Shown: positions 1 through 55,674 of the stretch, in pieces
Position numbering within the stretch: the stretch's first letter is position 1
Layout: each line of letters opens with the position of its first letter
Source: Jiangellales bacterium
GTDB taxonomy: Bacteria; Actinomycetota; Actinomycetes; Jiangellales; Jiangellaceae
Direction: 5' to 3'
DNA: 55,674 nt
Assembly (NCBI GenBank): GCA_030447955.1
Contig: JAUJNY010000003.1
Location: forward strand, 68,462-124,135
The notes under the pieces: model-generated
The model's database searches: none
What the model saw: the letters and a program-made list of their open reading frames with translations, nothing else
Told to the model about the DNA's origin: nothing
Made by a program: the position numbers and the translations under genes

Positions 1-1889
<1,889 letters not shown>

Positions 1890-1916
1890 TTAGCACTCTC
1901 CCTCGTCGAGTGCAAG
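1890..1916. promoter_or_regulatory. CIRCE operator (HrcA site)
   Basis: TTAGCACTC, nine bases, then GAGTGCAAG. The consensus is TTAGCACTC-N9-GAGTGCTAA, so the left arm is perfect and the right arm differs at two bases. It is about 160 bp upstream of groEL, where heat-shock repressor HrcA binds in other Actinobacteria. Confidence 0.9.
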
Positions 1917-1978
1917 CGGCGAGGCGTTGGAACCCGCCGCCCAGTGAGCGCCGGTCACAGCGCCACCACACTGGTGCG

Positions 1979-2638
1979 GTGACTCCCGCCGAACGGCTGC
2001 GGGCGGCCGTCAACGCCCTCAATGGCTCGACGCTGCTCGGACTGGGGGTGGCACTGGGCGGTTGCGCCCAAGTCGGCAACGGTCCCGCTGGGCTGTTGCT
2101 CGCGGTCGACTACCAACTGCCGGTGCCACCCGCGCTTGCGTTCACCGTCGGCAATGTCGTACTGACCCGACTGAGCGCGAACGAGATCGCCCGGAGGCCG
2201 GCGCTGCTGCGCCACGAGTCCCGCCATGCAACGCAGTACGCCTGGTCGCTGGGACCCGTGATGATCCCGCTGTACCTGGCTGCCGCCGGCTGGTCGTGGG
2301 TCAGGACCGGGGACCTCGCCTCTCGCAACGTGTTCGAGCGGGCCGCGGGGCTCTCCGACGGCGGGTACATGGAGCGGCCGGTGCGGCCGGTGTTCCGCCG
2401 AGCATCGCAGCGCGACCCCCAGCGGGCTCAGCCGGGAGCGGAGGTCAGCGCCCGCACCAAAGCCTGCAGCAGCGACACCACGCCGTTCGGACCGTCCACG
2501 ACGAGGTCGGCGCGTGCGCGCAGCTTGGCGGGCGACTCCACGGAATCGGCGCACACCACGACCCCGAGCACCCCCTGTTGGCGCAACCCGGTGACGGCGT
2601 CCACCACCGGCAGGTCACCCACGTCGTCGCCGGCGTAG
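1979..2638 (+). CDS. Small HExxH-motif protein of unknown function
   Basis: About 219 residues from a GTG start. The first ~135 look conserved: a Gly/Leu-rich start, then RHESRHATQYAW, which contains HESRH, a match to the HExxH zinc-protease signature, followed by a hydrophobic segment with LGPVMIPLYLAAAGWSW and then FERAAGLSDGGY. The last ~80 codons are antisense to the otsB 3' end and are probably not under selection. No clear ribosome site precedes the start. It is divergent from groEL. Whether it is a peptidase is inference; only one zinc motif is seen. Confidence 0.6.
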   Translation: MTPAERLRAAVNALNGSTLLGLGVALGGCAQVGNGPAGLLLAVDYQLPVPPALAFTVGNVVLTRLSANEIARRPALLRHESRHATQYAWSLGPVMIPLYLAAAGWSWVRTGDLASRNVFERAAGLSDGGYMERPVRPVFRRASQRDPQRAQPGAEVSARTKACSSDTTPFGPSTTRSARARSLAGDSTESAHTTTPSTPCWRNPVTASTTGRSPTSSPA

Positions 2639-3297
2639 AGGACGCTGCGGACCGCTCCGGCACCGCTTGACGCATGGGCCGCGTCGGCCGTCTCGGCGAC
2701 GAGCTGCGTCAGGGCGACGCCCTTGTCGATGCCCGGCGGGCGCAGCTCCAGCACCAGCCTCCCCGGGACGACCTCCAGCCCCCCGTCGGCGGCGATGGCC
2801 TCCACGACTGGACGCAGGGCCTGCAAGGTGCCCGTCGGGTCGGCCGTCCCCCGGGTGTGGACCGCGAGGGAATGGCCCTTGTCCTCCAGCGCTGTGCCAG
2901 CAGGTGCAGCCGCGACGACCTCGCCGAGTCGGAGGCGCACCGAGGCGACACCCGGGTGGGGAGCGGGGCTGTTCAGCCGGCCGTCAGCCCACCGCTCCAG
3001 CCCGTAGTGGCCGGCGACGACCAGTCCCGGGACATCCGCCAGCCGGCCGACGGCCACCGCCTCCCCCGCCGGGCGGCCGGTGAGGACGGCGAGCTGGCCG
3101 ACCCTGGGCGCCAGTGCGACGAGCGCGGGGACCGCACCGGGATGGGGGACGACCGCCTCGGGTCGCGCAGCGATGGGCGCCAACGTCCCGTCGAAGTCGA
3201 GGGCGACCAGTGCCGCGACCGGCTCGGCGAGAAGCGCTGCCAGCGCGGCCGACCCGGCGCTGGTCAGCGGCCGGGGCAGGCGCTGCTCACCGGTCAC
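2428..3297 (-). CDS. otsB: Trehalose-6-phosphate phosphatase
   Basis: Converts trehalose 6-phosphate to trehalose, the second step of the OtsAB pathway. HAD-family motifs appear in order: [10 protein letters not shown] (nucleophile Asp), LTGR (motif II), a Lys in PPGIDKG (motif III) and YAGDDVGD (motif IV acidic residues). 289 aa, usual for the family. The GTG start at 3297 overlaps the TGA of the upstream 37-aa ORF (GTGA), which implies coupled translation. otsA lies on the opposite strand beyond the DUF3263 gene. Confidence 0.93.
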
Positions 3298-3407
3298 CTC
3301 CGCATGCCGCCGAAGAAGAGGAGAAAGAGCAGCACGACCACTCCGGTACCTACGAGCGCGACGATCGTCGGCAACGCGCGGTCCAGCCAGGCGCGGAAAC
3401 GGTACAC
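3294..3407 (-). CDS. 37-aa single-span membrane peptide upstream of otsB
   Basis: A short GTG-initiated ORF between the DUF3263 gene and otsB. It has a basic amphipathic start ([13 protein letters not shown]), one hydrophobic span ([19 protein letters not shown]) and a basic tail GGMRR. Its TGA overlaps the otsB GTG by GTGA, and it begins 21 nt after the DUF3263 stop. The hydrophobic design and exact coupling argue that it is translated. Function unknown. Confidence 0.6.
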
Positions 3408-3428
3408 GGTGGCCTGGCGGGCGCGACG

Positions 3429-3764
3429 TCAGATGTCGATGCCGAGCCGGCGCGCAGAGCGTGCTCGGGCTCGGGTCGCCCGCAGCCGCCGCAGCCGCTT
3501 GACCAGCATCGGGTCGTACGCGAGCGCCTCCGGCCGGTCGATGAGCGCGTTGAGCACCTGGTAGTAGCGCGTGGAGGACATGTCGAACTGCTCGCGGACC
3601 GACTGCTCCTTGGCGCCCACGTAGCGCCACCACTGACGCTCGAAGTCGAGGACCGCCCGGTCGCGCGCGGAGAGCTGGTCGGCGGCCTGGCGCGCCAACG
3701 GCCCGGTGGCGACACCGGCTGCGCTGTGCTCGGCGGCGTCGCTCGCCCTGCGCGCTGGGTCCAT
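3429..3764 (-). CDS. DUF3263 domain protein
   Basis: 111-aa protein. The core [48 protein letters not shown] is characteristic of the actinobacterial DUF3263 family, a small helix-rich protein with a possible HTH-like C-terminal half ([13 protein letters not shown]). It is commonly found beside otsA/otsB. It heads the minus-strand unit DUF3263, 37-aa peptide, otsB, divergent from otsA. A regulatory role is plausible but not shown. Confidence 0.85.
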
Positions 3765-3950
3765 GGCGGCGGTCTCCGGCCTGCGAGGTGTCTGTTGCGG
3801 GCATCGTACGGGCGCCTAACCACACGGCTGTCATTCCCGGGCGCGTGTCGTGGCGGTTCCCCGGCCACGAGCGGCGGGGTGCGGGCTCGAGCGGCGCGCT
3901 GCCTCGGCCGACGACTAGGTTGGCTGGCAACAGGGAGGATCGGAGGACCC

Positions 3951-5363
3951 GTGAGCCCCGAGCACCGAAACCTCGTCGTGGTCGCCAACCGGCTTCCGGT
4001 CGACCGCGTCGAGAGTGACTCGGGTGAGGTGTCGTGGCGGCGTAGCCCCGGGGGGCTGGTCACCGCACTCGCTCCGGTGATGCGCGGGCACGGCGGCGCC
4101 TGGGTCGGCTGGGCAGGCGGCGTCGACGACGCCCCGGAGCCGTTCCGCGAGGACGGCATGGACCTGGTGGCCGTACCGCTGTCTGCCGCGGAGGTCGCGG
4201 ACTACTACGAGGGCCTTTCCAACTCGACGCTGTGGCCGCTCTACCACGACGTCATTGTCCCGGCGGAGTACAACCGCGAGTGGTGGGATGCCTACGTACG
4301 GGTCAACGCACGCTTCGCCGAGGCCGCGGAGGCCGTGGCCGGCGAGGGCGCGACGGTCTGGGTCCAGGACTACCAGCTCCAGCTGGTGCCGAGCATGCTG
4401 CGCCAGCGCCGTCCCGACCTGCGGATCGGCTTCTTCCTGCACATACCTTTCCCGCCGACCGAGCTGTTCGCTCAGCTGCCGTGGCGGCGCCGCATCCTCG
4501 AAGGCCTGCTTGGCGCCGACCTCGTCGGGTTCCAGCGCCGGGGGGCGGTTGCCAACTTTGTGCAGCTCACCGAGCGGCTCCTCGGGCTTCCCGCGGTGGA
4601 GGCAGCTGGTGACGGCGTCGACGCGGTGAGCACCCCAGACGGCCGTACGGTCCGCGCAGCGGCGTTCCCGATCTCCATCGACGCCACGGAGCTCGACGAG
4701 CTCTCCCGGACCCCGGAGGTGGAAAAGCGCGCCATCGAGATCCGCGCCGAGCTGGGCGAGCCGCGCCGGGTGCTGCTGGGCGTCGACCGGCTCGACTACA
4801 CCAAGGGCATCGGCCACCGGCTCAAGGCGTTCGGCGAGCTGCTCGCGGACGGCACCGTGACGCCAGAGGACGCCGTGCTCGTCCAGGTCGCCACGCCAAG
4901 CCGGGAACGGGTGGAGCACTACCGCGTGCTTCGCGACGAGATCGAGCAGGCGGTCGGGCGGATCAACGGCGAGCACGCCCGCCTCGGCCACCCCGCGGTG
5001 CACTACCTGCACTCGTCGCACGACCGGCCCGAGCTGGCCGCGCTGTTTCGCGCCGCCGACGTGATGGTCGTGACACCGCTGCGCGACGGGATGAACCTCG
5101 TCGCCAAGGAGTACGTCGCCTGCCGCCACGACCTGCACGGTGCGTTGGTGCTCAGCGAGTTCGCCGGCGCGGCTGACGAGCTCAGCGAGGCGTTCCTGGT
5201 CAACCCGCACGACGTCGACGACCTCAAGCGGGCCATCGTGGAGGCGATGGAGGTGGAGCCTGAGGAGGCTCGCGCGCGGATGGGCGCGATGCGTACCCAT
5301 GTCTTCACCCACGACGTCACCCGCTGGGCACGGACGTTCCTGGACACCCTGGCCGCCGGCTAA
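3951..5363 (+). CDS. otsA: Trehalose-6-phosphate synthase
   Basis: GT20 enzyme making trehalose 6-phosphate from a nucleotide-glucose donor and glucose 6-phosphate. Seen: N-terminal VVVANRLPV and [30 protein letters not shown], the donor-binding [15 protein letters not shown], and [10 protein letters not shown] near the C-terminus. 470 aa, normal length. The GTG start has GGAGGA four bases upstream. It pairs with otsB for trehalose production. Confidence 0.96.
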
Positions 5364-5430
5364 GCCGAGGTCAGGCGCAAGCACCGCCGCCGGTGCAACG
5401 ACGCGGCAGGTGCGTCGTAAGGTGCGCCCC

Positions 5431-6477
5431 GTGACCACGGTCCCGCCCGAGCCGGCGCCGCCTGCGGTCGAGCCGGGCACCGAGACGATCGTCGCTCCGG
5501 CCGCCGCCGCCAGCGTCGAGAACGCCGTACTGGCCGAGGCTGCGGACGTCGTCGAGGGGGCGCTCGACGCGCGTGAGGAGGAGGCGCTCGAGAATCTGGA
5601 CAACCCGCGTCGGCTGCTGCTCGTGCACGCGCATCCCGACGACGAGACAACCAGCACGGGAGTGACCATGGCCCGGTACGCCGCGAGCGGTGCGTCCATC
5701 ACCCTGGTCACGTGCACGCGCGGCGAGGAGGGCGAGGTGGTCTCCCCCGACCTCGCGCATCTCACCTCTGCCGGTGACGCCGCGCTCGCCGAGCACCGGA
5801 TGCAGGAGCTCGCGGCCGCGCTGGAGGCGCTCGGCGTCGAGGACCACCGCTACCTGGGCGACCCCGGCGAGTACCGCGACTCGGGGATGGCCGGCACGCC
5901 GAGCAACGAGCACCCGCAGGCGTTCTGCCGTACGCCCGTGGACGAGGCGGCCCTGCGGCTCGTCTCCGTGATCCGGGAGGTGCGGCCGCAGGTCGTGGTC
6001 ACCTACGACCCCCGCGGCGGGTACGAGCACCCCGACCACATCCAGGCTCACCGCGTCGCCACCCGGGCCGTCGACCTGGCGGCCGAGGACTCGGTCGCTG
6101 GCGGAGAGCCGTGGAAGGTCGGCAAGGTGTACTGGTCGGCCCTGCCGGAGTCGCTGGTACGCGAGGGCCTGCGCCGGATGCGGGCGGCCGGCGACGAAGG
6201 TTTCGGCGAGCTCGACCCGGACGGTGAGCTGCCCTTCACCACCCCCGACGCCGAGATCACGACTGTCGTGGACGGCCGCGACTTCTTCGACGCCAAGCTC
6301 GCCGCCTGGCGCGCCTACCCTTCGCAGGTCAGCCTGGACACGCCGTTCCTACGCATGGCTGAGGATCCCCGGGAGTTCTGGGGCCGGGAGTACTACCGGC
6401 TGGCGCGCGGCCGCGCCGTCCCCGACAGCGACAACCCGGACGGGCGGGAGACCGACCTCTTCGCCGGCATCGCCTGA
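5431..6477 (+). CDS. mshB: Mycothiol biosynthesis deacetylase MshB
   Basis: Deacetylates GlcNAc-inositol to GlcN-inositol, the second committed step of mycothiol synthesis. The zinc and catalytic motif AHPDDET sits near residue 70 and the second zinc ligand is in GYEHPDHIQAH. YLGDPGEYRDSGMAGTP is typical of MshB. The related amidase Mca has a different opening (HPDDES with KG). 348 aa, longer than the usual ~300 because of an Ala/Glu-rich N-terminal ~60 residues. TAAGGT lies 7 bases before the GTG, suggesting a leaderless message. mshA is 25 kb away in the same window. Confidence 0.9.
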   Translation: MTTVPPEPAPPAVEPGTETIVAPAAAASVENAVLAEAADVVEGALDAREEEALENLDNPRRLLLVHAHPDDETTSTGVTMARYAASGASITLVTCTRGEEGEVVSPDLAHLTSAGDAALAEHRMQELAAALEALGVEDHRYLGDPGEYRDSGMAGTPSNEHPQAFCRTPVDEAALRLVSVIREVRPQVVVTYDPRGGYEHPDHIQAHRVATRAVDLAAEDSVAGGEPWKVGKVYWSALPESLVREGLRRMRAAGDEGFGELDPDGELPFTTPDAEITTVVDGRDFFDAKLAAWRAYPSQVSLDTPFLRMAEDPREFWGREYYRLARGRAVPDSDNPDGRETDLFAGIA

Positions 6478-6611
6478 ATCGCTACGCCACCCGGGCGCGG
6501 CGCGGCGACCGCGGTCTGAGTGCGGGCGGCACCGAAACGGCTCCCCGTGGTGCCACGGCACCATCTGCGGCATCATTCCCAGGGCAGTGACGGCCACGGG
6601 AGGAGAGCGAG

Positions 6612-7670
6612 ATGCCACTCCCGTTCGCGCGCGGCCCGGTGAGTGACGCCCTGCTGCGCCTCCTCCGCGAGCCACCGGGCACCGCCGACCCCGCCGACCC
6701 CGCCGACCGGGACGACCCGGTCCTCGGGGCCGGGCTGGGCGCGATCACCGTCGCAGCAGTGCGGGGCAGCGCCGATCCGCTGTCCGACGAGGACCTGCAG
6801 CTGTCCCTGCAGCTGTGCTACGAGCTGCACTACCGAGGCCTGGACGGCGTGGACGAGCGCTGGGAATGGCACCCCTCGCTGCTGGCGGTGCGCGCGCAGG
6901 TCGAGCGCTGCGTCGAGGACGCCTTGCGGGCGAGCGTGCGCCCCGTCGACCGGCAGGAGGACGTGGACCTCGAGCTGGCCCGGCTGGTGGACGAGGACGA
7001 CGGCCCGGCGCTGTCGGCGTACCTCATGCGCCATGCCAGCCTCGAGCAGTTCGTCGAGTTCGTGCAGCACCGCTCGGTCTACCAGCTCAAGGAGGCCGAC
7101 CCCCACGCGTTCGTCGTGCCCCGGCTGCCCCCCGGCCCGGCCAAGGCCGCACTGCTGGAGGTGCAGTGGGACGAGTTCGGCGGCGGGCGCGCCGAGCGGA
7201 TGCACGCCGCCCTCTTCGCGCAGACCATGCGGGCGCTTGGCCTCGACGACCGTTACGGGACATGGGTGGACCTGGTGCCGGCCGCGACGCTCGCGACGGT
7301 CAACCTCATGTCGCTGTTCGCGCTGCACCGGCGCTGGCGGGGAGCTCTGCTCGGGCATCTGGCGGTGCTGGAGATGACATCGACAACGCCCAACCGCCGC
7401 TACGCCACCGGGCTGCGCCGCCTCGGCTTCGGCCGGCAGGCGACCGCCTTCTACGACGAGCATGTCCTGGCCGATGCCGTCCACGAGCAGATCGTGGCCG
7501 TCGACCTCTGCGGGTCATTCGTCCGCGCCGAGCCGCAGCTGCGCGGCGACGTGCTCTTCGGTGCTGCGGCCACCCTCCTGCTGGAGGCCCGCTTCGGCGC
7601 AACGCTGCTGGACGCGTGGCGCTGCGGCCGGTCCTCCCTGCGTCCCCGGGCGGCCCGGCTGACCGCATGA
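6612..7670 (+). CDS. Iron-containing redox enzyme family protein (haem-oxygenase-like fold)
   Basis: 352 aa. Probable metal-ligand segments are LCYELHYRG (near residue 72), EVQWDEFGGGRAERMH (near 190) and FYDEHVLADAVHEQ (near 285), the Glu/His/Asp spacing expected of haem-oxygenase-like diiron oxidases. Known relatives oxidise amino acids, fatty acids or small metabolites; the substrate here is unknown. The ATG follows GGGAGGAG. Its stop overlaps the glycosyltransferase start by ATGA, so the two are co-translated. Confidence 0.8.
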   Translation: MPLPFARGPVSDALLRLLREPPGTADPADPADRDDPVLGAGLGAITVAAVRGSADPLSDEDLQLSLQLCYELHYRGLDGVDERWEWHPSLLAVRAQVERCVEDALRASVRPVDRQEDVDLELARLVDEDDGPALSAYLMRHASLEQFVEFVQHRSVYQLKEADPHAFVVPRLPPGPAKAALLEVQWDEFGGGRAERMHAALFAQTMRALGLDDRYGTWVDLVPAATLATVNLMSLFALHRRWRGALLGHLAVLEMTSTTPNRRYATGLRRLGFGRQATAFYDEHVLADAVHEQIVAVDLCGSFVRAEPQLRGDVLFGAAATLLLEARFGATLLDAWRCGRSSLRPRAARLTA

Positions 7671-8809
7671 GTGCGGGCGTCGACTACGTCCTGCCGTTGC
7701 GCTGGGACGACGACGAGGGTCTCGGCGAGCTGACCGCCTACCTACGCGAGCTGAGCCGGTGGGCTCGAGTTCTCGTCATCGACGGCTCGCCGGCGCCCGT
7801 GTTCGCCCAGCACGCGCAGCTGTGGGCCGGGACCGTTGTGCACCTGCGCCCCGATCCGGCCCACGCGTGCGCCAACGGCAAGGTTGCGGGCGTGCGCACC
7901 GGCATGGACCGGACCCGGCACGAGCAGGTAGTCATCGCCGACGACGACGTGCGCTACGGGGAGGCGGAGCTGCGCCGGGTGGTCGGGCTGCTGGAGCAGG
8001 CCGACCTGGTGCGGCCGCAGAACTTCTTCCGGCCGACCCCCTGGCATGCCGCGTGGGACACCGCCCGCTCGCTGCTCAACCGCGCGGTGGCCGGCGCCGA
8101 CTATCCCGGTACCTTCGCCATCCGCCGGTCGAGGTGGCAGGCGATGGGCGGCTACGACGGCGACGTGCTGTTCGAGAACCTCGAACTGATCCGGACCGTA
8201 CGGGCCTCCGGCGGACGCGAGGCGCGGCCCCTCGACCTCTATGTCGCCCGGCTGCCTTCCTCGGTTCAACGCTTCCTCGACCAGCGAATGCGCCAGGCCT
8301 ACGACGACCTGGCCCAACCGTGGCGGTTGGCCGGCTTCCTGACCGTGTGGCCGACCGTCGTCAGCCTGGTTGGCCGGCGCCGGCCGGGACGGCTGGCCAC
8401 GCTGGTCGCCGGCAGCGTCGTGGTGGCGGAGGCCGGACGGCGCCGGGCCGGGGGTGCGCGGGTCTTCCCGGTCGCCGCGTCACTGCTCGCCCCCGCCTGG
8501 CTGCTTGAGCGCGGCGCCTGCTCCTGGGCAGTGCTGTGGTTGCGGTGGAGGCGTGGTGGGGTCCCGTACGCCGGCCAGCGGCTGCGGGTCGCGGCCCACT
8601 CGCCGCGCACCCTGCGCGCCCGCCAGCGCGCGTCCTCAGCTGCCCGGACCGGGCCGGTTGGGGGCACGGAACCCGACCGCGCGGTGGCTGCCGTCGCAGA
8701 AGGGTTTGCGGGTCGAGCGACCGCAGCGGCAAAGGGCGACGGTGTCCCGGCCGGGGTCGATCTCCTCACCGCTCGGGTCGAGCAGCCGGAAGCGGCCGCG
8801 CACGATTAG
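7667..8809 (+). CDS. Membrane-associated family 2-like glycosyltransferase
   Basis: Begins at the ATG overlapping the preceding stop (ATGA). The N-terminal ~220 residues look like a GT-A domain: VDYVLPLRWDDD, ANGKVAGVRTGMD, and VVIADDDVRYG with the DxD metal motif, then GADYPGTFAIRRSRW. After ~residue 220 come hydrophobic stretches (AGFLTVWPTVVSLVG, TLVAGSVVVAEA, FPVAASLLAPAWLL) suggesting membrane anchoring. The last ~58 codons are antisense to the CDGSH gene and may be non-conserved read-on. Acceptor unknown. Confidence 0.8.
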   Translation: MSAGVDYVLPLRWDDDEGLGELTAYLRELSRWARVLVIDGSPAPVFAQHAQLWAGTVVHLRPDPAHACANGKVAGVRTGMDRTRHEQVVIADDDVRYGEAELRRVVGLLEQADLVRPQNFFRPTPWHAAWDTARSLLNRAVAGADYPGTFAIRRSRWQAMGGYDGDVLFENLELIRTVRASGGREARPLDLYVARLPSSVQRFLDQRMRQAYDDLAQPWRLAGFLTVWPTVVSLVGRRRPGRLATLVAGSVVVAEAGRRRAGGARVFPVAASLLAPAWLLERGACSWAVLWLRWRRGGVPYAGQRLRVAAHSPRTLRARQRASSAARTGPVGGTEPDRAVAAVAEGFAGRATAAAKGDGVPAGVDLLTARVEQPEAAAHD

Positions 8810-8899
8810 CGGACCGTCGCGGTAGGCCCTGATCGTCACGACGTCGTCGACCGCCCGACCGACCCGGTCGACCCAGTCGCCGTCCTGGACAGGCTCCAC
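8636..8899 (-). CDS. CDGSH-type [2Fe-2S] protein
   Basis: 87 aa with CRCGRSTRKPFCDGSH near residues 57-72, which matches the CDGSH rule C-x-C-x2-[ST]-x3-P-x-C-D-G-[SAT]-H, the 3Cys:1His ligand set of mitoNEET-like redox-active clusters. Start GTG at 8899. It is convergent with, and overlaps by 174 bp, the glycosyltransferase reading frame, and is divergent from the methyltransferase. Proximity to the diiron protein suggests an electron-transfer role, which is inference. Confidence 0.9.
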   Translation of the reverse strand: MEPVQDGDWVDRVGRAVDDVVTIRAYRDGPLIVRGRFRLLDPSGEEIDPGRDTVALCRCGRSTRKPFCDGSHRAVGFRAPNRPGPGS

Positions 8900-8971
8900 G
8901 AGCCGATAGGTTCCCCCCGCGGCGACGGCGAACCGCCGTAGCGCTGCCGTGCTGCTCCAGGAGGTGACCGG

Positions 8972-9703
8972 TTGAGCGACTTCGACCCGGCGGCGTACGG
9001 CCGTTTCGCGGCCGACGACTACGACCGGCTCGTCGAGAACCTGGACCCGGGGCCGGCGGTGGAGACGCTGGTCAAGCTCGCCGAGGGCCAGGCGGTGCTC
9101 GAGTTCGGCATCGGCAGCGGACGGCTCGCCCTGCCGCTGGCCGAGCAGGGCGTGGAGGTCGCCGGTGTCGACGGCTCACCAGACATGGTGGAACTGCTGC
9201 ACGCCAAGCCGGGCGCTGCGGACATCCGAGTCGAGATCGGTGACTTCTCCACCACGCGCGTACCCGGGGAGTACGGCCTGGTCGTGCTGGCCATCAACAC
9301 CATCTACGCGCTACCCGACCAGGACGCCCAGGTGCGTTGCTTCGCCAACGCCGCTGCCCACCTCGGGCCGGGCGGACGGTTCCTCGTCGAGGCGTGGGTG
9401 CCCGACCCAGGGGCCTTCCGCCGCGGGCAGGCCGTACGGGTGCTCGACGTCCGCGACCAGCGGGTGCTGATCGAGATCGCCCAACTCCTCCCCAGCGAGC
9501 AGCACATGCGGACGACGAAGCTGCTGGTGACCCCTGGCGGCGTGCGCATGTTCCCGGCCAATCACCGATACGCCTGGCCGCAGGAGCTCGACCTCATGGC
9601 CCGGATGGCGGGGCTGGCGCTCGAGCACCGCTGGCAGGACTGGCAGCGCAAGCCGTACGACGACGACAGCACGACCCACGTCTCGGTGTGGCGCAAGCCC
9701 TAG
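8972..9703 (+). CDS. Class I SAM-dependent methyltransferase
   Basis: 243 aa. Motif I VLEFGIGSGRLALPLAEQG, the acidic post-I VDGSPDMVELL, DFSTT and LGPGGRFLVEAWVP give a canonical Rossmann methyltransferase. The C-terminal half holds a beta-rich region that could cap the acceptor site. The TTG start is chosen because GGAGGTG lies 6 bases upstream. Convergent with the PIG-L gene. Acceptor unknown. Confidence 0.88.
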   Translation: MSDFDPAAYGRFAADDYDRLVENLDPGPAVETLVKLAEGQAVLEFGIGSGRLALPLAEQGVEVAGVDGSPDMVELLHAKPGAADIRVEIGDFSTTRVPGEYGLVVLAINTIYALPDQDAQVRCFANAAAHLGPGGRFLVEAWVPDPGAFRRGQAVRVLDVRDQRVLIEIAQLLPSEQHMRTTKLLVTPGGVRMFPANHRYAWPQELDLMARMAGLALEHRWQDWQRKPYDDDSTTHVSVWRKP

Positions 9704-9727
9704 CACTCTCCGCTGCGGCGGGCGGGC

Positions 9728-10480
9728 TCAGCCGAACACCACCTCCACGTCACGGGCGAAGTGGGCGAGCATCCGCGCCGACAGCACCGGGCCGTCCCAG
9801 CGGTCTGGCCCGATGGGGCGTACCTGCGTGTCGAACGCGTCCACCGCGGTGGCCTTACGGGCGACCAGTTCCGGCGACAGCGCCAGCCGTCGTGCCCGCT
9901 GCCACGGGATCCGCGGGTCGCCCGGCGCCCCCCAGTGCCAGGCCCACACGGGGTACTCGACCAGCCGTCCCCCGCCGGTCGCGGCGGCGGACGCTGCCGC
10001 CCGGCCGCAGGCCTCGTGGTCGGGATGGCCGTCTCCGCGCCAGAGCGCCAGGACAAGCGACCCCGGCCGGACAAGGTCACCCAGTGTCTGGCCGAGCTCG
10101 TCCTCGTGCCCGCCGACGGACCCGTCCGGCAGTCCGAGATGGTGAGCTCGGTAACCCCGAACGCCGAGCCGGCCCAACGCGGTCGCGGACTCCTGGCGGC
10201 GCAGCTGCGCCAGCCGGGTCACGAGCGGCGCGGTCGAGCCCGGGTGCGAGCCCTCGCCGTCGCTGGCCCAGACGAGGTCCAGTCGCACATCGGCGGCGGC
10301 GAGCCCGGCGAGCAACCCCCCGATCCCGAGCACCTCGTCGTCGGGGTGAGCGGCGACCACCACCGCGTGCTCGGCGCCGTCACGCATCCCCGCCACGTCG
10401 ATTGCCGGCCAGTCCTGCTCGGGGAGCCACTCGCCCCAGACGTCCTCGGCGGTGCCGTCGCCGCTGATGAGCTCACTCAT
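9728..10480 (-). CDS. PIG-L family deacetylase
   Basis: 250 aa LmbE/PIG-L zinc hydrolase. VVVAAHPDDEVLGIGG (near residue 42) supplies a zinc His-Asp pair and the catalytic Asp; GDGHPDHEACG supplies the second His. It removes N-acetyl groups from amino sugars in characterised relatives. It is distinct from mshB at 5.4 kb, which has a different length and flanking motifs. It faces the methyltransferase gene and diverges from the DUF427 gene. With the nearby glycosyltransferase it suggests modification of a glycoconjugate. Confidence 0.87.
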   Translation of the reverse strand: MSELISGDGTAEDVWGEWLPEQDWPAIDVAGMRDGAEHAVVVAAHPDDEVLGIGGLLAGLAAADVRLDLVWASDGEGSHPGSTAPLVTRLAQLRRQESATALGRLGVRGYRAHHLGLPDGSVGGHEDELGQTLGDLVRPGSLVLALWRGDGHPDHEACGRAAASAAATGGGRLVEYPVWAWHWGAPGDPRIPWQRARRLALSPELVARKATAVDAFDTQVRPIGPDRWDGPVLSARMLAHFARDVEVVFG

Positions 10481-10603
10481 CGGCCGGAGCCTACGCAGCC
10501 TGGCGCACCCTGGGCGCGGGCTCGCCCGGCGGCGGAATGGTCGGGCGGAGGCCAGTGTTCCAGCGTGCACCGCAGGAGTCGATGACCGAGAGGGGCATGA
10601 ACG

Positions 10604-11407
10604 GTGGCGCTCACGCTGGGGACGGGTCCGTTCGGGCCGCAGCACGCTGGCCACTTCAACGGCCATTGGGACGGGCCGGCACACACCCTGTACTGGGAGG
10701 ACTTCCAGCCGCGGTTGCGCGCCGTCCTGGCCGGGGAGACGGTGCTCGACTCCACCCGGGCCAAGATGCTGCACGAGACCGGGCACCTGGCGACGCTTTA
10801 CGTCCCCCGCGAGGACGTGCGCTCCGACCTCCTCGAGCCGACCCAGCACCACACCCGCTGCCCGTTCAAGGGCGAGGCGTCGTACTGGTCGCTGCACAGC
10901 GGGGACCGCGTGGTCGACAACGCGGTCTGGGCGTACGCGGAACCGCTGGAGGAGGCCGCCTGGCTGCAGGGGTACGTCGCGGTCTACCCGGACGCGATAG
11001 ACGAGTGGTACGTGGAGGACGAGCGGGTCTACGCGCATGTGAAGGACCCGTACCACCGCGTGGACGTTCACCCCAGCTCCCGCCACGTGGTCGTGCGCCA
11101 CGGCGGGCAGGTGGTGGCCGAGTCGACGCAACCGCTGCTGCTGTTCGAGACCAGCCTGCCCGTCCGCTACTACCTGCCTCCAGCAGACGTCGACGCCGAC
11201 CTGCTGGAGCGCAGCGAGACGGTGTCGGACTGCCCCTACAAGGGCGCCGGCCAGCACTGGCACCTGAAGCTCGGCGACACCACGGTCGAAGACGCCGCAT
11301 GGAGCCTGCCCGACCCGCTACCCGAGGGGCTCCGCGCCAAGGACCACGTCTGCTTCTACCCCGACAAGGTTGACGTCGAGGTCGACGGACAGCGCCTCGC
11401 CGGCTGA
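10604..11407 (+). CDS. Tandem DUF427 domain protein
   Basis: 267 aa with two DUF427 repeats: one around residues 40-130 (CPFKGEASYWSL, VWAYAEPLEEAAWLQGYVAVYPD) and one around 160-262 (CPYKGAGQHWHLKLGD, AAWSLPDPLPEG, HVCFYPDKVDVEVDG). The CPFKG/CPYKG blocks and aromatic YPD ends are family hallmarks. GTG start with GAGAGGGG 7 bases upstream. Function of the family is not established. Confidence 0.85.
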   Translation: MALTLGTGPFGPQHAGHFNGHWDGPAHTLYWEDFQPRLRAVLAGETVLDSTRAKMLHETGHLATLYVPREDVRSDLLEPTQHHTRCPFKGEASYWSLHSGDRVVDNAVWAYAEPLEEAAWLQGYVAVYPDAIDEWYVEDERVYAHVKDPYHRVDVHPSSRHVVVRHGGQVVAESTQPLLLFETSLPVRYYLPPADVDADLLERSETVSDCPYKGAGQHWHLKLGDTTVEDAAWSLPDPLPEGLRAKDHVCFYPDKVDVEVDGQRLAG

Positions 11408-11434
11408 GCTCGGACGAACGGGAGCGTCAGGACT

Positions 11435-11474
11435 GGGGAGGATCACCCGCGCACCGCTACGGAGCATCCTCCCC
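11435..11474. repeat. GGGGAGGAT/ATCCTCCCC hairpin element, copy A
   Basis: Inverted repeat with perfect 9-bp arms (11435-11443 and 11466-11474) around a 22-nt loop. Copy B at 15030-15067 shares arm and loop sequence (CCGC, ACC, CTACG, AGCA). It lies between the DUF427 stop and the DUF1028 promoter and may also end DUF427 transcription. Confidence 0.75.
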
Positions 11475-11511
11475 GGCCATGGTCGGACCGGCCGACCGTA
11501 CGCTGCCCTGC

Positions 11512-12345
11512 ATGACCTTCTCGATCGTGACCAAGGACGCCGACGGGCAGTCGTACGGCGTGGCGGTGGCCAGCAAGTTCCTCGCCGTCGGTGCGGTGGT
11601 GCCGGCAGCGGCGGTGGACGCGGGGGCGTTGGCCGCCCAGGCGATGCCCGACCTGTCCGACCGGGCCGAAGGACTCGCAGCGCTGGCGGCCGGCCGCTCC
11701 GCTCAGGACACGCTGGATGCCCTCATGGCTGAGGACGACCAGCGGGCACACCGGCAGCTAGGGGCCGTCGACCTGACCGGCGGGTCGGGGACCTACACCG
11801 GCGCGGAGTGCATCAGCTGGGCCGGTGGCTCCTCCGGGCCGGGCTACGCCATCCAGGGCAACTGCCTCGCCGGTGCGGAGGTGGTCGCGTCCATGGAGCG
11901 GGAGTGGCTGCAGTCCCCGGCCGACTCCCCGTTGGCCCGGCGGCTGTTGCGCGCACTGGCCGCCGGTGACGAGGCTGGCGGTGACAAGCGTGGCCGGCAG
12001 AGCGCGGCGCTGCTCGTCGTGAGCCCCGGGGGTGGGTACGGAGGCACCAGCGACGTCGCCGTGGACCTGCGGGTGGACGACCATCCCGACCCGGTGCCCG
12101 AGCTGGCCCGGCTGCTCGACCTGCACGAGCTGTACTTCGGCAAGCCGGATCCGCAGAGCCTGCAGCCGCTGGAGGGTGACCTGGCGACCGAGGTACGGCA
12201 GCTGCTCGGCGAGCGCGGGTACACCGGCGCGGACCTCGACCAGGCGCTGCTGGAGTGGATGGGCGTGGAGAACTACGAGGAGCGCCACGTCGCAGGATCC
12301 ATCGACCCCCTGGTGCTGGAGAAGCTGCGCGCCGGCGCTGCCTGA
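11512..12345 (+). CDS. DUF1028 protein with C-terminal peptidoglycan-binding-like segment
   Basis: 277 aa. The start MTFSIVTKDADGQSYGVAVASKF and GYAIQGNCLAGAEVV are typical of DUF1028, thought to have an Ntn-hydrolase-like fold. The C-terminal ~65 residues (DLHELYFGK to LLEWMGVENYEERH) match the small putative peptidoglycan-binding domain often fused to it. ATG at 11512 is chosen because the homologous sequence starts there and TACGCT ends 7 bases upstream, indicating a leaderless transcript. Substrate unknown. Confidence 0.85.
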   Translation: MTFSIVTKDADGQSYGVAVASKFLAVGAVVPAAAVDAGALAAQAMPDLSDRAEGLAALAAGRSAQDTLDALMAEDDQRAHRQLGAVDLTGGSGTYTGAECISWAGGSSGPGYAIQGNCLAGAEVVASMEREWLQSPADSPLARRLLRALAAGDEAGGDKRGRQSAALLVVSPGGGYGGTSDVAVDLRVDDHPDPVPELARLLDLHELYFGKPDPQSLQPLEGDLATEVRQLLGERGYTGADLDQALLEWMGVENYEERHVAGSIDPLVLEKLRAGAA

Positions 12346-12377
12346 CGTACGTCCATCCGCGCCGGCCAAGCCTCGGG

Positions 12378-13760
12378 TCAGACCGCGGAGTAGTGCCGGT
12401 ACCAGTCGCTGGAGAAGAGTCCGTCCGGGTCGTGCCGGCGCTTGCTCTGCACGAACTCCGGAAACCGCGGGTAGGCGGCATGGACCTGCTCGTCGGTGGC
12501 CCAGCGGTGGTAGGTGAGGAAGAAGCTCCCGTCGCGCTCCAAGGCGAGGTCGATGAGCCGCCGGAACGCCGCGGCGGCGGACTCGATCCCCGCCTGGGTG
12601 TGGACGGTGTGGACGTTGAGCACGATGCCAGCACACCGCTGCCTGGCCCAGGCGAGCACCGTCTCGTCGTCGGCTTCGACGAGCCTGACGGTGCCGTAGA
12701 TGATGTCGACCTCGTTGCGGCGGCAGTCTGCTGCGGCCGCGGCCATGAAGTCGGGGAGGCGTCCCAGCGGTACGTACACCTCCCCGATCATCTCGCTGGC
12801 CGACGTCCCGCCACCATGACGGTCGAGCTGAGCGTGATATCCGGGGACGTAGGCGGCGAGCTGGTGGATGTCGGACCAGTAGAGCTGACCCGAGGTGGCC
12901 AGGTAGTGCCGCGTGTACTCGTCGAAGGCGCGCTGCTTGTCACCGTGGGCCAGCCAGAGCAGCTCCTGCCAGTTCTCCCGGCTGAGCGCCAGCTGCCCTT
13001 CGCCGATCGGGGTGTCGACCTCGGTCGGCCGGTAGCAGGAGAACACGCCCCAATGCAGGAAGTCGGGCGAGGCGAGGTCGATGGCGAACTGGAAGTCGCC
13101 GTAGCGGAAGCCGGCAGCGATCCGGTCCTCGAAGGCGGCCTCGAGCTGGTCGACGCTGAGCAGCTCGACGACGCGTTCGAGCTTGCGGCGACGAGCCAGC
13201 CGGAGCGTGACCGAGTAGATCACCCCGAACAGGCCGTACCCGCCCACCACCAGGGCGAACAGTTCAGCGTTCTCACGGCGACTGCACTCGACCACGCTGC
13301 CGTCGGCACGCACCAGCCGCAGCGACTCGACGTCCGACACGATCGGAGGGAGCGTCAGGCCGCGTCCGTGGACGTTCGCCGACACGGAGCCACCGAGCGT
13401 GAAGTCGTCCGCTCCCGTCTGCTTCTGGACGATCCCCCATTGCGCCGAAGCGCCTTCCTGGGCGCGCAGCAGTGAACCCACCAGCTCCGGCCACTGGATG
13501 CCAGCCTCCACCTCGACGAGGCCGCGTTCGCTATCGAGGTCGAGCACCCGGCGCAAGCCACGGGTGTCCAGCAGCACGCCGTCGGTAACGAATTGCTGCC
13601 CGCCCATCGCGTGCCGCCCTCCGGCGACGCTGACGGGTCGACCCGCCGCCCGACAGCGCGCCAGCGCGTCCTGGACATCGCTGAGGGAACCGACCTGGAC
13701 GACCTCCGCGACCTCGGTCTCGTTGAGGGCGGAGTGGATGTCGTTGACTACCAGACCCAT
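12378..13760 (-). CDS. FAD-binding (PCMH-type) oxidoreductase
   Basis: 460 aa. Two-lobed FAD domain: VSVAGGRHAMGGQQF near residue 50 (pyrophosphate loop) and GADDFTLGGSVSANVHGRG near 115. The C-terminal half ends in RRHDPDGLFSSDWYRHYSAV, as in the glycolate oxidase GlcD/aldonolactone oxidase-type superfamily. The substrate cannot be told. The ATG at 13760 lies inside the 3' end of the ICMT-like gene (13-bp overlap), so the two form an operon with coupled translation. Confidence 0.85.
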   Translation of the reverse strand: MGLVVNDIHSALNETEVAEVVQVGSLSDVQDALARCRAAGRPVSVAGGRHAMGGQQFVTDGVLLDTRGLRRVLDLDSERGLVEVEAGIQWPELVGSLLRAQEGASAQWGIVQKQTGADDFTLGGSVSANVHGRGLTLPPIVSDVESLRLVRADGSVVECSRRENAELFALVVGGYGLFGVIYSVTLRLARRRKLERVVELLSVDQLEAAFEDRIAAGFRYGDFQFAIDLASPDFLHWGVFSCYRPTEVDTPIGEGQLALSRENWQELLWLAHGDKQRAFDEYTRHYLATSGQLYWSDIHQLAAYVPGYHAQLDRHGGGTSASEMIGEVYVPLGRLPDFMAAAAADCRRNEVDIIYGTVRLVEADDETVLAWARQRCAGIVLNVHTVHTQAGIESAAAAFRRLIDLALERDGSFFLTYHRWATDEQVHAAYPRFPEFVQSKRRHDPDGLFSSDWYRHYSAV

Positions 13761-14344
13761 GGGACCAGGTGTTGGGTGCGGTCGCGGTAGTCGGCGTACT
13801 CCGTCCCGAACGCCCGCAGCAGCGCGCGTTCCTCGATCCGCACCCGGTGCAGCACCCCCGGGACGGGCAGCAGCGCGCCCAGCGCCACGGACAGCCAGTT
13901 GCCGAGGGCCAACCCGAAGCCGCCCGAACACAGCAAGGCCCCGGTGTAGGAGGGGTGACGCACTCGGTGGTACGGCCCGGAGGAGACCACCCGCTGTCCG
14001 GGCACGACCTGCACCGTGTACGTGAACCACCGCCCGAGGGTGCGTACCGCCCAGACCCGCAGCGCCAGCCCCGCTGCGATGACCGCAACGCCGAGGACCA
14101 GCGGAGTCCATCGTTGCCCTGGGATGACCGCCGGCGGCGCGGTCAAGGCGGCCACCACCGCGGCGACGAGCGCCGCGGCGTACCCGAGCAGGACTGCCGT
14201 GCGGCTGCCCTCGTCGAGATCCGGACCGCTCCCACCGCGGCGCGCCAACCTCACCTCCAGCAGGAGCCACGCGAGCAGCGCAGAGCCCACGAGGGACGCC
14301 GCCGCCGGGTCGGCCAGGACGAGGGGACGAGCCACACGGCTCAT
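13748..14344 (-). CDS. Isoprenylcysteine carboxyl methyltransferase-like membrane protein
   Basis: 198 aa with four to five hydrophobic spans. The C-terminal catalytic signature GPYHRVRHPSYTGALL followed by RIEERALLRAFGTEYADYRDRT is diagnostic of the ICMT/phospholipid methyltransferase superfamily, which uses SAM at the membrane. Bacterial members often act on lipids or polyketide-like molecules. It precedes the FAD oxidoreductase and is divergent from the GNAT gene. Confidence 0.85.
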   Translation of the reverse strand: MSRVARPLVLADPAAASLVGSALLAWLLLEVRLARRGGSGPDLDEGSRTAVLLGYAAALVAAVVAALTAPPAVIPGQRWTPLVLGVAVIAAGLALRVWAVRTLGRWFTYTVQVVPGQRVVSSGPYHRVRHPSYTGALLCSGGFGLALGNWLSVALGALLPVPGVLHRVRIEERALLRAFGTEYADYRDRTQHLVPWVW

Positions 14345-14376
14345 CCTGGCAGCGCGACGGCTCGTACGCTGCCTGC

Positions 14377-14931
14377 GTGGGAGCGCTGGCAGCCCGGGTC
14401 AGGCCAGCAGGCCTACCGGATGCGCCCGGGATCTTGTCGATCTATGCGCCCGTCGTGCAAAAGACGGTCGCCTCGTTCGAGACCGAGGTCCCAGACCTCG
14501 CGGAGATGCGGCGCCGCATCGTGGTGACGACCTCGTCGCTGCCCTGGCTGGTCGCCGAGGAGGACGGCGAGGTCGTCGGTTATGCCTATGCCGGCCGGCA
14601 TCGGGAGCGCAGCGGGTACCGCTGGTCGGTGGAGGTCTCGGTGTACGTCGACGCGAGTCATCGGAGGCGGGGTGTCGGCCGGCTGCTGTACGAGCCGTTG
14701 CTCGACACGCTCCGCGGGCTCGGCTACGTCAGCGCCCTGGCCGGGATCGCGCTGCCCAATCCGGCCAGTGTCGGGCTGCACCAAGCCCTGGGGTTTCGTC
14801 GCGTTGGCACCTTCGAGAACGTCGGGTACAAGCACGGCGCGTGGCACGACGTGGAGTGGTGGCGGCTGGCCCTGCGAAAGCCGCCGAACGAGCCGCGTGA
14901 CCCCCTGCGCTGGCGGGCTGTTCCGGTCTGA
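14377..14931 (+). CDS. GNAT N-acetyltransferase, phosphinothricin acetyltransferase-like
   Basis: 184 aa. Opens RPAGLPDAPGILSIYAPVV, has the acetyl-CoA loop ASHRRRGVGRLLYEPLL near residue 95, and VGLHQALGFRRVGTFENVGYKHGAWHDVEWW, matching Pat/Bar-type enzymes that acetylate phosphinothricin, methionine sulfoximine or similar amino groups. TACGCT sits 6 bases before the GTG, so it is probably leaderless. Confidence 0.88.
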   Translation: MGALAARVRPAGLPDAPGILSIYAPVVQKTVASFETEVPDLAEMRRRIVVTTSSLPWLVAEEDGEVVGYAYAGRHRERSGYRWSVEVSVYVDASHRRRGVGRLLYEPLLDTLRGLGYVSALAGIALPNPASVGLHQALGFRRVGTFENVGYKHGAWHDVEWWRLALRKPPNEPRDPLRWRAVPV

Positions 14932-15029
14932 GGAAGACCGAGGGCGACCAGGTGACCGTGCGGCCGGGTCAGCGCTTTCAGCCCGGAGGTGTCGCGGTCA
15001 CGCGTCCGCGCGGGGTGGCGACGCTTACC

Positions 15030-15067
15030 GGGGAGGATCGTCCGCACCCCTACGAGCAACCCTCCCC
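15030..15067. repeat. GGGGAGGAT hairpin element, copy B
   Basis: GGGGAGG at 15030-15036 pairs with CCTCCCC at 15061-15067. Aligned with copy A it keeps the loop (CCGC, ACC, CTACG, AGCA) with a few indels. It lies between the GNAT gene and the DUF1990 remnant. Confidence 0.7.
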
Positions 15068-15111
15068 ATAGCGGGCAGCCGTCACCACTACCGTGCGGAC
15101 GGTGGTCTCCG

Positions 15112-15288
15112 ATGACTTCGAGGTGCGCGCCGCGCCGCAGCTACCCGGAGGTGGGCGGCGCGACGGTGCGCCGGGGCTTCGCGTACGGCTCGCTGCCGGG
15201 CCAGCCGCTCGTACCGCCCGTAGCTGGGGCCGGCCAGCGGCTGGTCAACCGGCGCTACGCCGCCGCTGCCCGTCGGCTCGCCGGGTGA
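15112..15288 (+). pseudogene. Internally deleted DUF1990 remnant
   Basis: A 58-aa ORF that keeps only the landmarks of DUF1990: an N-terminal SYPEVGGAT (family: YPEVGAT near the start), then at once RRGFAYGSLPGQPL (family: GFAYGTLPGHP, usually ~110 residues in), then GAGQRLVNRRYAAAARRLAG, like the C-terminal helix. A full member is about 160-180 aa, so roughly two thirds are missing, apparently in two deletions. Its TGA overlaps the SRPBCC GTG (GTGA), the pairing expected of an intact operon. Confidence 0.6.
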
Positions 15289-15843
15289 CCGCCCACGCCG
15301 TCGTCCGGCAGGTCGTTCCGGCCGGGGTCGAGGAGACCTTCGACCTGGTGCACGACTACCACCGACGACTGACCTGGGACACGCTGCTGCGCAGCGCGTA
15401 CACGGTCGGCGACGTTCCGCCGGACCGCGGCGTTGAGGCCGTCTGCACCGCCCGGCGGCGGCTCGGCAACCTGAGCTTCCGGACCCGCTACGTCACGTTC
15501 TCCCGACCGCTGCTGGCCGCGGTCGTGCTCGTCGACGCGCCGTTCCCGTTCGTCAGGTGGGCCGCGTCAATCCGGCACCGTCCCTTGCCCGACGGCTGCA
15601 GCGAGGTGATCTACACCCTCACCTTCACCTGCCGGTTGGCTCCCCTGGTCGAGCCGGTGGCGCTGCCCGCTTTCCGCTGGGAGACCGCTCGCCGGCTGCG
15701 GGCTCTCGCAGCCCTCGCAGCTTGCGGCAAGCAGCTAAGCGAGTCTTGCACCAGCCCCTCGCACGGGCGGCCGCCGTTACCGACTACCGCAGCCGTCAGG
15801 ATGGGAGCCGGCGGGGTGTCCTGGCTCAACACATCGGCGACAC
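15285..15843 (+). pseudogene. SRPBCC family gene lacking a proper 3' end
   Basis: From the GTG at 15285 the frame encodes an SRPBCC (START-like lipid/polyketide-binding) domain: VVPAGVEETFDLVHDYHRRLTWDT, then beta-strand-rich sequence and a C-terminal helix FRWETARRLRALAALAA ending near 15720. The expected stop is absent. The frame stays open through an IS481-derived element, across the tRNA-Thr locus and into the next gene until 16397, so the tail cannot be native. The end given is where the inserted element begins. A small frameshift near 15720-15740 (a TAA is present in another frame) could explain the lost stop. Confidence 0.6.
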
Positions 15844-15991
15844 ATGTCTCAAGACATAGGCGACAGCCTCTGGCGCCGCGTGAGGCTCGACCATGTCGAA
15901 GGCCCGGCTGGTCATCACCGCACTGTTCGTCGAGGGTCAACAAGCCGCCGAGGTGGGTCCGGCCTGTCGCCGATGTCTTGAGACATGACAC
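15816..15991. mobile_element. IS481-derived mini-element (MITE-like)
   Basis: About 176 bp with inverted ends. The left inner copy ATGTCTCAAGACAT plus GGCGACAG at 15844-15866 is repeated inverted at 15964-15986 with one mismatch. A diverged tandem copy of the left end precedes it at 15816-15843. Between them an ATG at 15893 opens MSKARLVITALFVEGQQAAEV, the usual N-terminus of IS481-family transposases, which then runs directly into the right repeat. It is therefore an internally deleted IS. The right edge is 2-3 bp from the 3' end of tRNA-Thr. Confidence 0.8.
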
Positions 15992-15993
15992 AG

Positions 15994-16066
15994 AGCCGGC
16001 GGGGGGACTCGAACCCCCAACCGCCCGATTACAAGTCGGGTGCGCTGCCAGTTGCGCCACGCCGGC
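15994..16066 (-). tRNA. tRNA-Thr (anticodon TGT)
   Basis: The minus strand folds as a 73-nt tRNA without encoded CCA. The 7-bp acceptor stem pairs GCCGGCG with CGCCGGC, the anticodon arm is CCCGA-CTTGTAA-TCGGG with anticodon TGT (reads ACA), and the T-loop is GGTTCGAGTCC-like. An IS481 remnant abuts its 3' end. Confidence 0.95.
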
Positions 16067-16225
16067 CAAGTCCCCGCGCAGCCTAGTGCCGCGACCTCGC
16101 CACTCCGCCTTGCAGCCAGACCGGCCGGCCCGATGCTGGCGCCCGACGGCGCGGGTGCGCCACACTGCGACAACCTTCACTCGGATCGTCCGGCACGTTC
16201 CTGCCGGTGGAAGGACTGGTGAGCC

Positions 16226-17305
<1,080 letters not shown>

Positions 17306-17345
17306 GCTCCACCGCCCCCCGGCTGCCCGCCTGTACGGCCACCCC

Positions 17346-18626
17346 GTGCCGCTGCGCATCCTCGCCGCACCGCAGGACCCCCAGCTGCTCGACCTGCCCT
17401 GGGAGGTGCCGCTGGAGGCGTGGCCGGCGGACCGGCTGGTGGCGCTGCCGCGTGGGTTGTCCCGCCACGTCGTTCGCTTCGTCCGGCTCGACGGGCGGGT
17501 GTACGCCGTCAAGGAGGTCGTCGAGCGGCTGGCGCAACGTGAGTACCGCCTCCTGCGCGATTTGGAGCGCAGCGGCGTACCCGCCGTTGAGGCGGTCGGC
17601 ATCATCGCCGGCCGGGAGTCGCCGGCGGGCGCGCCACTCGACCCGGTGCTCATCACCCGGCACCTGCAGTTCTCGCTGCCGTACCGGGCGCTGTTCTCGC
17701 AGACGCTGCGCCCGGACACCGCGGGCCGGCTGGTCGACGCCCTGGTTGTACTGCTGGTCCGGCTGCACCTGGCCGGGTTCTTCTGGGGCGACTGCTCCCT
17801 GTCCAACACGCTGTTCCGCCGCGACGCCGGCGCTTTCGCGGCGTACCTCGTCGACGCCGAGACCGGCGAGCTGCACGACGAGCTCTCCCCCGGCCAGCGG
17901 GCCTACGACATCGACAACGCACGCACCAACATCGCGGGCGAACTGCTGGACCTGGCCGCCGGTGGGCTGCTCGACGAGCACGTCGACCCGGTCGACTTCG
18001 CCGCCGACGTCGGCGCGCGATACGAGCGGTTGTGGGGAGAGCTCACCGGGTCGGAGTCCTTCGAGCTCGACGAGCGCTGGCGCATCGCGCAACGGGTGGA
18101 ACGGCTCAACCGGCTCGGCTTCGACCTGGCCGAGCTCGACATCGTCACCGACGTCGGCGGCCGCAGTGTGCGCATCCAGCCCAAGGTGGTGGACGCCGGC
18201 CACCACTCCCGACGGCTGCTGCGGCTCACCGGCCTAGACGTCGAGGAGAACCAGGCCCGTCGCCTGCTCAACGCCCTCGACCAGTACGCCGCCGCCACCG
18301 ACCAGCAGGGTGAGGACGAGGAGATCGTCGCCCACCAGTGGCTCACTAGGGTTTTCGAGCCCGTGGTGCGTTCGGTGCCTGCCGACCTGCGCGGCAAGCT
18401 CGAGCCGGCTGAGGTGTTCCATGAGGTGCTCGAGCACCGGTGGTACCTCTCCGAGCGATCCGGTCGTGACATCGGCCTCAAGGAGGCGCGGGATGCCTAC
18501 CTGCGCGACGAGCTGGCGCACCGGCCCGACGAGCAGGCCGTGATCGGCGGCGTAGGACCGGCTGACGACGATGAGGCGGCGGACCCCGAGCCCTTCCGCA
18601 TCCCGTGGGACCAGCTGCGTGGCTAG
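17346..18626 (+). CDS. DUF4032 protein with kinase-like N-terminus
   Basis: 426 aa. Residues ~35-200 look like a lipopolysaccharide-kinase/atypical kinase fold: VYAVKEVVERLAQREYRLL supplies a Lys and Glu, LVVLLVRLHLAGFFWGDCSLSNTLF resembles a catalytic loop with Asp and Asn, and AYLVDAETGEL resembles the metal-binding Asp. The C-terminal half is DUF4032. Substrate unknown. It is convergent with rlmB; both stop codons share one CTAG (18623-18626). Confidence 0.85.
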   Translation: MPLRILAAPQDPQLLDLPWEVPLEAWPADRLVALPRGLSRHVVRFVRLDGRVYAVKEVVERLAQREYRLLRDLERSGVPAVEAVGIIAGRESPAGAPLDPVLITRHLQFSLPYRALFSQTLRPDTAGRLVDALVVLLVRLHLAGFFWGDCSLSNTLFRRDAGAFAAYLVDAETGELHDELSPGQRAYDIDNARTNIAGELLDLAAGGLLDEHVDPVDFAADVGARYERLWGELTGSESFELDERWRIAQRVERLNRLGFDLAELDIVTDVGGRSVRIQPKVVDAGHHSRRLLRLTGLDVEENQARRLLNALDQYAAATDQQGEDEEIVAHQWLTRVFEPVVRSVPADLRGKLEPAEVFHEVLEHRWYLSERSGRDIGLKEARDAYLRDELAHRPDEQAVIGGVGPADDDEAADPEPFRIPWDQLRG

Positions 18627-19642
18627 CCGGCTTGCCGGCGCGCACGAGCGACCTCGTGCAACACGATCCCGGCGGCGACGCCCGCGTTGAGCGACTCGAC
18701 CTCGGCGGCCATCGCGATGCACACCCGCGACTGGCAGGTCTCGGCGACGAGCCGGGACAGGCCGCGACCCTCCGCGCCGATGACGAGCACCAGCGGGTCG
18801 GCGGCCACCGAGAGGTCGCCCAGCTCCGCCGAGCCTCCGGCGTCCAGACCGACCACGGCCAGCCCGGCGTTGGCGTAGGAGCGCAGCTGGCGGGTGAGAT
18901 TGGTGGCACGGGCCACCGGCAACCGTGCGGCCGCTCCCGCCGATGCCTTCCAGGCGGTCGCCGTCATCCCAGCCGACCGGCGCTCGGCGACCACCACGCC
19001 GTGCCCGCCGAACGCCGCAGTTGAGCGGACGACGGCGCCGAGGTTGCGCGGGTCGGTGACTCCGTCGAGGGCCACGATCAGCGGAGCCACCGCGGCGTCG
19101 TACGCCCGCTGTAGCAGGTCGTCCGGATGCGCGTACTCGTACGGCGGCACGGCCAGGGCGACACCTTGGTGAACGGCGCCTCCAGTCACGCGGTCGAGCT
19201 CGGCCCGCGGCGTCTCCAGCTGGGGGAGCCGGCGCTCGGCCGCCAGCCGCAGCACCTCGCGGACCCGGTCGTCGGCCTCGATACGCTCGGCCACCCACAG
19301 GGTCGAGGCGGGTACCCCTGCACGCATGGCTTCGAGGACCGCATTGCGGCCGGCAATGGTCTCCCGCCCGTCCGCGGCTGCGGCCGTGCGCCGGCTGGCG
19401 CGGCGTTCGGGCGTGCGGTCACCACGACGTTCGGGGCCGGAGTCCGTCCTCCGGCCGCTGGCCGCTCCCCGTGCCGCGGGGCCAGTGCGGCGGGCGGCCG
19501 GATGGCCGGGACGCTCCTCGGCCTTGGGCGTCGCGCCCTTGGCCTGCAGCCCGCGGCGGCGCTGCCCCCCGGAGCCGACGACCGGACCCTTCTTGGACCC
19601 GGGGTTGCGCCTGGCCCCCCGCCGTCGGGAGTTACCGGCCAT
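18623..19642 (-). CDS. rlmB: 23S rRNA (guanosine-2'-O)-methyltransferase RlmB (TrmH family)
   Basis: 339 aa SPOUT methyltransferase. An Arg/Lys/Gly-rich N-terminal ~90 residues is followed by the substrate-binding domain (GRNAVLEAMRAGVPASTLWVAE) and the knotted SAM domain with VTDPRNLGAVVRSTAAFG, VLVIGAEGRGLSRL and VESLNAGVAAGIVLHE. It 2'-O-methylates a 23S rRNA guanosine. The ATG at 19642 overlaps the cysS TGA (TGATG), the usual actinobacterial cysS-rlmB pairing; a GTG one codon upstream is an alternative. Confidence 0.93.
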   Translation of the reverse strand: MAGNSRRRGARRNPGSKKGPVVGSGGQRRRGLQAKGATPKAEERPGHPAARRTGPAARGAASGRRTDSGPERRGDRTPERRASRRTAAAADGRETIAGRNAVLEAMRAGVPASTLWVAERIEADDRVREVLRLAAERRLPQLETPRAELDRVTGGAVHQGVALAVPPYEYAHPDDLLQRAYDAAVAPLIVALDGVTDPRNLGAVVRSTAAFGGHGVVVAERRSAGMTATAWKASAGAAARLPVARATNLTRQLRSYANAGLAVVGLDAGGSAELGDLSVAADPLVLVIGAEGRGLSRLVAETCQSRVCIAMAAEVESLNAGVAAGIVLHEVARARRQAG

Positions 19643-21063
19643 CACGCGCCTGCCGGGTCGAAGGAGGTGTCGGCGAGCTCCCAGCGGGTGCCGGCGGGTG
19701 TGTCCTCGATGACCACCCCCGCAGCCTTCAACCGGTCGCGGACGGCGTCGGCGGTGGCAAAGTCGCGATCCGCTCGTGCCCGCGCGCGGACATCGAGCTC
19801 GGCCGCGACCAGCCGGCCGAGGGCCTCCCGCGACGTGTCCTCACCGCCGGTCGTCGCCGCCGACCACGGCGGCGCGAGCGGGTCGAGCCCCAGCACCCCG
19901 AGCATCGCCCGTACCGACCCCAGGACACCCCGCAGCGCTGGCCCATCACCTGAACCGAGGCGGGTGTTGCCCTCGCGGACCACCTCGTGCAGGGCAGCCA
20001 GCGCCGCCGGCACGCCCAGGTCGTCGTCCATCGCGGCGGAGAAGTCGGCGCACAGCGGTCCTGCCTCGACGGGACCGGTCAACTCCGCGGCACGCCGGAC
20101 GAAGCCCTCGAGCCGGCGGTAGGCGACCGCCGCCTCGTCCAGTGCGGCAAAGGAGAACTCGATGGCCGAGCGGTAGTGCGCCGCCCCGAGGTAGTAGCGC
20201 AGCTCGACCGGACGGACCCGCTTGACCACCTCGGTCACCAGCAGCGAGTTGCCCAGCGACTTGCTCATCTTTTCGCCCGCGGTGGTCACCCACGCGTTGT
20301 GCATCCAGTAGCGGGCGAAGGCGTCACCGGCCGCGCAGGACTGGGCGACCTCGTTCTCGTGGTGGGGGAAGACGAGGTCCAGGCCACCCCCGTGAACGTC
20401 GAAGACCTGTCCGAGGTACTTCTCGGCCATCGCCGAGCACTCCAGGTGCCAGCCAGGACGACCAGGCCCCCAGGGGGTGTCCCACGCCGGCTCCCCCGGT
20501 TTGGCACCCTTCCACAGCGCGAAGTCGCGCGGGTCGCGCTTGCCGCCCGGATCGGCGTCTTCGGCCGGTTGCAGCTCATCCAGCCGCTGACCGGACAGGG
20601 ATCCGTACCCGGGGTACGCGCGCACGTCGAAGTAAACGTCGCCGTTGCCGGGCACGTACGCCGCGCCGCGGTCGACCAGCCGCTGGATGAGCGTCACCAT
20701 CTCCGGGACGTGGCCGGTGGCCCGCGGCTCGTACGTCGCCGGGAGGCAGCCGAGCAGGTCGTACGCCTGCGAGAACGCCCGCTCGTTACGGGCCGCGATG
20801 ACCCAGTAGGGGACCCCCTCCGTGCTCGCCCGCGCCAAGACCTTGTCCTCGATGTCGGTGACGTTGCGGACGAAGGTGACGGTGTGGCCGCTGGCCTCCA
20901 GCCATCGCCGCAGCACGTCGAAGTTGATGCCCGACCGGACGTGGCCGACGTGCGGCGGTGACTGCACCGTCGCCCCGCACAGGTAGATGCCGGCCTTCCC
21001 CAGCTGCAGCGGGACGAAGTCGCGGACTGTACGGGTGGCGGTGTCGTACAGGCGCAGGCTCAC
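19642..21063 (-). CDS. cysS: Cysteinyl-tRNA synthetase
   Basis: 473 aa class I aminoacyl-tRNA synthetase. Zinc ligand Cys in LCGATVQ, HIGH as HVGH near residue 37, further zinc ligands in HLECSAM and [14 protein letters not shown], and the KMSKS loop KMSKSLGN near 270. A helical anticodon-binding region completes it. It could be confused with the mycothiol ligase MshC, but the length beyond 440 and the C-terminal anticodon domain favour CysS. GTG start; followed by rlmB with a one-base overlap. Confidence 0.92.
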
Positions 21064-21144
21064 CCGGGCCAGGGTAGCCGCGCGTCCGGGGCCGCCTGGG
21101 CCGGGGAAAGCAGCGGCTGCATGGGCGGCCGTGGCAGACCTTCG

Positions 21145-21194
21145 AGTGCCTCTACAGTCTGCCCCCGTATGTGGGGGCAGACTGTAGAGGCACT
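21145..21194. terminator. Perfect 22-bp stem-loop between the PPOX gene and cysS
   Basis: Arms 21145-21166 and 21173-21194 are exact reverse complements around a 6-base loop (GTATGT on the plus strand). It sits 70 bp after the minus-strand PPOX gene and 80 bp before cysS. There is no U-tract, as in the I-shaped terminators common in Actinobacteria. Confidence 0.75.
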
Positions 21195-21263
21195 GCTGAG
21201 CGTCTCGGATGGGCCGGCGTCGGCGGCCAGCCGTGGGTTAGGAGGAGGCGAAGGAAAGCCGGC

Positions 21264-21710
21264 TCAGCCGTGCCAGGTGACCTTGTCCGGCGTCACCCGG
21301 ACGACGACACGGACAGCCTCCGGGCCGTCCCAGGGATAGCTCTCGTGGTCGGTGTACTTGCGCACCAGCTCGTCGATGAGCTCGCGTCCGCCCGGCTCGG
21401 TCACGGTGGCGCGACCACGCACCTCGAGGTAGCTGTACGGCGCGTCGCTGGGATAGAGCAGCACCGAGACGCGTGGGTCACGCGCGATGTTGCGCTCCTT
21501 GCGCCGGCCCCGCGTCGTGGAGAACACCACGTCGTCGCCGTCCCGCTTGACCCACACGACGGACAGCTGCGGCTGCCCGTCGGGCTCGAGGGTGGCCACG
21601 GTGGCGAAGTTGGGGGCGTCGAGCGCCGCGCGGGCGGGCTCGGGGAGGGTGGCGGGCTCGGGGAGGGTGGCGGGCACGGACGACGCAAACTCGCGCGAGC
21701 GGTGGACCAT
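21264..21710 (-). CDS. PPOX-class (pyridoxamine 5'-phosphate oxidase-fold) F420/flavin protein
   Basis: 148 aa split-barrel protein. ATLEPDGQPQLSVVWVKRDGDDVVFSTTRGRRKERNIARDPRVSVLLYP is typical of PPOX-class F420-dependent oxidoreductases; YLEVRGRATV and the C-terminal VRVTPDKVTWHG complete the barrel. Start ATG is 5 bp after the ispF stop, so it belongs to that operon. An exact 18-bp tandem repeat (21637-21672) duplicates ATLPEP in the N-terminal tail. Confidence 0.85.
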   Translation of the reverse strand: MVHRSREFASSVPATLPEPATLPEPARAALDAPNFATVATLEPDGQPQLSVVWVKRDGDDVVFSTTRGRRKERNIARDPRVSVLLYPSDAPYSYLEVRGRATVTEPGGRELIDELVRKYTDHESYPWDGPEAVRVVVRVTPDKVTWHG

Positions 21711-21714
21711 TCCG

Positions 21715-22203
21715 TCAGCGCAGCCGAACCACCAGCGCCGTGGCGATCGCGGCGAGGCCCTCGCCGCGCCCGGTGAGGCCGAGGCCGTCGGTCGTCGTAG
21801 CGCTCAGCGTCGCCGCTGCCCCGCAGGCCTCGCTCAGAGCCTGCTCCGCCTCGATCCGCCGGAGGCCCAGCCGCGGGCGCTCGCCAACGAGCTGGACGGC
21901 GACGTTGCCGATGGCAAATCCGGCCGCGTTCAGCCGCCGTGTCGTCTCGACGAGCAACCTCAGCCCGCTCGCGTCTGCCCACTCTGGATGGACCGTCCCG
22001 AACTGGGTGCCGAGGTCGCCGAGCCCGGCCGCCGAGAGCAGGGCGTCGCAGGCGGCATGGGCAGCGACGTCGCCGTCGGAGTGCCCGGCGAGGCCGGCCG
22101 GCTCATCGGTCCAGTGCAGCCCCGCGACCCAGCACGGCCGGTCGGCGGCGTAGCGGTGGACGTCGACGCCGACGCCGACCCGCGGCAGCGCAGCAGGCGT
22201 CAC
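21715..22203 (-). CDS. ispF: 2-C-methyl-D-erythritol 2,4-cyclodiphosphate synthase
   Basis: 162 aa, MEP pathway of isoprenoid synthesis. Metal ligands DVH in [10 protein letters not shown], then [31 protein letters not shown], and the C-terminal [19 protein letters not shown] signature. The GTG start overlaps the ispD stop (GTGA), so the two enzymes are translationally coupled. Confidence 0.95.
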
Positions 22204-22907
22204 CGGCCCTCCCGAGTCGCGAGCAGGGCCTCGGCGAAGGCGAGATCGAGCGGGCCGGTGACCTTGAAGGCCTCCGCCGCTCCGGGGACGACCCGCACTG
22301 CGGTCCCGCAACGCTCCACCAAAACCGCGTCGTCCGTCGCTTGCGGTGCGGGCTCGCCGGCAGCGGCGGCATACGCCGCCTCCAGGATTTCCCGACGGAA
22401 GCCCTGCGGCGTCTGCACCGCCCGCAGCCGGGCGCGCTGCGGGGTACTCACGACCAGTCCCTGCTCGTCGACCTCCTTGACTGTGTCGCTGAGCGGAAGG
22501 CCGGGAACCACGGCGTCGATCCCGTCGCGGACCGCCGCCTCGACGGCGTCCACGAGAGCGACCGGCGCCAACGGGCGGGCTGCATCGTGAACCAGGACGA
22601 CATCGACATCCGCCGGTAGCGCGGACAGCGCCGCGGCGACCGAACCCTGCCGGCTCTCAGCGCCGGCAACCACGCACACCTCGACGGGCGCGACCTCGCC
22701 GAGTGCGGTGCGCAGCAGGGCTCGCACCGCGCCGACATCGGCCGGCGGGGCGGCCACCACCACCGTACGCACGGAGGCGGCAGCAGCGAGCGCGCGTACG
22801 GCGTGGACCAGCAGCGGTTGCCCGGCCAACTGCCGTAGCGCTTTCGGAGGTCCGGCCCCCAGCCGCTCGCCACGGCCGGCGGCGGCCACGATGGCGGCGG
22901 TGCTCAG
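22200..22907 (-). CDS. ispD: 2-C-methyl-D-erythritol 4-phosphate cytidylyltransferase
   Basis: MEP pathway enzyme joining CTP and [26 protein letters not shown] is the nucleotide-binding loop, with [12 protein letters not shown] and TPQGFRRE further on. The first conventional start (GTG 22889) would give [11 protein letters not shown] and cut off the first beta-strand. The frame is open upstream to a CTG at 22907 that overlaps the carD TGA as CTGA and restores an N-terminus of the family form ([12 protein letters not shown], 235 aa). No other in-frame ATG/GTG/TTG occurs in between. I therefore choose CTG. Confidence 0.9.
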
Positions 22908-23386
22908 CCGGCGAGGACCTCGTCCAGGATCGTCTCCGCCTTGTCCTCGTTGGTGTGCTCGGCGAGGGCCAGCTCGGAGACGAGGATCTGGCGAGCCTTG
23001 GCGAGCATGCGCTTTTCGCCCGCGGAAAGGCCGCGGTCACGCTCGCGCCGCCACAGGTCGCGGACAACCTCGGCGACCTTGATGACGTCGCCAGAGGCGA
23101 GCTTTTCGAGGTTGGCTTTGTACCGCCGGGACCAGTTCGTCGGCTCCTCGGTGTAGGGCGCGCGCAGCACCTGGAAGACCCTGTCGAGCCCCTCCTGGTT
23201 GACCACGTCGCGAACGCCAACGAGGTCGACGTTGTCAGCCGGCACGCGGACGGTGAGGTCGCCCTGAGCGACCTTGAGGACGAGGTAGCGCCGTTCCTCT
23301 CCCTTGATGACCCGGGACTCGATCGCCTCGATGAGGGCGGCCCCGTGGTGGGGGTAGACAACCGTCTCGCCGACCTTGAACGCCAT
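22904..23386 (-). CDS. carD: CarD-like RNA polymerase-binding transcription factor
   Basis: 160 aa. N-terminal Tudor-like RNAP-interaction domain ([39 protein letters not shown]) and a helical C-terminal DNA-binding domain ([43 protein letters not shown]). It stabilises promoter open complexes, notably at rRNA promoters. ATG at 23386 with AAAGGGG upstream. It heads the carD-ispD-ispF-PPOX operon. Confidence 0.95.
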
Positions 23387-23560
23387 GTGCCGGTACCCCT
23401 TTCGCAGGTCCTGAGGGTAGCACGGGCGCACTGACACCCCTGAACGTTTGCGCAGGTCAGGGGGTATGTCGCCGCGCAAAGGGGTCTTGACAGGAGGTGC
23501 CCGTCCGTGCTCCGCACGCGTGCGGACACCCCTCGTGCAGGACGCCGCCATACTGATCCG

Positions 23561-24403
23561 GTGGGCGCGCGAGGCGGAGGTCGCCTCGCCCTCGCTCTGG
23601 CCCGCAGCTGCCACCCGCTGCCAACCATCGCGGTGACGGCGCTGGGCACCGCCCTCGCGGCGGCCGGCGGGCGCTCACCCGGTGGCTGCCTACTGGTGGC
23701 TGCCGCGCTGCTGAGCGGGCAGCTGTCGATCGGGTGGCTGAACGACCTGCTCGATCGCGACCGGGACGCTGCTGCCGGGCGCGGCGACAAGCCGGTCGCC
23801 CGCGGCGACGTGCCGCCGCGAGTCGTGGCAGTCGCGGCCGTGCTCGCCGCCGGCGCATGCGTACCACTGTCCCTCGCGTCCGGCTGGCGGGCGGCGGCGG
23901 CCAGCCTGACCGTCGTGGCCGCCGGCTGGTCCTACGACCTGGGGCTCAAGGGCACCGTCTACTCGCCGCTGCCGTACGCGGTCGCCTTCGGTGCCTTGCC
24001 CGCGTTCGTGACGTATGGCCTGCCGGGCGCTCCCGCCCCACCGTGGTGGCTCGTCCTCGCCGGTGCCCTGCTGGGCGTCGGGGCCCACGGCGCTAACGTC
24101 CTGCCCGACCTTGCCGACGACGCGGCGACGGGGGTACGTGGGCTGCCGCACCGGCTCGGTGCCACCTGGACGCGGAGGCTCGCCGCTGCGTTGCTGCTGG
24201 GCGCCGTCGTGGTGCTCGCGGCCGCTCCGCCGGGCCCGCCCGGCGGCGCCGGCGTGCTGGCCGCCGCCGTCGCGGCGCTGCTCGCTGTCACTGCGGTGGT
24301 GGGGCCGGGCGGCCGGACCGGACAGCTGCCGTTCCGGGCCGCGATCGGCACCGGTGCGGTGGCCGTGGCGCTGCTCGTGGCGCGCGGCGGCCTTGCCGGT
24401 TGA
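23561..24403 (+). CDS. UbiA-family prenyltransferase
   Basis: 280 aa integral membrane protein with about eight or nine hydrophobic spans. First Asp motif NDLLDRDRD (NDxxDxxxD) near residue 60, followed by [10 protein letters not shown]; second motif NVLPDLADD. These bind Mg-prenyl diphosphate. The aromatic or lipid acceptor is unknown. GTG 23561 is preferred because homology starts there and CATACT lies 6 bases upstream (leaderless pattern). Confidence 0.87.
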
Positions 24404-24432
24404 AGCCGGGGGTGGCTAGCTACCCTGTGCCG

Positions 24433-24963
24433 GTGCCCGTCCCCCGCAGCCGGTGGAGCATCGAGCGACTGCGGTGCTCCCTGCTGGCGACGGCGTGCTC
24501 GTACGCCGCGGCCGTTCTGCTCCTCACGAGCTGTGGCGTCGACGTCAACTCTCAGACCCAGCTGGAGTACACCCCCGCGGACGGCGTACAGGCCGAGGCC
24601 GGCGAGCTGTCGGTGCGTGGAGTCGTCGTCGTCTCCGCGGGCGACGGGTCGGCGCGTGTCCTCGCCGGGATCGCCAACAACGGCGCATCGGCCGACCAGC
24701 TTGTCGGTCTCGACGTCGCTGGAGTCTCGGTCGAGTTGCCGGCGGATGGCCTTCAGCTGCCACCCGACGGCTTTGCCAGCCTCGGCATCGAAGGCGCTCC
24801 GTCGAGCGTGGCGAGCGGCACGCCCGAGACCGTTGCCCCCGGACGGTTCGTCCCGGTCACGTTCGTCTTCGCCGCGGCGCCGCGGGTGTCGGTGGATGCG
24901 CTGGTGCAGTCACCGGACGGTATCTACGCGACGCTGGCCCCGACACCCGTACCAACCAGCTGA
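24433..24963 (+). CDS. Putative secreted lipoprotein
   Basis: 176 aa. A basic start (RSRWSIERLRCS), a hydrophobic stretch (LLATACSYAAAVLLL) and lipobox LTSC predict a lipid-anchored exported protein. The mature part is beta-rich (SVRGVVVVSAGDGSARVLAGIANNG, then VSVELPADGLQLPPDGFASLGIEG), resembling small Ig-like or copper-chaperone-like actinobacterial lipoproteins but without a Met/His copper motif that I can see. GTG 24433 is chosen because TACCCT ends 6 bases before it; GTG 24427 is also in frame. It lies between ubiA and regX3, convergent with the latter. Confidence 0.75.
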   Translation: MPVPRSRWSIERLRCSLLATACSYAAAVLLLTSCGVDVNSQTQLEYTPADGVQAEAGELSVRGVVVVSAGDGSARVLAGIANNGASADQLVGLDVAGVSVELPADGLQLPPDGFASLGIEGAPSSVASGTPETVAPGRFVPVTFVFAAAPRVSVDALVQSPDGIYATLAPTPVPTS

Positions 24964-24971
24964 TCCCCGCG

Positions 24972-25652
24972 TCAGGGTTCGAACTTGTATCCCAGGCCGC
25001 GGACGGTGAGTAGATGGCGCGGGTCGCTGGGGTCGGCCTCGATCTTGGCCCGGAGCCGTTTGACGTGGACGTCGAGGGTCTTGGTGTCCCCGACGTAGTC
25101 GGCCCCCCAGATCCGGTCGATGAGCTGGCCGCGGGTGAGCACCCGCCCGGCGTTGCGCAGCAGAATCTCCAGCAGCTCGAACTCCTTGAGCGGCAGTCGC
25201 ACCGAGCTGCCGCCGACCGTGACGACGTGGCGGTCGACGTCCATGCGGACCGGACCGGCCTCGAGGACGCTGGGCATGAGCTCGCCGACGTCCTGGCCGC
25301 GGCGCAGCACCGCCCGGATCCGGGCGACGAGCTCACGCGAGGAGAACGGCTTGGTGACGTAGTCGTCGGCTCCGAGCTCCAGTCCCACCACCTTGTCGAT
25401 CTCGGAGTCCTTGGCGGTCAGCATGATCACCGGCACCGTGGACTTCTGCCGCAGCTGGCGGCAGACCTCGGTGCCCGGCAGGCCGGGCAGCATGAGGTCA
25501 AGCAGGACGAGGTCGGCGCCACTGCGGTCGAACTCCTCGATGGCCGCATCGCCGGTCGGGGAGACGGCCACCTCGAAGCCTTCGCGGCGTAGCACGTACG
25601 ACAGGGCCTCGGAGAAGGAGTCCTCGTCCTCGACCACGAGCACACGCGTCAC
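24972..25652 (-). CDS. regX3: OmpR-family response regulator RegX3/PhoP type
   Basis: 226 aa. The receiver domain has acidic VVEDED, phosphoacceptor Asp52 in LVLLDLMLPG, and Lys101 in DDYVTKPF. The C-terminal winged helix runs from about 130 to 224 (LPLKEFELLEILLRNAGRVLTR, TLDVHVKRLRAKIE, LLTVRGLGYKFEP). The GTG start overlaps the senX3 TGA (GTGA). With the adjacent kinase, PhoU and PHO box this is the phosphate-starvation system, called PhoP in Streptomyces and RegX3 in mycobacteria. Confidence 0.93.
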   Translation of the reverse strand: MTRVLVVEDEDSFSEALSYVLRREGFEVAVSPTGDAAIEEFDRSGADLVLLDLMLPGLPGTEVCRQLRQKSTVPVIMLTAKDSEIDKVVGLELGADDYVTKPFSSRELVARIRAVLRRGQDVGELMPSVLEAGPVRMDVDRHVVTVGGSSVRLPLKEFELLEILLRNAGRVLTRGQLIDRIWGADYVGDTKTLDVHVKRLRAKIEADPSDPRHLLTVRGLGYKFEP

Positions 25653-26836
25653 TGGCTGACCTCCGGGACAGGTACGGGGGCGCGCGGCTCCTCCGCCGGG
25701 CTCAGGTCGTGCAACGGCAGTCGGAGGGTGAAGGTGGAGCCGGCGCCGCGGACGCTCCACACGGTGACCTCACCGCCGTGGCTTGCCGCAATGTGCTTGA
25801 CGATCGACAACCCGAGCCCGGTCCCTCCGGTCTTGCGGGAGCGAGCGGGGTCCACGCGGTAGAAGCGCTCAAAGATGCGGTCCAGCTCCGGCTCGGGGAT
25901 GCCGACGCCCTGGTCGGTGACGCTGATCTCCACGACGTCCTCGCGCCGGCGCACCCCGACGGCTACGCGGGTGCGGTCGGGGCTGTAGGCGACCGCGTTG
26001 TCGACGAGGTTGCCGAGCGCGATCACGAGCTGCTGCTGGCTGCCCAGCACCACCGTCCCCGACTCCCCGCCAGAGACCAGCGTGATGCCTTTGGCGTTGG
26101 CGTCGACCCTGCTGCGGTCGAGCGCGGCGGCCACCACCTGGTCCACCTGCACCTCGGCCGGAGCCTCGAGCGGGTCGTCGTACTGCACCCGGGACAGGTC
26201 GATGATCTCCTGGACGAGCCGGGCGAGCCGCGCCGCCTCATGTTGCATGCGATCGGCGAAGCGGCGTACGGCCGGTGGGTCCGCACTGGCCTCCTGCACC
26301 GCCTCGGCGAGCAGCGCCATCGCCCCCACGGGGGTCTTGAGCTCGTGGGACACGTTAGCGACGAAGTCGCGCCGCACCTCGTCGATGCGCCGCGACTGGG
26401 TGCGGTCCTCGACGAGCGCGAGCACCAGGTCGTCCGGCAACGCCGCCACCCGCGCGGAGACGACCAGCGTCTGATGCCCGAAGCGGCCACGAGGGATCTC
26501 CAGCTCGGCCTGCCGGGTCTCGCCGTCACGGCGCACCGCACGGGCCATCTCCAGCAGCTCAGGGACCACGACCACACCGTCGCGGACAAGACCGAAGGCG
26601 TACGCCGCGGGGCTGGCGCGCAGCACCTCGTTGCGAAGGTCGAGCAGGACGCCCGAGGACCCGAGGACCGAGAGCACCGCCTCCACGCCGTCGGGGACCG
26701 GCGAGTCCAGCTGCGCCGGCCCGACGTGCAGCGCCGTCCGCGGCTTGCGTCCGGCGCGCAGGCCGAGCGCGAGCACCGCCGCCACTCCGACGGCGGCACC
26801 AGCGGCTCCTACCACCATGAGGAGCAGCGGGTCCAC
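25649..26836 (-). CDS. senX3: Sensor histidine kinase SenX3/PhoR type
   Basis: 395 aa. One N-terminal membrane span (residues ~5-27), a PAS-like region (~50-145), HisKA with His164 in NVSHELKTPVGAM, and an ATPase domain with N-box DNAVAYSPDRT, G1 DQGVGIPEPE, F-box RIFERFYRVD and G2 GGTGLGLSIVKH. There is no large extracellular sensor loop, so it likely senses through the Pst/PhoU complex as in relatives. It is transcribed divergently from phoU across a PHO box. Confidence 0.93.
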   Translation of the reverse strand: MDPLLLMVVGAAGAAVGVAAVLALGLRAGRKPRTALHVGPAQLDSPVPDGVEAVLSVLGSSGVLLDLRNEVLRASPAAYAFGLVRDGVVVVPELLEMARAVRRDGETRQAELEIPRGRFGHQTLVVSARVAALPDDLVLALVEDRTQSRRIDEVRRDFVANVSHELKTPVGAMALLAEAVQEASADPPAVRRFADRMQHEAARLARLVQEIIDLSRVQYDDPLEAPAEVQVDQVVAAALDRSRVDANAKGITLVSGGESGTVVLGSQQQLVIALGNLVDNAVAYSPDRTRVAVGVRRREDVVEISVTDQGVGIPEPELDRIFERFYRVDPARSRKTGGTGLGLSIVKHIAASHGGEVTVWSVRGAGSTFTLRLPLHDLSPAEEPRAPVPVPEVSQ

Positions 26837-26909
26837 CCGGTGATCGTAAGGCGATCCGAACGTGTCTGGCGGCCGTCAGTGTCACCCAGCGTCCACTCCG
26901 CCGCTCAAA

Positions 26910-26942
26910 GTTCACCGCGGCAAGGTGCGACGTTCACTTAAG
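26910..26942. promoter_or_regulatory. PHO box between senX3 and phoU
   Basis: Three 11-bp direct-repeat units in tandem: GTTCACCGCGG, CAAGGTGCGAC, GTTCACTTAAG. Units 1 and 3 carry the GTTCA core of actinobacterial PhoP/RegX3 sites and the middle unit is degenerate, a common layout. It is 73 bp upstream of the phoU start and 73 bp upstream of senX3, so it can serve both. Confidence 0.8.
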
Positions 26943-27014
26943 CGGCGCGGGCTTCGGCGGTGCGCTGGCTCCCCGACGTAGGCTTTGCGTCTGTCTGAGG
27001 GGAGGTGCTACGGC

Positions 27015-27674
27015 GTGCGGGAGAGCTACCACGAGCAGCTGGACTCGATCTCCGACCGACTCGTCGTCATGACCTCCATGGTGGGGACAGCGGTCGGCGC
27101 CGCAACCCGGGCGCTGCTGGAGGCCGACGTCTCCTTCGCCGATCGGGTCATCGCTGGCGACGCCGAGGTCGACACGTTGCGTACCGACCTCGACGAGAGC
27201 CTGCTCGAGCTCATGGCCCGGCAGGCTCCCGTCGCCGGCGACCTGCGCACAGTCGTGGCGTCGCTGCGCATCTCCGCGGAGGTCGAGCGGATGGGCGACC
27301 TGGCGGTGCACATCGCCAAGGTGGCGCGGATGCGCTACCCGGAGGTTGCGGTCGTGCCCGAGCTGCGTTCGACCATCTCCTCCATGGGGGAGACGGCCGA
27401 GCGGATGGCGGGGAAGGCAGGTGCGGTCATCGCCAACCGCGACCTGGCTGCGGCCGCCGAGCTCGAGACCGACGACGACGAGATGGACCGGCTGCACCGT
27501 TCGCTGTTCCTCGTGCTGCTCGACCATGACTGGGTGCACAAGGTCGAGCCGGCGGTCGATGTGGCGCTGCTCGGCCGTTACTACGAGCGCTACGCCGACC
27601 ACGCGGTATCCACTGCGCGGCGCATCGTCTATCTGGTGACCGGCCGCTATCCCCAGGACGCGACGCCGGCCTGA
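27015..27674 (+). CDS. phoU: Phosphate transport system regulator PhoU
   Basis: 219 aa, two PhoU three-helix-bundle repeats (about 1-105 and 115-215). Typical landmarks are LLELMARQAPVAGDLRTVVASLRISAEVERMGDLAVHIAKVA and the second-half ALLGRYYERYADHAVSTARRI, with Asp/Glu-rich metal-binding surfaces. It down-regulates the Pho signal with the Pst transporter; no pst genes are in the window. GTG start with GGGGAGGTG upstream. A GGCCGC/GCGGCC inverted repeat (27684-27704) between phoU and gpmA could terminate both. Confidence 0.93.
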   Translation: MRESYHEQLDSISDRLVVMTSMVGTAVGAATRALLEADVSFADRVIAGDAEVDTLRTDLDESLLELMARQAPVAGDLRTVVASLRISAEVERMGDLAVHIAKVARMRYPEVAVVPELRSTISSMGETAERMAGKAGAVIANRDLAAAAELETDDDEMDRLHRSLFLVLLDHDWVHKVEPAVDVALLGRYYERYADHAVSTARRIVYLVTGRYPQDATPA

Positions 27675-27695
27675 CCGGGGCTTGGCCGCGGACGC

Positions 27696-28457
27696 TCAGC
27701 GGCCCTGGTCGCGTACCGCGGCGGCGGCAGCCGCGGCAGTCTCCGGGTCGAGATACTCCCCGCCCACGGTGAGCGGGCGCATGTCGGCGTCCAGCTCGTA
27801 CAGCAGCGGGATGCCGGTGGGCACGTTGAGAGCCGCGATCGCCTCGTCCGAGATGCCGTCGAGGTGCTTGAGCAAGGCGCGCAACGAGTTGCCGTGCGCG
27901 GCCACCAGCACGGTTGCGCCCGCACGCAGGTCTGGGACGACGGTGTCGTACCAGTAGGGCAGCATGCGCTGGACCACGTCCGCGAGGCACTCGGTGCGCG
28001 GACGCGCCTCCGGCGGCAGGGTGGCGTAGCGCGGGTCCCCCACCTGTGAGACCTCCGCGTCATCGGGGAGCGGTGGCGGCGGGACGTCGTACGAGCGGCG
28101 CCAGAGCATGAACTGCTCCTCGCCGAACTCAGCGAGCGTCGCCTTCTTGTCCTTGCCCTGCAGCGCTCCGTAGTGGCGCTCGTTGAGCCGCCAGGACCGG
28201 CGGACTGGAATCCACAATCGGTCGCAGGCGCGCAACGCCAGCTCGGCGGTCCGGATAGCCCGCAGCAGCACGGAGGTGTGGACCACGTCGGGCAGCAGCT
28301 CCCGCTCGGCGAGCAGCTCACCGCTGCGGCGAGCCTCGGCTTCCCCTTTCTCCGTCAGGTCCACGTCCACCCAGCCGGTGAACAGGTTGGCCCGGTTCCA
28401 CTCGCTCTCGCCGTGCCGCAGCAGGACGAGCCGGTACGGCGGAACGCTCGCAGCCAT
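27696..28457 (-). CDS. gpmA: 2,3-bisphosphoglycerate-dependent phosphoglycerate mutase
   Basis: 253 aa glycolytic enzyme interconverting 3- and 2-phosphoglycerate. Catalytic histidine motif [18 protein letters not shown] near residue 12, [14 protein letters not shown], the second His in [19 protein letters not shown], and the C-terminal [16 protein letters not shown] 28457 is chosen from homology. Convergent with phoU. Confidence 0.96.
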
Positions 28458-28540
28458 GCGCGCGAGCGTACCCAGCGGCCATGGCGCCCGGCCGTACCGT
28501 CGAGAGCCTTTGCCGCGCGCACCACGCAAGGCTTTGCGCG

Positions 28541-28583
28541 CAAGGGCCCCTTGCCCGCGGTGTACGCACCCAAGGGTCCCTTG
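28541..28583. repeat. CAAGGGnCCCTTG palindrome pair upstream of the AbiEi-like gene
   Basis: Two 13-bp palindromes (28541-28553, 28571-28583), start-to-start 30 bp, in the 307-bp gap between gpmA and the AbiEi-like pseudogene. A similar array lies on the other side of that gene. No coding sequence is seen in this gap. Confidence 0.8.
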
Positions 28584-28764
28584 CCCACCCGCAGAACCGC
28601 AGCGAAGGTGCCCCTGGGTGCGTTGGAGCGCAGGACGATGGGATGGACCATCCGCCGGTAAGGAGGGACCCGGTCGTCCACCGGGCAGGAACGCCGCTGG
28701 CCTCGTCCACAGCGCCCGGCAGCGGCCCTCGGCGTACGTTGCGCTGTTCGGCCACCGTGGAGCC

Positions 28765-29744
28765 GTGCCGCCTCGCTCCTCTGTCGACGACTCGCTCGTG
28801 CGAGCCTTCTTTGCCGTCCGCGGCGGCGTCGTCCGGCGCAGGCAGCTCATGGAGCTCGGCATGACCGGTTCGACGATCGACCGGCACACCGGTGCGGGCG
28901 GGCGATGGCAGCGCCCGCTCCCCGGCGTGGTGGTCGCACACAACGGTCCGTTGACGCCCAACGAGCGGCTGCTGACGGCCTCAACTACTGCGGACGGGAC
29001 GCCCTGCTCACCGGCGCGGTGGCGCTCGACCGCCTGGGGCTGCGGTCCGTACGGCGGCTGCCGCAGGACGTGGCGGTACTCGTCCCGCACAGCCAGCGCC
29101 GCAAGAGCCACGGCTTCGTCATCGTCGAGCGGACGATCAGACTGCCACGCCCGGACCTGGACGCTAATGGGCTGCCCTGGGCTCCGCCGGCGTGCGCAGT
29201 CGTCGACCTGTGTCGCCGCCTCCACGAGCTGGACGTCGTGCGCGAAGTGGTCGCCGAGGCGGTGCAGCAGGGCCACTGCAGCGTCGAGCGACTGGCCGTT
29301 GAGGTCCGTGACAGTCAGAGCCGCGGGTCGGGACTGCCGCGCAGGGTGTTGCGTGAGGTCGCCGCGGGCGTCCGCTCAGTGGTGGAGGCCCGTATCCGCG
29401 AGGGCATGCGCCGTGGCGGCATTCCGGACCCGCTGTGGAACGTCGACCTACTGGACGCCGTCGACGGCACCTTCCTTGGCTGCGTCGACGCGTATTGGGA
29501 CGAGTACGGCGTCGCCTTGCCGATCGACTCCATGGAATGGCATCTGGGGCCGAAGCGGTACAAGCTCACGCAGGCCCGCCAACGAGACCTGACCGAGCGG
29601 GGCGTGCTCGTCCTTCCGGTCGCGCCGTCCGTCGCCCTCGACGACCTCCCCCGGTTCCTGCGCCAGGTACGCAACACGCTGGCCGAGGGCGCCACCCGTC
29701 CACGGCCACGCGTACGGCTGCGTCAGGGCCCCGCAGCCCAGTAG
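28765..29744 (+). pseudogene. Frameshifted AbiEi-like/DUF559-like protein gene
   Basis: From GTG 28765 the frame encodes an AbiEi-type N-terminus: [64 protein letters not shown]. At 28980 the sequence continues in another frame as [21 protein letters not shown] through [12 protein letters not shown] to DAYWDEYGVALPIDSMEWH, ending at 29744. Adding one C at 28980/28981 (GCC-CTC) joins both halves into a ~326-aa protein. The second half resembles the Vsr/DUF559 endonuclease fold. It is either a true decayed gene or a base-call error. Confidence 0.8.
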
Positions 29745-29800
29745 CGGCCGAGCCGAGCCGCCTGTCTTGACCCGGAAGCGCACCCCTGTCTGATTGCGCT

Positions 29801-29875
29801 CAAGGGACCCTTGCTTGCAAACCTGATGCGTCCAAGGGTCCCTTGGTTGCGCATGGCGCTGTCAAGGGGCCCTTG
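29801..29875. repeat. CAAGGGnCCCTTG palindrome array downstream of the AbiEi-like gene
   Basis: Three palindromes at 29801-29813, 29833-29845 and 29863-29875, spaced 30-32 bp, with a half-site CAAGGG near 29889. The spacer sequences are GC-rich and partly alike (TGCG or GCGC just before each). They lie in the convergent gap before the YbjN gene, where they may also act as terminators. Confidence 0.8.
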
Positions 29876-29960
29876 CACGCATTGGGGCCAAGGGCAGGGC
29901 CGCTGCCGGTGGTCGCTCAGCGGGGGTCGATCAGCCGGTGGCCGCTTTGCCGGGAGTCGC

Positions 29961-30488
29961 TCAGCTGGGGTCGGGCTCGGGCGGGCGCAGGTGCTCGAAG
30001 GCGGCGAGGTTGGCCGTCGACTCACCCCGGGCGAGGCGCCACTGCCACTCGCTGCGAATCGAGTCGGCGAACCCGAGCTCGAGAATCGTGTTGAACGAGC
30101 CGTCGGCGTAGGCGAGCACCCCGCCGAGCAGCCGGTCGATCTCCTCGGCAGTCACCGCGTGCAGCGGCAGCCGCCCGACCAGATAGACGTCCCCCGCCGG
30201 GTCAACCGTGAAGGCCACGCCGTACATCCGTGCGTTGCGCTCCAGCAACCAGCGGTGCAATCGCGCGGGGTCCCCTTCCGGGCGGCGAGCGACAAAGGCG
30301 TTGACGAGCAGGCTGTGGTCGCCGACGGCGAGGTGGCACTCCGTGCGTTGCTTGCGCTCACCGGGAAGCGTCACTACGAACACACCGGGCTGTGGCTCCT
30401 CCCAGGGTGCCTCCCCCGAGCTGAGCACGTCCCGCACGGTGGCGCTCGCTCGAGTCGCCAGCGACGGTACGGGCGTCCCGCCGCTCAC
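29961..30488 (-). CDS. YbjN domain protein
   Basis: 175 aa. FVVTLPGERKQRTECHLAVGDHSLLVNAFVARRPEGDPARLHRWLLERNARMYGVAFTVDPAGDVYLVGRLPLHAVTAEEIDRLLG matches the YbjN/type III chaperone-like fold common in Actinobacteria; function unknown. GTG 30488 is chosen; it lies in short GAGCCGGGT repeats that follow the mshA stop. An upstream ATG at 30560 would extend into mshA with low-complexity Arg/Gly-Glu-Pro sequence, which is less likely. Co-oriented with mshA, 22 nt downstream. Confidence 0.8.
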   Translation of the reverse strand: MSGGTPVPSLATRASATVRDVLSSGEAPWEEPQPGVFVVTLPGERKQRTECHLAVGDHSLLVNAFVARRPEGDPARLHRWLLERNARMYGVAFTVDPAGDVYLVGRLPLHAVTAEEIDRLLGGVLAYADGSFNTILELGFADSIRSEWQWRLARGESTANLAAFEHLRPPEPDPS

Positions 30489-30510
30489 CCGCTCACCCGG
30501 CTCACCCGGC

Positions 30511-31839
30511 TCACCCGCTCGCCGCCACCGCCGGCGGGGACGCAGCCGGCGGCGACGCATGGTGGGCGACTGCGTCGGCGTACACGTCGAGCGTGCGGGC
30601 GGCGGTCACCGACCACCCGAACCGGCTGGCGTGGACCAGCGCCCCCGCGGACAGTTCGGCCCTCAGCCGCGGTGATCCGAGCAGCCGCCCGAGCGCGGCG
30701 GCCCACGCGCTCGGCTCGTGTGACGCGACGAGGAGGCCCGACGCTCCGTCGGAGATTGCCGTACGCAGGCCCGCGACCCCAGCGGCGACCACCGGGGTGC
30801 CGCAGGCCTGGGACTCGACGGCCACCAGCCCGAACGACTCGTTGTAGGAGGGGACGACCGTGACGGTAGCCGCGCGGTACCAGTCGGCGAGGCGCTCCTG
30901 TGCCACCGGCGGCTGGAACCGGACGACGTCCGCGATGCCCAGTGCGGCGGCGAGGCGGGCCAGCTCCTCCGGTCGTTCGAGGCCGCTGCCGCTCGGCCCC
31001 CCGACCACAGCCACCACCAGCCGGGCGCGCAGCGAGGGGTCACGGTCCAGCAACTGCGCGGTCGCGCGCAGCAGCACATCCGGCGCCTTGAGCGGCTGGA
31101 TCCGCCCGGCAAAGAGCAGCACCTGCGAGTCGGGCGGCAGGCCAAGGCGAGCGCGGGCGGCGCTGGCGGGTCCCGGGCTGAACACGTCGAGGTCGACCCC
31201 GGGGTGCACCACCGCGACCCGCGCCGGGTCGGCCCCGTACAGCCCCACCAGCTGGGCAGCCTCCTCGTCAGTGTTGGCGACCAGCCGGTCGGCGGCGTCG
31301 ACGACCTGCTGCTCGCCGATGAGGCGCGCCAGCGGCTCCGGGGTGTCGCCCGCAGCCAGGGCGGCGTTCTTGACCTTGGCCATGGTGTGCATCGAGTGCA
31401 CGAGGGGCACTCCCCAGCGTTCCCTCGCCAGCCATCCGACCTGCCCGGACAGCCAGTAGTGCGAGTGCACCAGGTCGAAGTAGCCCCGCTCCTGCGCCGC
31501 CTCCACCCCCAGCATGCCCGCGGTGAACGCGCACAGCTGTGCCGGCAGGTCCTCCTTGGACAACCCCTCGAACGGCCCCGCGGTGACGTGACGCACCCGG
31601 ACCCGCGGGGAGAGCTCAACGTCCGCCAGCAGCTCGCTGGCCGTCGCCCTGGTGAACACCTCGACCTCTACGCCCAAAGTGGCCAGCCGCTCGGCCAGCT
31701 CCACGACGTAGACGTTCATCCCGCCGGCGTCACCAATGCCGGGCTGGTCCAGCGGCGAGGTGTGGACGCTGACCATGGCAACGCGGCGCGGCAGCCCGGT
31801 GCGACGTGCACCGGCTGTCCGGATCTCCCGCACCGTCAC
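30511..31839 (-). CDS. mshA: D-inositol-3-phosphate glycosyltransferase MshA
   Basis: 442 aa GT4 enzyme starting mycothiol synthesis by moving GlcNAc from UDP-GlcNAc to inositol 3-phosphate. N-terminal [30 protein letters not shown] is a hallmark, followed by [83 protein letters not shown] and the E-x7-E motif [23 protein letters not shown]. The Ala/Pro-rich C-terminus is dispensable-looking. GTG start. Confidence 0.95.
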
Positions 31840-31920
31840 CGTGCGCCTCCTTCAGGGCTGCTGTCCCAGCCGAACCGCGGGCGATCCTGCCCCATTCCGC
31901 CGCGGCGATCGCGCTCAGTC

Positions 31921-32421
31921 TCAGCTGCCGGCGCGCGCGTGGGCGAACGCGTCGTACGTCTCCGCGCCCAGCAGCACGAAGCGGGCCTCATGCACCTGCG
32001 TGGGTGTCTCGGCCACCGTCTTGACGGCGATGCGCGCCGCGTCGTGCAGCGGCCAGCCATAGACGCCGGCCGACACCGCGGGGAAGGCGACCGTGCGCGC
32101 CCCGAGCTCGTCCGCGACGGCGAGCGCCTCGAGATAGCAGGACGCCAGCAGGTCGGGGTCGCGCTGGCCCGCGGTGTAGTCCGGTCCCACCACGTGGATG
32201 ACCCAGCGGGCAGGCAGCTCGCCCGCCGTCGTCCAGCCGGCGCGCCCGGTGGGCAGGCCGTGTGGGAAACGGCGGACGCAGTCCGCGAGCACGGCCGGTC
32301 CCCCGGCCCGGTGGATGGCACCGTCGACACCGCCGCCGCCGCGCAGCCGCGTGTTGGCAGCGTTGACCAGTGCGTCGACGTGTTCGCGGGTGATGTCGCC
32401 CCGGGTGAGGGTGAGTCGCAT
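31921..32421 (-). CDS. Macro domain protein (O-acetyl-ADP-ribose deacetylase type)
   Basis: 166 aa single macro domain. LTRGDITREHVDALVNAANTRLRGGGGVDGAIHRAGG contains the N-A-A-N and GGGGVDGAIH residues that bind ADP-ribose, and FPAVSAGVYGWPLHDAARIAV forms the phosphate loop. Related enzymes hydrolyse O-acetyl-ADP-ribose or remove ADP-ribose from proteins. ATG chosen from the family start. Divergent from the L,D-transpeptidase gene. Confidence 0.92.
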   Translation of the reverse strand: MRLTLTRGDITREHVDALVNAANTRLRGGGGVDGAIHRAGGPAVLADCVRRFPHGLPTGRAGWTTAGELPARWVIHVVGPDYTAGQRDPDLLASCYLEALAVADELGARTVAFPAVSAGVYGWPLHDAARIAVKTVAETPTQVHEARFVLLGAETYDAFAHARAGS

Positions 32422-32565
32422 GGCCTCAGCCTGCCCAGCCGCGGGGCGGGCGAGCCGCAGAGTGACTCGCAGCGGACGGAAAGGTCTGCCGCCCGGTCCT
32501 TCATAAGGCACCATTGGTCCTTCGACCTTCGGCGTAGAGCCGATCCGCACGCCCGAGGAGATCAG

Positions 32566-33606
32566 GTGTCCCGTCCCCGCACCACGACTGTGGTGTCCAC
32601 CGCGCTCGTCGCCGTCCTCGCCACGGCCGGCGTCGGCGCCTGGGCCATGGCGGGGAGCGGCGCCCTGATCCCGAGTGCCGCCGGCGAGCCGCGACCAGCG
32701 GTGCCCCATTACGCCTCGTACGCACCTGGCGAGGCCGAGGGCGTCCGGCCGCCCTCCGACCAGGCGCGCGGCTGGGTTTCCTACCGCCCGAAAGAGCGGT
32801 CGACGCCGGTCGCGCAGCCGACGCCCTCTCGCACGCCGACTCCGACGCCGACCTCGACTCCCACTTCCACTCCGACCTCTTCGCCGACCACGCCGACGGT
32901 GGCGGTAAGCCCGGTCCTCCTCGACCGTAGCGACGCCGGGATCAAGGTCCGCGAGCTGCAGGCACGGCTGCTGTCCATCGGGTGGGGCGCCGGTCCCGTC
33001 GACGGCCGCTACGGCGACGCGACCGCGGCCGCGGTGGCCGGCTTCCAGGGCAAGCGGGGCTTTCCCCGCACCGGCGAGGTCGACCAGCTGACCTGGGACA
33101 CGTTGCTCGAGATGACCCTGGCCCCGACGCGGACCGCGCTGTTCCCCGGCAGGCCGGCGGCGGCCGTACCAGACCCTGAGGCCCCGCCGGAGCCGGAGGA
33201 GTCAGTTGGCCCGGTGCTTGGCCCGCGTTCCGTACTGGACCCGAGGTGCCTGACGGGTCGGGTGCTGTGCATCGACAAGACCACGCAGAAGCTGCGCTTC
33301 GTCGTCGATGGCGACGTGGTTACGAAGTTCGAGGTCCGTTTCGGCGCTGAGGGCACGCCGACGCGTGAGGGAGAGTTCGCCGTCTTCCTCAAGGACGCCG
33401 ACCACGTCTCCGGCTTGTTCGGCAGCGCGATGCCGTACTCGATGTTCTTCGACGGCGGTCAGGCGGTGCACTACTCCTACGAATTCGCCGACGAGGGCTA
33501 CGAGGGCGGTTCGCACGGTTGCGTTAACACCCGTGACATGGAGGCCACCGCCGAGGTGTTCGACATGGTCCGGGTCGGCGACCCCGTCATCGTCTACTGG
33601 TCCTAG
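32566..33606 (+). CDS. Secreted L,D-transpeptidase with peptidoglycan-binding domain
   Basis: 346 aa. Signal or anchor segment (TTTVVSTALVAVLATAGVGAWAMA), a Thr/Pro-Ser linker around residues 85-115, a PG_binding_1 domain (SDAGIKVRELQARLLSIGWGAGPVDGRYGDATAAAVAGFQ) and a C-terminal YkuD domain. Active-site SHGCVN carries Cys at about 319, within the HX(n)[ST]HGC-N rule. It likely forms 3-3 cross-links in the cell wall. GTG start with GAGGAG upstream. Confidence 0.92.
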   Translation: MSRPRTTTVVSTALVAVLATAGVGAWAMAGSGALIPSAAGEPRPAVPHYASYAPGEAEGVRPPSDQARGWVSYRPKERSTPVAQPTPSRTPTPTPTSTPTSTPTSSPTTPTVAVSPVLLDRSDAGIKVRELQARLLSIGWGAGPVDGRYGDATAAAVAGFQGKRGFPRTGEVDQLTWDTLLEMTLAPTRTALFPGRPAAAVPDPEAPPEPEESVGPVLGPRSVLDPRCLTGRVLCIDKTTQKLRFVVDGDVVTKFEVRFGAEGTPTREGEFAVFLKDADHVSGLFGSAMPYSMFFDGGQAVHYSYEFADEGYEGGSHGCVNTRDMEATAEVFDMVRVGDPVIVYWS

Positions 33607-33616
33607 CGTCCGGCGG

Positions 33617-33937
33617 TCACCAAGGTCCGTACGGGCCGGGGTGTCCGCTGCCTCCTCGCACCTGACGCAGCTTGGGCCGGGTGTCGACGAGGTAGACAAT
33701 GGCGGCGACCGCCCCGAGCAAGTTGAGCAGGCTGAGCGGCGACTGCACGACCACGTTGACCGCCAGGGCCACGACGAGGATGGCCAGCCAGACGTTCTTG
33801 GTCAGCTTGCCCACGAGGGGAAAGGCGTCGGCGCGCTGACGCAGCGCGTCGGCGAGTGCCCATGCCTTGAGCGCGAACCCGGCGACCAGCAGGGCGAGCA
33901 GGACGAGGTACTGGAACTGGCCGAAGGCGTTGAGCAC
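33617..33937 (-). CDS. DUF2516 membrane protein
   Basis: 106 aa with three hydrophobic spans (YLVLLALLVAGFALKAWAL, VWLAILVVALAVNVVV, LNLLGAVAAIVYLV). ADALRQRADAFPLVGKLTKNVWL and YLVDTRPKL are typical of the actinobacterial DUF2516 family. Function unknown. GTG start; 3' end faces the L,D-transpeptidase gene. Confidence 0.85.
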   Translation of the reverse strand: MLNAFGQFQYLVLLALLVAGFALKAWALADALRQRADAFPLVGKLTKNVWLAILVVALAVNVVVQSPLSLLNLLGAVAAIVYLVDTRPKLRQVRGGSGHPGPYGPW

Positions 33938-33987
33938 GCTGCCCAGCCTACGAGTGCGGGCTGCAACCAGCCGCGGCGTCGATCCCG

Positions 33988-34884
33988 TCAGCGCTGGTCG
34001 AGTAACCAGCCGTGCGTCCGGCTGATGTCCGCTAGCAAGGTGAGGTGGCCGTCAGTGGCGGACAGCACGACGTCTGCGCCGGGCACATGGGTGGCGAGCC
34101 ACTGACCGTGCGCGAACGGCACCATGAGGTCGTGCTCGCCCTGCACCACGCGTACCGGCACGCGGATCTCCGCCAGGTCGAAACCCCAGTCACCGGCGAC
34201 AAAGGCCCGGTCGTCGTCGAGCCATCCCTCATAGCCCGGCCGCAGGCCGGAGGCCATCCAGGCGTACAGGAACTCCGCCCGCTCCCCGGTCAAGGCAGCC
34301 AGGTCGACCGGCGGCAGCAAGCTCTCCATTGCCTGGTTGATCGTCTGCGGCGTCGAGCCGAGGAGGCCGTCCCGCTGGGGGCCCAGATAGTCGCGCAGCG
34401 ACTGCTCGCCGGCCCGGGCGGCGGCGAACTCCTCGAGGTTGTCCTGACCCATCCCCTGGTACCAGTCCAGGCCGTCAGCGTCGTACGGCGCCACCCCGGC
34501 CAGGCAGGCCGCGGCGATCACCCGCTCGGGGAGCAGCGCGGCGCAGGCGAGGACGTGCGGCCCGCCACCGGACACCCCCCAGCTGCGAAAGCGCTCGACA
34601 CCGAGCGCGTCGGCCAGTGCGGCGGTGTCGGCGGCGACGTCCGCCACCCGACGACCTGCGTGACGCTGGGAGCCGCCGTATCCGGCCCGGTCGAAGCTCA
34701 CCAGGCGGATGCCGCGCTCGGCGGCGTCCTCGGCCCACGGCGCGGCCAGCAGTCCCGAACATGGCGTCCCGTGATGCACGATCACCAGCTGGCCGGACGG
34801 GTCGCCCGCCTCGTACGCGCGCAACGTGCGGCCGTCCGCCGTGGTGACGTCGAATTCGCGGGCCGGTGCTATCGCTCCACTCAC
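33988..34884 (-). CDS. Alpha/beta hydrolase
   Basis: 298 aa. Oxyanion strand VIVHHGTPCSG, nucleophile elbow WGVSGGGPHVLA with Ser near residue 106, acid Asp in VVQGEHDLMVPF and catalytic His in ATDGHLTLLADI. The pattern fits proline iminopeptidase/haloperoxidase-like esterases; substrate unknown. The GTG start follows AGGAGGA. The asparaginase gene lies 44 bp upstream on the same strand. Confidence 0.88.
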   Translation of the reverse strand: MSGAIAPAREFDVTTADGRTLRAYEAGDPSGQLVIVHHGTPCSGLLAAPWAEDAAERGIRLVSFDRAGYGGSQRHAGRRVADVAADTAALADALGVERFRSWGVSGGGPHVLACAALLPERVIAAACLAGVAPYDADGLDWYQGMGQDNLEEFAAARAGEQSLRDYLGPQRDGLLGSTPQTINQAMESLLPPVDLAALTGERAEFLYAWMASGLRPGYEGWLDDDRAFVAGDWGFDLAEIRVPVRVVQGEHDLMVPFAHGQWLATHVPGADVVLSATDGHLTLLADISRTHGWLLDQR

Positions 34885-34927
34885 GCTGTCCTCCTAGGTG
34901 CCTGCTGAAGCGGGCGGGGAGCCGCCG

Positions 34928-35905
34928 TCATGGCGGTGTTACCCCGGAGGGCAGGGCGGCGCGGATCTCCCCGACCGGGCGACCTCCGCCGAGCACCGGC
35001 ATTGTCGCGAGCTCGTCGAGGACGGGCGCATCGACGCCGAGCCGGCGCAGGGCGGCGACCACGACGGCGGGACGAGCCCGCTGGCTTCCGTCCTCGAGCT
35101 TGAGCGCGATGGCCCGACCGTCGTCGAGCGCCAGCGCGTACACCGCCTCCGCGCCGGCCTTGGCCAGTAGGCCGGGGACGCCGCGCATCAGCGCCGTCTC
35201 GTCCCGCGTGCTGCCGCTCGCCCATGCGGGGTGGGCGCGCACGGCATCGGCGACTCGCCGCTCCGGCGTGCCGGGAGCGGAGCTCACCAGGGTCGAAAAC
35301 GCGCGGGCGAGCCCGGTGAGGCTGATCGCGAAGAGCGGAGCCCCACAGCCGTCGACCCCAGTTGCAGCAACACGTTCACCGGCTAACTCCTCCAACGTGG
35401 CACGGATCCGCTGCTGCAGGGGGTGCTCGACAGCGCGGTAGTCGTCGGTCGGCCAGCCGGCGGCCACGCAGGTCGCGAGCATGGCGGCGTGCTTGCCCGA
35501 GCAGTTCATCTGCGCGGGTGTCGGCTCACCGCCGGTCCTGATCGCGCTGAGGCGGGCCTCGTCGTCCAACGGCCAGTCCGGTGGCGTACGCAACGACGAC
35601 TCCTCGAGCCCGGCGCCAGCGAGCAGGCGCCGTACGCCGTCGAGGTGGAAGGGCTCACCGGAGTGGCTGGCCGCGGCGAGCGCCAGCAGCTCACCGTCGA
35701 GCTGCAGCCCGGCGCGCAGCATCGCCACCGCCTGTACGGGCTTGACCGCCGAGCGCGGGAACATCGGCTCCGCGACCTCGCCGACGGATAGGGCGAGCGA
35801 CCCGTCGCCTCCCAGTGCGGCCACCGACCCGCGATGGCGGGACTCGACGAAGCCGGAGCGCACGACCTCCGCGAGTACGGGTGGCGCAGACAGCTGTGCC
35901 GGCAC
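34928..35905 (-). CDS. Asparaginase (COG4448 type)
   Basis: 325 aa. APPVLAEVVRSGFVESRHRGSVAAL, FPRSAVKPVQAVAML, MNCSGKHAAMLATCVAAGWPTDDY, GVDGCGAPLFAISLTGLARAF and AWASGSTRDETALMRG are signatures of this bacterial asparaginase family, which releases aspartate and ammonia from asparagine. GTG 35905 is chosen: TACGCT lies 8 bases upstream, as for a leaderless gene. Confidence 0.9.
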   Translation of the reverse strand: MPAQLSAPPVLAEVVRSGFVESRHRGSVAALGGDGSLALSVGEVAEPMFPRSAVKPVQAVAMLRAGLQLDGELLALAAASHSGEPFHLDGVRRLLAGAGLEESSLRTPPDWPLDDEARLSAIRTGGEPTPAQMNCSGKHAAMLATCVAAGWPTDDYRAVEHPLQQRIRATLEELAGERVAATGVDGCGAPLFAISLTGLARAFSTLVSSAPGTPERRVADAVRAHPAWASGSTRDETALMRGVPGLLAKAGAEAVYALALDDGRAIALKLEDGSQRARPAVVVAALRRLGVDAPVLDELATMPVLGGGRPVGEIRAALPSGVTPP

Positions 35906-35927
35906 GAGCGGGGAGCGTAACCGCCGC

Positions 35928-36791
35928 TCAGGCAGCCGCCGGGCGGCGCTCCTTGACGTTGAGCAGCCGGCGTACCTCGGTGGGCGCCATCGGCGGGCGC
36001 TGTGCCAGCGTCGCCAGGTGGGCCGCGCGCTCGACCAGCTGGGCGTTGTCCCGGACCGGCTCGCCGCGGGCAAAGCTCAACGTGTCCTCCATGCCCACGC
36101 GCAGATGTCCCCCGGCGGCCAGCGCGGCGAGCGCGACAGGAAGGGTCGTACGTCCTACCCCGGTCGCCGACCAGCTCGTCACCGCCTCCGGCAGGGCTTC
36201 GACGGCGGCGACGAGCGCAGCCGCGCTGCCCGGCATCCCTCCCGGCACGCCCATCACGAGGTCGCAGTGCACGCGTTCGCCGTACGGCAACCCGTGCCGG
36301 TCCAGCAGCCGGTGCAGCGCTGCGACGTGGCCGAGGTCGAACAGCTCGAACTCCGGGACGATCTCCCGCTCGCGTGCCCACTCGTACAGCTGCACCACGA
36401 ACGGCCACGGGTTCATGAACACGTCGTCGCCGAAGTTGACGGTGCCCATCGTCAGCGAGCACGAGTCGGGCTCGGCGTCGAGCACCGCCAGCCGGTCGGC
36501 GTAGGTGTCGTGCACGCTGCCGCCGCTGGACAGCTGTACGACGAGCTCGGTCTCCTCGCGCAGCACCCGTACGACCTCGCGGGCGCGGCCGAGGTCGAGC
36601 GTGGGCTCGTGTCGGTCGTCGCGCAGGTGGACATGCACCAGCCCGGCCCCCGCGGCCGCACAGGATTGAGCGGTCGCGACCAGCTCGTCCAGCGTCGTGG
36701 GCAGGGCCGGCACGTCGGCCTTGCTCGACTCGCCGCCCGTCGGAGCCACGGTGATCAGCGTCGCCGCGGGCGGCGTGCGGACGGCTGGCAC
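35928..36791 (-). CDS. BKACE family (3-keto-5-aminohexanoate cleavage) protein
   Basis: 287 aa TIM-barrel protein of DUF849. [13 protein letters not shown] at the start, [13 protein letters not shown] (metal-binding HxH), [33 protein letters not shown] and the C-terminal [26 protein letters not shown] match beta-keto-acid cleavage enzymes that condense a beta-keto acid with acetyl-CoA. The actual keto acid is unknown; no lysine fermentation genes are nearby. GTG start. Confidence 0.9.
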
Positions 36792-36868
36792 GCGCGGATC
36801 CTGCCACAGTGCAACCCGCAGGACCCGGTCCTGCCAGGGCCCTCCGTAGCTCTGGCACCATCGGCGCC

Positions 36869-37294
36869 GTGCGCGCGCTGCTGCAGCGGGTCAGCGCCGC
36901 CAGCGTCCGCGTGGACGGCCAGGAGGTAGCCGCTCTCGAGCGGCCGGGGCTGCTCGTGCTGCTCGGGGTGACGCATGAGGACACCGGGGACGATGCGGTG
37001 CGCCTGGCCCGCAAGTGCTGGGAGCTGCGCATCCTGGACGGTGAGCGGTCCTGCTCCGACATCGGCGCCCCGCTGCTCGTGGTCAGCCAGTTCACGCTGT
37101 ACGCCGAGACCCGCAAGGGTCGTCGTCCGTCATGGAACGCCGCCGCGCCGGGGCCCGTGGCCGAGCCGCTCGTCGACCGCTTCGTCGCCGCCCTTCGCGA
37201 GTCAGGCGCGAGCGTGCATACGGGCGTGTTCGGCGCTCACATGCAGGTGGCGCTGGTCAACGATGGCCCAGTCACGCTGTTCCTTGAGTCATGA
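36869..37294 (+). CDS. dtd: D-aminoacyl-tRNA deacylase
   Basis: 141 aa. Hydrolyses D-amino acids from mischarged tRNA. Starts [17 protein letters not shown], with [21 protein letters not shown] (SQxxL motif) and the C-terminal [14 protein letters not shown] (Gly-cisPro motif). GTG at 36869 is preceded 7 bases upstream by CACCAT, a -10-like box, so it is probably leaderless. Confidence 0.95.
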
Positions 37295-37296
37295 GG

Positions 37297-37323
37297 CCCG
37301 GTGTCCGGCGGGAGCTCACCGGG
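37297..37323. terminator. Hairpin between convergent dtd and ygfZ
   Basis: CCCGGTG and CACCGGG arms with a 13-base loop lie in the 35-bp gap between the two stop codons, where a bidirectional terminator is expected. No U-tract. Confidence 0.5.
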
Positions 37324-37329
37324 GCGCGC

Positions 37330-38271
37330 TCAGCGCAGGCGCGCCCGCACGTGCAGCCCCGCATCCGGTGAGACGACGACCTCCTGCGCCGCAGCGACGC
37401 CGCCGGCTAGCAAGGTCACGTCGACCGGCACGCTGCGCTTGACCAGGGCAAGGGCGATCGGGCCCAGCTCGTAATGACGTGCCGCCGACCCGACGAAACC
37501 CACCTCCCGGCCGTCGTGCACCACCGCGTCGCCATGCACGGGCAGCCGGTCCACCGACCCGTCGAGGTGCAGCATGACCAGCCGGCGCGGTGGCCGGCCG
37601 AGGTTGTGCACGCGCGCGACCGTCTCCTGCCCCCGATAGCACCCCTTGTCCAGGTGGACTGCCGTGTCCAGCCAGCCCACCTCGTGCGGGATGGTGCGCG
37701 CGTCGCTGTCCTGCCCCAGCCGCGGCTGGTGGGCGGCGACGCGCAGCGCCTCGTACGCCCACACCCCCGCCGGCCCACCGCGCTCCTGGACGGCCGGCCC
37801 CAGCGACTGTCGGGGCACCAGCGCCTCCCCGGCCGGGCGGGACCACACACTCGCCCACTCGGAGCTGACGTCGGCAACCTCGACCCGCAGCATGAACCGC
37901 ATCGACTCGAGGAACTCGACCAGCGCCGGTGCCGTGCCCGGCTCGACGCTCAGCCAAGTCGCCGAGCCGTCGTCGACGACGCGGAGATGGTGCTCGACGC
38001 GCCCGTGCGGGTCGAGCACCAGGGCCTCGGCCGGTGTCCCAGGCGGCAGCGCCGCCACGTGCTGGCTCACCAGCGAGTGCAACCAGGACAGCCGGTCCGG
38101 GCCGTGGACCCGGACCACCCCGCGGTGGGACTGGTCGACCGACGCCTCTCCCAGCTCCAGCCGGCGCTGTTCACGCATCGGGTCCCCGTAGTGCGCGGCG
38201 ACGCCCGCGTCGGGCGGCTCCGCTTCGACCGCGCCAGGCAGCGCCAGCAGCGGGCTGCGGTACGCGCTCAA
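37330..38271 (-). CDS. Folate-binding protein YgfZ/GcvT family
   Basis: 313 aa. Tetrahydrofolate-binding GcvT-like fold with the YgfZ signature DKGCYRGQETVARVHNLGRPPRRL (K-G-C-Y-x-G-Q-E) near residue 205. It supports Fe-S cluster assembly or repair in characterised relatives. The TTG at 38271 overlaps the FABP stop as TTGA and gives the expected N-terminus. The gene ends a three-gene unit: 33-aa peptide, FABP, ygfZ. Confidence 0.9.
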   Translation of the reverse strand: MSAYRSPLLALPGAVEAEPPDAGVAAHYGDPMREQRRLELGEASVDQSHRGVVRVHGPDRLSWLHSLVSQHVAALPPGTPAEALVLDPHGRVEHHLRVVDDGSATWLSVEPGTAPALVEFLESMRFMLRVEVADVSSEWASVWSRPAGEALVPRQSLGPAVQERGGPAGVWAYEALRVAAHQPRLGQDSDARTIPHEVGWLDTAVHLDKGCYRGQETVARVHNLGRPPRRLVMLHLDGSVDRLPVHGDAVVHDGREVGFVGSAARHYELGPIALALVKRSVPVDVTLLAGGVAAAQEVVVSPDAGLHVRARLR

Positions 38272-38771
38272 GCCTTCCCCCCGCGTTGGAGTTCGGCTGA
38301 CAGGTGCGGCTGAAGCTCCTGGCCCATGGCGGCCATCTCGAAGACGTACATCAGCGCGCCGTGGACGTATCCGTACAGCCGGCTGCCGGCGCGGTAGTCC
38401 AGGGCGGTCTCGGTCTTGAGCACTCCCCGGGTCGCCAGCTGCAGCCGCGCCGGCTCCACCTGCCCGAGGTAGATCTCGACCATCCCGGCCGCATGCACGA
38501 GCAGCACCTCGATGCTGCCGTCGTCCTGCGGCCGCCAGTAGCCGGATTCGCTCGCCAGCGGAGCCCCGGTGACGCCATCGTCCTCCAGGCGCCACGAGCG
38601 GCTGGTGTAGCTGAGGAACGGCTTGCCGGGGGTGTAGCCGAACTCGACCTCCTGGCCGAACCGGAACGCTTCGACGGTCGGGTAGTCACCGACGCCGGCA
38701 CCCGCCCAGCGCCCCAGCAGCCAGGCGATCGGTACGCACGCCGGGTGCAGGTCCGAAGGGATCTCGATCAG
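38268..38771 (-). CDS. FABP-like (nitrobindin, DUF1794) haem-binding protein
   Basis: 167 aa beta-barrel. The N-terminal half IEIPSDLHPACVPIAWLLGRWAGAGVGDYPTVEAFRFGQEVEFGYTPGKPFLSYTSRSW and the C-terminal LATRGVLKTETALDYRAGSRLYGYV match the family. The first conventional start in frame (GTG 38507) would lose half the barrel. The only upstream start-like codon that fits is CTG at 38771, which overlaps the TGA of the 33-aa ORF as CTGA. I therefore annotate CTG. Characterised nitrobindins bind ferric haem and act on peroxynitrite. Confidence 0.82.
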   Translation of the reverse strand: MIEIPSDLHPACVPIAWLLGRWAGAGVGDYPTVEAFRFGQEVEFGYTPGKPFLSYTSRSWRLEDDGVTGAPLASESGYWRPQDDGSIEVLLVHAAGMVEIYLGQVEPARLQLATRGVLKTETALDYRAGSRLYGYVHGALMYVFEMAAMGQELQPHLSAELQRGGKA

Positions 38772-38869
38772 GGCTGCCCCTTGAACAGCCGGTAGACCGT
38801 GTAGCCGGCGGTGCAGGCGATGAGCAGGCTCACGACCAAGAGCCCGCCGGTAAGCACGCCCTCGAGCAT
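38768..38869 (-). CDS. 33-aa single-span membrane peptide
   Basis: ATG-initiated ORF: MLEGVLTG, a hydrophobic stretch GLLVVSLLIACTAGYTVY, then RLFKGQP. Its TGA overlaps the FABP CTG start. The membrane-peptide design and coupling support a real gene. Function unknown. Confidence 0.6.
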   Translation of the reverse strand: MLEGVLTGGLLVVSLLIACTAGYTVYRLFKGQP

Positions 38870-39030
38870 GCCGGCGAGTCTATCGGCGGAGCAGCGGCTA
38901 GCGTGCTGGACCCGCTCAGCCATACCCGCCGACCTGGGCCGCGCCGGAATCGCCCCGGGGCGGACTGCCCTGCTCTACCGTTGTGGCTTCGTGGCTCCTC
39001 GACCGCCAGCTACCGGAGGCCATCGCCCCC

Positions 39031-39819
39031 ATGGACCTCGACCGGCACACGCTCGTCTTCATCGGCGGTCTGCATCGGAGCGGGACGACGCCGATGGCGC
39101 GATGCCTTGCCGAGCACCACGAGGTGAGCGGCTTCCGTGGCACCGGCGTCGAGGAGGACGAGGGTCAGCACCTGCAGACGGTGTACCCGCCGGCTCGGAT
39201 GCGCGGTGGTCCGGGCCGCTTCGCCTTGTCCGAGCGCAGCCACCTCACCGAGTCGTCCCCACTGGCGACTTCCGAGAACGCACAGCGACTCCTGAGCGAG
39301 TGGGGCGCCTACTGGGACCTGCACCGCCGCGTGCTGTTGGAGAAGTCGCCGCCCAACCTGCTGATGACCCGATTCCTTCAACACCTCTTTCCTGCGGCGC
39401 GATTCGTCATCGTCGTACGGCATCCCGTGATCGTGGCGCTTTCCACCAAGAAGTGGGCCCGGTGGCAGTCGCTGGAGAGCCTTCTCGAAAATTGGTTTCG
39501 GGCACACGACATGTTCCAAGCCGACGCGGCGTACCTTCGGCACCTGCACGTGGTGAAGTACGAGCACTTCGTCACCGACCCAGGGCAGAGCCTGAAAGAA
39601 GTAGCGGAATTCATCGAGCTGGAGGGTGAGATTCCGGCCTCGGTGGTGCAGGGCCACCGCAGCCGCGCCTACGAAAGGACGTGGCATGAGTTTGGACGAA
39701 GCGCCCATCCGTGGCAGCAGTTGCGCTTCCGCAGGATCTGCGAGCGGTTCGAGGACCACGCTCGGCAGTATGGTTACAGCATCCGCGATCTTGACCGCTG
39801 CGATCCCTTCCCCGGCTGA
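39031..39819 (+). CDS. Sulfotransferase family protein 1
   Basis: 262 aa. PAPS-binding P-loop-like motif FIGGLHRSGTTPMARCL near residue 12 and the 3'-phosphate motif VIVVRHPVIVALSTKKW near 130; HVVKYEHFVTDPGQSLKEVAEFI follows as in tyrosyl- and glycan-type sulfotransferases. ATG 39031 has GGAGG 12 bases upstream; an in-frame GTG at 38983 would add 16 residues. It is the first gene of the polysaccharide locus; its acceptor is probably a glycan, by context only. Confidence 0.85.
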   Translation: MDLDRHTLVFIGGLHRSGTTPMARCLAEHHEVSGFRGTGVEEDEGQHLQTVYPPARMRGGPGRFALSERSHLTESSPLATSENAQRLLSEWGAYWDLHRRVLLEKSPPNLLMTRFLQHLFPAARFVIVVRHPVIVALSTKKWARWQSLESLLENWFRAHDMFQADAAYLRHLHVVKYEHFVTDPGQSLKEVAEFIELEGEIPASVVQGHRSRAYERTWHEFGRSAHPWQQLRFRRICERFEDHARQYGYSIRDLDRCDPFPG

Positions 39820-39961
39820 GAGCTGCAGTGTCCGCGTCTGGTGAGCGCCCGGCTGTCCGTGCACGGGTGAGAAGTGCCGGGTGGCAGCCTAGCCGCCGTA
39901 TCCTCGCCGGGTCCGCGTACGAGGAGCCGACGCGCGGCCATCGAGTCCAAGGGGGGTTGGT

Positions 39962-41380
39962 GTGACGACCATCGAGCACGCCGCGCAACCTCCCGGGTTC
40001 GCGGAGCCGACAGTTGTCGACCGTCTCCGTCTCGGGGAGCGTCGCCGGCTGCTGCCGACCGGATGGCCGCTTAGCGCGTACCTGCTCGGGTACCCCGTGT
40101 GGTGGGCCTGCGGCATCGCCAACTTCATGCTGCCGATCCTCGCGGTCCCGATGGCAGTCGAGCTGATCCGTCGTCGCAACCTAGCCGTTCCTCGTGGCTT
40201 TGGGCTTTGGCTGCTCTTCCTGCTGTGGGCCACGCTCGGCATCTTCGTCCTCTGGGCGAACGCACCGGGAGCCGTCCCCGGGGGTGGGCCCGAGCGCCTC
40301 TTGCCGTACGCCCTGCGTCTGTCGTTCTACCTCGGTGCCACGGTGCTGCTTCTCTACATCGGCAACCTGCGTGAGGACGAGCTCTCGCGAGAGCGGGTAA
40401 GTCGCTTGTTCGGGTTCATGTTTGTCGTTGCCGTCGCTGGCGGGTTCCTCGGCCTACTGGCCCCGCGCTTCGAGTTCAGCTCACTGCTCGAGCTGATCCT
40501 TCCCCGCTCTGTCGAGGGGGTGCTCGGCGAGGGCATCCACCCGGCCGCCGCGCAGGTGCAGAACGTGCTGGGCTATGTCGAGCCGAGACCGAAGGCTCCG
40601 TTCGAGTACACCAACGAGTGGGGAGCGAACATCACCCTCCTCGTGCCGTTTTTCATCCTGGGGTGGCTCGGCCGCGGGGCGGGGTGGCGCCGCCTCGCCG
40701 GGCCCTTCGTGCTCGCCGCCGCGGTCGTGCCGATCATCTACTCCCTCAACCGTGGCGCTTGGATCGGCCTGTGCCTCGCCGCTGGCTACGTCGCGATGCG
40801 GCTGGCCGCTTCCGGCCGGCTGGCCGGCCTGATCGCGATCATCGCGGCGCTCGTAACCGTCAGCGCGTTGTTGGTGGCGACTCCTTTGGGATCGCTCATC
40901 GGCGAGCGGCTGGCCAACCCGCACAGCAACGAGCGGCGTGCCCTGCTCGCTGACGAGGCGGTGCGAAGTGGACTTGCCTCACCCGTAGTCGGGTTTGGGT
41001 CCACTCGTCCGATCCAGGGCAATCTCTCCTCGATCGCTATCGGAGGCAGCGAGTCCTGCCCCCAGTGTGAGGCCCCACCGTTCGGCACCCACGGGCACCT
41101 CTGGCTGCTGATCTTCGCTCAGGGGCTGGTGGGTGCTGGGCTCTTCCTCGGCTTCCTCGCGACCCGCTTCCTGCGACATCGTCGAGATCCCTCGCCATAC
41201 TCCGTCGCGGCCTGCACGACCGTGCTCATGTTCGGCCTTTACACGCTGTACTACAACCTGCTGCCGTTTCCCCTCGTGATCCTCTGCGCCACTCTTGCGA
41301 TCGCGTGGCGGGCTGGCGCGCCGCCACCCGGGGGCAGCAAGCCCGCGACCGAGCAGCCAGCGATCGGAGCGACCGTATGA
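39962..41380 (+). CDS. O-antigen ligase/polymerase (Wzy/WaaL-like) membrane protein
   Basis: 472 aa with about 11-12 hydrophobic spans and a large extracytoplasmic loop (residues ~320-375) ending in PFGTHGHLWLLIFAQGLVGAGLFL, matching the Wzy_C/WaaL domain (loop His followed by a membrane helix). SLNRGAWIGLCLA is another conserved ligase feature. It polymerises or transfers lipid-linked oligosaccharide repeat units outside the membrane. GTG start with AGGGGGG upstream. Its stop overlaps the next start (ATGA). Confidence 0.85.
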   Translation: MTTIEHAAQPPGFAEPTVVDRLRLGERRRLLPTGWPLSAYLLGYPVWWACGIANFMLPILAVPMAVELIRRRNLAVPRGFGLWLLFLLWATLGIFVLWANAPGAVPGGGPERLLPYALRLSFYLGATVLLLYIGNLREDELSRERVSRLFGFMFVVAVAGGFLGLLAPRFEFSSLLELILPRSVEGVLGEGIHPAAAQVQNVLGYVEPRPKAPFEYTNEWGANITLLVPFFILGWLGRGAGWRRLAGPFVLAAAVVPIIYSLNRGAWIGLCLAAGYVAMRLAASGRLAGLIAIIAALVTVSALLVATPLGSLIGERLANPHSNERRALLADEAVRSGLASPVVGFGSTRPIQGNLSSIAIGGSESCPQCEAPPFGTHGHLWLLIFAQGLVGAGLFLGFLATRFLRHRRDPSPYSVAACTTVLMFGLYTLYYNLLPFPLVILCATLAIAWRAGAPPPGGSKPATEQPAIGATV

Positions 41381-42654
41381 AGCCGTTCCGAGAGTCAACC
41401 GTCGGCACCTTCCCCGGCACCGACCCTGTGCACGCCCAGGCACGGATGGTCGCCGAGCTGCTCGACACCACTCGCCTGCTGTGGCGCGAGCCAGCGAATG
41501 TCACACTCGTCGGCCGGGCAGCGTCCGTGCCGCCGGGGCATGTGCTCCTGCGCGACCTGCACGTGATGCCCAACGCTCGGCAGCCGCGGTTGCTGGCTCC
41601 CGCCGGTGCACCGCACGCCGCTGCGGCTGCTCTTCGCAGCTACGCCCACGGCGCCGGGCTGATGCACCGAATCGGCCGTTCCGTCGCCGCAATCACGCTG
41701 GCAGTGCCGCACGCCGAGCGACTGCTCCCAGATCGGGTTCGGGTCACCGTGCCTGTCGATGATCGTCTTGCCGTCGAGTCACTCGAGGACCACCTCAGCA
41801 AGGTCATCGGTGCGCCCGCCCTCATCGGCGTACGGGTCGGCGTACCGCGGGCCAACCGCAAGCCCGTGCTGCCAGTGATGGACCGGCGGGGCAGGCTGCT
41901 GGCCTACGTCAAAGTCGGTCACAACCAGCTGACCCGCCAGCTGGTCGAGCAGGAAGGCGAGGCTCTCCGTGCGGTAGCCAGCGTGGCGCCGGCTGGCATC
42001 CAAACTCCCCGCGTGCTCCACCGCGGCGCCTGGCAGGACCTCGAGTTACTCATCCTCTCACCCCTGCGCGTGACGAACCGCGGCTTCCGGACGTCCGACG
42101 CGCTCCCCGGGGACGCCATGCGGTCGCTGTCCGAAGCGTTCGGCGTCGTCCGCCAGCCGCTTGGCGACAGCCCCTTCTGGGACAAGCTGACCGCTGCCGC
42201 CAAGGCGGTGGAGGAGGACTCAACCGCTCACTGCCTGCAGGCTGCGCTCGACGCCGTCCATGCTCGGTACGCCCACACCCCCGTACGCTTCGGCTCCTGG
42301 CACGGCGACTGGGCCCCATGGAATATGGCCAGGCAGCGCAAATCGGTGCTGCTGTGGGACTGGGAGCGATTCGCCAACGGGGTCCCGCTCGGGTTCGATG
42401 CACTCCATTACCGAATGCAGTCGGCGATGGCGTCGAGTGGCCCGAACGCCGTTCGGAACACCCTGCCCCGGGACGCGGGAAGGGCGCTGGACCTGGTCGG
42501 CGTACGCGGTCGAACCCAACTCACTGTGGCGCTTTACCTGACCGAAATTTGCCTGCGCTACGTCCTCGACGCGCAAGGGCCGACCGGCGAGCCGCTGAAA
42601 GCACTGGCCCAGTTGACCACGGACACCCTGGCGGACTACGTGGAGCAGTTGTGA
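41377..42654 (+). CDS. Aminoglycoside phosphotransferase-fold kinase-like protein
   Basis: 425 aa. The C-terminal half has SWHGDWAPWNMARQRKSVLLWDWERFANGVPLGFDALHY: HGDxxxxN catalytic loop and DWE metal-binding motif of the APH/choline-kinase fold. AYVKVGHNQLTRQLVEQEGEALRAV supplies the ATP-binding Lys and Glu. The N-terminal ~170 residues are unassigned. ATGA overlap with the upstream gene and GTGA overlap with the next show an operon. It may phosphorylate a sugar or lipid precursor; substrate unknown. Confidence 0.75.
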   Translation: MKPFRESTVGTFPGTDPVHAQARMVAELLDTTRLLWREPANVTLVGRAASVPPGHVLLRDLHVMPNARQPRLLAPAGAPHAAAAALRSYAHGAGLMHRIGRSVAAITLAVPHAERLLPDRVRVTVPVDDRLAVESLEDHLSKVIGAPALIGVRVGVPRANRKPVLPVMDRRGRLLAYVKVGHNQLTRQLVEQEGEALRAVASVAPAGIQTPRVLHRGAWQDLELLILSPLRVTNRGFRTSDALPGDAMRSLSEAFGVVRQPLGDSPFWDKLTAAAKAVEEDSTAHCLQAALDAVHARYAHTPVRFGSWHGDWAPWNMARQRKSVLLWDWERFANGVPLGFDALHYRMQSAMASSGPNAVRNTLPRDAGRALDLVGVRGRTQLTVALYLTEICLRYVLDAQGPTGEPLKALAQLTTDTLADYVEQL

Positions 42655-43565
42655 GCGTACTGTCCGTTCCGCGGGCCGAGCTTGTGGGCGCGGCCGGGCG
42701 ACTGCGGGCAGTTCGATCCGCAGCGCCGCGGCACTTGAAGCAAACGGGGCGGCGCGTCGCCCGTGGGACGGGCCAGCTTACCGCGGCGTTACGGATGCAC
42801 CCGGACTTCCTCATCGTCGGCGCGCAGCGCTGTGGGACAACCTCGCTGTTCCGCGCCCTCATTGCCCATCCAGACGTCACCCCGCCGCTGTTTCACAAAG
42901 GCGTGCACTACTTCGACGTCAACTACAACCGTGGCCAGAACTGGTACATCGGCCACTTCCCGCTGCGCCACCGACCGCGCCTTGGCCGATTGGGTCCGAC
43001 CCGGACGGGCGAGGCTAGCCCTTATTACCTGCACCACCCCCTCGTGCCCGAGCGGATCGCTGCGGACCTGCCGGACGTGCGCTTGATCGTGTTGTTGCGC
43101 GACCCGGTGGAGCGGGCCTACTCGGCGCATCGCCATGAGTTGCTGCGTGGCTTTGAGACCGAAGATTTCGAGCGCGCTCTCGACCTCGAGCCACAGCGGC
43201 TCGTCGGCGAGGAGGAGCGTCTACGTGAAGACTCCGGCTACCGCAGCATCGCGCACCAGCACCACGCCTACGTTGGCCGCGGGGAATACGCAACCCAACT
43301 GCAACGGCTCTTCACCTTCGTAGGACGTGAGCGGGTGCTTGTGCTGGACAGCGACGTTCTGTTCCAAAACCCTGAACCGTCCTACACCCGTGTGCTGTCC
43401 TTTCTCGAACTCCCTCCCTGGGGCCCGGCGCCATTCAGGCAGCACAACGCACGGCCTCGGGGCCCGATGGCGGCGAGTACGCGAGCCCGGCTCGAGGAAC
43501 ACTTCGCCCCGCATGACGCGGCGCTCGCCGAACTCATCGGCGAGACGCCGAGTTGGCGGAGGTGA
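42651..43565 (+). CDS. Sulfotransferase family protein 2 (heparan-sulfate type)
   Basis: 304 aa. PDFLIVGAQRCGTTSLFRAL near residue 46 is the 5'-phosphosulfate loop; VRLIVLLRDPVERAYSAHRHE near 150 is the 3'-phosphate motif. The FxxGxxRCGTTSL pattern resembles NDST/heparan sulfotransferases that act on glycans. The GTG start overlaps the preceding stop (GTGA). The N-terminal ~45 residues are basic. Co-transcribed with polymerase, kinase and Wzz genes. Confidence 0.87.
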   Translation: MSVLSVPRAELVGAAGRLRAVRSAAPRHLKQTGRRVARGTGQLTAALRMHPDFLIVGAQRCGTTSLFRALIAHPDVTPPLFHKGVHYFDVNYNRGQNWYIGHFPLRHRPRLGRLGPTRTGEASPYYLHHPLVPERIAADLPDVRLIVLLRDPVERAYSAHRHELLRGFETEDFERALDLEPQRLVGEEERLREDSGYRSIAHQHHAYVGRGEYATQLQRLFTFVGRERVLVLDSDVLFQNPEPSYTRVLSFLELPPWGPAPFRQHNARPRGPMAASTRARLEEHFAPHDAALAELIGETPSWRR

Positions 43566-43568
43566 ACG

Positions 43569-44486
43569 GTGTCCGCTAGGGAGCGATCCTCGGCAGCCAG
43601 GGCGGCGCGTGACCGGGTACCACTGGCCTGGTACGTCACCTTGCTGCGGCAGCAGTGGCGGTTGCTGTTGGCAGCGGTTGCTACCGGTCTGTTGTTGGCG
43701 TCCGGCTTGCACATCATGCGGCCGCCAATTTATGAGGCCCGGGCGTCCGTGCTGGTCGGAGACTCGCCCTTGGACAAGGACCCACCGCGGGGTCTGCCAG
43801 CGCAGCCGCCGAGCATGGACACCGAGGCAAACGTCCTCAACTCCGCACCCGTCGCTGCCAGGGTGGCTCGAAGGACGGACCTGCCGGACGCCCGCGCCGC
43901 CGTCGAGCGCCTGCAGGTCAGCGTCCCACCCAACTCGACGATCTTGGAGGTCACCTTCCAGCACGAGCAAGCCGACGCGGCCGCGCGGGGCGCCAATGCG
44001 GCGGTCGCCGCTTACCTCGACCTGCGGCGCACAGTTATCACCGACCGGCGAAAAGAGGTTATCGCGCAGCGCAAAGAGTATGCCGGGATGCTGCGCGAGG
44101 AGCGGACCGCGCTGGAGGAAGAGCTGGCCGAGCCGTCCGTGGGAGCCGAGGAGAGACGAGTCGGCCTGCGGCTGAGGGACTCGCTGCTGCGGGCGATCAT
44201 CCTGGTCCGCAGCCAGAAGGCGTTCGCTCGCCAGCTGCCGGTCGACCCGGGACAACGGGTGTCGAGGGCGGTGGCGCCCACGTCGACCAGCGGACCTGAC
44301 CCTTCCGTGCCGCTGCTCTCCGGCACCGCAGTCTCCTTGCTACTCGGCCTGGGTGCAGCACGCTTCCGAATGGCCCGGGCAAGGACACAGCAGCCGGCGC
44401 ACGTACCGATACCCTCTCGACCGGAGCGGGACCGTCCAGTGCGCTCTAGACCCCTCAGACGAGCTCCGGTCCAGCGGGATCAGTGA
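43569..44486 (+). CDS. Wzz-type chain-length determinant protein
   Basis: 305 aa. A membrane span near residues 33-50 (LLLAAVATGLLLASGLHIM), an extracytoplasmic alpha/beta region typical of Wzz (YEARASVLVGD to LEVTFQHEQADAAARGANAAVAAYLDLRRTV), a coiled-coil segment (~150-205) and a second span near 255-272. A short basic C-terminus replaces any kinase domain. It would control polymer length with the Wzy-like protein. GTG start with CGGAGG upstream, 3 bp after the sulfotransferase. Confidence 0.8.
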   Translation: MSARERSSAARAARDRVPLAWYVTLLRQQWRLLLAAVATGLLLASGLHIMRPPIYEARASVLVGDSPLDKDPPRGLPAQPPSMDTEANVLNSAPVAARVARRTDLPDARAAVERLQVSVPPNSTILEVTFQHEQADAAARGANAAVAAYLDLRRTVITDRRKEVIAQRKEYAGMLREERTALEEELAEPSVGAEERRVGLRLRDSLLRAIILVRSQKAFARQLPVDPGQRVSRAVAPTSTSGPDPSVPLLSGTAVSLLLGLGAARFRMARARTQQPAHVPIPSRPERDRPVRSRPLRRAPVQRDQ

Positions 44487-44591
44487 GAACCCGGACGCCG
44501 GGCCGTACTGACTGGTACCCTCTTCTCACTACAAGAGGTTTGTCGAGCCACCGCACTGGGCATGACGAACTAGTCGGGGGAAGGTAGCCGC

Positions 44592-44654
44592 GTGATCGTC
44601 GCGCTCGTGGTTTGCCGGGGGGTGCCACGTACGTGTTCTGGATACGCTCGCTGA
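44592..44654 (+). other. Possible 20-codon upstream ORF before the beta-propeller gene
   Basis: GTG at 44592 follows a strong GGGGGAAGG site and opens a 20-codon frame (VIVALVVCRGVPRTCSGYAR) ending in TGA at 44654, which overlaps the start of the secreted protein gene by 22 bases in another frame. It could be a leader peptide coupling translation, or chance. Confidence 0.3.
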
Positions 44655-46588
44655 CGGCTGCCGTCGGCGCCACCGTCCTGACCCTAGGCCTGCTCAGCAG
44701 TCAAGTGTCCGCGGTGCAAATGCCCCAACCGTCGATCGTCAGCGCGGACCCGGCGGACGAATCGCCGCATGTGTCTGATGGGTCGGTACGGGCAATACTG
44801 CAGATCGGCGATACGGTGGTGGTCGGCGGCACCTTCACGGAGGTGCGGGAGCACGGCAGCACGCAGCCCATCAAACGGTCGCGGATCTTTGCCTTCAGCG
44901 CCAGCACCGGCAAGGTCAGTCCCACCTTCAAGCCCGCCTTGAACGCCGAGGTGCTCTCCCTAGCGGCGGCTCCGGACGGGCGATCGGTCTACGTCGGCGG
45001 CGCCTTCACCAGCCGAGACGGTGTATATTCACGGAAGGTCGTGCGGCTCTCCTTGGCCGACGGCACCCGTTGGCCCGGTTTCGAGGCCCCGGCGATCAAC
45101 GATGCGGTCACAGACCTCAAGCTGTCCGGTGGACGGCTGTACGTCTCGGGCGAATTCACACAGGTCGGCGGCCAGACCCGTGCCGCACTCGCGGCGCTCG
45201 ACGCCGATACCGGCGAAACCGGCGCGAACGTAGACCTCAGGTTCTCCGGCGCGATGCGCGGCGGGGAGTTGCAGGTCATCAAGATGGACATCTCACCGGA
45301 CGGCTCACGACTGGTGGCGGCAGGCAACTTCTCCCAAGTCCTTGGCACGCCCCGGTACCAGCTCGCTGTTCTCGACCTCACCTCCGCCAAGCCGACGCTG
45401 GCCAACTGGTCGACCACCCGCTACAAGCCCGACTGCAACCTACGATTCCCGACCTACATGCGGGACGTCGACATCTCCCCGGACGGGACCTACTTCGTCG
45501 TCGTGACCAGTGGCGCCTACCGCAAGGGCCTGCTGTGTGACACCGCCGCCCGTTGGGAGTTGGGCAGCACCGGTCTCAACTTGCAACCCTCATGGGTGAA
45601 CTACACCGGCGGCGACACCCTGTTCAGCGTCGCGATCACCGGGCCGGTCGTCTACGTCGGCGGGCACCAGCGTTGGACCAACAACCCCTACGCCGGCGAC
45701 GCGCCCGGCCCCGGCGCGGTCGAGCGGTACGGCATCGCGGCACTCGACCCTCTCAACGGCCTGCCGTACACATGGAATCCCCGCCGGGACCCCCGCGGGA
45801 TCGGCGTCTTCGACATGCTATCCACCGCCGACGGGTTGTGGCTCGGCAGTGACACCAACAGGATCGGCGATGAGTGGCACGAGAAGTTGGCCTTTATGCC
45901 GCTGGCTGGCGGTTCGGTCACGCCGCTGGCCAGTCCCGGCCGACTGCCTAATGACGTCTACCTGCTGGGCCGCCGGCTGGCCGATGGCACCTACAGCGAT
46001 GCGGTAGCCAAGAAGAGCGCCTTCGACGGCACCGTGGCCGGGGGTACGGCGACGGTGCAGTCCAGCGTTCCGTGGAGCCACACCCGCGGCGCCTTCATGC
46101 TGAGCGGCTACCTTTACTACGGGTGGGACGACGGCACCCTGCGGCGGCAGTCCTTTGACGGCACCACGCTCGGCGACGTCCAGACGCTCGAGTTGCACGG
46201 TCTCACGGCCGGAGCCCCGTCATACTTCGACGTCACGTCAATCACCGGCATGTTCTTCGACAACGGCCGCCTCTACTACACGCAAGCTGGCCAGAGCCGG
46301 CTCTTCTACCGCTACTTCACCGCGGAGAGCGGGGTCGTCGGCGCCGAGCGCTTCGTGAGCTCGGACAACCTCAACGGGCTTGACTGGTCGAAGGTCAACT
46401 CCATGTTCTTCGACGCGGCGACGGACACGATCTACGCCCTCACCGGAAGCCACCAGATGAAGAAGGTCTCGCTGGTGGAGGGTCGCCCGGCCGGAGCGGT
46501 GACAGCGGTGGCGGCCAGCGCCGGGTGGCGGTCCCGGGGAGCGGTCGTCTTTGCGCCGGTGCAGGGAACCACCGCCCGCACGCCATGA
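44633..46588 (+). CDS. Secreted delta-60/beta-propeller repeat protein
   Basis: 651 aa. Signal peptide (WIRSLTAAVGATVLTLGLLSSQVSA, likely cut after VSA). Then repeated blades with GGxF motifs: VVVGGTFTEV, VYVGGAFTSRDG, LYVSGEFTQVGG, LVAAGNFSQV, VYVGGHQRW. These match DUF5122/delta-60 propellers. The C-terminal third holds further beta-rich repeats (MFFDNGRLYY, MFFDAATDTIYA). GTG 44633 has GGGGGGTG upstream; TTG 44612 is an alternative. The context suggests a surface glycan-binding or adhesive role. Confidence 0.75.
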   Translation: MFWIRSLTAAVGATVLTLGLLSSQVSAVQMPQPSIVSADPADESPHVSDGSVRAILQIGDTVVVGGTFTEVREHGSTQPIKRSRIFAFSASTGKVSPTFKPALNAEVLSLAAAPDGRSVYVGGAFTSRDGVYSRKVVRLSLADGTRWPGFEAPAINDAVTDLKLSGGRLYVSGEFTQVGGQTRAALAALDADTGETGANVDLRFSGAMRGGELQVIKMDISPDGSRLVAAGNFSQVLGTPRYQLAVLDLTSAKPTLANWSTTRYKPDCNLRFPTYMRDVDISPDGTYFVVVTSGAYRKGLLCDTAARWELGSTGLNLQPSWVNYTGGDTLFSVAITGPVVYVGGHQRWTNNPYAGDAPGPGAVERYGIAALDPLNGLPYTWNPRRDPRGIGVFDMLSTADGLWLGSDTNRIGDEWHEKLAFMPLAGGSVTPLASPGRLPNDVYLLGRRLADGTYSDAVAKKSAFDGTVAGGTATVQSSVPWSHTRGAFMLSGYLYYGWDDGTLRRQSFDGTTLGDVQTLELHGLTAGAPSYFDVTSITGMFFDNGRLYYTQAGQSRLFYRYFTAESGVVGAERFVSSDNLNGLDWSKVNSMFFDAATDTIYALTGSHQMKKVSLVEGRPAGAVTAVAASAGWRSRGAVVFAPVQGTTARTP

Positions 46589-46632
46589 AGACGCCCGGCC
46601 GACTCCAAAGAACCGAAGGATCTGAGACAGCG

Positions 46633-47601
46633 ATGACGGCTGCGGGCCAGTCGACCCGAGTCCTCTTCATCGGCGGCATAGGCCGTAGCGGCTCCACGCT
46701 GCTCAGCCAGATGCTGGGACAGGTGCCGGGCTACTTGGCCATCGGTGAGTTGGACCACCTTTGGTCGCACTCGCTGCGCCAGGACGTCGAGTGCGGCTGC
46801 GGTAAGCCGTTCCAGGACTGCGAGTTCTGGTCGGAGGTTGGCGTACGCGCCTTCGGCGGCTGGGACCAGCTGGATCTGGACAGCGTGCAGGCGCTGCAAC
46901 GCCGCGTCGAGCAGACCAGGCGCGTGCCGCTGCTCGTCGCTCCGCGTCTGGCGCCGTCCTTCCGCGATGCGCTGCGCAGCTACGCGGACTTGCTAGGACG
47001 CGTCTACGCCGCCATTGGTGAAGTGAGCGGCGCGGACGTGGTGGTGGACTCCAGCAAGTCGGTCGCTCCGCTGTACGTTCGTCGGCACATCCCCAGCGTG
47101 GACCTGCGCGTCGTCCAGCTGGTGCGGGACCCACGTGGCGTGGCCTACTCGTGGAGCAAGACGGTCCAGCGCCCTGAGCAGGCTGGCCACCAGTACATGG
47201 CGGTATGGTCCCCGCGACTGTCCTCCCGCCGGTGGATGTCGAACAACCTCCTGGTGGCTGCGCTGGATCTGGCGCGGGTGCCCCGCATGCGCGTGCGGTA
47301 CGAGGACTTGGCGCGGGATCCCGGCGGTACCCTCCGGCGCATCCTCGCCTTCGCCGGCACCCCGTCGGCCGCGGAGTTGCTGGGCTTCGTCGAGGGAACG
47401 TTGGCGGAGCTGCATCCCACGCACACGGCCTACGGCAATCCCATGCGCTTCGACACAGGGCGGATCCAGATCCGGCTCGACGAGGCATGGCGGGAGAAGC
47501 TGCCGAGCCGGCAACGCGGCACGATCGAGCTCCTCACCTGGCCGTTGCGGCTGCGCTACGGCTATAACGGCCCAGCGCGCCCGGTCGGTAAGCGGACGTA
47601 A
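46633..47601 (+). CDS. Sulfotransferase family protein 3
   Basis: 322 aa. FIGGIGRSGSTLLSQML near residue 13 is the PAPS loop, and VVQLVRDPRGVAYSWSKT near 165 is the 3'-phosphate motif. Cys-rich VECGCGKPFQDCEFW near 56 may bind metal or form disulfides. An ATG at 46585 overlaps the previous stop (ATGA), but the 16 codons it adds have poor GC3 (about half), so ATG 46633 with an upstream GAAGGA is preferred. Confidence 0.87.
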   Translation: MTAAGQSTRVLFIGGIGRSGSTLLSQMLGQVPGYLAIGELDHLWSHSLRQDVECGCGKPFQDCEFWSEVGVRAFGGWDQLDLDSVQALQRRVEQTRRVPLLVAPRLAPSFRDALRSYADLLGRVYAAIGEVSGADVVVDSSKSVAPLYVRRHIPSVDLRVVQLVRDPRGVAYSWSKTVQRPEQAGHQYMAVWSPRLSSRRWMSNNLLVAALDLARVPRMRVRYEDLARDPGGTLRRILAFAGTPSAAELLGFVEGTLAELHPTHTAYGNPMRFDTGRIQIRLDEAWREKLPSRQRGTIELLTWPLRLRYGYNGPARPVGKRT

Positions 47602-47768
47602 CGCGATACGGCGTTGTCAGTGCTGACCATCACGATGAGCCGTGCTTCCTCGGCCCCCGGTTTTGCTGAGGTGGGCCCCTCTTCCGCCGGAGCCGATACG
47701 CTGGCAACGTCAACGTGCGTGGGCCAGCCAATGCGCGCAGGTCCAGTGCCAAGGTTACGGGGAGCCGC

Positions 47769-49379
47769 ATGCCATCGGACATCGGGAGTGACCCGCGGAG
47801 CGGCGTATTCGGCGTAGCTCTCCGCAGGAGCGGCATGCTTATGGTGCTGCTGGGGCTGCTCGGTGCGACGGCGGGGGTGCTGCTGGGTTTGAGTAGGCCG
47901 GTTTCGTACACCTCGTCCGCCACCGTCCTCGTCAACCCGGTGCCGGGGGCTCCTTTCTCACCCGAAACCCGTGGAGACCAGGCCCACCTCGAGACCGAGC
48001 AGCAGTTGGTGACCACGCCGGTGATCGCCGAGCTGGCAGCCGATCGACTCGGCGACGACGCCGACCCCGACCGGTTGAGCCAGGGCGTGTCCGCCGTCGT
48101 TCCTTCGAGTACCCAGCTGCTGGAGATCTCCTTCGAGGCCGACTCCGCCGACCTGGCACAGCGGGGGGCGCAGGCCTACGCCGAGGCCTTCCTGGACTTC
48201 CGCGCCGAGCAGGCCGAGGATGCCGCCCAGCGCGAGCTCGTCGGTATCAACAACCAGCGCAGCACCATCACGGGTCGTCTCTCCGACGTTACCGCGCGGC
48301 TGGCCGAGGAAACGGACGTCGACCGTCGCGCCTTCCTCAACCAGCGCATCGATCTGCTCCTCGAGCAGTTGGCCGCGCTGGATTCCCGGCGGGTCCAGCT
48401 GGCGAGTACCGACGTCGATCCCGGCCGCATTATCGACGACGCCGACGAGCTGCCGACGTCGGCAACCTTGCTGCCGGTCCCGCTGCCGGTCGCCTTCGGC
48501 TTGGGCGGGGCGGTCCTCGGGCTCCTCGTGGGCTTACTAGTGGCGCTGCTGCGCCAGCGCGCCGATGACCGGGTCCACGACGGGGGCGCGCTGTCCGCCG
48601 CCGGGATCCGCGTCCTCGCCGAGTTGCCGGCGCCGGGTCGGCGGTCCGCAGAGCCGGTGGTCCTTACGGAGCCGGACAGCCCGGCGGGGGAGGCCTATCG
48701 GCGGTTGCGCAGCGCCGTAGTCACAGCCGAGGTGGGCCAGTCCTCAACCGTCGTGCTGGCCGGGGCCTCGGCCGACCGGTCGGTGGCCACCACCGCGACT
48801 AATCTTGCCATTGCCATCGCCAGGGTCGGCGACACCGTGACGCTGGTCGACGGGGAGCCAAAGCGCAACGATCTGGTCAGCATGCTGCACGTGCAGGACT
48901 ACCCAGGGCTCTCCGACGTGTTGCTCCACGGACGCGACGTCTCCTCCGCAGTTCAGCCCACCCGTTTCCGCTCGTTGTCGGTGTTGCCCGGCGGGCTGGA
49001 CCGGGCGGCGGCCGCTGAGCGCTTCCTGAGCGATGACATGCGCCGAGCGCTGGAGACGCTGCCGCGCCAGTCCCAGCATGTGCTTGTCGCCGCGTCGTCG
49101 ATCGCGAGCGCGGACGGCGAAGCGCTGGCCCGGCTGGCCGACGGCGTGGTCCTCATCGTGGACCGCGGCTACACCACCTATGCCGAGGTGACCACCGCCG
49201 TGGAAGAGCTGGACCGACTCGGCGTACCGCTGATCGGAGCTGTGCTCGCCATGCGAAGCCAACGTAAGATCGGGCACTGGCAGCGCACGAAGCGGCGGGG
49301 CGCTGAGGCGTCCAGCGGCAGCCTCTCCCGGCCGACGACTGACCAGCAGGACGACGTCCGGGTCATCCTCCCGCGCTGA
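47769..49379 (+). CDS. Polysaccharide co-polymerase with degenerate BY-kinase-like domain
   Basis: 536 aa. N-terminal Wzz domain: span at ~20-42, extracytoplasmic region with LLEISFEADSADLAQRGAQAYAEAFLDFR, coiled coil to ~215, second span ~238-260. The cytoplasmic part resembles a BY-kinase P-loop domain (EAYRRLRSAVVTAEV, then VVLAGASADRSVATTATNLAIAIARVGDTVTLVDGEPKRNDL), but the Walker A lacks the GKT/S lysine and the C-terminus has no Tyr cluster. ATG 47769 follows ACGGGGAG. Confidence 0.82.
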   Translation: MPSDIGSDPRSGVFGVALRRSGMLMVLLGLLGATAGVLLGLSRPVSYTSSATVLVNPVPGAPFSPETRGDQAHLETEQQLVTTPVIAELAADRLGDDADPDRLSQGVSAVVPSSTQLLEISFEADSADLAQRGAQAYAEAFLDFRAEQAEDAAQRELVGINNQRSTITGRLSDVTARLAEETDVDRRAFLNQRIDLLLEQLAALDSRRVQLASTDVDPGRIIDDADELPTSATLLPVPLPVAFGLGGAVLGLLVGLLVALLRQRADDRVHDGGALSAAGIRVLAELPAPGRRSAEPVVLTEPDSPAGEAYRRLRSAVVTAEVGQSSTVVLAGASADRSVATTATNLAIAIARVGDTVTLVDGEPKRNDLVSMLHVQDYPGLSDVLLHGRDVSSAVQPTRFRSLSVLPGGLDRAAAAERFLSDDMRRALETLPRQSQHVLVAASSIASADGEALARLADGVVLIVDRGYTTYAEVTTAVEELDRLGVPLIGAVLAMRSQRKIGHWQRTKRRGAEASSGSLSRPTTDQQDDVRVILPR

Positions 49380-49429
49380 CCCTCGCTGAACCGCCCCCGG
49401 CCCCTCTCCCCCTGAGGACGTCACCGACT

Positions 49430-51040
49430 ATGGACGAGCGGTCCACCGCTGTCCGCGGCACCGCCCGTTCCCGCCCACGACAAGACCTCGCTGCGTTGGC
49501 CCGCGGCGGCAGCCTCAATCTCGTCGGAGCGGCATCGACGGGCCTCCTACAGTTCGCCCTCGTCGTCGTCATCACCAACGGTTTCCCGCAGCGCGACGCC
49601 GGTCTCTTCTTCGCGGCCACCGCCACCTTCATGATCCTCAATGCTCTCGCCCAAGGTGGCGCCGGCGCCGGAGTGATGCGCTGGGTGCCGGCGTACCTCG
49701 TCACCGGGCGCGGAGCGGACGTGCGCACCTGCCTCCGCGTGGCGTTGGCGTCCGCAGTCGTCGGCAGCGTGCTATTGGCCGCGGTGGTATGGATCACCGC
49801 CCCGCAACTCGCCGTCGTCATGAGCCGCGGGGACGACTCCGCGGGGATGGTGCCACTGCTGCGCGTGCTCGCCGTCCTGCTGCCGGTCGCCGCCGCGTAC
49901 GAAGTCATGCTGGCCGCCACCCGGGCTCATGGGACCATGCGGCCCACCGTGCTGATCGACAACATCGGCCGGATGGGAGCCCAGCCCCTGGCGGCGCTGG
50001 TGGTGCAGGCGGCTGGTGTGGGACTGATCGCCCTGGCCTACGCCTGGTCCGCTCCGTACCTGCTCGCCGCGTTGGCCGCTGCCTGGGCACTGCGTGCTGC
50101 TAGCCGTCGTCGCAGTGCCCAGGCACGTACGCCCGGAGACGCTCCCGCGCGACCGTGGTTGACGGTGGCCGTTGAGTTTTGGCGGTACACGTCCCTACGC
50201 ACCGTCGCCCGGATTGGCCAGTCCGCGCTGCAGCGCTCCGACATCATCCTTGTCGCAGCCCTGCGCTCGCCGGCTGAAGCTGCCATCTACACAGCGGCGA
50301 CCCGATTGGCCGTCATAGGTCAGCTCGGCGGACAAGCGATGGTCCGCGTGTTGCAGCCCACGCTGAGCCGGCTGCTCGCCCTCGGCGACCACAGCCGCAC
50401 GGAGGCGGTCTTCCAGACGTCGACGGTATGGTCAGTTGCCCTCACCTGGCCGGTCTTCCTGACCAGCGCTGCGCTGGCCCCCGTGCTCCTCCCGCTGTTC
50501 GGCGAGGGCTACGGCTCGGGCGCCGCAGCACTTGTGATTCTCTGCCTGGCGATGATGGTGGCCACGGCGGCCGGCCCCGTCGACGTCACGCTGGTCATGG
50601 GCGGGCGCAGCGCGCTCCAACTGTTCAACGTCGCGGCGGCGTTGATCGTCAACGTGGCGCTCAATCTGCTGCTCATCCCGCGGCTCGGCATCACCGGAGC
50701 GGCGCTGGCATGGGCGGCTGCGATCCTCACCACGAACCTGATGGCCCTGGCGCAGGTCCACCGACACCTGGGGATGCTTCCGGTCAGCGGGGGGCTTGCC
50801 TGGGTCACCGGCAGCGCGACGCTGTGCTTCGGTGTGGCCCCGCTGGCGCTGCGGCTGACAGTCGAACCGAGGCCACTGGTCATCGCGGCCTGGCTGTTGC
50901 TCTGCGCCGCAGCGTACACGGCCGCCTTGTGGCGCCGCCGCGAGCAGATCGGCGTCGCAGAGGTGCTGGACATGTACCGCCATCGACGGGACCGGAGCCG
51001 GCGGGTCGATGGGTCGACCGAGACGATCGAGAGACTGTAA
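49430..51040 (+). CDS. Wzx-type polysaccharide flippase (MOP superfamily)
   Basis: 536 aa with about 12-14 hydrophobic spans. N-terminal ALARGGSLNLVGAASTGLLQFALVVVITNGFPQRDAGLFFAATA is typical of RfbX/Wzx transporters, with WVPAYLVTGR and LFGEGYGSGAAALVILCLAMMVATAAGPVDVTLVMGGRS further on. It would flip lipid-linked repeat units before polymerisation. ATG start, 50 bp after the co-polymerase. This is the last gene of the plus-strand assembly run. Confidence 0.85.
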   Translation: MDERSTAVRGTARSRPRQDLAALARGGSLNLVGAASTGLLQFALVVVITNGFPQRDAGLFFAATATFMILNALAQGGAGAGVMRWVPAYLVTGRGADVRTCLRVALASAVVGSVLLAAVVWITAPQLAVVMSRGDDSAGMVPLLRVLAVLLPVAAAYEVMLAATRAHGTMRPTVLIDNIGRMGAQPLAALVVQAAGVGLIALAYAWSAPYLLAALAAAWALRAASRRRSAQARTPGDAPARPWLTVAVEFWRYTSLRTVARIGQSALQRSDIILVAALRSPAEAAIYTAATRLAVIGQLGGQAMVRVLQPTLSRLLALGDHSRTEAVFQTSTVWSVALTWPVFLTSAALAPVLLPLFGEGYGSGAAALVILCLAMMVATAAGPVDVTLVMGGRSALQLFNVAAALIVNVALNLLLIPRLGITGAALAWAAAILTTNLMALAQVHRHLGMLPVSGGLAWVTGSATLCFGVAPLALRLTVEPRPLVIAAWLLLCAAAYTAALWRRREQIGVAEVLDMYRHRRDRSRRVDGSTETIERL

Positions 51041-51211
51041 CGGCGGTCATCGCGATGTCTCCTAGAACCGCCAAGAATGGTCTCCTAAAGGATCACGCGG
51101 TGACTGCCATCTTCGCGCCCGAGCCACGCCGGCCCCGATCCCCTTCACTACCCTGCCGAACGGCCACTATCTGTGGAGAAAAGTTCACAGAAAGTAAGCC
51201 GCTAGGCAGTG

Positions 51212-51240
51212 TTGCACATGACCCGGGGCTGCCTTACGAT
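51212..51240 (+). promoter_or_regulatory. Sigma70-like promoter of the riboswitch transcript
   Basis: TTGCAC at 51212-51217, 17 bases, TACGAT at 51235-51240: near-consensus -35 and -10 boxes for the main actinobacterial sigma factor. Predicted transcription start is about 51247. A 9-bp perfect hairpin (51243-51265) follows at once. The preceding 170 bp after the flippase gene show no coding sequence. Confidence 0.6.
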
Positions 51241-51261
51241 CGGGCGTCCTCAGGTAGAGGA

Positions 51262-51420
51262 CGCCGTCGAATTGCGCCGAACCTGCCCCTCCGACGGTCC
51301 ACAACTCGGTAGGGCAGGAGCGGGAGACCCATTGATCGCGGCCATGCCGCGTGGGGTTTAGCCGTCTACGGACGGCCGGGGACCTCCACCCCGAACCCGA
51401 CAGCTAATCTCGTAGGCGCG
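51262..51420 (+). ncRNA. Cyclic di-AMP riboswitch (ydaO-yuaA type)
   Basis: The leader carries the conserved blocks of the ydaO aptamer in order: GCCGAACCTGCCC (51276-51288), GGAGCGGGAGACCCA (51317-51331), GGGGTTTAGCCG (51353-51364), CCACCCCGAACCCGACAGC (51386-51404) and CTCGTAGGCG (51409-51418). In Actinobacteria this RNA controls cell-wall-hydrolase genes (rpf, NlpC/P60). The aptamer ends just before the GGGAGGGG ribosome site of the GH26-like gene, which suggests translational or mixed control in cis. Confidence 0.88.
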
Positions 51421-51434
51421 GGGAGGGGTCTTCG

Positions 51435-52451
51435 TTGGACATTCGTGTTCTTGGGCGGGTTGAAGCCGCTCTTTCCAGGGCCAAGTTGCGATTGGGTGCA
51501 ACAGTGGTGGCCGCCTTGCTGATCAGCACGACGTTGTCGGGGCCACTGAGTCCTGCGGAGGCCGCTAGTTCTGCCAAGCCCATCATGTTTGGCGCGTCGG
51601 GCTCGACGCGGACGTTGGTTGAAGCGCATGAGCGGGTCCTCGGTCAGAAGCTTCGCGGTTTACGCGTCTACAAGCAGTGGGATGACGCGCTGTTCACATC
51701 GAGCCAGATTTGGGCTCGCGACACGGGTCACACGTTGTTCATGTCGATTAGCTCCGAGCGGAACAACGGGTCGAAGATCCAGTGGGCGGACATCGCCGGC
51801 GCCCAACCGGGGAGCCCGTTGTTCCAGGATATGCAGCGACAAGCCCAACAAATCAAGGCGTTTGGAGCTCGGGTCTATATTGCATTCGACCACGAGCCGG
51901 AGACGAAAAGTACGAGAGGGACGCCAGCTGCCTTCGCTGCCGCCTGGCGGAAGCTGGTCACCGTCTGGAGGGCGGCAGGTGTACAGAATGCCCGCTATGT
52001 GTGGACCATGACCGCCTATGGTTTCAAGCGGACGGACAACAAGCGCGCCGGGTTGTACTACCCCGGAGACTTGTACGTGGATCACATTGCGGCCGACGGT
52101 TACAACTGGTATCGGTGCCGCGATGCTCAGGGCGACTGGGTTGAGCTCTCCTCGGTCATCGAAGGCCAGCGGCAGTTTGGCAAGCAGCACCCCACCAAAG
52201 GCTTGATGATCTGGGAGTTCGGCAGCGCCGAGGATCCAGCGCGCCCTGGAAGAAAAGCGCAATGGTTCCGCAATGCCGCAGCGCTGTTCAAGAAGCCGGG
52301 CTACGAACAGTACAACGCTGTGCTGACGTGGGAGGGCCGCAACTACCCCGGCGGGCGTTGTAAATTCGACTACGCGAGCTCGGACTCCGCCACGGACGCC
52401 TGGGTTGAGATGGCAAAGGATTCGGCATACGCAGCCATCACGGTTACCTGA
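51435..52451 (+). CDS. Secreted GH26-like glycoside hydrolase
   Basis: 338 aa. Signal peptide (LRLGATVVAALLISTTLSGPLSPAEA). TIM-barrel with IAFDHEPE, where Glu154 is the likely acid/base, and GLMIWEFGS, where Glu261 is the likely nucleophile; VDHIAADGYNWY lies between, all as in GH26 beta-mannanase-like enzymes. The TTG start has GGGAGGGG 6 bases upstream. It sits behind the ydaO-type riboswitch and beside the polysaccharide genes, so it may trim the polymer made here. Codon use is visibly less GC-rich than in the housekeeping genes. Confidence 0.82.
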   Translation: MDIRVLGRVEAALSRAKLRLGATVVAALLISTTLSGPLSPAEAASSAKPIMFGASGSTRTLVEAHERVLGQKLRGLRVYKQWDDALFTSSQIWARDTGHTLFMSISSERNNGSKIQWADIAGAQPGSPLFQDMQRQAQQIKAFGARVYIAFDHEPETKSTRGTPAAFAAAWRKLVTVWRAAGVQNARYVWTMTAYGFKRTDNKRAGLYYPGDLYVDHIAADGYNWYRCRDAQGDWVELSSVIEGQRQFGKQHPTKGLMIWEFGSAEDPARPGRKAQWFRNAAALFKKPGYEQYNAVLTWEGRNYPGGRCKFDYASSDSATDAWVEMAKDSAYAAITVT

Positions 52452-52598
52452 GACGTGCTGATAGATGGGCGCGTGCAATGAGGTAGGCGTTGCCTCGAGC
52501 CGGCGAGGCATCTCACAGGGCTCAGCCGTGCCGGCTAATGCCCGCCGCTGCGGGCGCCCCGGGGACGTTCGACTACGCTGACTGAAATGTGAGACCCT

Positions 52599-52635
52599 CG
52601 GTGCCCGGTCGCGACTAACCCGCGGCCGGGCACCG
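52599..52635. promoter_or_regulatory. 10-bp stem hairpin upstream of the LamG-like gene
   Basis: CGGTGCCCGG (52599-52608) and CCGGGCACCG (52626-52635) are exact complements around 17 bases. It lies 23 bp before the GTG start and just after a TACGCT box (near 52574), so it would form in the 5' UTR close to the ribosome site. It could also terminate the GH26 transcript. Confidence 0.45.
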
Positions 52636-52657
52636 GCGCGTCTTGGGGGGCGGAAAG

Positions 52658-53425
52658 GTGAGGACGTATAGGTACCTTTTCGCCATAGGCGTCGCGTTGC
52701 CGGCCCTGTCGTGCGCAGCGACGGCACCAGGCGGTGACGGCACCGACGGAGCTGTCCAGATCGAACTGCATCTCGACTTCAACCGACCGCAGACCCAGGG
52801 GGCCGAGCGCTCGTTTGATGCGGGAGCGGGTGGTTGGGCCGACGCGTTGGTCATCGAGTCGCCGCCGGGCGTCCTACAGATCGTCGAGGGCGCTGAGCCC
52901 TCAAGTCGCGCCGTCGCCTTCCCGCTGTCCTGCCGAGCAAGCGCCTGCCCCCGCGCGCTTGTTCAGCTACCGGACGACGATCGACTCGATCCCAACCGGC
53001 GGAACTTCGAGTACGGCGCGAGAATCCGGCTGCCACCTGATCAGACCGCCGTCGGCTCGAACGTGGTGCAGAAGGGCCGCTACGGAACCCCCGGTGGACA
53101 ATGGAAGTTACAGGTTGACGGTGCGGAGGGCCGTCCGAGCTGCGTGCTACAGGGTGAAGTCGGCGAGGACCGTGAGACCGTGCGGCTGGTAGCCAACCGA
53201 GGCATAGCGGACAACCGCTGGCACTGGGTTACCTGCCAGATCACAGACAGTCAGCTGACCATCACGATCGACGACATGGCCCAGACGATCGACGCCGAGG
53301 TGGGGAGCGTCGGAAACGCCGCCGGGGTGCGCATCGGCGCGTCAGGTCCCAAGCCCACCGACGACCAGTTCCACGGCGTCATTGACGACGTGGTTTTCTG
53401 CCTGGATGAGTGCCGGCTGGGCTAG
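52658..53425 (+). CDS. Exported LamG-like (concanavalin-fold) protein 1
   Basis: 255 aa. N-terminal signal (YLFAIGVALPALSCAATA; a weak lipobox ALSC). The mature part has a jelly-roll pattern: NFEYGARIRLPP, GSNVVQKGRYGTPGGQWKLQVDG, DNRWHWVTCQITDSQLTITIDD and FHGVIDDVVFCLDEC. Such domains bind or degrade carbohydrates; no catalytic Glu pair is evident. GTG 52658 is preceded by GGGGGGCGGAAAG. Its stop shares CTAG with the convergent phosphoesterase. A paralogue lies at 54.5-55.2 kb. Confidence 0.72.
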   Translation: MRTYRYLFAIGVALPALSCAATAPGGDGTDGAVQIELHLDFNRPQTQGAERSFDAGAGGWADALVIESPPGVLQIVEGAEPSSRAVAFPLSCRASACPRALVQLPDDDRLDPNRRNFEYGARIRLPPDQTAVGSNVVQKGRYGTPGGQWKLQVDGAEGRPSCVLQGEVGEDRETVRLVANRGIADNRWHWVTCQITDSQLTITIDDMAQTIDAEVGSVGNAAGVRIGASGPKPTDDQFHGVIDDVVFCLDECRLG

Positions 53426-54333
53426 ACGCAGGCGTCGGAACCCTCGTCGCGGATGACGCCTCCGTTGATCGTACGGAACCGCCACGAATAGCCAGTGTCA
53501 GCCAGCGTCATGAACAACACCCCGTACATGGCGTCGTAGCGAAACTGTGAGCCAGGCTTGGTGGTGTTGAACCCGTACCTGGACTTGCCGCCAAGTCCGC
53601 TGACGAACGACCGAATGCCGTTAGGTGACGGTCCGCCGGCCGCAGACATCCGGCCGAAGCGTTCGTAGGAGTGGTCGTGGCCCTGCAGGATCACGTCGAC
53701 CCCAGCCTTGTCGAGCGGCGGCCACAGCGGGGCCACCATCGTGATGCCCCCGTGGTGGCCGGACGAATACTTGGGATGGTGCATGTACGCCAGCGAGCAG
53801 CGGCGAGGGTTGGTGGCGAGGTCGGCTCTTAACCAGTCAACCTGGGCCGCGCAGTCGATGCGGTCGCAGTTGGAGTTCAGCGCATAAAGCCGCCACGAGC
53901 CAAGGTTGTACGCGTAGTACCCGGGTGCACGGCGAGCGCGGGTGCCGAAGTAGGAGAAGTAGCCGCTCGCCTGGCTGGTGCCGTACTCGTGATTGCCGAG
54001 GACGGGGTTGGTTTTGGTTTTGAACAAGCCCCAGCTCGGGTCGTAGGAGGCGTTGAACGCCGACAGCGCACCGACCTCGTACTGCTGGTCGCCAAGGGTG
54101 AGAACCGCGGTGGGATTCCGTTTGGCGATAAGCCTGGCCGTGGCCCGGTGCTGGCACGTCCTCGTGGTCGTCGAGTACGGCGGCTTGCACGCAATGTCAC
54201 CGGCCGCCGCGATGGTCACCCGCTTGGCAGCGCCAGCGGTCGGCGGCTCAGGGCTGAGTGAGCCGTGGGCGGGAACCCCGTGAAGGACGGCGAGGCACAG
54301 CAGGAACGCGGTCATGATGCAAGGGCGCTTCAT
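53422..54333 (-). CDS. Secreted calcineurin-like metallophosphoesterase
   Basis: 303 aa. Signal peptide (CIMTAFLLCLAVLHGVPAHG). Dinuclear metal motifs in order: AAGDIAC (Asp), LGDQQY (GD), NPVLGNHEYG (GNH), MHHPKYSSGHHG and LQGHDHSYERF (GHxH). This resembles secreted purple-acid-phosphatase-like phosphoesterases. ATG start has AGGAGGACTG upstream. It lies between two LamG-like genes. It may process phosphate substituents of the surface polymer, which is inference. Confidence 0.88.
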   Translation of the reverse strand: MKRPCIMTAFLLCLAVLHGVPAHGSLSPEPPTAGAAKRVTIAAAGDIACKPPYSTTTRTCQHRATARLIAKRNPTAVLTLGDQQYEVGALSAFNASYDPSWGLFKTKTNPVLGNHEYGTSQASGYFSYFGTRARRAPGYYAYNLGSWRLYALNSNCDRIDCAAQVDWLRADLATNPRRCSLAYMHHPKYSSGHHGGITMVAPLWPPLDKAGVDVILQGHDHSYERFGRMSAAGGPSPNGIRSFVSGLGGKSRYGFNTTKPGSQFRYDAMYGVLFMTLADTGYSWRFRTINGGVIRDEGSDACV

Positions 54334-54450
54334 CAGTCCTCCTGCAGGGTCAGCCCGGCTCGTCACTGATGTCGACCGCCGAGGTGGCGGTGCGGTGAGT
54401 GCGGCCCGCCTTGGACAGTCGACCGGATCCAAACGGTTGACGGATACCCC

Positions 54451-55203
54451 CTAGGCAATATCCCTACGGATTTTGATGTAGTCGATGTCTCCGACGAAGG
54501 GATCGCAGCCGACATCCGCCCAGTTGCAATACAGTTTGCCGCCCACGGCCAGGTCAAGCCTGTTGTCGATCGAGCCCAAGGCGCCCGAGCGATACCGCCG
54601 GAACCCGTCGATAGTCATTGCTACTCCGGTTGGGGTGCGCTCGCACAAAATGGTGTGCCACTGTCCATCGTGTACGGCGATCTGCGGGCGTACTGCTTTC
54701 GTGGTGTGGTTGACATCACGGAAGTGGCAGCCGATATATCCCAGCTTGTTCAGACCGATCTTCCACATGCCGCCGGATGTCTCGGACTGACCCTTCTGGA
54801 CGATGTTCGAATCCGCCTTGGAGGTCCGAAAACGCATTTCGATCGAGTAGTACCCGGTCCCCGGGTCGAGTAGGCCGTCAGGGTCATTGGGTACCACGAC
54901 CAGGCGAGCTGCCACAGGATCCGCTTTCCAGTTGGCATCGAAGTGGTAAGCCGTCCCCGTTTCGTGGCCCATACCACGGCGAACCAAGTCTCCTATCGCC
55001 CCGGTAAAGCCGTAGCCCGAGCTGTCCGTCATCGCCGTTGAGGTTGACGGCTCGTCCATCTGCCAATCAGCCACCGTGGTCAAGGTTGAGTCGATCAGGT
55101 TCGAGGCCTGTGCTGGCGCGCCCAGCACTGAGCCAAAGAGTACCGCCCCAATGACCACAGCCGAACGAACTATACCGCGCACGCTACCCACTTCCCCCAT
55201 CAC
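54451..55203 (-). CDS. Exported LamG-like (concanavalin-fold) protein 2
   Basis: Up to 250 aa. Signal peptide (IVRSAVVIGAVLFGSVLGAPAQAS) then a LamG jelly roll: ADWQMDEPSTSTAMTDSSGYGFTGAIGD, GYYSIEMRFRTSKADSNIVQKGQSETSGGMWKIGLN, DGQWHTILCERTPTGVAMTIDGF and DPFVGDIDYIKIRRD. It is a paralogue of the 52.7-kb protein (shared SN-VQKG, G-WK, W--C blocks). Starts at 55203 (GTG), 55200 (ATG) or an internal GTG after GGGGGAAG (near 55182) are all possible; all keep the signal peptide. Confidence 0.75.
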   Translation of the reverse strand: MMGEVGSVRGIVRSAVVIGAVLFGSVLGAPAQASNLIDSTLTTVADWQMDEPSTSTAMTDSSGYGFTGAIGDLVRRGMGHETGTAYHFDANWKADPVAARLVVVPNDPDGLLDPGTGYYSIEMRFRTSKADSNIVQKGQSETSGGMWKIGLNKLGYIGCHFRDVNHTTKAVRPQIAVHDGQWHTILCERTPTGVAMTIDGFRRYRSGALGSIDNRLDLAVGGKLYCNWADVGCDPFVGDIDYIKIRRDIA

Positions 55204-55289
55204 TCAGCGGTTCAAAGGAGGCTGGCCCGCTCTCAAGAGCTTCGATTACGATACGGCGTAGCGGTTCATCGCACAAGGGTGTCACTGTA

Positions 55290-55295
55290 ATTGTA
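55290..55295 (-). promoter_or_regulatory. Possible -10 box for LamG-like gene 2
   Basis: TACAAT on the minus strand lies about 90 bp upstream of the gene, with a weak TTCACG 15 bases further. The 437 bp from 55204 to 55640 hold no gene that I can support. Confidence 0.3.
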
Positions 55296-55525
55296 TGCGG
55301 GCCTACTAAGCGTGAACTTCGGACGGAAGCGGTACTCCAGAAGATCGCCGAACAAGGCGGTGTGCGTACGCGCGGTCACTTGTGTCTGATGTCGGCCGTC
55401 GATGGGTGGTCGGGCCGACAGAAGGGACGGCGGCTCACTGTGCGCCACTCATCCCGCACTCCGGCTGATCTTGGCATAGCACGTTCCTGCGGCGGTGAAG
55501 GCCGCGGAGAGCCAGCGTTCCCTGA

Positions 55526-55563
55526 TGAGCCTCGATGCGGAGTCTGAGCCTCGATGCGGAGTC
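55526..55563. repeat. 19-bp exact tandem repeat
   Basis: TGAGCCTCGATGCGGAGTC occurs twice in direct succession (55526-55544, 55545-55563) in the non-coding stretch near the window end. Confidence 0.9.
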
Positions 55564-55640
55564 GCCGACGAAGCTCCGTCGTTGGGACCGCCCGATCCAC
55601 CCCTACGGGGCATGCACGTAGTTTCCTCTAGGCTCCTCCT

Positions 55641-55674
55641 GTGCTGCCCCCACTCCGGCCGAGGTGGCCACGCC
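55641..55674 (+). CDS. Possible start of a gene cut by the window edge
   Basis: GTG at 55641 opens VLPPLRPRWPR to the edge. TAGGCT (55629-55634) ends 6 bases before it, the same leaderless layout as several genes here. Too short to identify. Confidence 0.3.
   Translation, partial: MLPPLRPRWPR

Follow-up and report, generated by a model that had tools for sequence, protein, structure and literature searches.

The c-di-AMP riboswitch upstream of nlpC in Corynebacterium glutamicum has been tested and described as an OFF switch that leaves the transcript unchanged, going by the accessible part of the report (PMC9960051). A pseudoknot between CTCC and GGAG was proposed by the same authors, and in the text at hand it was left open there (PMC9960051). 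In Streptomyces, the rpfA riboswitch has been reported, in the available portions of two papers, as an OFF switch acting through transcription termination (PMC10117811, PMC8079986), and its element is said, in the accessible part of the corynebacterial study, to be without a canonical terminator (PMC9960051). A crystallised aptamer construct has a loop, ACUCCUUCG, with an 8-nt complementarity to its tail, CGAAGGAG, and a pseudoknot is mentioned in the available text (PMC5393176). As far as these partial sources go, the relatives of the riboswitch considered below that have been reported so far are OFF switches (PMC9960051 included).

The window, by which we mean the whole 55,674-nt stretch of DNA analysed here, contains such an element in a 394-bp intergenic leader (51041-51434) before a gene for a GH26-type glycan hydrolase (Table 1). 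The RF00379 (c-di-AMP, ydaO/yuaA) covariance model matches the leader at 66.9 bits (E 2.2e-13), against a gathering score of 38 bits, and the match spans model positions 1-134, which is the whole length. The preliminary description had placed a c-di-AMP aptamer in this leader and suggested a scan with this model; the score, well above the gathering cut-off, bears the claim out. The aptamer was also said to lie directly before the ribosome site, and indeed P1 is separated from the Shine-Dalgarno (SD) sequence by 2 nt, and the end of P1 (51419) from the TTG start by 15 nt. The element thus truly belongs to an established riboswitch class, and its target is of a category that we did not meet elsewhere in our search. 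The system has the same aptamer class as C. glutamicum nlpC, the same lack of a canonical terminator and an SD that is likewise complementary to CTCC (PMC9960051, in the part available). The nlpC target, however, is an NlpC/P60 peptidase with a tested switch, whereas here the target is of GH26 type and the switch a predicted one. With Streptomyces rpfA and other ydaO-preceded hydrolases it shares the actinobacterial setting and a secreted hydrolase, likely so in this case, as the target (PMC10117811, PMC8079986, as far as the accessible sections go); it differs from them in that the rpfA-type targets act on the cell wall, and that rpfA is reported to be controlled by transcription termination.

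Table 1. Features of the riboswitch leader, its target gene and the neighbouring polysaccharide genes (positions in the window).
Feature	Position	Strand	Basis or remark
Wzz-like chain-length protein	43569..44486	+	23.7 bits vs cut-off 25.5
Sulfotransferase	46525..47601	+	Pfam; further sulfotransferases at 38983 and 42318
Wzx-type polysaccharide flippase	49430..51040	+	PF01943
Promoter-like TTGCAC-17 nt-TACGAT	51212..51240	+	relaxed pattern match
Perfect 9-bp hairpin GGCGTCCTC-AGGTA-GAGGACGCC	51243..51265	+	near predicted transcript 5' end, before aptamer
c-di-AMP riboswitch aptamer RF00379	51265..51432	+	covariance model
P1, 5' strand GCGCC	51274..51278	+	pairs with 3' strand GGCGC 51415-51419
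Helix named P3 here, 5' strand GCGGGA	51320..51325	+	pairs with 51408-51413
Hairpin GGGG-ACCTCCA-CCCC	51378..51392	+	loop CCTCC 51383-51387, predicted pseudoknot 5' strand
Helix P3, 3' strand TCTCGT	51408..51413	+	carries U51408 of the A51325-U51408 change
SD GGAGG	51422..51426	+	also predicted pseudoknot 3' strand; 8 nt to TTG
GH26-type glycan hydrolase, 338 aa, TTG start	51435..52451	+	profile and predicted fold

For comparison we used a set of 117 RF00379 elements, made up of the best-scoring 91 of 112 matches and 26 new ones with loci among 89. In the columns where at least 85% of these elements agree, the window element departs at five positions: A51325, U51408, U51358, U51359 and C51282, the last in a gap-rich column. 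At A51325 and U51408 the other 116 of the 117 elements have G and C, and the window copy alone has A and U. Since these two residues face each other in P3, the change from G-C to A-U is compensatory, which speaks for conservation of the RNA fold. At the joint position 51359 an A is found in 116 of the 117 elements, and at 51358 a G in 107 of them; the window copy has U at both, and its ligand affinity may be reduced or changed. It could then be a decayed or ligand-changed copy, in which the fold is kept, U51359 lowers the affinity, and the element is weak, constitutive or responsive to another ligand. Three near-invariant positions are indeed changed, in a way unique among the 117, but two of the three form the compensatory pair, and the score of the window copy exceeds those of the two sister copies in the same genome (64.1 and 60.8 bits), so that we regard decay as unlikely. 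We infer that the window copy binds c-di-AMP.

The promoter in front of the aptamer is less persuasive. The preliminary description spoke of a good promoter; the only candidate is weak, with 7 of 12 consensus positions matched by our own count, and a strict promoter scan of 50900-52800 found none, this one included. With the relaxed pattern TTG[AC]NN-16..18-TANNNT, it is the only match in the window on the + strand, the one strand that was scanned. The hairpin that follows it has a computed energy of -19.0 kcal/mol; perfect 9-bp stems closing a loop of 3-8 nt occur at four sites in the window, this one included. It could serve in mRNA stabilisation.

The TTG start of the target gene is supported by the SD 8 nt upstream, and by a 338-aa homologue (P0003) that is 86% identical over the whole query and aligns from residue 1; an alternative database gene call (P0002, 288 aa) starts 50 residues later. 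Against the Pfam GH26 family (PF02156) the protein scores 19.2, under the cut-off of 20.2 (E 8.5e-4), for which reason we call it GH26-type; two paralogues, at 24.7 and 28.1, lie above the cut-off. A profile of 31 relatives finds the lichenase Lic26A of Clostridium thermocellum (2bv9) with E 1.8e-23 and 22% identity. Lic26A is also the top solved match in a Foldseek search with the AlphaFold2 model (mean pLDDT 88.9; E 3.0e-20), which indicates the TIM-barrel fold of GH26. The residues H153-E154 and E261 are invariant in the 31-sequence alignment, and E154 and E261 align, counted along the alignment, with residues 109 and 222 of 2bv9, which we take to be the catalytic acid/base and nucleophile glutamates of GH26. 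The GH26-like hydrolase that had been claimed for this gene therefore holds up by profile, by predicted fold and by both catalytic glutamates. The predicted fold and the two glutamates are what the protein has in common with Lic26A and the GH26 mannanases; the low identity to Lic26A and the embedding of the gene in a polysaccharide locus set it apart. In the model, an N-terminal helix that leads into a linker of low confidence fits, as judged by eye, a signal peptide, and the enzyme is likely to be secreted. A distant fold match to the model is PslG (structure 5bx9), a hydrolase inside an exopolysaccharide locus, from a family other than GH26. PslG-type hydrolases resemble the window gene in being glycan hydrolases beside export and polymerisation genes; we know of no riboswitch at PslG.

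How could the aptamer control this gene? The SD is complementary over 5 bp to the loop CCUCC of the 51378-51392 hairpin (computed duplex energy -10.0 kcal/mol), and a CCTCC/GGAGG pseudoknot is predicted from the sequence of the window RNA. Taken singly, this 5-bp pairing is no better than the mean of the class. The loop and the tail do, however, covary across the class. Out of the 117 elements 113 could be parsed, 99 of them unique, and 98 were used here; one mis-parsed element (L252) was left out of this set and of the set for SD pairing probabilities, and is still in the set for start spacing. The mean longest Watson-Crick stem between loop and tail is 5.19 in the 98 elements, against 4.47 when partners are permuted within type, and none of 2000 permutations, after which some relatedness remains, reaches the observed mean. 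A stem of at least 5 bp is present in 78 of the 98. The excess vanishes in shifted controls, where the tail was moved by 18 nt or another 9 nt were taken (1355 and 1450 of 2000 permutations reach the observed value), and it persists when each family and type contributes a single element (n=45; 40 draws, with 0 of 500 in every one). Loop and tail letters that change together include CCTTCCG/CGGAAGG, CTCTCC/GGAGAG and CCTCTCG/CGAGAGG.

Two layouts are seen among the class elements (L001-L037, L176-L262), one with GUAGGG and a farther start, the other with GCCGGG and a tail spaced as an SD would be. Among the type-A elements (52 of 98), a median of 15 nt separates the paired tail from the first candidate start, and this gap frequently holds another SD-like tract. 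For type B (46 of 98), to which all three elements of the host genome belong, the median is 10 nt, which puts the paired tail at SD distance in about half of the elements. These medians come from the 48 type-A and 44 type-B elements with a start. For the window element the spacing script picked another 6-bp pairing, 4 nt from the TTG, where CCTCC/GGAGG leaves 8.

The reading that we favour, with a little better than even confidence, is that of an RF00379 aptamer before a GH26-type gene in which the binding of c-di-AMP pairs the loop with the SD and turns translation off. Binding would close the aptamer, the loop CCUCC of the closed aptamer would pair with the SD GGAGG, and the SD, locked in the aptamer's own pseudoknot, would no longer allow translation of the enzyme. 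That the control is translational and of the OFF type we infer from the lack of a terminator, the 2 nt between P1 and SD, the covariation of loop and tail, and the analogy with nlpC of C. glutamicum.

Folding computations bring in the opposite sign. The minimum-energy free fold lies 9.9 to 13.7 kcal/mol, according to the stretch folded, below the aptamer fold calculated without ligand and pseudoknot, and it holds a non-aptamer hairpin (about 51382-51393 with 51419-51430) in which the SD is likewise masked. The probability of pairing between the SD and the loop region is 0.80 in the window element, against a type-B mean of 0.10 and values of 0.00 and 0.47 in the sister copies; even in the ligand-free state, then, the SD may be masked, and the switch could be of the ON type. 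In such a genetic ON switch the alternative hairpin would hold the SD until the ligand forms the 51378-51392 hairpin and P1 and so frees it. Both the presence of this hairpin in the free fold and a pairing well above the type-B mean favour it. A loop/tail pseudoknot, on the other hand, would still sequester the SD once the aptamer has formed, a complementarity of 8 nt with mention of a pseudoknot is on record for the crystallised construct (PMC5393176, in its available text), and the relatives described in the accessible sources are OFF switches; we find an ON switch improbable.

Control might also be by a transcriptional OFF switch of the kind described for rpfA of Streptomyces in the parts of those papers at hand, without a canonical terminator, which the rpfA element is likewise said to lack (PMC9960051, accessible part). 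No terminator-like site was found in 50900-52800, however, and the aptamer runs into the SD, with little room for a terminator before the gene, which makes this mechanism quite improbable here. The translational OFF switch stays our preferred reading for what follows.

The targets of the class have been said to be mostly peptidoglycan hydrolases. A simple rule, liable to misplace starts, assigns a downstream frame to 114 of the 117 elements; the NlpC/P60 frame behind one sister element (L002) was entered by hand, and 109 targets entered the scan, without that of the window and those of L183, L186, L187 and L261, whose frames are short or far. Among the 109 there are 45 NlpC/P60, 23 M23, 17 transglycosylase-like (Rpf), 3 CHAP, 3 SLT and 1 GH25 proteins, some proteins matching more than one family and some none. 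The targets that Pfam classifies are peptidoglycan hydrolases, in agreement with the statement, and a GH26-type target is therefore unusual. Since a Pfam tally at E 1e-5 would miss the window protein itself, it was repeated with the GH26-like profile, which found none of the 109 other targets at E 10 or better, and the window protein, as the positive control, at 1.6e-167.

Other searches started from the hydrolase. With up to five candidates scored per genome, 26 of 393 genomes of the class, the host (G000) included, contain a GH26-like match with an E value of 1e-30 or below, and 18 of these 26 also have RF00379. In the host, 39 bases separate the element from the matched part of the GH26-like gene. 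Elsewhere, the nearest pairs on a shared contig stand on opposite strands, at distances of 4.9, 5.1 and 5.2 kb (G137, G146 and G347), and the nearest on the same strand at 8.5 kb (G260); in none of the 25 other class genomes that carry a GH26-like gene does the element immediately precede that gene. An initial set of 60 relatives, read by eye, had no GH26-like match beside the element except in the host. A first scan with the single protein as query found no relatives; a later scan of named genomes found 169, of which 80 loci were kept and all searched for RF00379: none has the element before the GH26-like match, one of them (L091) reaching 261 bases upstream, too short to show a leader, and the two matches that do occur (L082, L090) are on the opposite strand, some 5 kb beyond the GH26-like match. 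The preliminary description had suggested looking for the same leader before GH26-like genes of relatives; the answer is negative in the 25 genomes and the 80 loci, and the pairing has thus far been met a single time, in one assembly. A conserved pairing of element and GH26-like gene was considered and rejected on the same counts. An open-access literature search, covering its sources in part, gave no account of a GH26 gene or a polysaccharide hydrolase preceded by a c-di-AMP riboswitch.

The host assembly measures 2.27 Mb in 10 contigs (81.85% complete, 0.72% contaminated). It holds three RF00379 elements; the first sister (L002) precedes an NlpC/P60 peptidase, and the second (L003) a protein with transglycosylase-like (Rpf-type) and LysM parts, both of them target types that are customary in actinobacteria. 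A gene with a diadenylate cyclase (DAC) domain (G000:C9:359736, E 7.3e-26) suggests that the host makes c-di-AMP. The DAC domain is present in 20 of 21 other genomes of the same family (G001-G021), and RF00379 in none of the 21, also in a second run that scored more candidates. With its three elements, the host is an exception among the same-family genomes examined.

The surroundings of the gene were said to contain sulfotransferase and Wzx/Wzy genes. The sulfotransferases and the Wzx-type flippase stand; the Wzy-like part does not reach that level, the match of the upstream O-antigen-ligase-like protein being under the cut-off. Another upstream protein, read as Wzz/BY-kinase-like, has a weak AAA_31 match, also under the cut-off. 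Past the end of the window the contig continues with a GH26-type gene, a protein with two GH26-like stretches, glycosyltransferase domains and more sulfotransferases. The genome has five GH26-like stretches, four of them within 12 kb, and the riboswitch stands before the first only. The tandem pair downstream of the window is in a single open frame (G000:C7:129731-131686; L203 11788-13899). Two other frames there are fusions, one of a GT2 glycosyltransferase with a laminin-G domain (L203 7652-9307, -) and one of a GT28-type domain with a sulfotransferase (L203 9304-10899, -). Within the window we also observed, close to the polysaccharide locus, an L,D-transpeptidase that carries a peptidoglycan-binding domain (31204-33606, +), and, elsewhere, an msiK RNA motif (RF01747; 16166-16222, +; 44.5 bits) directly before the frame 16226-17305.

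It is plausible that the enzyme acts on the sulfated polysaccharide of this locus, which would link the switch to the remodelling of that polymer. The enzyme would trim or release the sulfated polysaccharide made by the surrounding genes, and a fall in c-di-AMP would loosen this outer glycan together with the peptidoglycan, the other two copies of the element being those before peptidoglycan hydrolases. The enzyme may instead act on peptidoglycan-linked or foreign glycans, the switch being one of ordinary cell-wall control, an alternative that concerns the last step only and is compatible with any switch mechanism. The class targets that Pfam classifies are wall hydrolases, and a GH26-type assignment leaves the substrate unspecified; yet the nearest solved relatives, by profile and fold comparison, are named lichenase, xylanase and mannanase, and the gene and three more GH26-like domains adjoin flippase, sulfotransferase and glycosyltransferase genes. 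We consider this alternative a serious possibility, if a somewhat doubtful one. Our preferred translational switch can be carried further, and here tentatively: c-di-AMP may directly control an extracellular-polysaccharide hydrolase by a pseudoknot of the aptamer that locks the SD, and this lock may be the general expression platform for some half of the c-di-AMP riboswitches of the actinobacterial class; one signal would then loosen both the peptidoglycan and an outer sulfated glycan.

If this is true, c-di-AMP, a signal of salt and cell-wall stress, would be tied to the outer sugar coat, and a GH26-type target in a sulfated-polysaccharide locus would extend the reach of that signal to the capsule or matrix. 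The covariation between the loop and the ribosome-binding region across the class would, in turn, offer a testable general mechanism of translational control for this riboswitch class.
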